From NCBI GenBank assembly GCA_021736305.1, contig JAIPGD010000008.1, positions 1 to 40,666 on the forward strand: a stretch of DNA of 40,666 nt, written 5' to 3'. Origin of the DNA: Candidatus Izemoplasma sp. (GTDB lineage: Bacteria > Bacillota_I > Bacilli_A > Izemoplasmatales > Hujiaoplasmataceae). A program made the position numbers and the translations under genes. Every line of letters starts with the position of its first letter. Position 1 is the first letter of the stretch. This document shows positions 1-40,666 of this stretch, piece after piece. The notes beneath the pieces were generated by a model, which saw only the letters and a list, made by a program, of their open reading frames with translations, ran no database searches and had not been told where the DNA came from.

Positions 1-44
1 CCAACAGCAAACATTGCGTATAAAAACCTACCAAAGACTCTCAT
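1..44 (-). CDS. N-terminus of an unidentified downstream gene (partial)
   Basis: An ATG at 42-44 on the minus strand overlaps the TGA stop of the nuclease lipoprotein (ATGA arrangement) and stays open to the window edge. It encodes MRVFGRFLYAMFAV, a basic N-terminus running into hydrophobic residues, as at the start of a membrane protein. The tight overlap suggests translational coupling with the lipoprotein gene. There is no strong ribosome binding site, only 14 codons are visible, and no family can be assigned. Confidence 0.35.
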   Translation of the reverse strand, partial: MRVFGRFLYAMFAV

Positions 45-2161
45 TCGTGAATCCCGAGATTATTTTCTTCAGCAAATCTCTGAGCCTCTTGGAACCATCT
101 ATAAAGATAACGCTCATTATAAACTAATAATGAATCACTGCTAAAATAATTATATGAAAAGCCATTTAATACCAAATGGTAATTTAATAATATAACGCCA
201 GTTAAATCTTCTGTTCTTACAACAACATCATCACTATTTTTGATTTCTACCGTTAAAACATCGGTACCTAAATCAATCCAAATCAACCCAAGATGTCTTC
301 CGTATGTTTCTGTATAACCTTGTTCTGGATCACTTTGAATATAAATAGTTTTATTATTATTTTTAGCATAATTTAAAATTAAAGTTGTATATGCTTTTGC
401 TTCTAATCCCCAATCATCAACAACAGGATAAGTTTCAGGTGTATCAACTCCTAAAAATCTTACGCGTTCAGCTCCATCAAAACCTTCTGTGAAACCAGCT
501 GTATCACCATCATTTATTGAAAGAAGTTCAACTTCGGTCATTCCGCCTAATTCATGATCAAATTCTCTTGGAATAAAAACAAACTCAATTTTTTCTGGTA
601 TATCAGTAGGATGAGCACCTAATACTTCATGATAATCCGGTACAAAGCCCACCCACTCATTAAATACGTAACTTCTAGATCCAACTTGAACATCAGGATT
701 TCTTACAAACACTTCATCATTCATAACGAAATCTCTATTGCCTATTTGATAAATTGTATCTATATAAGTGTCATTCTTATACCTTAATTGAATTGTATCG
801 TTACCATCAAATAATAAATCAACACTAGAAAGATCAGTTTCAGCAAGAATTGTTGCTTCTGAATCTTCGTGAGCAATTACATAAACCTCACCTGGTAATA
901 AATCAACTTCATCAAAGTCAATTCGATAAGTAACATCATATGAGCCATTAGAATAAATAACTAAATGATAATCATTTAAATCAATTGCTGAATCAGTTGG
1001 ATTATATATTTCTATAGCGCGATTTGAATTATCATTTCCACCATCTATATAACTCGATATAAACAAACTAGTTTCTGCCTCAGTAAAAGTATTTTCAAAT
1101 AAATAAACTGTTACAACATCTTCTTGATAAAAATCTCCTACTTCATAATCTTTATATCCGGCGAAACTATCTTCAGGATAGTCATCATTAGTAACATATT
1201 CAAATTCATAAGAAATATTTTTATCATCAAGCAATAAACTTATTTCTCTTAAAAGCATCCCATCTAAATCTGGCATAGTTTCAGAATTATAACCAATAAT
1301 TATCGTAAATGTGAAGCGATCAGAAACAGTGTCTCCGGCCTCTAAACCATCTCCATAACCAACAAAGGTTTTATCTTCAACTGTATTATCTGTAACGATT
1401 TCATAGGTAAAATTAGTGATTTGTTTTCCTAATAAAACATCGAAAATTTCAGATTCTGTTAAACCTTCCAAATTTGGAAGAACTAAATCTTCAGTAGAAA
1501 TAATCACTGTAATAACTTCATCCGCAGAAACAAAATCCCCAGAATTGTAATCATCACCATATCTGATAAAAACATCTTCAGCTTGAGCATCATTTGTCTC
1601 ATATTGGAATTCATAATCAATCCCTAAATCATTTAATATTGTTCTTATATCTAATTTGTTTTCACCAGATAAATCAGGCAATATAGGATCATTTATCGCA
1701 ACAACGACAATTACTTCTTGTTCAGACGAAATTCTATCGCCAGCAGTTAAATCATTCCCATATCTTATAAAATAATCTTCATTAATATCATTATTCAATT
1801 CTTCTTCAATACTGTAATTAATACCCAAGTCATCTAAAATAGTTATTATTTCTGTTCTGCTTTCGCCAGATAAATCAGGTAACATAGGATCATTTATTGC
1901 AACAACAACAATTACCTCTTGTTCTAATGATACTTTGTTGCCGGTTGATAAATCATTCCCATATCTGATAAAATAGTCTTCAGTAATTTCGTTATTCAAT
2001 TCTTCCTCAAAACTGTAATTAATATTAAGTTCATCTAGAACTGAAGCAATTTCTGTTCTATTTTTATCTGTTAAGTCCGGTAATACGGCTTCATCTTCAC
2101 CACACGATACTAAAATAAGCAAACTAAAAATAAGTAAAAACGGTAAAAATATTCTTTTCAA
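41..2161 (-). CDS. Surface lipoprotein nuclease: PASTA-like repeats, lamin-tail domain, SNase domain
   Basis: This 706-aa protein is probably an exported, membrane-anchored nuclease. A signal peptide ends in the lipobox LVSC (lipid-modified Cys20). Residues 28-362 are five tandem PASTA-like repeats of about 67 aa, each opening with P-D/N-L. Residues 365-505 resemble a lamin-tail (LTD) beta-sandwich (RAIEIYNPTD, LLPGEVYVIA). Residues 541-690 are a staphylococcal-nuclease fold in which the expected catalytic residues are visible: DGD at 551-553, Arg568 and Asp573-Thr574-Glu576 in VRFLGVDTPE, and Arg622 in YGRHLG. The start is TTG with AAAGGA nine bases upstream. Known LTD-SNase proteins act on extracellular DNA; scavenging nucleotides from DNA is inference. 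The gene is followed by an overlapping membrane-protein start. Confidence 0.85.
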   Translation of the reverse strand: MKRIFLPFLLIFSLLILVSCGEDEAVLPDLTDKNRTEIASVLDELNINYSFEEELNNEITEDYFIRYGNDLSTGNKVSLEQEVIVVVAINDPMLPDLSGESRTEIITILDDLGINYSIEEELNNDINEDYFIRYGNDLTAGDRISSEQEVIVVVAINDPILPDLSGENKLDIRTILNDLGIDYEFQYETNDAQAEDVFIRYGDDYNSGDFVSADEVITVIISTEDLVLPNLEGLTESEIFDVLLGKQITNFTYEIVTDNTVEDKTFVGYGDGLEAGDTVSDRFTFTIIIGYNSETMPDLDGMLLREISLLLDDKNISYEFEYVTNDDYPEDSFAGYKDYEVGDFYQEDVVTVYLFENTFTEAETSLFISSYIDGGNDNSNRAIEIYNPTDSAIDLNDYHLVIYSNGSYDVTYRIDFDEVDLLPGEVYVIAHEDSEATILAETDLSSVDLLFDGNDTIQLRYKNDTYIDTIYQIGNRDFVMNDEVFVRNPDVQVGSRSYVFNEWVGFVPDYHEVLGAHPTDIPEKIEFVFIPREFDHELGGMTEVELLSINDGDTAGFTEGFDGAERVRFLGVDTPETYPVVDDWGLEAKAYTTLILNYAKNNNKTIYIQSDPEQGYTETYGRHLGLIWIDLGTDVLTVEIKNSDDVVVRTEDLTGVILLNYHLVLNGFSYNYFSSDSLLVYNERYLYRWFQEAQRFAEENNLGIHE
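1076..2080 (-). repeat. Five tandem 201-bp PASTA-like coding repeats
   Basis: Units lie at 1880-2080, 1679-1879, 1478-1678, 1274-1477 and 1076-1273, in protein order from the N-terminus. The first three have an exact 67-codon period. Units 1 and 2 are nearly identical at protein level (shared EDYFIRYGND and EQEVIVVVAINDP), while units 4 and 5 have diverged, so the array seems to have grown at its N-terminal end. Confidence 0.85.
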
Positions 2162-2201
2162 ATTAATCGGTCCTTTCTTCTAAGACAAAATAACTTGAAG
2201 A

Positions 2202-2483
2202 TTATAATATAACCTTCAAGATATCGTTAAGTATGTCTGTTTTTGTATAAATGATATATACTGCTCCACCGAGTACCCCTAATACAATAAACGCTTTTAT
2301 AAATTTTTTCAAAACTACAAAGAAACCTATTAGTAATAAGATAGCAACCCCTAAGAGAACTAAACCGGCTGCCCATGGAGCTATATTTTCCAAGTAAAAA
2401 GTAATATCGTCAATTAAAGATTCAAAAAAATTATTAACTGGATCCATTAATGCTAGCGTTTTAAGAAAACTAACTTGATGCAT
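2202..2483 (-). CDS. Small membrane protein downstream of recR
   Basis: A 93-aa protein of unknown function. The region from about residue 38 to 80 is two closely spaced hydrophobic segments separated by KKFIK, so a two-helix hairpin is likely, followed by a short tail. AGGAGGTG six bases before the ATG fixes the start at 2483. In B. subtilis the small membrane protein gene bofA lies just after recR and yaaL. The position is therefore suggestive, but I see no convincing BofA sequence signature. It sits 41 bases upstream of the nuclease lipoprotein gene on the same strand and is probably co-transcribed with it. Confidence 0.7.
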   Translation of the reverse strand: MHQVSFLKTLALMDPVNNFFESLIDDITFYLENIAPWAAGLVLLGVAILLLIGFFVVLKKFIKAFIVLGVLGGAVYIIYTKTDILNDILKVIL

Positions 2484-2603
2484 AAAAGCACCTCCTATAC
2501 TTTTTAAAAATATAATTTTTGTATTATATATATGAATTTATATATTGTTTTATTATAATAGCATATTTTACAACTTTTTTTAAGTTAATTTTTTTTATTT
2601 CTT

Positions 2604-3203
2604 TTAAAGTTTCTTCCGGTTTTCGATAGCTTTCGATAAAGTCAGGTTATCTGCATATTCCAAATTAAGTCCAACAGGTACTCCATATCCAATTCTACTA
2701 ACCGTAATATCTAAGTCTTTTAATACCCTTTTAATATAAAGTGCAGTTGTTTCTCCTTCTTGTGTTGAAGAAGTAGCAATAATAATTTCACTTACTTTTT
2801 TGTTAGTAACTCTATCCCATAATGACTTAATATTTATTTCTTCGGGGCCAACCCCATCTGCAGGAGATAATACGCCATTTAATACATGGTACAAGCCTTT
2901 ATAATCAGCGGTTTCTTCAATAGAAAAAACGTCTTTAGGACTTTCAACAATGAGAATTGTTGATTCGTCACGTTTTGGATCACTACAAACAAAACAAATT
3001 TCATCATCAGTCAAATTATTACACACTTTGCAATGATTAATATTATCTTTCATATTAACCAAGGCTTCTGCGACATTTTTTGTTGATTCTTTATCCATTT
3101 TATTAATGGTATAAAAAACGAACCTTTCCGCGGTTTTTCTTCCAACCCCAGGATATTTCATAAATTCATTAACTAAAGTCTCTATACTTTTAGGAAACCC
3201 CAT
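2604..3203 (-). CDS. recR: Recombination mediator RecR
   Basis: RecR acts with RecO (and RecF) to load RecA on gapped DNA. The 199-aa length matches the family. The N-terminal helix-hairpin-helix is visible (YPGVGRKTAERF, residues 17-28), then a four-cysteine zinc site (Cys58, Cys61, Cys70, Cys73), then a Toprim domain (ILIVESPKDVFSIEE; later TSSTQEGETTALYI). Its ATG overlaps the ybaB stop in a TAATG junction, so translation is coupled. It is the last gene of dnaX-ybaB-recR, the same order as near the B. subtilis origin. Confidence 0.97.
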   Translation of the reverse strand: MGFPKSIETLVNEFMKYPGVGRKTAERFVFYTINKMDKESTKNVAEALVNMKDNINHCKVCNNLTDDEICFVCSDPKRDESTILIVESPKDVFSIEETADYKGLYHVLNGVLSPADGVGPEEINIKSLWDRVTNKKVSEIIIATSSTQEGETTALYIKRVLKDLDITVSRIGYGVPVGLNLEYADNLTLSKAIENRKKL

Positions 3204-3511
3204 TAAAATAACCCCGGTATATTAAGCCCTTGTGTTACGGTTTCAATTGCTGATTGTAATTCAGAATCGGCTTTTTTAATTGCATCATTCATTGCTGCAA
3301 CAACCATATCACCGATTAAATCAAAATCTTCAACATCAACTTTTTCTCTATCTATATCAACAGAAACAACATGTTTATTTCCTTTTATTGCTACTTTAAC
3401 AACTGCACCACCTGATTGCCCATAAAATGTTGATTGATAGACCTGGTCTTGTACAGCTTTTATATCTTTTTTCATTTTGCTAAAATTTTGCATCATTTGT
3501 GGATTAAACAT
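3203..3511 (-). CDS. ybaB: YbaB/EbfC nucleoid-associated protein
   Basis: A 102-aa DNA-binding dimer of the YbaB/EbfC family, always found next to recR. The N-terminus NPQMMQNFSKMKKDIKAVQ is the usual helix, followed by the beta core (GGAVVKVAIKGNKHVVSVDI) and a C-terminal helix ending NIPGLF, where the family usually ends in glycine-rich P-G-L/M-F residues. The ATG has AAGGAGGG upstream. It lies 11 bases after dnaX and overlaps recR by one base, forming one transcription unit. Its precise role (nucleoid organisation, repair) is not settled for the family. Confidence 0.95.
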   Translation of the reverse strand: MFNPQMMQNFSKMKKDIKAVQDQVYQSTFYGQSGGAVVKVAIKGNKHVVSVDIDREKVDVEDFDLIGDMVVAAMNDAIKKADSELQSAIETVTQGLNIPGLF

Positions 3512-3522
3512 TATATCCCTCC

Positions 3523-5472
3523 TTATTTTTTGACTCTCACTAAATCACCAAAAACATTCTTAGCCTCAGATACAACCTTTGATTCTTTATTTGCTTTAGT
3601 ATTATTTTCAATTTGTGATACATCTTTCAAACCTTCACAATAGATTTTTGATAATTTAATATCTTTTTCACCTTTATGATATAATTCCATAAATTCCTTA
3701 GTAATATCATCAAATACTTCAACTGGTAAAGCAATATAATCAATATCACGTTCAAATTTATTATAAAGGATTCTATGAATTGTTCTTTTATTGTCAGGAA
3801 CCATCAGTTTATTACAAATTGTTGCGCTTGAAAAAGTTAAAATAATTTTATTCTTTTTTGAAGCCACGACTTTTCCGGTTTCTAATAATGAAGCAAGATA
3901 CTTTTCTTCTTTATTTGTAATACCTCTTTCAAAACCTTGCCACTCATCTAGTAAATACAATTTATCATTTCTATCGCCATTATTTAATACTTCTTCTACA
4001 AAACTAATATCATAAGTTTTTGATATATCATCACAAATATCAGCTTTAATATTCTCTTTAGTATTTACTGGTGTTTCTTCTTGTTTTTGTTCTTGTTTTT
4101 GTTCTTGTTTTTGTTCTTCTTTCGCTTGCAATTCATTTGGCTTTTCATTTGTTTTTACTTCATCTTCATTGTCAGCTAATTTCTCTAAATCAATGTCAGA
4201 TTTAGTTGAAGTTTCTTCTTTAACTATATTAGGCTTAAAAGACTTAGATTCCTCTAAAGAATCCTTGTCTGAAACCATTTTGTCTTGATTATCTTTAAGT
4301 TTCAAATCGACTGATTTATTATTGCTCTCTAAATAACTTAAACGATCTTTTAAAGATTGTAACTGTTCATCTAATTTTTCTTCAATCGCTTTTTCTTTAT
4401 CAGTAATTTTTAAAAAAGCTAGTTCTAAGTATGTCTTTGGATTACCGCTCCAGTTAATATCATTTAAAGCTTGATTTAAGATATTTAAAATATTAAATAA
4501 ACGGGTATTTTGAATTTTTTTAGTTATATCTTTGAACTCTTCACTATCTTCAAAAACAGTCACATCATTAAATGAATTTAAGCTTTTATACATTAAAATA
4601 TTTTTAAAAAATTCAATTAAATCTAATGTAATTTTTTTAGTTTCTTTTCCTTCTGAAATCAAACTATTTAATAAATCAATTGCATCAGCTGGTTCTCTAT
4701 CTATTAAAGATTGCACTAGACTTACTAAAGTTGTAAATGAAACTGTTCCACAAATTTCATTTACATCATCAACACTAATTGCTTTAGGACTATAAGCGTG
4801 TACTTGATCTAACAAACTAATTGCATCTCTAAGTCCGCCCTCTGAATAAGTTGCAATTTGTTTTACCGCTTCTTCAGTTACTTCAATTTTTTCTTTTTCA
4901 GCAATCTCAAATATTTTGTCAATAATATCGGCGTTACTAATTGCTTTAAAATCGAATCTTTGACAACGAGAATGAATCGTTGCTGGTATTTTTTGTGGTT
5001 CAGTTGTACATAAAATAAAGATTACATGTCGAGGCGGTTCTTCTAACGTTTTTAATAAAGCATTAAAAGCGCCTGTAGATAACATATGAACTTCATCAAT
5101 TATATAAACTTTATATTGAACATAACCAGGTAAATATTTAACTTTATCTCTTAACTCACGGATTTCATCTACCCCATTATTACTAGCTGCATCAATTTCA
5201 ATAACATCGCTAATTGTATTATCTGATATTCCAAGACAATTTTCACATTTATTGCAAGGGTTATCTATTGGAGCTTCAACACAATTAACCGCTTTAGCTA
5301 ATATCTTCGCTATTGAAGTTTTACCTGTCCCTCTAGGACCGCTAAATAGATAAGCATGAGCTACACGATTATTCTTTAAAGCATTTTTTAATGTTTGTGT
5401 AATATGTTTTTGTCCAGAGACTTCTTCGAAGCTCGCTGGACGATAGATTCTATATAATGCTTTATAACTCAT
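3523..5472 (-). CDS. dnaX: DNA polymerase III subunit tau/gamma
   Basis: The clamp-loader ATPase subunit, 649 aa. Walker A is GPRGTGKT at 45-52, the zinc module has Cys64, Cys73, Cys76 and Cys79, and Walker B and sensor regions follow (YIIDEVHMLS; LLKTLEEPP). After the three clamp-loader domains (about residue 365) comes a charged, low-complexity linker with a KQEQ repeat, then a C-terminal tau-like domain. GGAGG precedes the ATG. I saw no obvious frameshift signal for a separate gamma product. It heads the dnaX-ybaB-recR operon. Confidence 0.97.
   Translation of the reverse strand: MSYKALYRIYRPASFEEVSGQKHITQTLKNALKNNRVAHAYLFSGPRGTGKTSIAKILAKAVNCVEAPIDNPCNKCENCLGISDNTISDVIEIDAASNNGVDEIRELRDKVKYLPGYVQYKVYIIDEVHMLSTGAFNALLKTLEEPPRHVIFILCTTEPQKIPATIHSRCQRFDFKAISNADIIDKIFEIAEKEKIEVTEEAVKQIATYSEGGLRDAISLLDQVHAYSPKAISVDDVNEICGTVSFTTLVSLVQSLIDREPADAIDLLNSLISEGKETKKITLDLIEFFKNILMYKSLNSFNDVTVFEDSEEFKDITKKIQNTRLFNILNILNQALNDINWSGNPKTYLELAFLKITDKEKAIEEKLDEQLQSLKDRLSYLESNNKSVDLKLKDNQDKMVSDKDSLEESKSFKPNIVKEETSTKSDIDLEKLADNEDEVKTNEKPNELQAKEEQKQEQKQEQKQEETPVNTKENIKADICDDISKTYDISFVEEVLNNGDRNDKLYLLDEWQGFERGITNKEEKYLASLLETGKVVASKKNKIILTFSSATICNKLMVPDNKRTIHRILYNKFERDIDYIALPVEVFDDITKEFMELYHKGEKDIKLSKIYCEGLKDVSQIENNTKANKESKVVSEAKNVFGDLVRVKK
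4080..4115 (-). repeat. dnaX: Three 12-bp tandem repeats inside dnaX
   Basis: Three perfect copies of CTTGTTTTTGTT (plus-strand reading) encode the KQEQ repeats in the charged linker of DnaX. The unit is a multiple of three, so copy-number slippage would change linker length without shifting the frame. Confidence 0.9.
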
Positions 5473-5510
5473 AAATTATCCTCCAAATTATTATATATTT
5501 TTCACATTTA

Positions 5511-6008
5511 TTATAACTTATTTTCAGGTTTTTTTCCATCCTTATCTAGATTTTCTTCTAGATAGTTAATCACATATTTTATTGCTCTATCTTCTAAACT
5601 GCCTTTACTAAATTTGCGTTTTAATTTTTCAATATTGAAAACATCATCTTCGCCATCTTTATAGATTTTATAAGCGATTCTCAACGATGATTGAAATTTC
5701 TCATTTATTTGTAATCTCCGATAATCTTCAATTAAAAATTCCTTGCCTTCACGCATTTTATCGCCAATTTCATCAAGAAACTTACCTTCATAATCAATCT
5801 TCTTTTTACGATTAAATATTTTATCTAACAAACTGTCACTTCCATAATATATCAATATAAAAATAACCGGTAATATCCAGATAGAATACAACTCACTAAC
5901 AGGTAAATTATCATTAATAATTCTATATATTGAATAAATACCAATAACTAGAACAGATAACAAAAACAAATAAATATAAAATTTGATAGGTTTTTTAAAC
6001 TTTTTCAA
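5511..6008 (-). CDS. Two-helix membrane protein with charged cytoplasmic tail, unknown function
   Basis: I do not recognise this protein. From the TTG at 6008 it is 165 aa. Two membrane segments are visible at about residues 11-30 and 44-60, joined by a short loop, followed by a lysine/glutamate-rich, mostly helical tail of about 100 residues containing EFLIEDYRRLQINEKFQSS. The longer reading from GTG at 6017 adds MFH, but GAGGTG sits six bases before the TTG and would overlap the GTG start, so TTG is preferred. It lies upstream of dnaX on the same strand and is divergent from mnmE across about 117 bases. Confidence 0.65.
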   Translation of the reverse strand: MKKFKKPIKFYIYLFLLSVLVIGIYSIYRIINDNLPVSELYSIWILPVIFILIYYGSDSLLDKIFNRKKKIDYEGKFLDEIGDKMREGKEFLIEDYRRLQINEKFQSSLRIAYKIYKDGEDDVFNIEKLKRKFSKGSLEDRAIKYVINYLEENLDKDGKKPENKL

Positions 6009-6061
6009 ATGAAACACCTCACTTTTATAATATGTATATTATACAACAAAACTAGAAAATA

Positions 6062-6125
6062 TGTTAAAATAATTAAGGTAGCCTTTTCGAAAGGAGGAAT
6101 TAAGTTTATAACTTAATACATTCAT
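6062..6125 (+). promoter_or_regulatory. mnmE promoter and structured leader with hairpin between SD and ATG
   Basis: An extended -10 element (TGtTAAAAT) lies at 6062-6070. A strong Shine-Dalgarno, AAGGAGG, is at 6091-6097, but the ATG is at 6126, 28 bases later. The gap holds a perfect inverted repeat, ATTAAGTT (6099-6106), loop TAT, AACTTAAT (6110-6117). Folding it leaves one base before and eight after the stem, an effective spacing of 9. A second short stem, CCTTT (6082-6086) with AAAGG (6090-6094), could instead cover the Shine-Dalgarno. An in-frame TAA at 6114-6116 excludes an upstream start. Confidence 0.6.
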
Positions 6126-7475
6126 ATGATATTCGATACAATAGTAGCAAAATCAACAGCTGATGGAATCAGCGCAATTAATATAATAAGAGTATCTGGA
6201 GATGAAAGTTTCACGAAAGTTAACGAAATTTTCAAAGGTCCTGATTTAACTAAAGCAAAATCTCATACAGTTCATTATGGCCATATTCATAATCAAGGTG
6301 AAATCATTGATGAAGTAATGGTATCTATTTTTAAAACTCCAAAGACCTTTACTACCGAAAATATTGTCGAAATATCTTGCCATGGTGGCAACTTTATTGC
6401 AAATGAAATCATTAAAATATTAATCTCAAATGGTGTAAGATTAGCTCAAAGAGGAGAATTTACTAAACGAGCATATCTTAATGGTAGAATTGACTTAACT
6501 GAAGCTGAAAGTATTATGGATATGGTTAATGCAAAATCTCACAACCAATTAAAAATAGCCAACGAACAACTACGTGGCGATGTAAAGGTTTTAATAAACA
6601 CTTTACAGGAGAATATTCTAAATATCATCGCGAACATTGAAGTTAATATTGATTATCCAGAATACGATGATGTAGAGGAACTAACCAATACATTAGTTAT
6701 TCCAAAGATAACTGGTTTGCTTGACAATATAAATAAAATAATCAAAGAGTCTGAAACCGGACAAGTTATTCGTGAAGGAATTAAAACGGTAATTATTGGT
6801 AAACCAAATGTTGGTAAATCAAGTTTACTAAATTCTTTACTAAAAGAAGATAAAGCAATTGTTACAGATATCTCTGGAACAACAAGAGATTTAATCGAAG
6901 CTGAGCTAAATCTAAATGGCGTTATACTAAAGTTAGTTGATACTGCAGGTATTCGTTCAACTAAAGATATAATTGAAAGAATTGGAATAAATAAATCTAA
7001 AAAAGCAATTTCTGAAGCTGACTTAATATTACTCGTTCTTAATCAATCTGAAAAACTAACGGAACTTGACAAAGAACTCTTAGAATTAACAAAAGGAAAA
7101 GAAAGAATTCTTATTGGTAACAAAATGGATCTTGGTAACAAACTTAACTTAGAGGGAGAATCAGTAATTAATATTTCCGCAATAAAAAATCAAGGACTTG
7201 ACCAACTAGCAAATAAAGTTAAACAATTATTTCTCAATGAAAAAATACTTAATAGTGACACAACAATTCTCTCTAACGCCCGACATATTGGTAAACTACG
7301 AGAGGTAAAAAAAGCTCTAGAAGATGCAATAAAAGCCGCTAAAGATAACTTGCCTATAGATTTTATTGAAATCGACCTAAGAAAAGCTTGGGCAAACTTA
7401 GGGGAAATAACCGGTAAAGCAACAACTGATGATTTACTTAATAATTTATTTTCTAAGTTTTGCTTAGGTAAATGA
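6126..7475 (+). CDS. mnmE: tRNA modification GTPase MnmE (TrmE)
   Basis: With MnmG it builds the 5-(carboxymethyl)aminomethyl group on wobble U34 of certain tRNAs. The 449-aa protein has the N-terminal formyl-THF-binding domain (DTIVAKSTADG start, SCHGG at 84-88, GEFTKRAYLNGRIDL at 110-124), a helical domain, and an inserted G domain: G1 GKPNVGKS at 225-232, the SGTTRD switch, DTAG, and NKMD. It ends in the conserved FCLGK with Cys446. In B. subtilis mnmE follows jag near the origin; here it is about 29 kb from jag, monocistronic, and head-on to replication. A parS-like site follows the stop codon directly. Confidence 0.97.
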   Translation: MIFDTIVAKSTADGISAINIIRVSGDESFTKVNEIFKGPDLTKAKSHTVHYGHIHNQGEIIDEVMVSIFKTPKTFTTENIVEISCHGGNFIANEIIKILISNGVRLAQRGEFTKRAYLNGRIDLTEAESIMDMVNAKSHNQLKIANEQLRGDVKVLINTLQENILNIIANIEVNIDYPEYDDVEELTNTLVIPKITGLLDNINKIIKESETGQVIREGIKTVIIGKPNVGKSSLLNSLLKEDKAIVTDISGTTRDLIEAELNLNGVILKLVDTAGIRSTKDIIERIGINKSKKAISEADLILLVLNQSEKLTELDKELLELTKGKERILIGNKMDLGNKLNLEGESVINISAIKNQGLDQLANKVKQLFLNEKILNSDTTILSNARHIGKLREVKKALEDAIKAAKDNLPIDFIEIDLRKAWANLGEITGKATTDDLLNNLFSKFCLGK

Positions 7476-7491
7476 TGTTTCATGTGAAACC
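7476..7491. other. parS-like centromere site
   Basis: The 16-mer TGTTTCATGTGAAACC begins at the base after the mnmE stop codon. It matches the widely conserved ParB-binding parS consensus TGTTTCACGTGAAACA at 14 of 16 positions; the differences are one central C-to-T and the last base. It is origin-proximal (about 26 kb from oriC), where parS sites cluster. No parA or parB gene is in the window, so function is inferred from sequence alone. Confidence 0.6.
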
Positions 7492-7496
7492 TTATA

Positions 7497-7526
7497 TTAA
7501 AGGCATTCAATTAAGAATGCCTTTAA
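7497..7526. terminator. Bidirectional terminator between mnmE and ttcA-like gene
   Basis: A perfect 12-bp stem (7497-7508 with 7515-7526, core AAGGCATTC/GAATGCCTT) encloses a 6-base loop AATTAA between two convergent genes. The arms carry A/T runs that would give U-tracts in either direction. Confidence 0.8.
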
Positions 7527-7530
7527 ATAT

Positions 7531-8340
7531 CTAATATTCGTCTAAATAACTCACTTTTTCATCATTCTTTATATAACCTAAAACACTATCTAAATTAATG
7601 TTTTCTGCAGATCGAAAAATATTAATATCTATGTTTTCGTAAATTTTTCTAAAGGATTTAATTAATTCCTTCATCTCTTCTCTTTTAGTGCCAATTTCTT
7701 TTTCTTGGAAAAGACAACCTTTATGACTAATATTAATATGATGATACTTAATAAAATTGTTGATGTTATTTTCTTTAATAAGATACATAGGTCTTATCAA
7801 CTCTAACCCTTGATAGTTTTTTGATTTTACCTTTGGCAACATCGTTTTAAACGTTCCTGTATAAAACATGTTCATTAACGTTGTTTCTATTACATCATCA
7901 AAGTGGTGTCCGAGCGCTAATTTATTACACCCCAATTCTTCTGCTTTAGAATATAAAAAACCCCTTCTCATCCGTGCGCATAAAAAACAAGGAGCTTTTG
8001 GGTTCATTCTATTCGCAACTTCATATACTTTAGAATCACAAATGATTTGTTCAATTCCTAATTTTTCAATATTTTTCTTATGGTTTTCTAAAAATTCGGA
8101 TTTAAAGCCCGAATTCATCATTAAGTAAATTACATCTATATCATTATTATAGTGGCTTTTATACTCTTCAAATAAAGCGGCTAATAACAAAGAATCTTTT
8201 CCACCACTCATAGCTACGCAAACTTTATCGCCTTTTTCAATTAACTTGTACTCATCAATTGCCTTTATAAACTTAGCTAATAACTTGCTTTTATACTGTT
8301 TATTTAATGACCTTGAAATTTCTAAATTATATTTTTCCAT
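7531..8340 (-). CDS. ttcA: TtcA-family tRNA 2-thiocytidine synthetase (PP-loop ATPase)
   Basis: TtcA-type enzymes adenylate and thiolate cytidine 32 of tRNA using an iron-sulfur cluster. The 269-aa protein has the PP-loop SGGKDS at 45-50, the CxxC pair Cys118/Cys121 (PCFLC), LALGHHFDDVIETTLMNM, and a third conserved cysteine at 209 (KGCLF). These three cysteines match the cluster ligands of TtcA. The family also holds paralogues with other tRNA targets, so the exact nucleotide is not certain. It is a single gene, convergent with mnmE and divergent from the SPFH operon. Confidence 0.8.
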   Translation of the reverse strand: MEKYNLEISRSLNKQYKSKLLAKFIKAIDEYKLIEKGDKVCVAMSGGKDSLLLAALFEEYKSHYNNDIDVIYLMMNSGFKSEFLENHKKNIEKLGIEQIICDSKVYEVANRMNPKAPCFLCARMRRGFLYSKAEELGCNKLALGHHFDDVIETTLMNMFYTGTFKTMLPKVKSKNYQGLELIRPMYLIKENNINNFIKYHHINISHKGCLFQEKEIGTKREEMKELIKSFRKIYENIDINIFRSAENINLDSVLGYIKNDEKVSYLDEY

Positions 8341-8423
8341 TTTACCACCTAATTTATACTACATAATTTTTTAATATTTAGCAAATATAATCAAAAATAA
8401 TTTAAAATAATTATGTATAATTA

Positions 8424-8452
8424 TTGATAAATATCAAGTTGCGTGATATAAT
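8424..8452 (+). promoter_or_regulatory. Promoter of the NfeD/RDD/SPFH operon
   Basis: TTGATA at 8424-8429, 17-bp spacer, TATAAT at 8447-8452, with an extended -10 TG at 8444-8445. It gives a leader of about 35 bases before the AAGGGGTG ribosome site of the first gene. Confidence 0.8.
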
Positions 8453-8492
8453 TAGTAATAATTATTTAATGTAATATAATAAGGGGTGAACT

Positions 8493-8876
8493 ATGAAAAA
8501 CTTTGAATGGGTTTCAAGAAAAAAGGTGGATGAAATAGCTACTATTTATGAGACAAATATTACTTTAAATAAATCAGCTACCACTTATCTCGAAAAGGCC
8601 TTTATAGTTTTACTTGGCTTGGACAAAGAAAGGCACTTAATTGCAATTAAGCCAATAAGAAAAGGACAAACAGAATTAGAATATATACCAAAAGAACAAC
8701 GACATAATATAACAATCAAATCAAGTTATTCTCGAATAAGTAACAAACGCTTTATTGAAGAAATATCACAGTTAATTAAATTAAATTTTGAAAAACAAAA
8801 CTACTATAAATTTGGTGCTTATTGGAGTGATTCTGAACAAGCTTTAATTATTGATTTAAATAAAGGAGAAATGTAA
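8493..8876 (+). CDS. Unknown 127-aa protein leading the SPFH operon
   Basis: I do not recognise a family. The protein is soluble, with no membrane segment, lysine-rich, and appears mixed alpha/beta (AFIVLLGLDKERHLIAIKPI; a C-terminal strand QALIIDLNKGE). The start has AAGGGGTG seven bases upstream. The TAA is followed one base later by the NfeD-like ATG, so the two are translated together, which hints at a cytoplasmic partner or regulator of the membrane proteins that follow. Confidence 0.75.
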   Translation: MKNFEWVSRKKVDEIATIYETNITLNKSATTYLEKAFIVLLGLDKERHLIAIKPIRKGQTELEYIPKEQRHNITIKSSYSRISNKRFIEEISQLIKLNFEKQNYYKFGAYWSDSEQALIIDLNKGEM

Positions 8877-8877
8877 A

Positions 8878-9327
8878 ATGATACTTGAAATTACCTTAGC
8901 TCAATCTATGATATATATTTGGTTTTCAGTAATAATAATTGCAGCTATTATTGAAGGTATGACAATGGATTTGTCAAGCATTTGGTTTTCAGCCGGAGCA
9001 TTCGTTGCTTTGATTGTTTCAATTTTCTTACCTGAAGCATATTGGCTCCAAATCATTGTATTTATGGTTGCTTCTGTTTTACTATTATTAAGTTTAAGAC
9101 CTATATTCAAAAAATATATGGATCGAAATGAAGTAAGAACAAATGCATCTAGCTTAATTGGCGAGGAAGCTACCTGTATAAAATCAATTCTCGATAACGA
9201 AAGAGGCGAAGTTAAAATACAAGGTAAAATTTGGACAGCAATTTCAAACGAGAACATTTATGAAGGCGAAAAAGTAATTGTATTGGCTATAACAGGTGTT
9301 AAATTGGTTGTTAAGAGGAAAAAATGA
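8878..9327 (+). CDS. NfeD-like membrane protein
   Basis: NfeD-type proteins pair with SPFH/stomatin proteins in membrane microdomains. This 149-aa form has two or three hydrophobic segments within residues 9-72 (WFSVIIIAAIIEGMTMDLSS, WLQIIVFMVASVLLLLSL) and a C-terminal OB-fold-like domain at about 90-149 (SLIGEEATCIKSI, GEVKIQGKIWTAIS, EGEKVIVLAITGVKLVV). It lacks the N-terminal ClpP-like protease domain of long NfeD, so it is the short, truncated class. It overlaps the next gene by four bases (ATGA), and a stomatin-like gene follows, matching the known NfeD-SPFH pairing. Confidence 0.88.
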   Translation: MILEITLAQSMIYIWFSVIIIAAIIEGMTMDLSSIWFSAGAFVALIVSIFLPEAYWLQIIVFMVASVLLLLSLRPIFKKYMDRNEVRTNASSLIGEEATCIKSILDNERGEVKIQGKIWTAISNENIYEGEKVIVLAITGVKLVVKRKK

Positions 9328-10001
9328 GAGCCGGTTTCTTTCGAAGATTAACTTCTGCTTTAATTGATTTAACAATTGTAATTCTCATCGCTTATTTTAG
9401 TTTTGTGCTTTTTGGAAGAACTATTTTGCAAAACCAAGTCACACATTTTGATGATATAGATGAATATTATCAAGAAGTCATCGATGCTTACAATGAAGAC
9501 AATAATTTAATCCAAGTACAATACGAAGAACAAAGAGAGTTAGCAGGCGATGATGAAGAAGCCAGAATTGATGCTTTAAACTTATTTAAAACTAGAATGG
9601 CTGTTTTAAACAGACAATATGCTTTAGATTCAAGCGTCTATAACCGGTTATTATTAGACTATAATATGGGTTTGATATATTACTTTACTATCGGAGTTGG
9701 TTTATTACTCGCAATACTAGTATTAACAACTAGCGGAAACACTATCGGTAGAAGAATATTGAAAATTAAACTCGAAGGCCAAGTAAACTTTGTTAATATT
9801 TTTATTCATGATTTATTATTAAAATATTTCTTAGTCATTATGCTAATATTAATTAGTCCGTATCATGCATTAATTATTATACCAATATATTTCTTAATTG
9901 ATTTAGTATTAATCTTAATCACAAAAGACAAAACAACTATCAGAGATAATTTGTCTAGAATCATTATAAATTACCAATCGAAAAAGAAAACTAATTATTA
10001 G
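9324..10001 (+). CDS. RDD-family membrane protein
   Basis: The 225-aa protein begins RAGFFRRLTSALIDLTIVI, the Arg...Asp pattern of the RDD family in the first helix. Further membrane segments lie at about 111-135 and 155-200. Between helices 1 and 2 is an unusually acidic, probably extracellular or loop insertion of about 70 residues (residues 40-108). The function of RDD proteins is mostly unknown; some are cation antiporters. Sandwiched and overlapped between NfeD and SPFH genes, it probably belongs to the same membrane complex. Confidence 0.78.
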   Translation: MRAGFFRRLTSALIDLTIVILIAYFSFVLFGRTILQNQVTHFDDIDEYYQEVIDAYNEDNNLIQVQYEEQRELAGDDEEARIDALNLFKTRMAVLNRQYALDSSVYNRLLLDYNMGLIYYFTIGVGLLLAILVLTTSGNTIGRRILKIKLEGQVNFVNIFIHDLLLKYFLVIMLILISPYHALIIIPIYFLIDLVLILITKDKTTIRDNLSRIIINYQSKKKTNY

Positions 10002-10012
10002 GAGGAGATTTT

Positions 10013-11005
10013 ATGTTAAGTTTTGAGTTTTTAGCTGTAAATACAACGGCTATAATTGTCTTAGTAGCACTATTGTTAATTATTTTAGTCTACTTAGGCA
10101 CAAGAATTAAGATTGTTCCACAAGCAACATCATATGTAGTTGAAAGATGGGGTAGGTACCATACTACTTGGCAAGCCGGAATGCATTTCCTTGTTCCTTT
10201 CTTTGATAGGACAAAAAGGACTTATGATGTAAGAGGCCATATTAAAGATTTTATTATTTTAAAAGAACAAGTATTAGATTTTCAACCACAAGCAGTTATT
10301 ACAAAAGATAATGTTACAATGCAAATTGATACAGTTGTCTTTTTACAAGTTACTGATTCACATCAATATGTATATGGTGCAGAAAACCCTGGTTTTTTAA
10401 TTGAACAACTAACCGCAACTACACTACGTAACATCATTGGTGAATTAGAATTAGACCAAACATTAACTTCTAGAGATTTAATTAATGAAAGAATGCGTAT
10501 TATTTTAGATGAAGCAACTGACCCATGGGGTATTAAAATAAACCGCGTAGAAGTTAAAAACATTACTCCACCAAAAGAAATCCGTGAAGCAATGGAAAAA
10601 CAAATGCGCGCAGAACGTGAAAGACGTGAGTCAATTTTAATTGCTGAAGGTAAAAAACAAGCAGCTATTTTAACAGCACAAGGTGAAAAAGAAGCAAACA
10701 TCTTAGAAGCTGAAGGTAAAAAAGAAGCAGCAATTAGAGAAGCTGAAGGTCGTTCAGAAGCGATATTAAAAGTTCAAGGTGCTACAGCTAAAGGTATTGA
10801 ATTGATTAAAAGCGCTAAAGCTGATCAAGCAGTTCTTACTTTAGAAGCATACAAAGCTATGGAAAAAGTTTCTCAAGGACAGGCAACCAAAATTATCATA
10901 CCTTCTGAAATGCAAGGTATCGTAGGTTTAGCAAGTGGCTTAGTTGAATCTTTAAAAGATACTAAAGAAGTTAAGGACACAAAAAAAGATAAACCAAAAA
11001 AATAA
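10013..11005 (+). CDS. SPFH/stomatin-like (slipin, QmcA type) protein
   Basis: A 330-aa scaffold protein of membrane microdomains. An N-terminal membrane anchor (residues 10-30) precedes the SPFH/band-7 domain (VVERWGRYHTTWQAGMHFLV, DVRGHIKDF, VTKDNVTMQIDTVV type motifs), then a coiled coil with repeated AEGKKQAA/AQGEKEAN units at about 200-255, and a lysine-rich tail (KDTKKDKPKK). GGAGGAG lies upstream. Length and layout fit slipin/QmcA proteins encoded beside short NfeD. It ends the operon, followed by a terminator. Confidence 0.92.
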   Translation: MLSFEFLAVNTTAIIVLVALLLIILVYLGTRIKIVPQATSYVVERWGRYHTTWQAGMHFLVPFFDRTKRTYDVRGHIKDFIILKEQVLDFQPQAVITKDNVTMQIDTVVFLQVTDSHQYVYGAENPGFLIEQLTATTLRNIIGELELDQTLTSRDLINERMRIILDEATDPWGIKINRVEVKNITPPKEIREAMEKQMRAERERRESILIAEGKKQAAILTAQGEKEANILEAEGKKEAAIREAEGRSEAILKVQGATAKGIELIKSAKADQAVLTLEAYKAMEKVSQGQATKIIIPSEMQGIVGLASGLVESLKDTKEVKDTKKDKPKK

Positions 11006-11020
11006 TTATGTAACAAAAAC

Positions 11021-11073
11021 AAAAGACTATAGAGTGAAAATCAACTATGATTATTAACTTTATAGTCTTTTTT
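11021..11073 (+). terminator. Terminator after the SPFH operon
   Basis: AAAAGACTATA (11021-11031) pairs with TATAGTCTTTT (11061-11071), an 11-bp stem with a 29-base loop, followed by a T-run. Confidence 0.75.
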
Positions 11074-11174
11074 ATATGCATTTTTATTAATTATTTTAAA
11101 TATTTCAAAAAAAAATAAAAGTTTTTTTCTAAAAAGAGCCCTTAAATTAGACATAATATAATTTATTATCAAAT

Positions 11175-11213
11175 AATTAGATATTTATCTAATTTTATGC
11201 TTGACATTAGATA
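11175..11213. promoter_or_regulatory. Probable operator with TTAGATA half-sites
   Basis: A perfect 9-bp inverted repeat AATTAGATA-TT-TATCTAATT lies at 11175-11194, and a third TTAGATA copy is at 11207-11213, just inside the -35 element of the MFS promoter. A variant TTAGACA is at 11147-11153 and another TTAGATA at 12737-12743 upstream of the ArsR gene. These are a plausible binding motif for the ArsR-type protein encoded downstream; the assignment is inference. Confidence 0.55.
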
Positions 11214-11229
11214 AATTTTGTAGTAGAAT
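11201..11229 (+). promoter_or_regulatory. MFS transporter promoter
   Basis: TTGACA at 11201-11206, 17-bp spacer, TAGAAT at 11224-11229: close to sigma-A consensus and overlapped by the TTAGATA operator candidate. Confidence 0.8.
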
Positions 11230-11258
11230 AAAATCATCAAAGCTTAGGAGGCTAACAT

Positions 11259-12572
11259 ATGACAAAAAAACTTTTAAAAAATAAAAATTTCTCGATACTA
11301 ATTATTGGTAATTTTATGTCACTACTCGGTAGTAATATCCAACAATTTGTCTTATCCTTATATGTATTAGACAAAACTGGATCAGCAACACTGTTTGCCT
11401 CTATGTTAGCTATTTCAATTTTACCTAGAATTATCTTCTCACCAATAGCTGGAGTTTTTGGAGATTGGTTCGATAAGAAAAAATCAATTGTTTTATTAGA
11501 TACCTTAAACGGAGTACTTCTTTTAGGATTTGCTGCAATCTTCTTCTTCGATGGTGATTTATCATTAGGGTTGATATATTTATTAGTCATCTTACTTGAG
11601 GTTACTGAAATATTCTTTCACTCATCAATGTCAGCTGTATTACCAAGTGTAGTTGAAAAAGAAGATTATTTAGAAGCAAATTCATTAAGATCAATAATTG
11701 TATCATTCGGACAATTAATGGGACCTGTTTTAGGAGCATTAATATATGGCGGGTTTGGTTTGTTACTAGCAATACTAATTAATGCAATTAGCTTTTTACT
11801 GTCAGCTATTAGTGAATTATTTATTGAAATACCTAAAATTAAACAAGCGACTAACAAAAAGAACTTTTCGAGTTTTAAAAAAGATTTTGTATCAGGATTA
11901 CAAATTATAAAAAACAGCAAATCAATCAGAACAATTATCGCACTCGCAACAATTATAAATTTTAGTATCTCGCCTTTTTATGCAATAGGAATGATTTATG
12001 TTCTAAAAGAAATTTTAACTGTAGGAAATATTCAAATCGGTTTTTACCAATCCTGCTTAACTGCTTCAATGATTATTGCACCAATTATTGTAACTTCTAA
12101 ACTTAAAAAAGCAAAATTAGGTAATGTATTAAACATTTCGTTTATCGCAGTTTCAATATTAATTGCATTAATTTCTTTAAGCACAACACAATTTATGCTA
12201 GGACTTGGCAACAACAATAATGTTTCATATATTTATATCATTGTTTTAGTCTTCATAATGGGATTGTTTATTACTACTGTAAATATTGGAATATACACTT
12301 TAGTTCAAAAAATTGTCCCTTTGGAATATATGGGAAGAACTTCAACCGTTTTAGGATTATTAGCAACTATAGCGATTCCAATTGGACAAATCTTATTCGG
12401 AATCTTATATGATAATTTACATTCGAGTATAGTTATACTAATAAATGCATCAATTATATTAATCGCAGTATTATTCTTTTACAATAGTTTAAAAAATATT
12501 AAATCAGAAGCAGAAACTGATTTCCAAGAAATATCAAATCGTAATGGAGGTGAATTAGCTAATGAATTTTAA
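11259..12572 (+). CDS. MFS efflux transporter
   Basis: A 437-aa major-facilitator protein with about 12 hydrophobic segments. The N-terminus (NFSILIIGNFMSLLGSNIQQF) and the loop GVFGDWFDKKKSIVLLD match the MFS_3 subgroup, which includes macrolide-efflux and siderophore-export type pumps, so drug or metabolite export is the best guess; the substrate is unknown. AGGAGG lies before the ATG. The 3' end overlaps a 43-aa open frame, and an ArsR-type regulator gene follows, a common pairing in which the regulator controls the pump. The gene is head-on to replication. Confidence 0.85.
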   Translation: MTKKLLKNKNFSILIIGNFMSLLGSNIQQFVLSLYVLDKTGSATLFASMLAISILPRIIFSPIAGVFGDWFDKKKSIVLLDTLNGVLLLGFAAIFFFDGDLSLGLIYLLVILLEVTEIFFHSSMSAVLPSVVEKEDYLEANSLRSIIVSFGQLMGPVLGALIYGGFGLLLAILINAISFLLSAISELFIEIPKIKQATNKKNFSSFKKDFVSGLQIIKNSKSIRTIIALATIINFSISPFYAIGMIYVLKEILTVGNIQIGFYQSCLTASMIIAPIIVTSKLKKAKLGNVLNISFIAVSILIALISLSTTQFMLGLGNNNNVSYIYIIVLVFIMGLFITTVNIGIYTLVQKIVPLEYMGRTSTVLGLLATIAIPIGQILFGILYDNLHSSIVILINASIILIAVLFFYNSLKNIKSEAETDFQEISNRNGGELANEF

Positions 12573-12693
12573 AATTAAAAATAACTTAGACAAGGTATAT
12601 AATTTCTTAGATATCTCTAATGTAAATTCCAACTCAAATCAAATAGAATGCATATCTTGTAATAAGTTTTATAATTTAAACAATCTTAAATAA
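12562..12693 (+). CDS. 43-aa CxxC microprotein overlapping the MFS gene
   Basis: A small open frame starts at ATG 12562, inside the last codons of the MFS gene in another frame, with GGAGGTG nine bases upstream, and ends at TAA 12691-12693. It begins MNFKIKNNLDKVYNFLDISN, has a single CxxC (ECISC, residues 29-33), and ends NKFYNLNNLK. The strong ribosome site and overlapping start support a translated peptide, perhaps a metal- or redox-responsive partner of the pump. It could also be a remnant; no family is recognised. Confidence 0.5.
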   Translation: MNFKIKNNLDKVYNFLDISNVNSNSNQIECISCNKFYNLNNLK

Positions 12694-12703
12694 AAAATAA
12701 TAA

Positions 12704-12768
12704 TGTATAAAACTTGGCTAAATATATTTATGTAAATTAGATATATTTTCATAGCCAGGTTTTGTATA
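12704..12768 (+). repeat. Long inverted repeat across the ArsR control region
   Basis: The left arm core AAAACTTGGCTA (12709-12720) pairs with TAGCCAGGTTTT (12752-12763); with G-U pairs and one mismatch-free extension the RNA stem reaches about 17 bp (12704-12768). The 31-base loop contains a TTAGATA half-site at 12737-12743. The right arm runs into TTTTG, so it may terminate the MFS-microprotein transcript. It sits directly upstream of the ArsR -10 element. Confidence 0.6.
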
Positions 12769-12777
12769 TGTTATAAT
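12769..12777 (+). promoter_or_regulatory. Promoter of the ArsR-type regulator
   Basis: An extended -10 element TGtTATAAT at 12769-12777 has no good -35 hexamer. Transcription from it would begin near 12784, past the TTG at 12781 and before the ATG at 12823. Confidence 0.65.
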
Positions 12778-12822
12778 GAATTGAAGAGTATTAATGAAAA
12801 TAAAAACAAGGAGACTAATAGT

Positions 12823-13911
12823 ATGAAATTTATATATCAAAAAGAAACAAGTAAAATCTACGATTATATATTGTTCCCGAGATTATATTATATAGACAAT
12901 GAAATCGAAAAAGTTGAAGAAAATTTTTATGAAGGAATTTTAGATAAAAAATATATAGAATTAGCAAAATCCGCAAAAGAAAAGCTTTCCCCATATAAAA
13001 ATGTAATTGATAAATTTTATCATGAAGATATTTATAGTAATTATGATTTTGTAAATATTTTATTTTACGCCTTCCCTTTAGAAGACATAAAAGATTTCGA
13101 AGAATATTTTGAAAAAATTAATTCATATAATGGAACTGACTTAAAAAGAATTTTGTTAAACGCAATTATTAAAGCCTATGATGAAGAAACTACTAAAATT
13201 GAAAATTATTCAAACGATGCTGATGTATTAAATTTTATTAATAAATTAGAAATTGAACCAAAGTATAAGTGGACACTTCTATTAATGATGCAAAGCCCAC
13301 AAACTTATGTTAAGGATTTTTTTGATTTATTAACTTCAGTTAAACCTATTTTTGATTCATTATATAATAACAAAGATGTAAACCTCATTGAAATCGGAGA
13401 AGAATTAGTAACTAAGCTAAAAGATAATCCTGAAGAAACTATTAAAGAAATCACTTATGGTTCAGTGAGTTTTAATGTTCTTGATATGGATGTTACATAT
13501 GTATACGTTTCTTACTTTTTCCCATATACATTAAGAGTTATAAGCTTAGAAAAGTATAACTACTTTATTTGGGGATATACCCTAGAAGAGACATTTAAAA
13601 AAGTTAATCAAATAAATCAAGATAAACAGATCCAAAGAGTAAAAATATTTAAAGCTTTAGGTGACAATACTCGTTACAATACTTTAAAATTAATTGCAGA
13701 AGGTACAAGTTCAACTAAAAAAATTGCTAATGCTTTAGATGTTTCAAGTGCGACCATTTCTTATCATCTAAATGAATTCGTTAATACAGGTATTATTAAT
13801 ATTGATAATCGAAACCGAAAAGCTGGCTATGTTATTAATTATGATTTACTAAACAATATTTTCGAAGATTTAAAAAATGATTTATTATTTCCTAATAAAA
13901 AGACTGATTAA
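12823..13911 (+). CDS. ArsR-type winged-helix regulator with large N-terminal sensor domain
   Basis: A 362-aa protein. The last 97 residues are an ArsR-type winged helix (VKIFKALGDNTRYNTLKLIA, then the HTH IANALDVSSATISYHLNEF). The preceding 265 residues are an acidic, tyrosine-rich domain I cannot name but typical of large ArsR relatives found beside transporters. The protein has no cysteine at all, so the classic ELCVCDL thiol metal site is absent and another ligand is likely. The ATG at 12823 has AAGGAG nine bases upstream; the in-frame TTG at 12781 has no ribosome site and lies at or before the likely transcript start. It probably represses the adjacent MFS gene and itself. Confidence 0.85.
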   Translation: MKFIYQKETSKIYDYILFPRLYYIDNEIEKVEENFYEGILDKKYIELAKSAKEKLSPYKNVIDKFYHEDIYSNYDFVNILFYAFPLEDIKDFEEYFEKINSYNGTDLKRILLNAIIKAYDEETTKIENYSNDADVLNFINKLEIEPKYKWTLLLMMQSPQTYVKDFFDLLTSVKPIFDSLYNNKDVNLIEIGEELVTKLKDNPEETIKEITYGSVSFNVLDMDVTYVYVSYFFPYTLRVISLEKYNYFIWGYTLEETFKKVNQINQDKQIQRVKIFKALGDNTRYNTLKLIAEGTSSTKKIANALDVSSATISYHLNEFVNTGIINIDNRNRKAGYVINYDLLNNIFEDLKNDLLFPNKKTD

Positions 13912-13926
13912 TTAATCAGCTTTTTT
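13904..13926 (+). terminator. Terminator overlapping the ArsR stop codon
   Basis: The palindrome CTGATTAATTAATCAG (13904-13919) includes the TAA stop and is followed by TTTTTT at 13921-13926. Confidence 0.75.
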
Positions 13927-13941
13927 ATAATCACCTATATT

Positions 13942-13976
13942 AAAAAACCACCAAAATTGGTGGTTTTCTTTTTTTT
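13942..13976. terminator. Bidirectional terminator, mainly for ldh
   Basis: AAAACCACC (13944-13952) pairs with GGTGGTTTT (13959-13967) around an AAAATT loop. T-runs follow on the plus strand, and on the minus strand the stem is followed by TTTTTTAA, right after the ldh stop. Confidence 0.85.
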
Positions 13977-14919
13977 ATATATCCATTTTATTTAAACTGT
14001 CTTTAAGTATTTTTGCAGATTTCTTAAGTTTTTCATCTTCATCTTCTGATAAATTTAACTTAACTACATGGTGAATCCCATCTCGGTTTAAAACCGCTGG
14101 TAATCCAATATATAAATCTGGATCAATATCATATGCGCCGTTATTATAAGCTGATACTGGCATAATTCTATTTTCATTATTGAAAATTGCCGCAGTAATT
14201 CTTACTAACGCCATCCCGACGCCATAATAAGTTGCTTTTTTGCGTTTAATAATTTCTTGAGCCGCATCTCTAACCTTTAGATAAATTTTATCTAAATCTT
14301 GAAATTCAATCTCATCCATAGTGTTTATTACATCCTTAATTGGTTTCGCGCCAACAAACGCATTTGACCAACACACAAATTCAGTGTCCCCATGTTCTCC
14401 TAAAATATATGCATGGACATTTCTTGAATCAATATTAATATATTTAGATATTTCATAACGTAAACGAGCAGTATCTAAACTCGTTCCACTTCCCAAAACT
14501 CTTGATGAAGGAAGTTTTGATTCTTTCCAAGCAACATAAGTTAGTACATCTACTGGATTAGAAGCTGTTAATATAATACCATCAAATCCAGAATCCATGA
14601 TTTGACGAACTACACTTTTAATTATCGAAGCATTACGATTAAGCAAATCAATTCTAGACTCTCCAGGTTTTTGATTAACCCCGGCTGTAATAACAACCAA
14701 ACCAGCATCCTTACATTCTGAATAATCTCCGGCTTTTATAGTCATCTTTCTTGGCGCAAAAGCTAAACCATGATTTAAATCCATTGCTTCGCCTTCAGCT
14801 TTATCTTTATTAAGATCAACCAAAATTAATTCTTCGACTGTTCCTTGATTTAATAATGCATAAGCATAACTCATACCAACAAAACCAGTTCCTATTATAA
14901 CCACTTTACTTTTACTCAT
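13975..14919 (-). CDS. ldh: L-lactate dehydrogenase
   Basis: Reduces pyruvate to L-lactate with NADH, regenerating NAD in fermentation. The 314-aa protein has the Rossmann motif GTGFVG (residues 10-15), the substrate-loop Arg89 (GESRIDLLNRN), Arg152 in DTARLRYE, and catalytic His176 in YILGEHGDTEF. LDH rather than malate dehydrogenase is supported by the overall lactate-type signature, although a few residues separate the two. AAGGGGTG lies before the ATG; a TATAAT -10 is at 14942-14947 on the minus strand, so it can be transcribed alone. Confidence 0.94.
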   Translation of the reverse strand: MSKSKVVIIGTGFVGMSYAYALLNQGTVEELILVDLNKDKAEGEAMDLNHGLAFAPRKMTIKAGDYSECKDAGLVVITAGVNQKPGESRIDLLNRNASIIKSVVRQIMDSGFDGIILTASNPVDVLTYVAWKESKLPSSRVLGSGTSLDTARLRYEISKYINIDSRNVHAYILGEHGDTEFVCWSNAFVGAKPIKDVINTMDEIEFQDLDKIYLKVRDAAQEIIKRKKATYYGVGMALVRITAAIFNNENRIMPVSAYNNGAYDIDPDLYIGLPAVLNRDGIHHVVKLNLSEDEDEKLKKSAKILKDSLNKMDI

Positions 14920-14998
14920 AATTTCTTCACCCCTTAATTATATTATACCTTAATTAACAAATATAATATATTAATAAGACATTGGCATTAATGATGAT

Positions 14999-16369
14999 TT
15001 AAAATTCACAGTGCTTAGGAGTTCTTGGAAAAGGTATAACATCTCTTATGTTATCTACACCTGTTACATACATAATCATTCTTTCTAATCCTAAACCAAA
15101 TCCAGAATGTTTATTTCCTCCATACTTTCTTAAATCCTTATACCACCATAAATCTTTATCGCTTATATTCATTTCTTCCATTCGTTTTTCTAAGTAATCT
15201 AATCTTTCTTCTCTTTGAGATCCACCAATTAATTCACCAGCAAGCGGTACTAATAAATCCATTGCCGCAACCGTTTCATCATCATCATTTAAACGCATAT
15301 AAAAAGCTTTTAAATCTTTTGGCCAATCAGTAACAAACACTGGCCCTCCAAAATGTTTGGTTAAAAATTTCTCATGTTCAGTTGCTAAATCATTGCCTTC
15401 AGCAGCTTTTATTGTGAATTTTTCATTGTGTTTTTTTAAAATTTCAAGCGCTTTTTTATAAGTAATGCGTATAAAGGTCTTAGTTTGGACATTTTTTAAC
15501 TTTTCAATTAAACCTTTTTCCACAAATTTATTAAAGAATTCTAATTCACTTTGACAATTTTTAAATAGATCGTCAATTATGAATTTTATCATTTCTTCAG
15601 CCAATTCCATGTTATCTTTCAAGTCAAAAAACGCTACTTCTGGCTCTATCATCCAAAACTCAGAAGCGTGCCTTGGAGTGTTAGATTTCTCCGCTCTAAA
15701 GGTTGGACCAAAGGTATAAACTTTGCTAAAAGCTAAAGCAAAGGCTTCCGCCTGTAATTGGCCAGTTACGGTCAAATTCGTCTTTTTACCGAAAAAATCA
15801 TTAAAAAAATCTTTTTCTGGCTTTTCACTATCTAGTGTGCTTACTTGAAATAACTCCCCTGCACCTTCCGCATCATTTGCAGTAATTAAAGGAGCGTGTA
15901 AATAAATAAAATTACGCTCTTGAAAGAAGCGATGTATTGCAAATGAAACAACAGATCTCACTCTGAATACTGCATTGAATAAATTAGTTCTTGATCTAAA
16001 ATGAGCATTCTCTCTTAGAAATTCTCGTGAGTGTCTCTTTGGTTGAATTGGATAATCTTCAAGTGAACCACCCTTTAATAAAATAGTTTCAGCTTTAACC
16101 TCAAAAGGTTGTTTCATATTTGGTGTTAAAACCAATTTCCCCTCAACTGAAATAGCCGAACCTACATTGAATTTTGCGACCTCTTTAAAGTTTTCTAATG
16201 CTTTATCTTCATAAACAATTTGTATTGATTCAAATGCAGTTCCATCATTTAAATCAATAAAACCAAATTCTTTTTGTGAACGATTGTTTCTAATCCAGCC
16301 CTTGAGTTTAATTTTTTTATCGACAAATTTCTTTGTATCTAATAATAATTTTTTTACTTCTGCATCCAT
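14999..16369 (-). CDS. asnS: Asparaginyl-tRNA synthetase
   Basis: Charges tRNA-Asn. The 456-aa class IIb enzyme has an N-terminal OB-fold anticodon-binding domain (KLKGWIRNNRSQKEFGFIDLNDG), motif 2 region (FGPTFRAEKSNTPRHASEFWMIEPE) and motif 3 (SGFGLGLERMIMYVTG), ending DVIPFPRTPKHCEF, the AsnRS rather than AspRS ending. Its ATG overlaps the end of the AlkD-like gene by 16 bases with GGGAG upstream. Both lie under a T-box leader with an AAC (Asn) specifier, so expression should rise when tRNA-Asn is uncharged. Confidence 0.97.
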   Translation of the reverse strand: MDAEVKKLLLDTKKFVDKKIKLKGWIRNNRSQKEFGFIDLNDGTAFESIQIVYEDKALENFKEVAKFNVGSAISVEGKLVLTPNMKQPFEVKAETILLKGGSLEDYPIQPKRHSREFLRENAHFRSRTNLFNAVFRVRSVVSFAIHRFFQERNFIYLHAPLITANDAEGAGELFQVSTLDSEKPEKDFFNDFFGKKTNLTVTGQLQAEAFALAFSKVYTFGPTFRAEKSNTPRHASEFWMIEPEVAFFDLKDNMELAEEMIKFIIDDLFKNCQSELEFFNKFVEKGLIEKLKNVQTKTFIRITYKKALEILKKHNEKFTIKAAEGNDLATEHEKFLTKHFGGPVFVTDWPKDLKAFYMRLNDDDETVAAMDLLVPLAGELIGGSQREERLDYLEKRMEEMNISDKDLWWYKDLRKYGGNKHSGFGLGLERMIMYVTGVDNIRDVIPFPRTPKHCEF

Positions 16370-17064
16370 TTGAAATCTCCCTTCAATATTCTTTTTCTTT
16401 CAGTTTCATTATGTTTTTCTATCGCATATCTTAAAGTCGTCCTAGGAAAACTATTATAGTTTTCTTTAATAAAATTATTTAACAACCCAATATTTTGTTT
16501 TCCTATTTCTCTTAACATCCATCCATTAGCTTTATGAATTAAATCATGATTGTGCTCTAATAATATTGAAATAATTTTTATAGGTAAAGTTAACTCACCT
16601 TTTTTTATTAAATATAAGTTAGAAACAATTGCTATTCTTTCTTGCCATAATTTATTTGAATAAGCTAATTCATATAAAATATTTTTATACTTTGTTAAAT
16701 ATACATATTTGCCAACAATATTAGGAGCTGATATATCAACCAAATCCCAATTGTTAACGTAGTCGATATACTTTGTATATGTTTTATAGTTTTCTTCAAT
16801 GATTTTTAAATCCGGTGTTTTGTTTCTATAAGTTAATATCATTAAAGCCACAGTTCTATATTCGTGTATTTTATTTGTTATTAACTTCACTAATTCTTTT
16901 TCAGTTATATTTTTATAATTTGTTTTTGCAATATTTCTTAAAGTTGGAGTATCGATTTTTAAAAAATAATCAACTTCATTTTCAATGTAATTTTTTTTAT
17001 GATATTTCGTAATATTAGTAATTTCACTATTTTCTTTTAATTTATTTAATTCATCTAAAATCAT
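16354..17064 (-). CDS. AlkD-like DNA alkylation repair protein (HEAT-like repeats)
   Basis: AlkD-family glycosylases remove alkylated bases such as 3- and 7-methylpurines using a HEAT-repeat fold. The 236-aa length fits. Recognisable family segments are YVNNWDLVDISAP (about residues 101-113), LWQERIAIVSNLYLI, HKANGWMLREIGKQN (about 178-192) and PRTTLRYAIEKH. Catalytic specificity is not proven from sequence. AGGAGG precedes the ATG. It is the first gene after the Asn T-box and overlaps asnS, so a repair gene appears placed under aminoacylation control. Confidence 0.88.
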   Translation of the reverse strand: MILDELNKLKENSEITNITKYHKKNYIENEVDYFLKIDTPTLRNIAKTNYKNITEKELVKLITNKIHEYRTVALMILTYRNKTPDLKIIEENYKTYTKYIDYVNNWDLVDISAPNIVGKYVYLTKYKNILYELAYSNKLWQERIAIVSNLYLIKKGELTLPIKIISILLEHNHDLIHKANGWMLREIGKQNIGLLNNFIKENYNSFPRTTLRYAIEKHNETERKRILKGDFKWMQK

Positions 17065-17082
17065 ATATCCTCCTATAAATAC

Positions 17083-17298
17083 AAAACGCCCTTTTATACA
17101 AAGGACGAATTTTTCGTGGTACCACCTTAATTCCGATAAACGGCACTTAAACTCTTTAACGCAGATTATACGGACAGGTCTACTAAATTCTTCTGTCTCT
17201 CACGGTGTTTTTTAAGCAAATGTATGTAAGGTTCCACCAACCCCTTACTCTCTAAAAAATACATTATTGCTTTACTCTTCCGATCAACGATTTATTTT
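17083..17298 (-). promoter_or_regulatory. T-box riboswitch, tRNA-Asn specific
   Basis: On the minus strand the T-box core AAGGTGGTACCACG covers 17115-17128, with UGGU for pairing to the tRNA acceptor end. The stem I AG-box/distal-loop element AGAGAGTAAGGGGTTGGTGG lies at about 17231-17250. An AAC codon followed by A (specifier at 17207-17209) sits in the expected specifier position between CCG and the paired arm TTGCTT. The terminator hairpin CGTCCTTT (17100-17107) with AAAGGGCG (17087-17094) is followed by TTTTG. AAC is an Asn codon, matching asnS downstream. Confidence 0.93.
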
Positions 17299-17307
17299 AT
17301 TATACCA
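17299..17307 (-). promoter_or_regulatory. T-box transcript promoter
   Basis: Extended -10 TGgTATAAT on the minus strand, immediately downstream of the prs stop codon; no clear -35. There is no separate hairpin terminator for prs, so readthrough from prs would also enter the T-box leader. Confidence 0.65.
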
Positions 17308-17326
17308 TAAATTAATTAAATATTAT

Positions 17327-18292
17327 TTATTCGCTAAATTTTTTTGTAAATAGAGAAGAAACTCCTCTATCATCAATTATATGAATAATACCTTCTCCAA
17401 TTAATTCTGAGATTGTTAATTGAACAAGTTTAGGAAATTTTTTACTTTCTGGTAATTGAATTGTATTAGTACAAATTATTTCTTTTATTTTTGAATCATT
17501 TAATATTTGTGGAGCATTTTTCGAAAATAATGGATGAGTACAACATGCATATAAGTCTTTAGCTCCCGCTTTTTCTAAAGCTTTAGCAGCAGCAACTATT
17601 GAACCGCCTGTATCAATCATATCATCAACGATAATACAATTTTTCCCTTTTACTCTACCAATTATATTCATTACTTCAGCAACATTTGGTTCTGGTCTCA
17701 TTTTATCAATAATAGCAATTGGAGATTGTAAAACATCAGCTAAATCTCTTGCTCTAGCAACACCACCATGATCTGGTGAAACAACGCATATGTCTGTTAA
17801 TTCTTTTTTTAGTAAATACTCAGCAATTATTGGTTGAGCTCTAAAATTATCAATTGGTATATCAAAGAACCCTTGAATTTGTGGTGCGTGTAAATCCATA
17901 GCTAAGACTCTTGTTGCTCCGGCTTTTTGTAATAGATCAGCGACTAGTTTCGCCGATATAGGTTGTCTTGCTTTCGCTTTTCTATCTTGTCTCGAATATC
18001 CGTAATAAGGCATTACGATATTGACTTCTCTAGCTGAAGCTCGCTTTAATGCATCAATCATAATTAAGAGTTCCATTGTGTGTTCGTTAACCGGTTCGCT
18101 TGTTGATTGGATTACAAAAACTTTGTGTCCTCTTACAGTCTCCGGTATATCAATACTAATTTCACCATCAGAAAATCTTGTAACCTCAGATTCGCTTAAA
18201 GGAATCCCGATATGTTCAGCTATTCCTTCAGCTAATTCTTTATTAGAACTTAATGAAAATAATTTAACCTTTGAACCATGAAATAAAGCCAT
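17327..18292 (-). CDS. prs: Ribose-phosphate pyrophosphokinase
   Basis: Makes PRPP from ribose-5-phosphate and ATP for nucleotide, NAD, His and Trp synthesis. The 321-aa protein has class I PRPP synthetase motifs: [20 protein letters not shown], the flexible-loop [34 protein letters not shown], and the PRPP loop [14 protein letters not shown]. The ATG at 18290-18292 is the only credible start, since an in-frame stop lies six bases upstream, yet its Shine-Dalgarno is 31 bases away behind a hairpin (see the leader entry). The order ispE-spoVG-prs matches the B. subtilis ispE-purR-yabJ-spoVG-glmU-prs block with genes lost. Confidence 0.97.
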
Positions 18293-18330
18293 AATTTATT
18301 TGCAATTTGTTAAAAAATTGCATTCCTTTC
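18293..18330 (-). promoter_or_regulatory. prs translation leader with hairpin between SD and ATG
   Basis: On the minus strand GAAAGGAA (18323-18330) is followed by TGCAATTT (18315-18322), a 6-base loop TTTAAC, AAATTGCA (18301-18308), then eight bases to the ATG. The stem is a perfect 8-bp inverted repeat. Linear spacing is 31 bases; with the hairpin folded it is 9. The layout matches the mnmE leader. Confidence 0.6.
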
Positions 18331-18396
18331 TTTCATTGATTTAACCATAAATATTATACAACATTTGGTATGAACATTAAAGACAAATTTTCAAAA

Positions 18397-18423
18397 GAAA
18401 AACACTAACTTATTCGTTAGCGT
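18397..18423 (-). terminator. Terminator overlapping the spoVG stop
   Basis: On the minus strand ACGCTAAC pairs with GTTAGTGT (one G-U) around the loop GAATAA, which includes part of the TAA stop, followed by TTTTTC. Confidence 0.7.
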
Positions 18424-18781
18424 CTTCTTCTTTTTCCTCTTTTTCTTCTTCTACTTCATCTTCATTTTCTTCTTCAGTTTCTTTTTCTTCTTCTTTTTCT
18501 TCTTTTTTAGGTTCGTCATCTTCTAATTCTGGAAGAGCATTAAAAGTATCTAATACTTCTTTCTCTATCATGCTTCTTGTTTCGGTGTTAATTGGATGTG
18601 CAACATCTTTATATTCACCATTTGGCATTCTTCGGCTTGGCATTGCTACAAACAAACCGTTTTTACCATCAATAATTCTTAATTCATGAATTACAAAGCA
18701 TTCATCGATAGTTATCGCTGCAATTCCTTTCAAACGATTATTCCCCTTAATTCTTTTTGCTCTAACTTCTGTAATTTTCAC
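18410..18781 (-). CDS. spoVG: SpoVG family regulator with long acidic tail
   Basis: SpoVG is a small site-specific DNA/RNA-binding regulator. Residues 1-85 match the family closely (MKITEVRAKRI, AITIDECFVIHELRIIDG, GLFVAMPSRRMPNGEYKDVAHPIN). The last 38 or so residues are almost all Glu, Lys and Asp, a longer and more regular acidic tail than usual, coded by a pyrimidine-rich stretch on the plus strand. The start is GTG with GAGGTGG four bases upstream. It lies between ispE and prs with its own promoter and terminator. No sporulation gene accompanies it here. Confidence 0.93.
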   Translation of the reverse strand: MKITEVRAKRIKGNNRLKGIAAITIDECFVIHELRIIDGKNGLFVAMPSRRMPNGEYKDVAHPINTETRSMIEKEVLDTFNALPELEDDEPKKEEKEEEKETEEENEDEVEEEKEEKEEDANE

Positions 18782-18800
18782 TTTACCACCTCTTGGACAA

Positions 18801-18830
18801 ATTATACCACGTTTATTTTTGATTTTTCAA
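18801..18830 (-). promoter_or_regulatory. spoVG promoter
   Basis: On the minus strand TTGAAA (18825-18830), 18-bp spacer, TATAAT (18801-18806) with extended -10 TGg. Confidence 0.75.
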
Positions 18831-18856
18831 TAGCATTGATAAAAATTAGTTTGATT

Positions 18857-19726
18857 TTATTTGATTTTATAGGCTCCAACAAAGTATTTATCCTTATTTT
18901 CATCAATAAAATCAATAATTTTGTTGTCTTCTTGTTTAATTATCTTTATAAAAGTTGAACCAGAACCTGTCATTACAAGGCCTTCTTCACCTAATTCAGA
19001 TACTAATTCAGTTTTAAACTTACTCATTCTTTCATCCTTTTTCATAACAATTTCTTCTAAACTGTTAAAAAGTGAATGTTGAATTAAAGCAAAATCATTT
19101 TCTTTTATTGCTTTAATAATTTTGCTGATATCAGCGTGTTTAAAACCAGATTGATCTCCTTCATCAAAAATAGTTTCAGTCGAAACATATATTTTAGGAT
19201 GAACAATAAGTATAAAATAATCACTTAACTTGTTTTCAAATTGATTAATTGTTTCTCCTTTTTCAGTTACTATAGCGGGATAATCAACTAAACAATAAGG
19301 TATATCCGCTCCAAACATAATACCAATTTCTTGCATTGTTTCTAAACTAAGATTTAAATTTTCTAGTTGATTAATGCCTTTTATAACTGAAGCTACATCA
19401 GTAGAGTTTCCTCCCAAACCTGCTCCATAAGGGATTCTTTTATCAATTGTAATTTCAATCCCTGAATTTAAGTTATATTTTTCTTGGATAAACCTTGCGC
19501 ATTGTAAAACAATATTATCTTGATTAGATAAAAACATATCGTTTGATTTAATTATTACACCGCTTGTCATATGGCATTTTTTTATTTTGATTTCATCATG
19601 CAAATTTATTTTTACATTTACCATTTCTAAATTATGATATCCATCTCTTCTCTTATCTAAAACATTTAAAAATAGATTCACTTTTGCATAAGCTTTTTCT
19701 TTAATCATTTTTTTCATTAAAGCCAA
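18857..19726 (-). CDS. ispE: 4-diphosphocytidyl-2-C-methyl-D-erythritol kinase
   Basis: Phosphorylates CDP-methylerythritol in the non-mevalonate (MEP) isoprenoid pathway. The 289-aa GHMP kinase has KAYAKVNLFLNVLDKRRDGYH at the N-terminus, the ATP loop PYGAGLGGNSTDVASVI, and MTGSGSTFIKI near the C-terminus. The start is probably TTG (MALMKK...): GGGAG lies eight bases before it, while the ATG three codons later is 17 bases away. Its presence implies the organism uses the MEP route. Confidence 0.95.
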   Translation of the reverse strand: MALMKKMIKEKAYAKVNLFLNVLDKRRDGYHNLEMVNVKINLHDEIKIKKCHMTSGVIIKSNDMFLSNQDNIVLQCARFIQEKYNLNSGIEITIDKRIPYGAGLGGNSTDVASVIKGINQLENLNLSLETMQEIGIMFGADIPYCLVDYPAIVTEKGETINQFENKLSDYFILIVHPKIYVSTETIFDEGDQSGFKHADISKIIKAIKENDFALIQHSLFNSLEEIVMKKDERMSKFKTELVSELGEEGLVMTGSGSTFIKIIKQEDNKIIDFIDENKDKYFVGAYKIK

Positions 19727-19803
19727 GGCTTTAACTCCCTCCCTATGACTTATTTACTTATATTTTATCATATCTTAATAAATAATTATAATTAAGTAAA
19801 AGT

Positions 19804-20136
19804 TTAACTCGCAATCTCTAGGCTTAAAACATCAATTGCAGGTATTTTTTCATTAGTAGAAAGTATCAATAATTTATGAATAAAATCAAGTTTTTTTATT
19901 TTTCCAAAACCATATTTAATATAACCATTTTCATAATATTCAATCTCAACTTCAAGGTTTTCTCTAATTGCTTGTTGAATATTTAAATTCAAAGTTTGAT
20001 ATTCATCATCACTTAAAATTGGCTTTTTGTTTTTTCTTGTGCGAAATTTCATTTCTTTTAACATTGTGCTATAACCGTTTAAAGCATTAAAAGGAGCCCA
20101 TTTAATAATTCCTCTATCAATATATCGACTAGGCAT
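19804..20136 (-). CDS. YolD-like protein
   Basis: A 110-aa YolD-family protein (MPSRYIDRGIIKWAPFNALNG is the family start; later NLEVEIEYYENGYIKYGFGKI). These small proteins are typically encoded with UmuC/UvrX-type polymerases in Firmicutes; the biochemical role is not established. The ATG at 20136 has AGGTGG five bases upstream. A GTG at 20145 would add three residues but would overlap the ribosome site. The ATG lies within the last codons of the polymerase gene, so the two are coupled. Confidence 0.88.
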   Translation of the reverse strand: MPSRYIDRGIIKWAPFNALNGYSTMLKEMKFRTRKNKKPILSDDEYQTLNLNIQQAIRENLEVEIEYYENGYIKYGFGKIKKLDFIHKLLILSTNEKIPAIDVLSLEIAS

Positions 20137-21394
20137 TGTGACCACCTATCATCTTGTTCCTTGATTTCAAAGTTGAAGAATCTAATTCACTAGAGGCTCT
20201 AGTCACACTATTTTTCCCATATTTATCTTTAATTTTATCCACAGTAGAAAATAAATCATGTTCTTTAATAACCGCATCAATATCTTCAAACAAACTTACT
20301 TGATAACCTTGCGCTTCTTCTAAATTTGTTGCGGCAACTCTAACTGATCTTATTGGTGAATTATCATAGAACTTATCCATTAATTTCACGCAAGCTTTAT
20401 AAACATGCGAAGCGATATCTGTTGATTGTGGTAAAGCTATTTGCCTAGCAAACCCACCACCAATATCCTTACTATAACCTAATCCAAAATGAATAGTTCT
20501 TGCTCGTTTTTTATGAATTCGCAAACGCCGACTTACATCATCAACCATTTCACGAATGATTTGGTATATTTCGGGTTTATAATAATCTTCAAATAATGTT
20601 TGACCAATACCATAACTTTTAGCATTCGGTTTAAATTTCATTTTTTCTTGTAACTGGCTCATATCAATTCCGTGTGAATGATAGTATAATTCTTCGCCAA
20701 TAATGCCAAATTCTTTTTTTAATTTTTTAACATCATAATTAGCTATATCGCCAATTTTTTTGATGGCTAATCGATTTAAGTTTCTTTCCATATTAGGGCC
20801 TATTCCCCACATTTTTGATAAGGGTTCAACGGGCCATAATTTTTTCGGTATATCTTCATAACTCCATTTTGCAATAAAATCCGGACTATGTTTTGATTCA
20901 ATATCTAAAGCTAATTTTGCAATAAGCATATTAGGTCCAATGCCACAAGTTGAATATATTTTGGTTTGCTTGTAAATTGAGTTCAAAATCATTTTTGCAA
21001 TTTGATAGTCTGTTTTTTTATAATAGTTAAGATAACTTGTTACATCTAAAAAAACTTCATCTACTGAATAAATATACATATCTTCCCCAGAAACATATTG
21101 CAAATATATTTGGATTATTTTAGTAGAATATTCAAGATATTTTTCCATTCTTGGTTTTCTAAAAATAATATCGATATTTTTAGGAAGTTCATATACTCTA
21201 CATCTATTTGGTACACCTAATTTTTTTAAATAAGGTGTTACAGCTAATACAATTGACCCGCCACCTCTAGACTTATCCGCAACAACTAATGGTGTTTTAA
21301 AAGGATCCAAACCAGAAAGAGCACATTCAACTGATGCATAAAAACTTTTTAAATCAACACATAAAATATTTTTATGTAATTTATATTCTTCCAT
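20129..21394 (-). CDS. Y-family translesion DNA polymerase (UvrX/YqjW type)
   Basis: A 421-aa error-prone polymerase. The catalytic metal motifs are visible: DLKSFYASVEC (Asp14) and YSVDEVFLDVT (Asp-Glu at about residues 109-111). The HhH/thumb region is MWGIGPNMERNLNRLAIKKIGDIA, and a clamp-binding motif QVSLF sits near residue 366. Together with the overlapping yolD gene this is the Firmicute UmuC-like rather than DinB arrangement. AAAGGAGG precedes the ATG; a TATAAT -10 lies at 21417-21422. I found no canonical LexA box upstream, only the palindrome TTGAATTCAA at 21448-21457. Confidence 0.92.
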   Translation of the reverse strand: MEEYKLHKNILCVDLKSFYASVECALSGLDPFKTPLVVADKSRGGGSIVLAVTPYLKKLGVPNRCRVYELPKNIDIIFRKPRMEKYLEYSTKIIQIYLQYVSGEDMYIYSVDEVFLDVTSYLNYYKKTDYQIAKMILNSIYKQTKIYSTCGIGPNMLIAKLALDIESKHSPDFIAKWSYEDIPKKLWPVEPLSKMWGIGPNMERNLNRLAIKKIGDIANYDVKKLKKEFGIIGEELYYHSHGIDMSQLQEKMKFKPNAKSYGIGQTLFEDYYKPEIYQIIREMVDDVSRRLRIHKKRARTIHFGLGYSKDIGGGFARQIALPQSTDIASHVYKACVKLMDKFYDNSPIRSVRVAATNLEEAQGYQVSLFEDIDAVIKEHDLFSTVDKIKDKYGKNSVTRASSELDSSTLKSRNKMIGGHNA

Positions 21395-21507
21395 GTTTGC
21401 CTCCTTTTCTAATATTATTATACAACTAAAAAATCAAAATAACTATATTGAATTCAAGTTTTTTTCTATAAAAAAAATAACAAATTTTTGTTAATTAATG
21501 AAAAGTT

Positions 21508-21540
21508 ATATATAAAAATAAGCCCTAAAATTAGGGCTTA
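21508..21540 (-). terminator. Terminator after folD
   Basis: TAAGCCCTAA (21519-21528) pairs with TTAGGGCTTA (21531-21540); on the minus strand it is followed by TTTTTATA. Confidence 0.85.
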
Positions 21541-21562
21541 TAACTATATATAACAATATATT

Positions 21563-22411
21563 TTATTGAACAATATTTTTATAACATTTTAATGTATTTT
21601 GCAGTAACATTGCAATTGTCATTGGCCCTACTCCGCCAGGTACTGGAGTAATATAACCAGCCTCTTCCTTAACATTTTCAAAATCAATATCACCATATAA
21701 TTTACCATCGATTCTTGAAATACCAACATCAATTAATACCGCTCCTGGTTTAATATATTTTTTATCAATCATCTTTGCTTTACCAACAGCTACAACTAAA
21801 ATATCGGCTTGTTTAGTTATTGAAGTTAAATCCTTAGTTCGTGAATGTGTAATTGTAACTGTTGCATTAGCTTTCAATAATAAACTAGCCATTGGTTTTC
21901 CTACAATTTGGCTTCGCCCCATAACAACTGCGTGTTTTCCTTCAGGATTAATATTATATTCAGATAATATTTCCATTATCCCTAAAGGTGTACAAGGTAC
22001 TAATGCATCTAACCCTTTATTCAATCTAGCTACATGATAATTTGAAAATCCATCAACATCCTTTTTAGGGTCAATCATATTAATTACTTTTTCACTATCA
22101 ATGTGTTTTGGAATTGGTAATTGCAATAAAATTCCATGGACACTATTATCTTGATTTAATTCTTCGATAATCTTAATTAATTTTTTCTCAGAAATATCAG
22201 GTGATTTTTTTATTATCGTTGATTTAATCCCCGCTCTTTTTGAAGCTCTTTCTTTTGAAGCAACATAAGTTTCACTAGCTGGATCGTTGCCAATTAAAAT
22301 AACTGCTAAATGTGGAATAAGATTATATTTTTCTACAAGTTCTGCCGTTTCAGTTTTTACTTTACTTCTTATTTTTTTTGCCAATGCTTTTCCATCCAAT
22401 ATTTTACCCAT
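21563..22411 (-). CDS. folD: Methylenetetrahydrofolate dehydrogenase/cyclohydrolase
   Basis: Bifunctional one-carbon enzyme interconverting methylene-, methenyl- and 10-formyl-THF. From the ATG at 22411 it is 282 aa. Family signatures are SETYVASKERASKRAGI (catalytic Lys), VHGILLQLPIPKH, KDVDGFSNYHVARL, VVMGRSQIVGKPMASLLL (NADP-binding) and PVPGGVGPMTIAMLLQNT. A longer frame to 22444 adds 11 residues, but GAGGAG seven bases before the ATG fixes the shorter start. It overlaps the flavin-reductase-like gene by eight bases. Confidence 0.97.
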   Translation of the reverse strand: MGKILDGKALAKKIRSKVKTETAELVEKYNLIPHLAVILIGNDPASETYVASKERASKRAGIKSTIIKKSPDISEKKLIKIIEELNQDNSVHGILLQLPIPKHIDSEKVINMIDPKKDVDGFSNYHVARLNKGLDALVPCTPLGIMEILSEYNINPEGKHAVVMGRSQIVGKPMASLLLKANATVTITHSRTKDLTSITKQADILVVAVGKAKMIDKKYIKPGAVLIDVGISRIDGKLYGDIDFENVKEEAGYITPVPGGVGPMTIAMLLQNTLKCYKNIVQ

Positions 22412-22925
22412 CGTTTTTCTCCTCAATAATATATTGGTCAACAATTATGCCATAATATACTGTATGATATCCTTCGCCCTGATAATATTTCTTTTTAACA
22501 TCAGGAATTACATTTGATTCTGCTAATTTTTGTTTATAGTTTACTTTACATTCATAATGTATTTTAGCTTCTTTAATAACAGGAGTGTTTATCTTTCTCG
22601 CTTTTAATGCTGTAATATTACATTCTTCAAACTTATCAATATCCCTTAAAGATTTGGTTCCGCAAATCGATAATTCTATTTTCATTTTATTATCTTCAGG
22701 GACACTAATAGTAAATTCCATACTATTTTCGATTAATTTATATGTTGCTCGTGATTCTCTTACCAAAACGATAAAGTATGGTTTTCCCCATAGCCTAAAA
22801 ATTCCTCCCCAGCCTATTGTCATTGTATTTATAAGATCTTTATCTTTAGTTGTTAAAAAAACACCTGAATTCATATGTTCAAGAACATTTTTTGCGTAAT
22901 CATAAACTCCTATTTCTTTATACAT
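22404..22925 (-). CDS. Flavin reductase-like (FMN-binding split barrel) protein
   Basis: A 173-aa protein of the flavin reductase-like domain family, which bind FMN and often supply reduced flavin. The family pattern is seen in GVFLTTKDKDLINTMTIGWGG, WGKPYFIVLVRESRATYKLIENSMEFTIS-type segments, and SICGTKSLRDIDKFEE. The ATG at 22925 has GAGAGGG six bases upstream; the ATG two codons earlier abuts that site. The substrate is not predictable. An extended -10 TGtTATAAT on the minus strand is at 22948-22956. The gene is coupled to folD. Confidence 0.82.
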   Translation of the reverse strand: MYKEIGVYDYAKNVLEHMNSGVFLTTKDKDLINTMTIGWGGIFRLWGKPYFIVLVRESRATYKLIENSMEFTISVPEDNKMKIELSICGTKSLRDIDKFEECNITALKARKINTPVIKEAKIHYECKVNYKQKLAESNVIPDVKKKYYQGEGYHTVYYGIIVDQYIIEEKNDG

Positions 22926-22947
22926 TTTCATCCCTCTCTTTAAATTT

Positions 22948-22956
22948 ATTATAACA
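22948..22956 (-). promoter_or_regulatory. Promoter of flavin-reductase/folD unit
   Basis: Extended -10 TGtTATAAT on the minus strand with only a T-rich -35 region. Confidence 0.55.
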
Positions 22957-23033
22957 TAATCTTAATAATCAAAAAAGTTTTGCCTACAGCAAAATGTTGT
23001 ATATTAAGTTTATTAACATTTTTTGCGTTTTTA

Positions 23034-23042
23034 TGATAAAAT
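23034..23042 (+). promoter_or_regulatory. Promoter of the aro operon
   Basis: Extended -10 TGaTAAAAT at 23034-23042, with a weak TTAACA 19 bases upstream of the hexamer. A short hairpin (TTTTGC, loop CTACA, GCAAAA; 22978-22994) lies between this and the divergent promoter and could be an operator or leader structure. Confidence 0.5.
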
Positions 23043-23069
23043 ATATTAAACAAAAAAAAGGAGAAATCT

Positions 23070-23921
23070 ATGAATATAGGGATAATTGGTTTAGGTTTAA
23101 TTGGTGGAACAATCGCAAAATCTTTAAACAAAAATCATAAGATTACCGCTTATGATATTAATAAAGATGCTATAAATTATGCTATAAATAATAATATCAT
23201 CCATCAAGGTTATTATGATATCGAAAGCTTTCTCAAAGATAATAACTTAATCTATCTTTGTTTATACCCAACTGATATTATTAATTTTTTAAAAAAATAT
23301 AACGATATAATAAACAAGAATACACTTCTAATTGAAATTTCAGGTATCAAAACTAACCTTATAAATGAGATTAATAAAATAAAAAATAAATCCTATGATA
23401 TTGTTTTCACGCATCCAATTGCAGGTAGTGAAAAAATTGGTGTAAAATATGCAAATGAAAATATATTTAAAGATGCAAATTACATCATAACCCCAATTAA
23501 GTCAAATAAAAAAACAAATATTGAATTAGCAAAAAAACTTGCCAAAGGAATGAAATTTAAAAATATTTCAATTATCTCAAAGGAAGAACATGATCAAATT
23601 ATTGCTTACACTTCCCAACTAACACATATCCTATCTTTATCGTTAGTTAATTCAATTGATACAAATTTAAACCTTATAAATTACATAGGAGATTCTTATC
23701 GTGATTTAACAAGAATTGCTGAAATCAACACAAATTTATGGCCACAATTATTTGTTGAAAATAAAGACAATCTAATTGAAAAAATCTCAAAATTTCAAAT
23801 TGAGTTAGATAACTATAAAAAAGTTATACTAGCTGGAGATGAAAAAGCGTTAACAACCCTTATGGAAAAATCAAAAATCATCCATAAAAAAGCTATGGAG
23901 GAAAATAATAATGAAAGTTAA
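23070..23921 (+). CDS. tyrA: Prephenate dehydrogenase
   Basis: Oxidatively decarboxylates prephenate to 4-hydroxyphenylpyruvate for tyrosine. The 283-aa protein has the Rossmann motif GIIGLGLIGGTIAKSL, the HPIAGSEKIGVKYAN active-site segment, and the C-terminal helical domain (ITKEEHDQIIAYTSQLTHILSLSL type). It has no ACT regulatory domain. AAAGGAG precedes the ATG. It is the first gene of the aro operon, yet chorismate mutase, the step between chorismate and prephenate, is not in the window. Arogenate use cannot be excluded. Confidence 0.92.
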   Translation: MNIGIIGLGLIGGTIAKSLNKNHKITAYDINKDAINYAINNNIIHQGYYDIESFLKDNNLIYLCLYPTDIINFLKKYNDIINKNTLLIEISGIKTNLINEINKIKNKSYDIVFTHPIAGSEKIGVKYANENIFKDANYIITPIKSNKKTNIELAKKLAKGMKFKNISIISKEEHDQIIAYTSQLTHILSLSLVNSIDTNLNLINYIGDSYRDLTRIAEINTNLWPQLFVENKDNLIEKISKFQIELDNYKKVILAGDEKALTTLMEKSKIIHKKAMEENNNES

Positions 23922-25167
23922 AATTCATCCTGGTTTCGCTAAAGGTGAAATAAATGTTCCCCCATCAAAATCAATGCTACATCGAGCTATAATTTCTGCT
24001 TCATTAGCCAACGGAACATCAAAAATTTCTAATGTTATTTTTTCCGAAGATATCAAGGCTACAATTGCTGCATTTAAGCAATTAGGTGTTGATATAAAAA
24101 CAAACAAATACACATTGGAAATATCCAGAAATAAGTCTTTAACGTATTCCGGAAAAGAAATAATTAATTGTAATGAATCGGGTTCAACCCTAAGATTTCT
24201 TATACCTATTTTGGCCAATGAAAAAGGTATAAGATTTACAGGTAAAACCACTTTAATGACTCGACCTTTGTCTGTATATGAAACTATTTTTAAAGAAAAT
24301 AATTATGATTTTATTAAAAAAAATAATACACTATATTTAAATAACGAATTTAAAGCTGGTAATTATATAATCCCCGGTAATATTAGTTCACAATTTATCA
24401 CAGGATTATTATTTGCATTACCGCTTAAAAAATATGATTCTCAAATAGAAATAACTGGTGTTTTTGAATCACAAAATTATGTTGAAATGACCATAGATAT
24501 TTTAAAAAAATTTGGTATAGAAATAACAAAAGATAATAATATTTTTTATATAAAAGGTAATCAAGAATATAAAGCCACTGATATTATTATTGAATCCGAT
24601 TATTCTCAGTTAGCATTTTTTGCTGTAGCAGGAGTTATCAATGGAGACATTAAAATTAATAACGCAAAATTAAATTCCTTACAACCCGACAAGGCAATTA
24701 TTAAAATTATAAAACAAATGAATGGAAACATCACTATAAAAGATGGTTCTTATCATTTTAACAAAAGCGAAACAAAAGGAATTGATATTGATGTAAGTCA
24801 ATATCCTGATATTGCTCCTATATTATCTATATTAGCCGGCCTATCAAATGGAAAAACAAATATTTTAAATGCAAAACGCCTTAAAATAAAAGAGACTAAC
24901 CGTTTAGAAGCAAGTTATGATGTTTTAAAAAAGCTTGGAGTCAATGTTAAAATCGGTGATGATAGTTTATCTATTATTGGCCAAAATAAATTTATTGGGA
25001 ACGAATTTAATTCATATAATGACCATCGCATGGTGATGTCTATAGCAATAGCTTCTTTAAGAAACAATCAACCAATAACAATAAATAACGCTGAAGCTAT
25101 TAACAAGTCATATCCTACTTTTTTTGAAGATTTACATTCTCTCGGTATTAAGATAGAATATATGTAG
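23911..25167 (+). CDS. aroA: EPSP synthase (3-phosphoshikimate 1-carboxyvinyltransferase)
   Basis: Joins shikimate-3-phosphate and PEP. The 418-aa protein shows PPSKSMLHRAIISASLA (substrate binding), NESGSTLRFLIPILANE, the second-domain IESDYSQLAFFAVAG, and RLKIKETNRLEAS plus YNDHRMVMSIAIAS near the C-terminus. The NESGSTLRF form resembles clostridial-type enzymes from memory, differing from the NAGTAMRP form of class I enzymes. It overlaps tyrA by 11 bases with GGAGG upstream. Confidence 0.96.
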   Translation: MKVKIHPGFAKGEINVPPSKSMLHRAIISASLANGTSKISNVIFSEDIKATIAAFKQLGVDIKTNKYTLEISRNKSLTYSGKEIINCNESGSTLRFLIPILANEKGIRFTGKTTLMTRPLSVYETIFKENNYDFIKKNNTLYLNNEFKAGNYIIPGNISSQFITGLLFALPLKKYDSQIEITGVFESQNYVEMTIDILKKFGIEITKDNNIFYIKGNQEYKATDIIIESDYSQLAFFAVAGVINGDIKINNAKLNSLQPDKAIIKIIKQMNGNITIKDGSYHFNKSETKGIDIDVSQYPDIAPILSILAGLSNGKTNILNAKRLKIKETNRLEASYDVLKKLGVNVKIGDDSLSIIGQNKFIGNEFNSYNDHRMVMSIAIASLRNNQPITINNAEAINKSYPTFFEDLHSLGIKIEYM

Positions 25168-25175
25168 AGGTACTT

Positions 25176-26159
25176 ATGAACATAAATGTAAAAGGCAGTA
25201 AAGATAATTATGATATATTTATAAAAAATAATCTTTTAGATAATCTAGAAGATTATTTAGATGCGAATAAAAACTATATTATTATTGCTGATGATCAAAT
25301 TCCAAACATATATATTGAAAAAGTCAAAAAATTTTGTATAAACAACTTTATCATTAGATTTCCAGCCGGAGAAAAGTCAAAATCAATTAAACAATATTCT
25401 ATAATTATCGATAAACTAATCGATAATTTAGTTAAGAGAGATTCTGTTATAATTGCACTAGGTGGTGGAGTGACTGGAGATTTAGCTGGTTTTGTAGCTT
25501 CAACTTTTTATAGAGGTATTGAATATATTCAAATTCCAACTTCTTTATTAGCACAAATAGATTCTTCTGTTGGTGGAAAAGTTGCAATAAATTCAAATAG
25601 CGTTAAAAACGCTATTGGTAGTTTTTACCCACCAAAAAAAGTTTTGATTGACCCTACCACATTAACCACTTTGCCAAAAAGACATTTTAATAATGGTATG
25701 GCTGAAATGATTAAATATGGAATGATTTATTCTAAAGATTTCTTTGAAGAAATTAAAGCAAATAACGTTTTAGAAAATATTGAATATTATATATATAAAT
25801 CATTAAGAATTAAAAAACATTTTGTTGAAAGCGATGAGTTTGATCGTTCTATTAGACAAATTCTAAACTTTGGTCACACCTTTGGTCACGCCTATGAAGC
25901 TTATTACAATTATGATAAATATCTTCATGGCGAAGCAATTAGTTTAGGCATGCTAGAAATTGTAAATGAAGAAATAAAACCTTCTTTGCTTGAAATATTG
26001 ATAAAATATAATTTACCAACAAAAGATTCAACCAGCAAAAAAGTCCTAATAAAACTAATCAAAAACGATAAGAAAAATACTTCTAATTATTTAAATCTTA
26101 TTTGTGTTGATGCTATTGGTAAAGGCTACATTAAAAAAATTAAAATTAGTGAATTGTAA
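25176..26159 (+). CDS. aroB: 3-dehydroquinate synthase
   Basis: Converts DAHP to 3-dehydroquinate, using NAD and zinc. The 327-aa protein is slightly short for the family. It has ALGGGVTGDLAGFVASTFYRG (NAD-binding), IPTSLLAQIDSSVGGKVAIN, and the metal site LNFGHTFGHAYEA with a second conserved His in YLHGEAISLGM. AGAGGT precedes the ATG, eight bases after aroA. Product order fits a shikimate operon. Confidence 0.96.
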   Translation: MNINVKGSKDNYDIFIKNNLLDNLEDYLDANKNYIIIADDQIPNIYIEKVKKFCINNFIIRFPAGEKSKSIKQYSIIIDKLIDNLVKRDSVIIALGGGVTGDLAGFVASTFYRGIEYIQIPTSLLAQIDSSVGGKVAINSNSVKNAIGSFYPPKKVLIDPTTLTTLPKRHFNNGMAEMIKYGMIYSKDFFEEIKANNVLENIEYYIYKSLRIKKHFVESDEFDRSIRQILNFGHTFGHAYEAYYNYDKYLHGEAISLGMLEIVNEEIKPSLLEILIKYNLPTKDSTSKKVLIKLIKNDKKNTSNYLNLICVDAIGKGYIKKIKISEL

Positions 26160-26169
26160 GGGGAATTTT

Positions 26170-27252
26170 ATGAATAATATTGGAAATAATATTAAAATAA
26201 CTTTTTTTGGCGAATCACATGGAGAATATTTAGGTATAGTAATTGACCAATTACCTGCGGGGTTAAAAATTGATACAGAATTACTTGATTTTAACCTAAC
26301 CAAACGTCGGCCTAAAAAAAATATTTCCACGCCAAGAATTGAAAAAGATAACTACAAAATAGTGTCTGGTTTTCACAATGGTTATACTACAGGTGGCGCA
26401 TTAACATTTTTGGTCCCAAACGAAAACGTTCAATCAAAAAGTTACCAATCAACTGAAAACATTCCAAGACCATCTCATGCAGATTATCCTGCAAGTATTA
26501 AATATAAGAATTTTAATGTTAAATCTGGTGGCGGATTTTTTTCTGGTAGGTTAACGGTTTTATGGACTATAATCGGATCAATTTCTCAACAAATACTTGA
26601 AAAGAAAAATATATTTATTGGTTCACATATTAACAGCATTAAAAATATTTATGATAATAATTTTGAATTAAACAATATTTCTTCCGATGTGTGCAAATCG
26701 CTAAATGAAGATATTTTTCCGGTTTTAAATAAAAAAATTAAAACTGAAATGTTAAATTTAATTAAAGAAACAAAAAACGATTCATTAGGTGGAACTATTG
26801 AATCAGCAATAGTAAATTTACCAATTGGCATCGGTGAACCTTTATTTTTATCAGTTGAAAGTTATTTATCTCAACTCCTATTTTCTGTGCCAGCAATTAA
26901 GGGTATTGAATTTGGCAAAGGTTTTGAAATTACAAAAATGTATGGATCAAATGCAAATGATGAATATACTATAAAAGAAAATAATATAACTACATTATCT
27001 AATAATAACGGAGGCCTTTTAGGCGGTTTATCAACAGGTAGGCCTGTAGTTTTAAGATGCGCAATTAAACCAACTCCTTCGATTGCAAAAAAACAGCATT
27101 CAGTTAATTTACAGACCAAAGAAAATACTGAATTAGTTGTGAATGGTAGACACGATCCACAAATTGTTTCTCGAATAGTTCACGTTATTAATAGCGTATT
27201 AAATTTTGCTATATTAGATTTGTTATTGTTTGAAAATAAAGATTGGGTGTAA
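26170..27252 (+). CDS. aroC: Chorismate synthase
   Basis: Eliminates phosphate from EPSP to form chorismate, using reduced FMN. The 360-aa protein has FFGESHGEYLGIVIDQLPAG, RRPKKNISTPR, RPSHADYPASIKY, SGGGFFSGRLT, NNNGGLLGGLSTGRPVVLR and NGRHDPQIVSRIVHV. The frame is open 22 codons further upstream into aroB, but AAGGGG seven bases before the ATG at 26170 and the family N-terminus fix this start. The gene needs a reduced flavin supply; the flavin-reductase-like gene just across the divergent promoter is a possible but unproven source. Confidence 0.96.
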   Translation: MNNIGNNIKITFFGESHGEYLGIVIDQLPAGLKIDTELLDFNLTKRRPKKNISTPRIEKDNYKIVSGFHNGYTTGGALTFLVPNENVQSKSYQSTENIPRPSHADYPASIKYKNFNVKSGGGFFSGRLTVLWTIIGSISQQILEKKNIFIGSHINSIKNIYDNNFELNNISSDVCKSLNEDIFPVLNKKIKTEMLNLIKETKNDSLGGTIESAIVNLPIGIGEPLFLSVESYLSQLLFSVPAIKGIEFGKGFEITKMYGSNANDEYTIKENNITTLSNNNGGLLGGLSTGRPVVLRCAIKPTPSIAKKQHSVNLQTKENTELVVNGRHDPQIVSRIVHVINSVLNFAILDLLLFENKDWV

Positions 27253-27256
27253 TAAT

Positions 27257-28522
27257 ATGTATGGTTTAATAGGTAAAGATATTAGTCATAGTTTTTCTAA
27301 AAAAATTCATAGTCATTTTGGCAATAGCCATTATGAATTGTTTAATATTGAAAATTTAAAAAATTTTATTAACAATAATTATTTGTTAGGATACAATGTT
27401 ACAATGCCTTACAAAACTGAAATAATTCCTTTAATTGATGAACTTGATGAAATATCATCAGCAACAAATTCTGTGAATACCGTAATTAAGAAAAAAAATA
27501 AGTTATATGGATATAATACTGATTACTACGGTTTTTCTAAACTACTTGAATTCAACGATATCCAAGTAAAAAATAAAAAAATATTGATTTTAGGTAATGG
27601 CTCAGTAGCAAAAACAGTTGCTTATTATCTAAAAAATAATCATACACATATTTATACAAATCTAGCTAGAAAAATCAAAACTAAAAATGATGATTTACTT
27701 AATAATTATGAGAATTACAACGATTATGAAATTATCATTAACACTACTCCTGTTGGAATGTATCCTCACAATGAAGATGAATTATTAATTGATATTAAAA
27801 AATTTAAAAATTTAGAGGTTGTAATTGATTTAATTTATAATCCGTTAAATACAAAATTATTATTAGAAGCCAAAAAAAATAATATTAAAGCAATTAATGG
27901 ACTATTAATGCTAGTAATGCAAGCAAAAAAAGCACACGAGATATTTTTCAATCAGGAAGTTTCCTTGGATTCTACAGAAGAAATATATTTAGATTTGTTA
28001 CATGAGTTATATAATATTGTTTTAATTGGCTTACCACTAAGTGGAAAAACAAAATATGCAAAAATATTAAATAAAGAAACAGATAAACAACTTTATGATT
28101 GCGATGATGAAATTGAAAATCTAACAAAAATGAAAATCCCTGAATATTTTAAACAATACTCAGAAGAAATTTTCAGACAAGTTGAAACTAAAATTATAAG
28201 AGATATTTATAAAAAAAATAATTATATTATTTCAACTGGTGGAGGAGTCATAAAAAATAAATTGAATATGGAGTTATTAAACCAAAATGGAATTATTGTT
28301 TTTCTAAATAAAGACCCACAACTAATCTCTCAAAAAAATATTACTGGAAGACCTTTAATAAAAAACTCTAAAGATATTTTAAAACTTGCTAAAGAAAGAT
28401 TACCCTTATATAAAAAACACTCAAACATTATAGTTGATATTACTAATGATACCGAGTATCATATAAAAGAACTAAAGGAGAAAATTGATGAATATATTAG
28501 TAATCAATGGTCCGAACATTAA
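27257..28522 (+). CDS. Shikimate dehydrogenase-shikimate kinase fusion (AroE-AroK)
   Basis: A 421-aa bifunctional protein that would reduce 3-dehydroshikimate and then phosphorylate shikimate. Residues 1-245 are AroE: ISHSFSKKIHS, catalytic Lys53 in YNVTMPYK, Asp89 in YNTDYYGF, the NADP loop GNGSVAK, and NTTPVGMYP. Residues 252-421 are AroK: Walker A GLPLSGKT (258-265), DCDDEIE, EEIFRQVE, STGGGV, ITGRPLI and RLPLY. Both halves keep their catalytic motifs and there is no internal stop. The ATG at 27257 follows the aroC stop by four bases with a weak GGGTG site; a TTG nine codons earlier is less likely. Confidence 0.93.
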   Translation: MYGLIGKDISHSFSKKIHSHFGNSHYELFNIENLKNFINNNYLLGYNVTMPYKTEIIPLIDELDEISSATNSVNTVIKKKNKLYGYNTDYYGFSKLLEFNDIQVKNKKILILGNGSVAKTVAYYLKNNHTHIYTNLARKIKTKNDDLLNNYENYNDYEIIINTTPVGMYPHNEDELLIDIKKFKNLEVVIDLIYNPLNTKLLLEAKKNNIKAINGLLMLVMQAKKAHEIFFNQEVSLDSTEEIYLDLLHELYNIVLIGLPLSGKTKYAKILNKETDKQLYDCDDEIENLTKMKIPEYFKQYSEEIFRQVETKIIRDIYKKNNYIISTGGGVIKNKLNMELLNQNGIIVFLNKDPQLISQKNITGRPLIKNSKDILKLAKERLPLYKKHSNIIVDITNDTEYHIKELKEKIDEYISNQWSEH

Positions 28523-28916
28523 TTTTATTGGTAAAAGAGAACCAAAAATATATGGTAATAAAACATATAATGACTTAGTTAATTATATTTTTGATTATGC
28601 CAAAAAACATAATCACTATATTGAGATATATCAGTCAAATCATGAAGGCGAGGTAATAGATAAAATCCAAGATAATTATCAACGTTTTGACGCGTTAATA
28701 ATTAATCCTGGTGCTTATACTCATTATTCCTATGCAATCTATGATTGCTTAAAATCTATTAACATTAAAAAAATAGAAGTTCATATGTCTGATATTTATA
28801 ATCGCGAAGATTTTCGAAAAATATCAGTTACTAAAGCAGCCTGCGAAACACAAATATATGGTAAAGGTTTTGAGAGTTATATTGACGCGATAAACTATTT
28901 ACAAGAAAGAAGTTAA
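28488..28916 (+). CDS. aroQ: Type II 3-dehydroquinate dehydratase
   Basis: Dehydrates 3-dehydroquinate to 3-dehydroshikimate. The 142-aa protein matches the dodecameric type II enzyme: NGPNINFIGKREPKIYG with the catalytic Tyr, QSNHEGEVIDKIQ, INPGAYTHYSYAI, EVHMSDIYNREDFRK and GKGFESYIDAI. The ATG at 28488 has AAGGAG seven bases upstream and overlaps the AroE-AroK coding end by 35 bases, an unusually long same-strand overlap that implies tight coupling. Type I (AroD) is absent. Confidence 0.95.
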   Translation: MNILVINGPNINFIGKREPKIYGNKTYNDLVNYIFDYAKKHNHYIEIYQSNHEGEVIDKIQDNYQRFDALIINPGAYTHYSYAIYDCLKSINIKKIEVHMSDIYNREDFRKISVTKAACETQIYGKGFESYIDAINYLQERS

Positions 28917-28919
28917 ATT

Positions 28920-29933
28920 ATGATAATTAAATTTAAAAATGACGTTAAAGAAAAAGAATTAGATAAAATTAGAAAATATTTAATAAATAAAGGCTTTGAA
29001 TTACATGAAAGTACTGGAAAATCAACTAAACTTATCGGTGTTATTGGTGATACGATTTCTTTTGATCCAGAAAGTTTATATGCTTATGACTTTGTCGATA
29101 CGGTTTTAAGAGTACAAGAACCTTTTAAACAAGTAAACCGAAAATTCAAACCTGAAGATACTATTGTAGATGTATCAGGAGTAAAAATTGGGGGAAAAAA
29201 TATTGTAATTATGGGCGGCCCATGCGCCGTTGAATCTGAATCACAAATTGATGAAATAACACCTATAATTCAAAAAGCTGGTGCTAAAATACTTAGGGGT
29301 GGAGCTTATAAACCAAGAACAAGCCCTTACTCTTTTCAAGGTCTTGGTGAAGAAGGTTTAAATATTTTACAAAAAGCTAAAAATAAATACAATATGCCTG
29401 TAGTAACTGAAATAATGAGTGTTGAAGACTTACCTAAATTCATTGAAAAAGTTGATTTAATCCAAGTTGGAACAAGAAATATGCAGAATTTTGCTTTACT
29501 AAAAGAACTAGGAAAAATAAACAAACCTATACTTCTAAAAAGAGGTTTATCAAGTACAATTGAAGAATGGTTAATGTCAGCTGAATATATCCTAGCAGGT
29601 GGAAATAAAAATGTTATTCTCTGTGAAAGAGGAATTAGAACATATGAAACATCAACAAGAAATACTTTAGACATATCTTCAATCCCAGTTATAAAAAAAC
29701 TAACACATTTGCCTATTATTGTTGATCCATCACACGCGGCCGGAAGATGGGAATATGTTGAAGCTTTATCTTTAGCTGCAATTGCTGCAGGTGCAGATGG
29801 ATTAATTATTGAAGTTCATCAAACTCCTGAATCTGCATTAAGTGATGGCCAACAATCACTAAAACCCGAAAGATTTACAAAATTAATCAAAAAATGCAAG
29901 AAAATTGCTCAAGCAATAGATAAAAATTTATAA
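28920..29933 (+). CDS. aroF: DAHP synthase (3-deoxy-7-phosphoheptulonate synthase)
   Basis: Condenses PEP and erythrose-4-phosphate, the entry step of the pathway. The 337-aa protein has an N-terminal ferredoxin-like domain (about residues 1-70) joined to a type I beta/KDO8PS-like barrel: MGGPCAVESESQ, LRGGAYKPRTSPYSFQGLG, QVGTRNMQNFALLKELG, IVDPSHAAGRWEYVEALS and IIEVHQTPE. The N-terminal domain mediates Tyr/Phe feedback inhibition in Thermotoga-type enzymes, so similar control is likely; no chorismate mutase domain is fused. It is last in the operon although it acts first. Confidence 0.96.
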   Translation: MIIKFKNDVKEKELDKIRKYLINKGFELHESTGKSTKLIGVIGDTISFDPESLYAYDFVDTVLRVQEPFKQVNRKFKPEDTIVDVSGVKIGGKNIVIMGGPCAVESESQIDEITPIIQKAGAKILRGGAYKPRTSPYSFQGLGEEGLNILQKAKNKYNMPVVTEIMSVEDLPKFIEKVDLIQVGTRNMQNFALLKELGKINKPILLKRGLSSTIEEWLMSAEYILAGGNKNVILCERGIRTYETSTRNTLDISSIPVIKKLTHLPIIVDPSHAAGRWEYVEALSLAAIAAGADGLIIEVHQTPESALSDGQQSLKPERFTKLIKKCKKIAQAIDKNL

Positions 29934-29966
29934 AATTAAACATAATTATCTAATACTAAAAAACAG

Positions 29967-29975
29967 TGTTATAAT
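29967..29975 (+). promoter_or_regulatory. Promoter of the small membrane protein gene
   Basis: Extended -10 TGtTATAAT, 22 bases before the ATG, with AAGGAGGT between. Confidence 0.65.
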
Positions 29976-29996
29976 AAACATATAAGGAGGTATTTT

Positions 29997-30212
29997 ATGA
30001 AAGAATATGTTAAATTTATTGACGGTTTACCTTTTATAGTTCGTTTAATTTTAGCTTTTCCTGCTTTAGATGGAATAGTTTATGGAATTTATCGAATCGC
30101 AAAAGGACATATTATTGCAGGTTTAATTTGGATATTTGTAGGAACATTCATTACATGGATTATTGATATTTACACTTTATTAACAAATGGGAAAGTTACT
30201 TTTCTTGCTTAA
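29997..30212 (+). CDS. Small two-helix membrane protein
   Basis: A 71-aa protein with hydrophobic helices at about residues 12-32 and 39-62 separated by RIAKGH. The layout recalls small YqaE/TM2-like proteins, but no decisive signature is seen. AAGGAGGT five bases before the ATG and an own promoter and terminator argue that it is real and transcribed separately from the aro operon. Confidence 0.75.
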   Translation: MKEYVKFIDGLPFIVRLILAFPALDGIVYGIYRIAKGHIIAGLIWIFVGTFITWIIDIYTLLTNGKVTFLA

Positions 30213-30223
30213 AACAAATAAAC

Positions 30224-30258
30224 AAAAAAGAAAATCATTCAAGATTTTCTTTTTTTTT
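30224..30258. terminator. Bidirectional terminator
   Basis: GAAAATC (30230-30236), loop ATTCAA, GATTTTC (30243-30249) flanked by six As and ten Ts, serving the convergent small membrane protein and aminotransferase genes. Confidence 0.9.
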
Positions 30259-30269
30259 ATATGTTTTAT

Positions 30270-31505
30270 TTAAACGTGTTTTTTTAATTTTCTTACAAGT
30301 TCAGGAATATCTACTAAAGGCAAAGATGAAATTGCAACTCTAATTAAACCTTGCATAGGAATAACAAAAGCATGATCTTTCTTTAAATCATTAAAAATAT
30401 TTTTATTTTCAGTTAACATACTTATAAAAAAACCACCACAATAAGGTAAAATTTCTAATCCTATACGATCAGCTTCAGCTAAGAAAAGTGCTGCGCGATC
30501 TTTTAATATTTTACGAGCATCTTCTAATTCTTCTTTATATCTTTTTTTGAGTTTTTCATCATTATATATTTTATCAATCACATTCATACCTGGTGAAGAA
30601 ACGCTTGAAAATCTTCCTCTAACAGAATAATCTCCAACTCTAGTAAAGTTATCAATAACTTTTTGTGATTTCGAAACTCCAATTTGAGCTCCTACTCTAA
30701 ATCCGTATAAAGAAAAACTTTTTGATCCAGAATAAACAACTACTGTTAAAATTTCATCATTCAAGTCTTTATATGTGCTAAAAGTTTCTCTTGAATAATT
30801 AACATCTTTCATTTGATAATCAATATAAGCTATATCATGAATTAAAATAACAGGTATACCCATATCATCAATTTCATTTAATATTTTAATAACCTCAACC
30901 CAATCTTCTTTTTCCATACATAAACCAGTCGGATTATTACAAGGATCATTTATTAAAGTACATAATCTTCCTTGCTCTTTAGCTAAAGCAAAGGCTTTTT
31001 CTCTAAAAGCAGGAATATTAAACCTTCCTATATCATCATACATTTTATAAGTTTCTAACTCTACATTAGCTTCTAATGCAAAGTTGTTATATGGGCTCCA
31101 ATAATAATTTGGCAACAATACCTTTTGACCAAAATCATTAAAATTATAAAAAGTATTACTTATAGCTCCACTTCCACCAGTAGTAGGAATAATACTATAT
31201 TTAAAATCTTCTCTAATCATTTTAGCATTATCATCAAATACCCAATCTAATACACCCTCAGTAAATGTTTTTTTACCTCTAACAGAAGCATAATTATACA
31301 TATCTTCATCACTAAGGTTTTTTAAAGCTTTTTCGACAACCTCAAATTTAAAAACGTTACCATTTTCATGGTGAAGCATACCAACTGTTGCATCAATAAC
31401 ATCTTTATATTTTCTTTTTTGTTCTTTTGCTTCTTGAGAAATTTGCAAGATGTTAGATTCTAGTTGTTTGTATTCAGCATGACTTCCTACAATATTTTTA
31501 CTCAT
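30270..31505 (-). CDS. Class I/II PLP aminotransferase
   Basis: A 411-aa fold-type I aminotransferase. Landmarks are TTGGSGAISNTF (cofactor phosphate), NDPCNNPTG (188-195, conserved Asn/Pro), HDIAYIDY (Asp224), the Schiff-base Lys262 in SGSKSFSLYGFRVG, and a C-terminal substrate Arg region. Aromatic or aspartate specificity is plausible and would complete tyrosine/phenylalanine synthesis next to the aro operon, but this is inference; its strand and promoter are separate. AAAGGGTG precedes the ATG, and an extended -10 lies at 31578-31586. Confidence 0.88.
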   Translation of the reverse strand: MSKNIVGSHAEYKQLESNILQISQEAKEQKRKYKDVIDATVGMLHHENGNVFKFEVVEKALKNLSDEDMYNYASVRGKKTFTEGVLDWVFDDNAKMIREDFKYSIIPTTGGSGAISNTFYNFNDFGQKVLLPNYYWSPYNNFALEANVELETYKMYDDIGRFNIPAFREKAFALAKEQGRLCTLINDPCNNPTGLCMEKEDWVEVIKILNEIDDMGIPVILIHDIAYIDYQMKDVNYSRETFSTYKDLNDEILTVVVYSGSKSFSLYGFRVGAQIGVSKSQKVIDNFTRVGDYSVRGRFSSVSSPGMNVIDKIYNDEKLKKRYKEELEDARKILKDRAALFLAEADRIGLEILPYCGGFFISMLTENKNIFNDLKKDHAFVIPMQGLIRVAISSLPLVDIPELVRKLKKHV

Positions 31506-31577
31506 TTTTTCACCCTTTTCTTTAAAATTATTTATATTAAAAGTTAAAAAACTTTTATATTCAAAAGCGACAAGTAA

Positions 31578-31586
31578 ATTATAACA
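31578..31586 (-). promoter_or_regulatory. Aminotransferase promoter
   Basis: Extended -10 TGtTATAAT on the minus strand. The leader then carries AAAAGTT/AACTTTT (31539-31556), a 7-bp hairpin not adjacent to the ribosome site. Confidence 0.55.
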
Positions 31587-31623
31587 TATTTGATTTTTAT
31601 TAAAACCACAAAATTACAATTAT

Positions 31624-31657
31624 TAAAAAAAAGGATATCTATTATTCAGATATCCTT
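31624..31657 (-). terminator. Terminator after dnaN
   Basis: AAGGATATCT (31631-31640) and AGATATCCTT (31648-31657) form a perfect 10-bp stem with a 7-base loop; on the minus strand a run of Ts follows. Confidence 0.9.
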
Positions 31658-31671
31658 AAATACGTAAAATT

Positions 31672-32796
31672 TTATTCAGTTCTAACTGGAAGAATTAATT
31701 GAATTAATCCTTTATCTTTAGAATTTTCAATAATGAATGGTCTAATTTCTCCAGTAAATTTTACAAAAACTTCATTAGAATCAAAAGTTTTTAATGCATC
31801 AAGAAAATATCGAGAACTAAATGCTATTTTAAGTGTTGATGATGCTTCAACTTCTATTGGTTTTATTTCTTCAATAACTTTACCTATTTCTGGTGAATTT
31901 GATGTTATTTCTATTTCATTATTTGCTTTTAAATTTAATTTTACTATACTACTAATACTATCTTTAATTGATAACAATGAAGCTCTTTCAACAGCAATTG
32001 CTAAATCACTTGTTTTAAATTTTAAAACAATTGGAAATTCATTAGGAATTAATCTTGAAGTTTCAGGAAAACTTCCATCAAGTAATCTTGATTGAAATAA
32101 AATATTCCCATATTCAAAAATAATTGATTTTTTATCTAAATGAATTAATATTTCTTCTAAATCAAGTTCTAATATTTTATATAACTCATCTAAACTCTTC
32201 CCTGGTATAACTACATTCATTTTATCAAAGTTTTTAGTTACATTTATCTTTTTTTGACTCAATCTAAATGAATCAGTTGCGATTGCAGTTAACTCATCAT
32301 CACTTACTTTGATATTAACCCCTGTTAGGATCGGTCTGTTTTCAATTGTTGACGTTGCGAAGGTAGTTTGTTTGATAACAGATTTCATTAGCTTAGATTC
32401 TAATTTAATCGGTTCATCTTTTAAATTAAAATCAATATTAGGATAATCTTCAACATTCAATAAATTCAATGATAAATCAGTATGTTTAGAAGTGATTTTT
32501 AAAACGCTGTTATCAATAACTGAAAATTCAACGATACCTTTATCTAATTTTCTAACAAATTCAACAAATACTTTACCAGGTATTAAAACTTCACCTTCAT
32601 CTTCAATATTTAAACTTTCATCTTTGATAGAAATTTTAATTGATATATCTGAATTACTTGTCAATAAAATAATTTCATTATCATAAACTTCTAATTTAAT
32701 ACCTTGTAGATAAGGTGCTGGTGTTTTTGTAGATAAAGCTTTTTGTGAAATAATTATATTATTTAACAAAACATCGGTATTGATTGAAAAATTCAT
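31672..32796 (-). CDS. dnaN: DNA polymerase III beta sliding clamp
   Basis: The replication processivity clamp, 374 aa in three repeated domains, close to the family length of about 375-380. Typical segments are LLTSNSDISIKI, GEVLIPGKVFVEFVRKL, TFATSTIENRPILTGVN, AIATDSFRLSQKKI and the C-terminal IQLILPVRTE where partner peptides bind. AGGAGG precedes the ATG. It follows dnaA on the same strand across a 146-base gap with its own promoter (-10 at 32894-32899) and a DnaA box. Confidence 0.97.
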   Translation of the reverse strand: MNFSINTDVLLNNIIISQKALSTKTPAPYLQGIKLEVYDNEIILLTSNSDISIKISIKDESLNIEDEGEVLIPGKVFVEFVRKLDKGIVEFSVIDNSVLKITSKHTDLSLNLLNVEDYPNIDFNLKDEPIKLESKLMKSVIKQTTFATSTIENRPILTGVNIKVSDDELTAIATDSFRLSQKKINVTKNFDKMNVVIPGKSLDELYKILELDLEEILIHLDKKSIIFEYGNILFQSRLLDGSFPETSRLIPNEFPIVLKFKTSDLAIAVERASLLSIKDSISSIVKLNLKANNEIEITSNSPEIGKVIEEIKPIEVEASSTLKIAFSSRYFLDALKTFDSNEVFVKFTGEIRPFIIENSKDKGLIQLILPVRTE

Positions 32797-32942
32797 AAAT
32801 AGCCTCCTATATTATTTATATTAATTAATTATTATTTAAATTATTATTATTAGGGAGTGTTAACTTGTGGAAAACTATCATTCTAGCATAAATATTATAC
32901 CATATTTAGCGAAAAAAATACATTATTTATAAAGTTTATAAC
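32797..32942. other. dnaA-dnaN intergenic origin segment: DnaA box and TAA trios
   Basis: Read on the minus strand: extended -10 TGgTATAAT for dnaN (32894-32902), DnaA-box-like TTTTCCACA (32866-32874), a small GC cluster CTCCC (32853-32857), then four TAA triplets (32841-32852) leading into an almost pure A/T stretch to 32800. Box, GC cluster and TA[A/G] trios in that order are the features of the DnaA-trio unwinding element known in B. subtilis, which also lies between dnaA and dnaN. Assignment as the unwinding site is inference. Confidence 0.6.
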
Positions 32943-34316
32943 TTATTTTTTTCCACATTTAATTAACAATTTTTCAATGTCATTTTTGACACTATTATCG
33001 GTTTGTAAATAGTTAGAAATTTGTTCAATACTATAAATAACAGTAGAATGATCTCGACCATTAAATATTTGTCCAATTTTTTTAAAAGTAAGGTCATACA
33101 TTTCCTTAATTATATACATAGAAACTTGTCTAGCAAAAACATATTTCTTTTGTCTTCTTTTAGATAATAAATCAGTAGTATTAATATTATAATAATTACT
33201 TACAATATCAATAATATTTGTATAATTTGTTCTATCTATCGGTTTATTAGTAGCGTTTTTAGAATTAATAAGGTTTTTTAAAGCTTCTCTTGTATTTTCT
33301 ATTGTAAAATCATAATTAAAAGCAGTACAATAGAATAGAACTCTTTTTAAAGCACCTTCTAATTCTCTAACATTATTATCAAAAATACTAGCAATATATT
33401 CTAATATTTCATCAGATATAAGGTTTGGATCAGAAGTTTCAATATTTAATTTTTTCTTTAAAATTAATATACGATGTTCTAAACTAGGTTTATTAATATC
33501 AACTGATAATCCCCACTCAAATCTAGAGGTTAATCTTGACATGATATCAAACAATTCTGAGGCTGGTCTATCTGAAGTAATAACTATTTGTTTATTGTTG
33601 TCTTTTAATTTTTCAAAAATCTTAAAAAATTCTAATTGAGTTTTAGTTTTACCAGCTAAAAATTGAATATCATCTACTAATAAAATATCAATGTTTTCAT
33701 ATTTTTCTGAAAATTCGTTAAAAGATTTTTTTTGAGCTGCATTTCCGTAATCTTCAATAAATTGATCAGTTTTTACATAAAGAACTTTTTGGTTTGGGTT
33801 ATTTTCTAAAGCAAAATTACCAATACATTGCATTAAATGTGTTTTACCTAAACCAACGTTACCAAATATATATAAAGGATTAGCAAATGAAGCGGGTTGA
33901 TCCGCTACTTTTGTTGCAGATGTATAAGCTAATCTATTACTTGGTCCAACAACAAAATTATCAAAAGTATAAGTATGATTTAAACCAGTTTTATATTTAT
34001 TTTCAATATCTTCTTCAGGAGTATTTATCTCATATTGAGTTTCTTTTTTTAATTCTTGAGTTGCTTGATCTTTAGTAATAATTTTAAATAGATATTGTTG
34101 GTCAACATATTCATTTAAGATGTAATTAAGTCGATTTAAATAAAAATTATCAATTTTATTTTTTATGTATGAATTTGGAGCAATCAAATAAATATAATTA
34201 TTGGAAACTTTGAAGATATTATCAATAACGGCAAAATGTTCGTTATAAGTGTCATCATCAAATGTTAACTGTAATTTTGATTTTACTTGATTCCAAATAT
34301 TTTCAAAATTTTCCAT
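32943..34316 (-). CDS. dnaA: Chromosomal replication initiator DnaA
   Basis: Binds DnaA boxes and unwinds oriC. The 457-aa protein has domain I (about 1-80), a linker, AAA+ domain III with Walker A GNVGLGKT (152-159) and Walker B ILLVDDIQFLAGK, the arginine-finger region and domain IV with the DnaA signature GRDHSTVIYSIEQI near residue 424. GGAGG precedes the ATG. A promoter candidate on the minus strand is TTGAAA (34374-34379), 17-bp spacer, TATTAT (34351-34356), adjacent to a DnaA box, consistent with autoregulation. Confidence 0.98.
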   Translation of the reverse strand: MENFENIWNQVKSKLQLTFDDDTYNEHFAVIDNIFKVSNNYIYLIAPNSYIKNKIDNFYLNRLNYILNEYVDQQYLFKIITKDQATQELKKETQYEINTPEEDIENKYKTGLNHTYTFDNFVVGPSNRLAYTSATKVADQPASFANPLYIFGNVGLGKTHLMQCIGNFALENNPNQKVLYVKTDQFIEDYGNAAQKKSFNEFSEKYENIDILLVDDIQFLAGKTKTQLEFFKIFEKLKDNNKQIVITSDRPASELFDIMSRLTSRFEWGLSVDINKPSLEHRILILKKKLNIETSDPNLISDEILEYIASIFDNNVRELEGALKRVLFYCTAFNYDFTIENTREALKNLINSKNATNKPIDRTNYTNIIDIVSNYYNINTTDLLSKRRQKKYVFARQVSMYIIKEMYDLTFKKIGQIFNGRDHSTVIYSIEQISNYLQTDNSVKNDIEKLLIKCGKK

Positions 34317-34350
34317 AGATCCTCCTGCTTAATATAAATATATCATATTA

Positions 34351-34379
34351 TAATATTAAAAATGCAAATAGTTTTCAAC
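34351..34379 (-). promoter_or_regulatory. dnaA promoter candidate
   Basis: On the minus strand TTGAAA, 17-bp spacer, TATTAT. A DnaA box at 34387-34395 lies just upstream. Confidence 0.5.
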
Positions 34380-34630
34380 AAAAAAATGTGGAAAACTTTT
34401 TGTTTAAACAGTTACTAACACATAAAATGTGGAAAACTTATGTAATGCTAACGCGATAACCTTAACTTTTCCACATTTTCACATAATACTTATTCTTACA
34501 AAATGTTAAATAAATATTTATCCACATGGAAAAAATAAAAAATAAATTTAATGAATGATAACTAAATTTATGATAAAATAGAGTAAAAATAAAGAAATTT
34601 TTGATTTTTTAAACTCAAAAATTTGTAAAC
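34380..34630. other. Replication origin (oriC) region upstream of dnaA
   Basis: The 393-base gap between dnaA and rpmH holds no gene but four DnaA boxes: TGTGGAAAA at 34387-34395 and 34428-34436, TTTTCCACA at 34467-34475, and the perfect TTATCCACA at 34518-34526. The first two face one way, the last two the other. Beyond the last box is a 90-base A/T-rich stretch (34530-34620). Position between dnaA and rpmH is the classical low-GC origin. Confidence 0.9.
34595..34624. repeat. 10-bp inverted repeat beside the A/T-rich origin stretch
   Basis: AAATTTTTGA (34595-34604) and TCAAAAATTT (34615-34624) are perfect complements with a 10-base spacer, ending 16 bases before the rpmH -35 element. It may be a cruciform-forming origin element or simply a structure in the A/T-rich region. 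Confidence 0.6.
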
Positions 34631-34639
34631 TGAAATAAG

Positions 34640-34668
34640 TTGACATAGTCTATAAAATTAAGTATAAT
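34640..34668 (+). promoter_or_regulatory. Consensus promoter of rpmH operon
   Basis: Perfect sigma-A hexamers: TTGACA (34640-34645), 17-bp spacer, TATAAT (34663-34668). Confidence 0.93.
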
Positions 34669-34709
34669 GTTATAGCATGGTTTTTGAATACAGTTAGGAG
34701 GTGTTGATA

Positions 34710-34853
34710 ATGAGTCAAACATATCAACCAAGTAAAACAAAAAGGGCAAAAACTCATGGCTTTAGAGAAAGAATGTCTACAGCTAATGGGAGAAAAGTTC
34801 TATCAAGAAGAAGAAAAAAAGGAAGAAAATCTTTAACAGTATCTGACCGATAA
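34710..34853 (+). CDS. rpmH: Ribosomal protein L34
   Basis: A 47-aa large-subunit protein. It starts [18 protein letters not shown] and continues [20 protein letters not shown], the characteristic basic L34 sequence; the ending SLTVSDR is family-like. The N-terminus carries a short extension before the YQPSK motif compared with the common MKRTYQPS start. TAGGAGGTG precedes the ATG. A strong consensus promoter drives it, and it is followed by rnpA as in nearly all bacteria. Confidence 0.97.
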
Positions 34854-34892
34854 AAATTTAATAGAATTACACCAAATATATATTTATACTTG

Positions 34893-34927
34893 AAATCACC
34901 GGACAAATATATTACTGGTGATTTTTT
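34893..34927 (+). terminator. Terminator/attenuator between rpmH and rnpA
   Basis: AAATCACCGG (34893-34902) pairs with CTGGTGATTT (34915-34924), ten pairs with one G-U and a 12-base loop, followed by TTTTTTG. It ends only 10 bases before the rnpA ribosome site, and no separate rnpA promoter is evident, so it should limit rather than block rnpA transcription. Confidence 0.75.
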
Positions 34928-34947
34928 GATTTTTTGAGGAGGACATT

Positions 34948-35292
34948 TTGAAAAAAAAATATCGTATAAAAAGTAATAGCGAAATCCAAAGTTTGATGAA
35001 AAAAAAACAAACAGTAGGAAATAGTTATTTTGTTATTTATTATTCTAAAAACCATGAAAATAATAATTTTAGATTTGCGATATCAGTTCCTAAAAAATAT
35101 GGTAATGCAGTTAAAAGAAATTTAATGAAAAGAAGAATAAGAGAAATTATAAGAATGTCTGAAATAAAACCAGAAGTTGATTTCTTTTTAATTGCAAAAT
35201 TAAAATCTAAAAACCTTAATTTTAACGATATTAAAAAAAATATAGAAAATTTATTTGAAAAAGCAAAAATTTTAAAAGGCGGTAAAATATGA
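34948..35292 (+). CDS. rnpA: Ribonuclease P protein component
   Basis: Protein subunit of RNase P, which matures tRNA 5' ends. The 114-aa protein has FRFAISVPKKYGNAVKRNLMKRRIRE, containing the conserved RNR-type basic helix. The start is TTG (GAGGAGG five bases upstream). Its 3' end overlaps yidC by four bases. Confidence 0.96.
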   Translation: MKKKYRIKSNSEIQSLMKKKQTVGNSYFVIYYSKNHENNNFRFAISVPKKYGNAVKRNLMKRRIREIIRMSEIKPEVDFFLIAKLKSKNLNFNDIKKNIENLFEKAKILKGGKI

Positions 35293-36152
35293 AAAACAAA
35301 AATAAGATATTATTATTATTAATGATTGTTGTTTTATTGTTTGGTATGACTTCATGTAGTGGAGAAGTTTACGAAACACCAATTGGTGAATCTAGTGGTA
35401 TTTGGGCTCAAATTATTCAAGGTTTAGGTTGGTTTACTTACCAAGCGAGTAACTTTTTTGGTTTGTTAGGAGATACATATTTTTATTGGTTAGGTTTATT
35501 AGTTATGACTTTGGTTATTAGAACCTTAGGATGGCCAATTTATGCCAAAACGAATGATATGACTATTAAGATGCAATTAGCTCAACCAGAATTAAATAAG
35601 GTTCAAGAAAAATATCGAAACAAAAAAGATCAAGCTTCGCAACAAAGAATGCAAATGGAAACAATGGAAATATATAAAAGATATAAGATAAATCTTTTGG
35701 GCTGTTTTATGCCATTATTACAAATGCCAATCTTTATTGCGATGTATCAAGTTGTAAGACGTTTTCCTCTTGGTGATGAGTTTTACACTAACGGCGAACA
35801 TACGATTAATTATAACTTTTTATGGACCGATTTAGGTAATGAAAACTGGGTAACTAATTTACCTTTAGCTTTAATAGTTGCTGGATTAATGTTTTTGAGC
35901 CAATATCTTGTTCAAAAACGTAGTGAAGCTAATCAAAAACATACAGGTTCACAAAGCGCAAAAACTCAACAAAGTCAAAAAACGATGAAATATTTTATGT
36001 ATTTCATGGTTGTAATGATGTTCTTTATTGCGATTACTAATGCTGGTATCGCTTTCTATTGGATTATTGGTACAGCATATCAAATTTTCCAAGGTTATAT
36101 TAGTCACAGAGGCATTGACAAAAAAAGAGAAAAATTTAGATCAAAAATGTAG
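35289..36152 (+). CDS. yidC: Membrane protein insertase YidC/OxaA (lipoprotein form)
   Basis: Inserts membrane proteins. The 287-aa Gram-positive-type protein has a signal peptide with lipobox GMTSC (Cys23), then about five membrane helices (57-77; 135-155 CFMPLLQMPIFIAMYQ; 190-210; 232-270), and a short positively charged tail (DKKREKFRSKM). The conserved TLVIRTLGWP holds the hydrophilic-groove arginine. The long form of the N-terminal periplasmic domain in Gram-negatives is absent. It overlaps rnpA (ATGA) and precedes jag. Confidence 0.95.
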   Translation: MKNKNKILLLLMIVVLLFGMTSCSGEVYETPIGESSGIWAQIIQGLGWFTYQASNFFGLLGDTYFYWLGLLVMTLVIRTLGWPIYAKTNDMTIKMQLAQPELNKVQEKYRNKKDQASQQRMQMETMEIYKRYKINLLGCFMPLLQMPIFIAMYQVVRRFPLGDEFYTNGEHTINYNFLWTDLGNENWVTNLPLALIVAGLMFLSQYLVQKRSEANQKHTGSQSAKTQQSQKTMKYFMYFMVVMMFFIAITNAGIAFYWIIGTAYQIFQGYISHRGIDKKREKFRSKM

Positions 36153-36167
36153 CAGAGGAGTTTTATA

Positions 36168-36788
36168 ATGAAGAAAATACAATTTGAAACAAAAGCATTA
36201 AATGATCAAGCTCTAGCTTACGCAGCAAAGGAGCTTAGAGTTAATAAAGATTTTATTGAATTAAATGTTCTTGAAGAAAAAAAATCAATGTTAGGTCTAA
36301 ATAAATCTTATGTTGTAGAAGCGAGAGTTGATTTTGATATTATTGATGATGGTATAGAATATTTAAAGACGATGTTTAAAAATATGGATATTGAAGTTAT
36401 TATAGAAGCTAAAAGATTAGATGAAAGACATGTTTTGTTTAGTGTTGAATCAAAAGAAAATCCTATTTTGATTGGAAAAGCTGGTAAAACTTTAGATTCA
36501 ATTCAAACAATATTAAAAAATTATATTAACGCTTATATAGAAGATTATCATATTATTTTATTAGACATTGGTGGATATCGCGAACAAAGAAAAAAACAAT
36601 TAGAAATTTTAGCAACTAAAACTGCAATGGAAGTTATTAATTCAAAAACTCCTACACGTTTAAGTAAAATGAATTCTTATGAAAGAAGAATTATTCACAC
36701 CAAATTATCTGATTGGCGTGATGTATCTACTAAATCTGAAGGAGAAGAACCGAACCGTTACGTAGTGATTGAACCGAGACTAAAATAA
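36168..36788 (+). CDS. jag: RNA-binding protein Jag/KhpB (Jag-N, KH, R3H)
   Basis: A 206-aa RNA-binding protein involved in cell-envelope control in Firmicutes. Jag_N domain residues 1-50 (LRVNKDFIELNVLEEKKSMLG), KH domain about 80-145 with NPILIGKAGKTLDSIQTILK, and R3H domain about 150-206 (YERRIIHTKLSDWRDVSTKSEGEEPNRYVVI). GAGGAG precedes the ATG. It shares one base with pth (TAATG). Confidence 0.95.
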   Translation: MKKIQFETKALNDQALAYAAKELRVNKDFIELNVLEEKKSMLGLNKSYVVEARVDFDIIDDGIEYLKTMFKNMDIEVIIEAKRLDERHVLFSVESKENPILIGKAGKTLDSIQTILKNYINAYIEDYHIILLDIGGYREQRKKQLEILATKTAMEVINSKTPTRLSKMNSYERRIIHTKLSDWRDVSTKSEGEEPNRYVVIEPRLK

Positions 36789-37339
36789 TGAAAAAATTAG
36801 TTGTTGGGTTAGGCAATCCAGGAAGAAAATATAAAAAATCTAAACATAATATTGGTTTTTTAGTGCTTGATCATTTTGCTAAAAATAACAAAATTAAATT
36901 TAAAAAGAAAGCAAATTTTAATTCTGAAATTGCAGAATTAAATGATGCCATTCTTTTAAAACCTATGACTTATATGAATAACTCAGGATTAGCTGTTAGA
37001 AAAGTTGTTGATTACTATGATATTGATATTAATAATATTCTTATTATATTTGATGATGTAGATTTGCCTTTTTCTAAATTAAGGTTAAGATATAAAGGCG
37101 GTTCTGGTGGGCATAAAGGAATAAAATCGATAATAAATCATTTAGATAGTCAAGATTTTAATCGAGTGAGATTTGGTATTGATAAACCCAAAGAAAAAGA
37201 TATAAAAGATTATGTGTTAAGCGATTTTTCAAAAAAAGAATTGAAAGATTTAGATGATGTATTAATTGATCTTGATAGAATTATCTCTGATTATATAGAT
37301 AATCTAGATTTCAATGATATTATGAATAAATACAATTAG
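36788..37339 (+). CDS. pth: Peptidyl-tRNA hydrolase
   Basis: Releases peptides from stalled peptidyl-tRNAs. The 183-aa protein has VGLGNPGRKYKKSKHNIGF with catalytic His20, LLKPMTYMNNSG, IIFDDVDLPFSKLRLRYKGGSGGHKGIKSI and FNRVRFGIDKP. Being downstream of jag rather than after ctc as in B. subtilis is a rearrangement. No ribosome site of its own is clear, so coupling to jag is likely. Confidence 0.97.
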   Translation: MKKLVVGLGNPGRKYKKSKHNIGFLVLDHFAKNNKIKFKKKANFNSEIAELNDAILLKPMTYMNNSGLAVRKVVDYYDIDINNILIIFDDVDLPFSKLRLRYKGGSGGHKGIKSIINHLDSQDFNRVRFGIDKPKEKDIKDYVLSDFSKKELKDLDDVLIDLDRIISDYIDNLDFNDIMNKYN

Positions 37340-37366
37340 GAGAAAATCAAATGATTTTCTCCTTTA
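37338..37366 (+). terminator. Terminator after pth
   Basis: AGGAGAAAATC (37338-37348), loop AAAT, GATTTTCTCCT (37353-37363), a perfect 11-bp stem overlapping the pth stop, with only a short T-run. Confidence 0.8.
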
Positions 37367-37396
37367 GTTTATAAAAATTTATTGTTCTACCATAAA

Positions 37397-37807
37397 TTAA
37401 ATATTGCGTTTAATTTTATTTCTAATATTTTCATAATCTTCAGGATTAAATTGTTCTTGGCGATTAATGAAGTTAATTTTAAAATTGTCGTCACTATATC
37501 TTGGAATTAAGTGAATATGAAAATGATCAACTGATTGATGTGGTTTTTCATTGTTGTTGATAACATTCAATCCGATTGGATTATAAGTCTTTTTAATAGC
37601 GTTAGCTATTTTAGGAACAGCTACAAAAACTTTAGAGGCTAGTGATTCATCCATTTCATAAACATTTTTCACATGTTTTTTAGGGACAATTAATGTATGC
37701 CCTTTAGTAATTTGTGAAATATCTAAAAAGGCAACAACATTTTCATCTTCATAAACCTTGTAACTAGGGATATCTCCTTTAATAATTTTACAAAAAATAC
37801 AATCCAT
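37397..37807 (-). CDS. HIT-family nucleotide hydrolase/transferase
   Basis: A 136-aa histidine-triad protein. The catalytic triad HFHIHLIPRY is at about residues 99-108. The N-terminus MDCIFCKIIKGDIPSYKVYED has the CxxC typical of zinc-binding Hint-like members. Likely substrates are adenosine phosphoramidates or dinucleotides; the physiological role is not fixed. AAGGAGG precedes the ATG. It directly follows the HAD gene. Confidence 0.93.
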   Translation of the reverse strand: MDCIFCKIIKGDIPSYKVYEDENVVAFLDISQITKGHTLIVPKKHVKNVYEMDESLASKVFVAVPKIANAIKKTYNPIGLNVINNNEKPHQSVDHFHIHLIPRYSDDNFKINFINRQEQFNPEDYENIRNKIKRNI

Positions 37808-38470
37808 TTATATAACCTCCTTATTATATTTATTAATAATTGGTATTAATTCTTTAAAATCAGATATCCAAAAATCCGGCTTAGTTGCTTTTAATTTTTC
37901 TTTTTTTAAAGACCATTCAACGCCACAAGTCAATATATTAGCATTTTTACCGGATAATATATCACTTGGATTATCACCAATCATCATTACTTGCTTTGTG
38001 TTTTTGAGTGAATGTTTAGCGTAATAAATGGGTTCTGCATTTGGTTTAGGATGTTTTACATCATCTAAATAAACAAAAACATCCATATATTGATCAAAAT
38101 TAAAATGTTTAATCGAGGGGATAGCTGATTCTTTGAATTTTGTTGTTACGATACCCAACTGGAAGTTGGCTTTTTTTAACTTATCTAATGTTTCGATTAA
38201 ATTAGGATATATCTTAATATATTGATATTCATTTTTTAGATAAAATTCTCTAAAATATTGAATCATTTTCTTGACTTTTTCATTGTTATTTTCTAAAATT
38301 GAAAAAGTTTCTTCGAGAGTAGGACCAATCATATGAACATAATCTTGATATGAATTATTATTGTTAGGGTAAAAACATTTGAAAGTTTCTTCAAAAGAAT
38401 CTATTAATAATTGGTTTGAATCAACTAAAGTTCCATCTAAATCAAAAAGAATAGTATTTATTTTCTGCAT
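37808..38470 (-). CDS. HAD-superfamily phosphatase (PpaX/Gph-like)
   Basis: A 220-aa HAD hydrolase. Motif I DLDGTLVDS carries Asp10 and Asp12, motif II is in LGIVTTKFKES, motif III Lys in HPKPNAEPIYY, motif IV GDNPSDI. The cap domain (residues 20-85) resembles the phosphoglycolate phosphatase/pyrophosphatase PpaX subgroup; the substrate is uncertain. The stop is adjacent to the HIT gene. An extended -10 on the minus strand is at 38486-38494. Confidence 0.85.
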   Translation of the reverse strand: MQKINTILFDLDGTLVDSNQLLIDSFEETFKCFYPNNNNSYQDYVHMIGPTLEETFSILENNNEKVKKMIQYFREFYLKNEYQYIKIYPNLIETLDKLKKANFQLGIVTTKFKESAIPSIKHFNFDQYMDVFVYLDDVKHPKPNAEPIYYAKHSLKNTKQVMMIGDNPSDILSGKNANILTCGVEWSLKKEKLKATKPDFWISDFKELIPIINKYNKEVI

Positions 38471-38485
38471 ATTATCACCACAATT

Positions 38486-38494
38486 ATTATAACA
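38486..38494 (-). promoter_or_regulatory. Promoter of HAD-HIT unit
   Basis: Extended -10 TGtTATAAT on the minus strand, about 15 bases before the HAD start codon. Confidence 0.55.
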
Positions 38495-38568
38495 AATAAA
38501 TGAATAAAAGTAATCTAAAATACAGATAATATCGTATTTAAGATTAGATTTAATTTTAATTTTTACTA

Positions 38569-38577
38569 TGGTATAAT
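38569..38577 (+). promoter_or_regulatory. Promoter of dgkB
   Basis: Extended -10 TGgTATAAT; the leader to the ATG at 38594 would be only about 10 bases. Confidence 0.5.
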
Positions 38578-38593
38578 TAGTTAGGTGAAAAAA

Positions 38594-39499
38594 ATGAAAG
38601 CAATGTTAATATATAATCCTAAAAGCGGTAAACAAAAATTTAAAGAAAATATAAAAAATATAGAAGATAAATTAAAAACTAAGTATTCTAATATTTTGAT
38701 TAGAGAAACTAACCACCCTATGCATGCCCAAGATATTGCTAAAGAAGCATGTGATTTAAACGTTGATTTATTATTAATTAGTGGTGGGGATGGCACTTTT
38801 AATGAGTGTGTTAATGGCATAATGAAACAAGATTATAAGCCTAAGATTGGTTATATTCCATCTGGAACTACTTGTGATATTGGAATGAGTTTAGGCCTTA
38901 CAAAAAATATCGAAAAATCTTTGGGTATTATATTAAACAATGAATCAGTTAAAATGGATGTTGTTAAAACAAGTGACAGATATTCTTGCTATGTAACTGG
39001 TACAGGAGCATTTATTGATATTAGTTATGTAACCGACTCTAAACTAAAGAAAAAAGTTGGCCATTTAGCTTATATTTTTAAGGCAGTTCAAGAGTTTTTT
39101 TCAATTCCTAAGATGCGTATGAGTGTTTATCATGATGAAGGTAAAGTTAATGGAATTTATTCGTTGATGTTAATTATTAATTCTAAAAGGGTTGCTGGAT
39201 TTAATATGGTTTATAGACCTGTATTGGATGACGGTAAAGTTGATGTTTTAATGTACAGAAGTTTCTTCCCTTTCAATAGTCTTCTATATTTAATATCTTT
39301 CCTTTTCCCCTTTTGGTCAACACCTTTGATTGAAAAATTTAAAACAACAAAACTTGAGGTAAGAACAAACTCTAAAGAAAACTGGAATATTGATGGCGAA
39401 TATGCTGGTAAAGGAAACAAAATTATCGAAGTTGAACAAAAAGCTATAAATATTATTGTTCCTAAAAAAATTAGAAAACGTTATTTTCTAAACCAATAA
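38594..39499 (+). CDS. dgkB: Diacylglycerol/lipid kinase (DgkB/YegS family)
   Basis: Soluble lipid kinase that recycles diacylglycerol to phosphatidate; YegS-type relatives have other lipid substrates. The 301-aa protein has MLIYNPKSGKQ, the nucleotide-binding LLISGGDGTFNECVNGI, GYIPSGTTCDIGMSLGL, and late NIDGEYAGKG. The ATG at 38594 has AGGTG six bases upstream; the GTG at 38585 is part of that site and would add three residues. Confidence 0.9.
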   Translation: MKAMLIYNPKSGKQKFKENIKNIEDKLKTKYSNILIRETNHPMHAQDIAKEACDLNVDLLLISGGDGTFNECVNGIMKQDYKPKIGYIPSGTTCDIGMSLGLTKNIEKSLGIILNNESVKMDVVKTSDRYSCYVTGTGAFIDISYVTDSKLKKKVGHLAYIFKAVQEFFSIPKMRMSVYHDEGKVNGIYSLMLIINSKRVAGFNMVYRPVLDDGKVDVLMYRSFFPFNSLLYLISFLFPFWSTPLIEKFKTTKLEVRTNSKENWNIDGEYAGKGNKIIEVEQKAINIIVPKKIRKRYFLNQ

Positions 39500-39500
39500 A

Positions 39501-40040
39501 ATGAATAAACAAATAATCGTTGTAGAAGGAAATCATGATCAAGTTAAAATTAATTCAATTTATCCTAATCTTCAATGTATAACTACTAATGGAAGTGAAA
39601 TTTCAGATAAAAAACTAAACTTGATTTATCAATTAAGCAAAGAAAACGAAGTAATTCTATTTTTGGACCCAGATACTCCTGGGAAGAAAATCATGCAAAA
39701 AATTTTAAATACTAATGGAAAATATACATTAGCATATATTAAGAAAGAAAAAGCTATTAGTAAAAATAGAAAAAAAGTAGGAATTGAACACGCTAAAGAA
39801 AACGATATAAGAGACGCTCTTGAAAATAAAATTGAGATTAATAATCAGGAAAGCTACATTAAATTATCTGATTTATATAATCGAGGTTTAGTAAATAAGA
39901 GAAATGCAAATATCAATAGAATTAAAGTTTGTGATAGTCTTGAAATTCCCGTGTCTAATGGAAAAACATTTCTTAAAATGATAAATTTATTAGATATTTC
40001 CTTAGAAAGGGTCGATGAAATTTTAAATGAAAAAACATAA
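39501..40040 (+). CDS. rnmV: Ribonuclease M5
   Basis: Matures 5S rRNA in low-GC Gram-positives. The 179-aa Toprim protein has IIVVEGNHDQVKI (catalytic Glu), ILFLDPDTPGKKI (DxD) and VGIEHAKENDIRDAL, the family signature. It starts one base after the dgkB stop with no ribosome site and overlaps rsmA. The rnmV-rsmA pair is conserved in B. subtilis. Confidence 0.95.
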   Translation: MNKQIIVVEGNHDQVKINSIYPNLQCITTNGSEISDKKLNLIYQLSKENEVILFLDPDTPGKKIMQKILNTNGKYTLAYIKKEKAISKNRKKVGIEHAKENDIRDALENKIEINNQESYIKLSDLYNRGLVNKRNANINRIKVCDSLEIPVSNGKTFLKMINLLDISLERVDEILNEKT

Positions 40041-40666
40041 TGATTATGTAAATGAAACAGTGAACAAAAATAAATTTTTTGTTAAAAAAAAATATAGTCA
40101 GAATTTTTTGTTGGATGAAAACATAATTCGAAAAATAATTCAATCAGCTAAAATTGACAAAAATACATCCGTTATTGAGATTGGCCCCGGATTTGGAGCT
40201 TTAACCAAATATATAGTTAAACAAGCTAAAAAAGTGCTGTTATATGAAATTGACAAAGAATTAATTCCACATTTGAATAATTTATTTCAAAATGAAGAAA
40301 ATATAGAAATAATTAACAAAGATTTTTTAAAAGTTGAGGATATTGATAAAGATATTGAAAATTATTTTGGTGATATAAATGATGTAGTGATAATTAGTAA
40401 TTTGCCTTATCATATTACAACACCGATTATTATGAAAATATTAGAAGAAAGTAAAAAAACAAATCGATTAATAATAATGATGCAACTAGAAGTAGCAAAA
40501 CGACTAACTTCAAAACCAAACTCAAAGGATTATAATGCTTTAAGTGTCATTATACAGGACCAAACTAAGGCAAGTTATTTATTTAAAGTGCCAAAAACAG
40601 TTTTTCAACCAAAACCTAAGGTTGATTCAGCAATTATTGAATTAGAAATTTTAAAAGGGAAAGAAA
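40027..40666 (+). CDS. rsmA: 16S rRNA dimethyladenosine transferase (partial)
   Basis: Dimethylates the two adenines near the 3' end of 16S rRNA. The first 213 codons are present; the frame runs off the window end. Motifs are KYSQNFLLDENII, the SAM-binding IEIGPGFGALT and the catalytic NLPYHITTP, with FQPKPKVDSAII near the edge. The ATG at 40027 overlaps the last 14 bases of rnmV. An N-terminal extension of about 20 residues precedes the usual start region. Confidence 0.95.
   Translation, partial: MKKHNDYVNETVNKNKFFVKKKYSQNFLLDENIIRKIIQSAKIDKNTSVIEIGPGFGALTKYIVKQAKKVLLYEIDKELIPHLNNLFQNEENIEIINKDFLKVEDIDKDIENYFGDINDVVIISNLPYHITTPIIMKILEESKKTNRLIIMMQLEVAKRLTSKPNSKDYNALSVIIQDQTKASYLFKVPKTVFQPKPKVDSAIIELEILKGKE

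Follow-up and report, generated by a model that had tools for sequence, protein, structure and literature searches.

Hairpins that may bridge distant Shine-Dalgarno sequences to the start codons of prs, mnmE and other genes in Candidatus Izemoplasma sp. and its genus

The split initiation region of phage T4 genes 25 and 38 was reportedly described by Nivinskas et al. 1999 and by Malys and Nivinskas. In gene 38, the Shine-Dalgarno sequence (SD) lies 22 nt from the AUG, a distance that falls to 5 nt in the folded RNA, and for gene 25 the corresponding values are 27 and 11 nt (PMC3014915). Mutations that destabilize the structure lower initiation at these “split” translation initiation regions, and the gene 25 arrangement is kept only in close T-even phages, being absent from distant ones (PMC3014915). 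Two further systems are related in part. At the split ribosome-binding site of E. coli thrS (Sacerdot et al.), the 30S subunit accommodates a folded hairpin in the bound mRNA without melting it (PMC3936740), and in Staphylococcus aureus there is extended SD/anti-SD pairing, with long SD helices and wider spacing (PMC13009471). Hairpin bridging has so far been known mainly from the two T4 genes. In the open-access literature we found the T4 cases but no report of recurrent chromosomal use of a hairpin-bridged SD, and its repeated occurrence in the housekeeping genes of a chromosome appears to be undescribed there.

The leader considered here is that of prs in Candidatus Izemoplasma sp., within a stretch of 40,666 nt (contig JAIPGD010000008.1, positions 1 to 40,666), which we refer to as the window. 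The lineage is uncultured and AT-rich, and gene content and best matches mark it as Bacilli-like. The features of the leader are the following:

17327..18292, minus strand: prs, ribose-phosphate pyrophosphokinase, 321 aa
18292-18290, minus strand: prs ATG
18293..18300, minus strand: 8-nt spacer AATAAATT from the hairpin to the prs ATG, without a second SD
18301..18322, minus strand: putative bridging hairpin TGCAATTT-TTTAAC-AAATTGCA, with a perfect 8-bp stem and a 6-nt loop
18324..18331, minus strand: prs SD AGAAAGGA, an 8-nt match to the 16S 3' tail (direct reading and the 16S end of genome G004)
18353..18358, minus strand: TATAAT, probably the -10 element of a promoter belonging to prs (GTTGTATAAT-like sequence is conserved in related prs leaders)

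The sequence-only reading of this DNA had placed the SD 31 bases from the prs ATG, which is correct when counted from GGA; from the end of GAAAGGAA (18330-18323, minus strand) the distance is 30 nt. The perfect 8-bp inverted repeat with a 6-base loop that it described can be read directly from 18322 to 18301. A single A (18323, minus strand) separates AGAAAGGA from the stem, and the coordinates confirm the proposed folded spacing of one plus eight bases, both here and at mnmE (below). As to the stop codon that was said to lie just upstream of the SD, a stop-like TGA is present at 18335-18333, but it is not in the prs frame. An in-frame TAA does occur at 18298-18296, between the hairpin and the ATG, and excludes that prs starts in frame further upstream. 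The 16S 3' end in the same-genus genome G004 is GGATCACCTCCTTTCT, so that AGAAAGGAGG is complementary to the 16S tail. With the SD held free, the hairpin has a predicted energy of -6.4 kcal/mol and predicted pair probabilities of 0.79-0.99. The gene upstream of prs is spoVG (18410-18781); the TATAAT at 18358-18353 and its context are conserved in related leaders, which suggests that prs has its own promoter. The transcript probably starts near 18346, with a 5' UTR of about 53 nt.

Several other readings of the prs leader were set aside. An overlapping small ORF, whose ATG lies inside GGAATG, is 1 base from the SD and is not conserved in G002 and other relatives, and a larger fold that pairs the SD with early codons is the best fold in G000 and is lacking in relatives. 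Over the prs leader, Rfam gives nothing at the gathering threshold and only chance-level matches (E 1.2-4.5), which argues against a riboswitch or a known cis-regulatory RNA family. In a scan of 17000-20000 for an intrinsic terminator or attenuator, the only hit is the terminator-like site of a T-box leader, and a plasmid search returned only distant prs genes. The T-box leader itself (Rfam RF00230, 121 bits) occupies 17098-17296 on the minus strand and precedes two genes, one of 236 aa and one tRNA-synthetase-like (14999-16369); its terminator-like stem is at 17107-17087.

The same layout is found in the window at mnmE:

6089..6097, plus strand: mnmE SD GAAAGGAGG
6099..6117, plus strand: putative bridging hairpin ATTAAGTTTATAACTTAAT, i.e., ATTAAGTT-TAT-AACTTAAT, 8 bp with a 3-nt loop, kept in 5 of 5 same-genus genomes
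6126..7475, plus strand: mnmE, tRNA modification GTPase, 449 aa (NCBIfam equivalog TIGR00450, 413.6 bits, cut-off 252.6)

Here GAAAGGAGG is followed by an A, the hairpin, 8 nt and the ATG at 6126. All five genus members have this layout, with stems such as TTAAGTT/AACTTAA, TATAAGTT/AACTTATA and TATAAGC/GCTTATA, and both AAGTT/AACTT and AAGC/GCTT stems are found among the orthologues in the genus. The stems of prs and mnmE had been called unrelated, and indeed no stem sequence is common to the genes. Other genera have mnmE leaders (e.g., L140, L142 and L148) in which GGTGAT lies 3-5 nt before the ATG and TAAAAT, resembling a -10 element, about 20 nt upstream; the gene seems nearly leaderless there, its SD leader being very short.

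For prs, the SD-hairpin-ATG arrangement is present in 15 of 15 readable leaders, which come from five genomes of the same genus (g1), six of g6 and four of g10, and all 15 have a AGAAAGGA-like SD. The three genera form one clade in the mnmE protein tree (support 100/99). In other genera of the family and in more distant Bacilli-like genomes, prs has a GGAGG-type SD about 6 nt from the ATG and is without the hairpin. The prs stems range from TGCAATTT/AAATTGCA and GCAATA/TATTGC to GACGAAC/GTTCGTC, ACGACAAAT/ATTTGTCGT and TATAATAAAT/ATTTATTATA. The last three and a close variant are the stems of the four g10 leaders, which are unrelated in sequence and occupy the same place, and therefore it is pairing and position that are conserved, not the letters. 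In the 11 alignable prs leaders, standard pairs occupy 66 of 66 stem cells, compared with 26-47% when the partners are slid, and the stems vary by an A-U to U-A (or U-G) change in one pair and by G-U exchanges in two further pairs. The covariation expected among relatives is thus found, in that the arrangement is kept with compensating stem changes; within the alignable set, compensatory change is confined to that one pair and the G-U exchanges, and the wholly different g10 stems provide the stronger evidence. No common palindrome of the kind expected for a DNA operator of a shared regulator was found, as the stems differ between genes and between orthologues.

The hairpin is predicted in all leaders when the SD is held free, weakly so in G023. 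Several stems are AU-rich and weak, at a predicted -3 to -5 kcal/mol, and for some full leaders, that of G023 (g6) in particular, the best fold is not the hairpin. The predicted stem probability of prs and mnmE is nearly flat from 25 to 45 C. The prs leaders of g6 and g10 (L006-L011, L023-L025 and L112) have a GGU 5-6 nt before the ATG, after the hairpin, and so the distant SD need not be the sole contact there.

At least eight gene families in the genus have the layout: prs, mnmE, efp, ackA, ispE, an oppB-like permease gene, pckG and the gene of an EAL-domain protein, the last six having been found by the scan of sampled stretches described below. The hairpin is present in 5 of 5 same-genus genomes for efp (with a stem that hardly varies), in 3 of 5 for ackA, and in 2 of 2 for the permease gene. 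The ispE leader, also in the window, is a weaker case:

19738..19742, minus strand: ispE SD GGAGG
19717..19734, minus strand: ispE hairpin TTAAAGC-CTTG-GCTTTAA, then 8 nt and ATG 19708; in 3 of 5 same-genus genomes

The mechanically called ispE ORF starts at TTG 19726, inside the hairpin region (19709-19742, minus strand); conservation puts the start at or near ATG 19708. An asnS-like tRNA-synthetase gene of G004 (L329:3523, minus strand) has a 14-bp perfect hairpin after AGAAAGGAG plus an AAGGA near the start. Because of this ordinary AAGGA the leader is left outside the eight families, although it is within the 11 scan loci below, and it is possibly an intermediate between the two leader types.

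The scan covered 708 kb of G000 (47% of the genome) and 400 kb each of G001 and G004, all of the same genus. Matches were scored as stem length plus SD length, with a score of at least 16 considered strong, and dinucleotide-shuffled spacers served as the control. With settings that were chosen after the two discovery cases (prs and mnmE) were known, there are 4, 5 and 5 strong matches in G000, G001 and G004, respectively, compared with 0.35, 0.28 and 0.24 expected from shuffled spacers. One alternative-start duplicate each in G001 and G004 and one terminator-like match were dropped, which leaves 11 distinct loci against 0.87 expected (13-fold enrichment, p 2e-9). The comparison with shuffled leaders that the sequence-only reading had proposed therefore gives a clear enrichment in the sampled stretches. 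When all prs and mnmE matches are left out, 8 loci in 6 gene families remain against 0.87 (Poisson p 4e-6 for loci, 3e-4 for families). Matches set aside are that at an M18-peptidase gene of G001, which has a 10-nt loop, and that at L191 of G001, which is followed by a T run and is terminator-like. From 4 strong matches in 47% of the genome, about 9 strong cases are expected per genome, or roughly 1% of genes.

Outgroup sequence was taken from orthologue loci and from loci on other genomes' contigs. Matches scoring at least 16 are absent from the 359 kb taken from G017 (genus g6), from the 199 kb of loci that represent other genera of the family, and from the 527 kb of loci drawn from diverse bacteria; the outgroup sequence without the layout amounts to 0.73 Mb, and in the sampled g6 and g10 sequence the layout occurs at prs only. 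The earlier proposal of a genome-wide translation strategy rather than chance thus holds in that the arrangement is recurrent, enriched and conserved, but its extent is narrower, at about 1% of genes in this genus plus prs in two sister genera. Bridging as a recurrent translation strategy is supported, and we infer an effect on translation.

The geometry of these leaders is uniform. Across 25 leaders from the genus, 0-4 nt separate the SD from the stem, and 6-9 nt the stem from the ATG. The aligned linear SD-ATG distance ranges over 25-33 nt and is correlated with the length of the hairpin (r = 0.85), while the folded spacing is 6-11 nt, with a median of 9 and a standard deviation of 1.1; in ordinary genes, SD spacing peaks at 7 and is mostly 5-8. 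A matched change in length is seen in ackA, where both the hairpin and the linear spacing have 4 nt fewer in G004 than in G003, and the folded spacing stays at 9. The two leader types can replace each other in orthologues: ispE has AAGGAGG, 8 nt and ATG in G003, and AAGGAGG, GA, a hairpin, 7 nt and ATG in G004. The orthologous leaders compared for five genes, 124 in all, comprise 26 with a hairpin but without a near SD, 84 with a near SD but without a hairpin, one with both, and a remainder that is weak or borderline (Fisher p 1e-19 for the mutual exclusion with weak cases assigned, which is indicative only as the leaders are related). A near SD is absent in 26 of 28 hairpin leaders. Absence of the stem together with normal SD spacing, which had been put forward as evidence against the idea, was found only in remoter relatives and, within the clade, for some of the genes; these cases support bridging, because the hairpin and the distant SD are gained or lost together. 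The SD of the hairpin leaders also tends to be of the 5'-extended type, GAAAGG being found in 7 of 8 hairpin gene families and in 63 of 845 ordinary leaders (7.5%), a preference that may in part come from the scan's scoring of SD length. Since extension is to the 5' side, the 3' part of the usual SD site is left free for the stem, and the preference perhaps gives the stem space beside the SD helix.

We consider it probable that the hairpin bridges the SD and the AUG so that the two function as a single ribosome-binding site. The strong SD, usually 5'-extended GAAAGGAG, would pair with the 3' tail of 16S rRNA, and the hairpin, 0-4 nt past the SD, would stay folded and be pushed out of the mRNA path, possibly stacking on the SD/anti-SD helix. 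The single-stranded linkers on the two sides of the stem would then set an effective spacing of about 9 nt and bring the AUG into the P site; the 2 nt in excess of ordinary genes may be needed to pass the foot of the helix. Under this arrangement the stem sequence would be free to drift while pairing holds, and the stem could change in length as long as the linkers do not. The hairpin would persist in the initiation complex, and its loss would be expected to lower translation. Four features of the T4 type are found here: a strong SD at a linear distance expected to be non-functional, no competing near SD in 26 of 28 hairpin leaders, a predicted hairpin that would restore the spacing, and a structure conserved in relatives.

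Other roles for the hairpin have to be weighed against bridging. The extended SD might serve as a standby tether for the 30S subunit, which would slide to an SD-less AUG, with the hairpin mainly keeping the AUG region open or blocking competing structures. The post-hairpin spacer is rich in A/T and largely free of structure, known standby sites include ones that accommodate hairpins (PMC3936740), and the GGU near the AUG in g6 and g10 prs fits this as well; a tether, however, needs neither a near-constant folded spacing nor compensating length changes, nor a stem that abuts the SD (0-4 nt) in every case, and we regard sliding as unlikely. That several housekeeping genes share the architecture, and that bridged translation could be regulated through its dependence on stem stability, would suit a hairpin whose folding is controlled by a protein, a small RNA, a metabolite or temperature, with prs, mnmE, efp and others switched together. 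Such joint control seems quite improbable in a gene set without functional coherence, where neither stem nor loop sequence is common to genes or orthologues, Rfam has no match, and the predicted stem probability of prs and mnmE changes so little with temperature.

Hairpins at the 5' end stabilize some Firmicute mRNAs, and the short 5' UTR that prs probably has from its own promoter would be compatible with a hairpin that shields the 5' end or serves as an RNase cleavage site and lies between SD and AUG only incidentally. The position of the hairpin is fixed relative to both SD and AUG, and the near SD is lost where a hairpin is present, so a role confined to stability or processing is very improbable. 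The case for chance palindromes in this AT-rich DNA is that perfect stems of 7 bp or longer abound throughout the 100 nt upstream of genes and that the shuffles give about one strong match per 1.5 Mb. Against it, stems are replaced yet conserved in the 15 prs leaders, mnmE and efp keep theirs in 5 of 5 genomes, and the 11 strong loci far exceed expectation; moreover, in G000 an SD of at least 6 nt directly precedes 4 of the 12 perfect stems that end 5-9 nt from the start codon and 0 of about 148 located elsewhere (p 2e-5). Chance as a general account is barely conceivable, and for prs, mnmE and efp it is refuted by conservation; for single-genome cases, e.g., the EAL gene, it is possible.

If the hairpins do bridge, the prs leaders of g6 and g10 may depict how the arrangement arose, with an extended SD (AGAAAGGA continued by GGU) split by the hairpin and its second half later lost in g1. 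A tentative and rather doubtful extension is that the genus made hairpin-bridged SDs a standing class, spread gene by gene from prs by such splitting; since stem stability would govern the translation of its members, they may be under coordinate regulation. Bridging would turn hairpin-bridged SDs from a phage curiosity into a recurrent, selected design of bacterial ribosome-binding sites, and the natural variation suggests that selection holds the folded rather than the linear SD-AUG distance. Gene finders and RBS calculators that limit the SD search to 4-15 nt from the start would take such genes to be SD-less or choose wrong starts. The replaced stems and matched indels are ready-made variants for studying how the 30S platform accommodates a hairpin.

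Compared with the known systems, the genus leaders resemble those of S. aureus in that AT-rich Firmicute-type ribosomes rely on long SD helices and wider spacing; S. aureus extends the SD towards the start codon, with no hairpin described, whereas the genus leaders extend it to the 5' side. With E. coli thrS they share, as proposed here, a ribosome that accommodates a hairpin. The thrS hairpin precedes an SD that stands at a normal distance from the AUG, while in the genus the hairpin lies between the SD and the AUG. The closest likeness is to T4 genes 25 and 38, where a distant SD (22-27 nt) is brought to 5-11 nt by an intervening hairpin. Bridging in T4 is proven by mutation, and in the genus it is proposed from sequence. 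Unlike the single phage genes of T4, the layout here recurs in at least eight unrelated chromosomal genes of a bacterial genus, with 5'-extended SDs, stems that are replaced between orthologues, and a near-constant folded spacing.

Follow-up and report, generated by a model that had tools for sequence, protein, structure and literature searches.

The dnaA–dnaN intergenic region

The window analysed here, a 40,666-nucleotide stretch (contig JAIPGD010000008.1) from Candidatus Izemoplasma sp., belongs to a genome of 1.5 Mb in 83 contigs that is 96% complete. Among the matches to its DnaA, one from a "Bacilli bacterium" MAG is 96% identical and one from a "Candidatus Izemoplasmatales bacterium" MAG 82% identical, and others are labelled Tenericutes, Izimaplasma and Acholeplasmataceae, which points to an uncultivated member of the Izemoplasmatales lineage. 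Both dnaA and dnaN are on the minus strand (Table 1), and dnaN homologues directly follow dnaA in 68 of 70 loci, L001 included. Read along the minus strand from 32874 to 32841, the gap between the two genes holds a DnaA box, an 8-nt spacer (AGTTAACA), CTCCC and four TAA triplets, which lead into an A/T-only stretch; the GGAGG between this stretch and the dnaN start codon is the dnaN ribosome site. A sequence-only reading of this DNA had already described the arrangement with correct coordinates, although its CTCCC "cluster" is one short C-rich run, 8 nt from the box.

Four further boxes lie upstream of dnaA, between it and rpmH, as that reading had proposed, and the presence of boxes on both sides of dnaA supports the bipartite origin that it deduced from them. 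It was also right to distinguish this layout from a simple dnaA–rpmH origin, but two-sided boxes are ordinary: at least two are found upstream of dnaA in 191 of 211 loci. The rpmH gene opens what we take, from the open reading frames, to be an rpmH-rnpA-yidC-jag group, which begins at 34.7 kb and runs in the opposite direction to dnaA. A perfect sigma-70 promoter (TTGACA-17-TATAAT, 34640–34668, plus strand) borders the upstream boxes and faces rpmH.

Table 1 Features of the dnaA–dnaN region and of the region upstream of dnaA.
Feature	Position	Strand	Remarks
dnaN, 374 aa	31672–32796	−	ATG at 32796; adjoins the element on the other side from dnaA
A/T-only stretch, expected duplex-opening site (putative function)	32808–32840	−	from sequence
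Triplet tract TAA x4, TAATAATAATAA	32841–32852	−	plus strand reads TTATTATTATTA
C-rich linker CTCCC	32853–32857	−	from sequence
Degenerate second (tandem) box AAGTTAACA	32858–32866	−	5 mismatches to consensus; overlaps box 1 by 1 base
DnaA box 1 TTTTCCACA	32866–32874	−	1 mismatch to TTATCCACA; 13 nt before the first TAA
Extended −10 TGGTATAAT, putative dnaN promoter	32894–32902	−	consensus match; 19 nt upstream of box 1
dnaA, 457 aa	32943–34316	−	TIGR00362 above cut-off; aligned to PDB 8btg
Upstream DnaA box TTTTCCACA	34387–34395	−	in five congeners, in one as TTATCCACA
Upstream DnaA box TTTTCCACA	34428–34436	−	identical across five congeners
Upstream DnaA box TTTTCCACA	34467–34475	+	in five congeners, at most 1 change
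Upstream DnaA box TTATCCACA (consensus)	34518–34526	+	drifts among congeners

Two more box-like sites were seen at the end of dnaA. The last dnaA codons, which encode the C-terminal CGKK, create a reverse copy of TTTTCCACA at 32949–32957 (plus strand), which may be a by-product of the conserved DnaA C-terminus. Just past the dnaA stop codon is a box-like GTTATAAAC (32931–32942, minus strand), and a box or box-like sequence occupies the same place in L016, L018, L020, L023 and L070 of family f1; it is perhaps a third site of the element. Elsewhere in the window, a 201-bp unit is present in two tandem copies at 1614–2024, inside an open reading frame spanning 41–2161.

An extended −10 (TGNTATAAT) occurs within 60 nt upstream of the box in every locus with a called tract of families f1 (29/29) and f3 (35/35), in none of 4 f2 loci, in 52 of 95 other class-level loci and in 10 of 49 loci of a further set of DnaA matches. 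Because this conserved −10 sits just upstream of the box, the element falls within the predicted dnaN leader, and RNA-level selection on the tract could therefore contribute to its conservation; DnaA bound at the element could hold dnaN transcription down, or opening could be aided by transcription. Rfam returned no RNA family at gathering threshold between 28000 and 40666. The window genome carries DnaD-domain and DnaI genes and DciA was not found in it (96% complete), so helicase loading is probably Bacillus-like.

Origin position and conservation of the element

GC skew, the first check that the sequence-only reading had named, puts the origin at the dnaA locus. In two single-contig congeners, each sampled in twenty 20-kb stretches, the sign changes at dnaA from negative before to positive after: from −0.18 at 1.58 Mb to +0.20 at 0.01 Mb in G001 (dnaA at 1.62 of 1.65 Mb), and from −0.13 at 1.25 Mb through +0.05 at 1.29 Mb to +0.22 at 1.37 Mb in G004 (dnaA at 1.287 Mb). 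One G004 sample, at 0.01 Mb, has the wrong sign for the positive arm (−0.04). The resolution is too coarse to pick a side of dnaA: the cumulative-skew minimum of the window spans 33.5–34.75 kb, its 34.5-kb bin being nearer the region upstream of dnaA, and the local skew minimum of G004 lies about 3 kb on the dnaN side.

The lone window sequence is weak evidence for an unwinding element, as it exceeds chance only just, and the case depends on comparison. DnaA boxes with at most 1 mismatch number 20 in the whole window, with 13.6 expected, and 3 of 100 shuffles reach 20; boxes with the TCCACA core and at most 1 mismatch number nine, six of them between 32866 and 34526. A strict pattern (box with at most 1 mismatch, 10–15 nt, then four (T/C)AA or (T/C)TA triplets) was found once in the window and in none of 200 mononucleotide shuffles of one strand-length each.

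We also compared the region with the published BUS rule (Pelliciari et al., PMC8287927). Box 1, with 1 mismatch, is within the 2 allowed, while the optional second tandem box, for which 4 are allowed and which occurs in 57% of the published BUS predictions (PMC8287927), is lacking by this measure, since AAGTTAACA has 5. The spacer (at most 16 nt, commonly 10–13) is 12 nt to CTA or 13 nt to TAA, and the CTA frame gives five consecutive 3'-NAN-5' trios, where at least three are asked for. Of the repeated 3'-GAT-5' consensus the first trio is at most an instance, the remainder being TAA on the box strand. Location at a chromosome origin is indicated by the GC-skew switch in the two single-contig congeners and by the cumulative minimum of the window. 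Four of the B. subtilis trio-contacting residues N187, I190, I193, R202, E228 and K222 are replaced; none of the trio-contacting DnaA residues is universally conserved (PMC10721633). The region also contains, opposite the box strand, the E. coli-type ssDUE motif TT[G/A]T(T), in the plus-strand sequence TTATTATTATTA at 32841–32852, and several TnnT on the box strand, the DnaD recognition element (DRE) being defined opposite the DnaA-bound strand. As the A/T-rich window has 99 matches to the BUS rule on its two strands, a match proves little here and was discarded as evidence for the element; the NAN rule by itself tells little in an A/T-rich genome. In 22 of the 68 nearest loci the rule calls no BUS, owing to CAA interruptions or weak boxes.

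Comparison across relatives was based on two DnaA searches, one positive in 73 of 81 genomes (G000 and 80 relatives) and the other in 292 of 295 genomes of a phylum sample, none of them more distant than class level. The resulting 250 DnaA loci were reduced to 219 distinct dnaA–dnaN regions by removal of 16 loci without dnaN downstream, 3 outside the length limits and 12 duplicates. Most share the same intergenic architecture: a box or tandem boxes, a short linker, triplets, an A/T stretch and a ribosome site. In 169 of the 219 regions the box is followed by five triplets of which four or more fit Y-N-A, compared with 206 of 4380 mononucleotide shuffles. The spacer is mostly 12–14 nt, with 12 and 13 the commonest lengths, so the conservation of box-to-trio spacing that the earlier reading had proposed to look for is borne out. 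When a box with at most 2 mismatches and four consecutive Y-N-A triplets were required, the dnaA–dnaN gap contained the pattern in the sense direction in 134 of 231 loci (12 duplicates included) and in antisense in 1; the 400 nt upstream of dnaA contained it, on either strand, in 9 of 211 loci, and this strict scan found no second unwinding element in those 400 nt of the window.

Among five congeners the triplet block TAATAATAATAAT is invariant (13 invariant columns), and a lack of trio conservation, one of the two results named as speaking against the sequence-only reading, did not appear. The −10 is likewise invariant, the letters of the CTCCC linker vary, and box 1 has 2–3 mismatches in the other four congeners (3 in L002). 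In many relatives a tandem box is recognisable at the same 8-bp offset, for example ATTTCCACA in L041. L100 (family f13) keeps TTATTACTA between dnaA and dnaN, with the nearest box degraded to 3 mismatches; its relatives L093–L095 have several boxes. The tract caller places the tract of some loci wrongly, as in L093, whose assigned type does not change.

Two tract classes and the DnaA pocket

The element is of an ordinary kind in an expected place. What the sequence-only reading had missed is a lineage-wide variant triplet code. We distinguish type A tracts, (C/T)TA, from type B tracts, (T/C)AA, both read on the box strand and both beginning about 13 nt after the box. Among the 219 regions 134 are type B, 72 type A and 6 mixed, and none was called in 7; the window lineage is type B, and loci with a Bacillus-like DnaA are mostly type A. 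The tract of the cultured Acholeplasma laidlawii (L151) is also type B. The middle letter of the triplet is T in 264 cases, G in 21, A in 10 and C in 3 for type A, and A in 487, T in 42, C in 18 and G in 2 for type B. At position 1 of triplets 3 and 4, type B tracts have T 191, C 53, A 22 and G 2 times. The trios of B. subtilis (PMC10316083) and C. difficile are type A, and the sequence next to E. coli box R1 is type B; B. subtilis is represented here by its DnaA (8btg) and its printed trio, the fetched loci being from outside the genus Bacillus. We found no published account of TAA-type trios in this lineage, though the supplements of PMC8287927 may tabulate them. L217 and L218 have both classes within one tract (TAA TAA TTA TTA TTA). 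A bias in strand composition was considered as the source of tract type and judged unlikely, the downstream mean A/(A+T) being 0.61 for type A and 0.66 for type B.

In B. subtilis DnaA, N187 contacts the middle A of the trio and R202 and E228 contact the first G; at the middle base G or T is harmful and C tolerated (PMC10721633). Alignment of the window DnaA to 8btg gives the replacements N187E, I190G, I193A and R202S, with K222 and E228 kept; the N196 position is K in smaller alignments and a gap in larger later ones. Across the loci, those with N187 and R202 comprise 38 type A, 2 type B and 5 without a call, and those with E187 comprise 105 type B, 3 type A, 3 mixed and 2 without a call. D187 occurs with both tract types (15 A, 7 B and 2 mixed without R202; 1 A with it), as does N187 without R202 (11 A, 5 B, 1 mixed), and other residue combinations account for 15 B and 4 A. 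An earlier tally, with fewer loci and a stricter run rule, pointed in the same direction.

Correction for relatedness leaves this association without significance. A FastTree phylogeny of DnaA, built with the residue columns removed, covered the 206 typed loci together with E. coli and B. subtilis (208 rows). It shows 13 changes of tract class, and 12 independent pairs were compared. E187 agreed with tract class in 3.0 pairs, disagreed in 0.1 and showed no difference in 9.0 (median p 0.25). The best state tested, not-I190, gave 4.5 with, 0.4 against and 7.1 without difference (median p 0.125); loss of R202 gave 1.1, 0 and 10.9, and loss of I193 gave 1.2, 2.5 and 8.3, with a median p of 1 for both. 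As the median p was at least 0.125 for every residue state tested, the link between residues and tract is not established; the raw association may mostly reflect shared ancestry, and the pair test has little power. Residue 187 or 202 as the sole determinant of tract type is not supported, given these tests and the exceptions L090, L107 and L227 (E187 with type A) and L180 and L208 (N187 and R202 with type B). Tract class can flip with no change at residue 187. Flips are seen between the related loci L107 and L106, L090 and L082–L086, and L084 and L081.

The proposed unwinding element and its alternatives

We consider it very probable, from sequence comparison, that the region from 32874 to 32808 is where a bipartite oriC, with boxes on both sides of dnaA, has its basal unwinding element, because the triplets recur across the regions, the block is invariant in congeners and GC skew switches at dnaA. 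Order, spacing, conservation, the location at the skew switch and the DnaD-domain and DnaI genes are observed. DnaA binding, melting, looping and helicase loading would then proceed as follows. DnaA bound at 32874–32858 would be placed about 13 nt from the triplet tract, and an ATP-DnaA oligomer, starting at the box, would grow along one of the two tract strands with three bases per subunit. The oligomer would melt the A/T stretch at 32840–32808, where DnaD, DnaI and the helicase would load, and the boxes upstream of dnaA may raise the local DnaA concentration by looping. The tract of this lineage is a variant form: its box strand reads (T/C)AA where the Bacillus type has (T/C)TA, with the register unchanged.

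The sequence-only reading had matched the order of these features to the B. subtilis element. Position, order, spacing, conserved triplets and the bipartite layout do fit a basal unwinding system; the match fails at the tract itself, TAA x4 with the middle base of each in-register triplet swapped, and at the four replaced DnaA residues. The B. subtilis BUS (boxes 6/7, G/C linker, DnaA-trios, incC) resembles the window in its dnaA–dnaN location, its direction, its order of box, linker, triplets and A/T stretch, a spacing within the published 10–13-nt peak, further boxes beyond dnaA, and the DnaD-domain and DnaI genes. It differs in its box-strand triplets, which are mostly CTA/TTA and not TAA as in the window; the window also has a very weak second box and one good box near the tract, compared with seven in incC, and replacements at DnaA residues 187, 190, 193 and 202. 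The origin of C. difficile is likewise bipartite, and its oriC2 trio, CACCTACTACTATTACTACTATGA, also stands between dnaA and dnaN. Its triplets are (C/T)TA, however, and DnaA-dependent melting was shown in vitro there.

The right DUE of E. coli oriC has box R1, 14 nt and TAA TAA, with CTCTTATTAGG, containing TTATT, on the other strand, and E. coli DnaA is also without N187 and R202 (Q and K). E. coli differs in that oriC is far from dnaA and only two TAA stand beside R1; its oriC also has an IHF-bent box array, our comparison covering the box–tract layout and the DnaA residues. The T. maritima DUE (TTATT motif and TAG eTrio) shares TTATT and trio-like triplets near boxes, but has another box sequence, and the TAG repeats do the binding there (PMC10316083). 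The DnaAs of E. coli and T. maritima recognise different single-strand motifs, by a mechanism that remains to be elucidated (PMC10316083), and various sequences may be recognised by DnaA homologues (PMC10721633).

Which strand and frame DnaA would grip is less certain. We favour, at about even odds, the proposal, made by analogy, that DnaA grips the plus strand, 5'-TTATTATTATTA-3', in the manner of E. coli TT[A/G]T(T) and with an altered initiator-specific motif. With (C/T)AA triplets in an unchanged register, the opposite strand in this lineage reads like the E. coli motif, which is carried by the bound strand in E. coli (PMC10316083). The box–tract geometry is the same as that of E. coli, and the T/C variation at position 1 of the type B triplets mirrors the freedom of the E. 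coli motif, TT[G/A]T(T), to take A or G. A canonical DnaA-trio could alternatively begin one base earlier, reading CTA ATA ATA ATA ATT on the box strand and 3'-GAT-TAT-TAT-TAT-TAA-5' on the bound strand, with middle A throughout. This frame follows the published 3'-NAN-5' rule with a spacer of 12 and opens with the favoured 3'-GAT-5', but we regard it as unlikely: its supposed middle A would be the most variable base, with middle G in about 20% at triplets 3 and 4 in relatives, a base that in B. subtilis reduces both growth and strand separation (PMC10721633), and 44 of the 134 type B loci have A or G directly ahead of the first triplet. If DnaA instead gripped the box (minus) strand, the tract would read AAT AAT AAC in relatives from 3' to 5', the canonical order of purine, A or C, and pyrimidine. 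Type B middle letters on that strand are indeed A and less often C, the two bases whose amino group is required by B. subtilis DnaA (PMC10721633), TAG is mixed with TAA there in L088, L097, L112, L114, L132 and L238, and Glu at 187 would retain a hydrogen-bond acceptor. Such a strand swap seems distinctly unlikely, as box direction and spacing are those of type A, so that the oligomer would run towards the boxes and not away from them, and as E. coli, with the same layout, binds the TT[G/A]T(T) strand (PMC10316083).

Two further explanations were weighed. The repeat could be a DRE, made of 5'-TnnT-3' pairs on the box strand, with opening due mainly to boxes and A/T content. TAATAATAATAAT does contain several TnnT on the strand on which the B. 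subtilis DRE lies (PMC10201434), and the window genome has a DnaD-domain gene; we nevertheless think this improbable, since pairs of TnnT should arise often in A/T-rich DNA, TnnT is broken by the CAA interruptions, and DRE and trios, which overlap by nature, can hardly be separated. Least plausible, to the point of being highly improbable, is that the tract plays no part in the origin and acts in the dnaN leader or in translation, or reflects drift in A/T-rich DNA, with unwinding at the A/T stretch at 34.53–34.62 kb. The predicted leader position given by the conserved −10 and the frequency of the published pattern by chance in the window speak for it. The nearly constant distance between tract and DnaA box across the 219 regions and the shuffle control speak against it, as do the poor conservation of the upstream A/T stretch, which is hardly alignable among congeners, and the coincidence of the tract with the place of the experimentally studied B. 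subtilis and C. difficile trios.

A wider reading is doubtful, taken as a whole: the DnaA code for origin single-stranded DNA would have two states, with an amino middle base on the bound strand (Bacillus-type, (C/T)TA along the box strand) or a keto one ((T/C)AA along the box strand, as beside R1 in E. coli), both in the same register from the boxes; residues 187, 190 and 202 of the DnaA initiator-specific motif would co-evolve with the state, and the Izemoplasmatales–Acholeplasmatales would be a large natural switch to the keto state within a Bacillus-type origin. The lineage combines a Bacillus-type origin layout and helicase-loader genes with triplets that resemble those of E. coli and with an altered pocket in DnaA, and it has relatives that carry the other triplet class.
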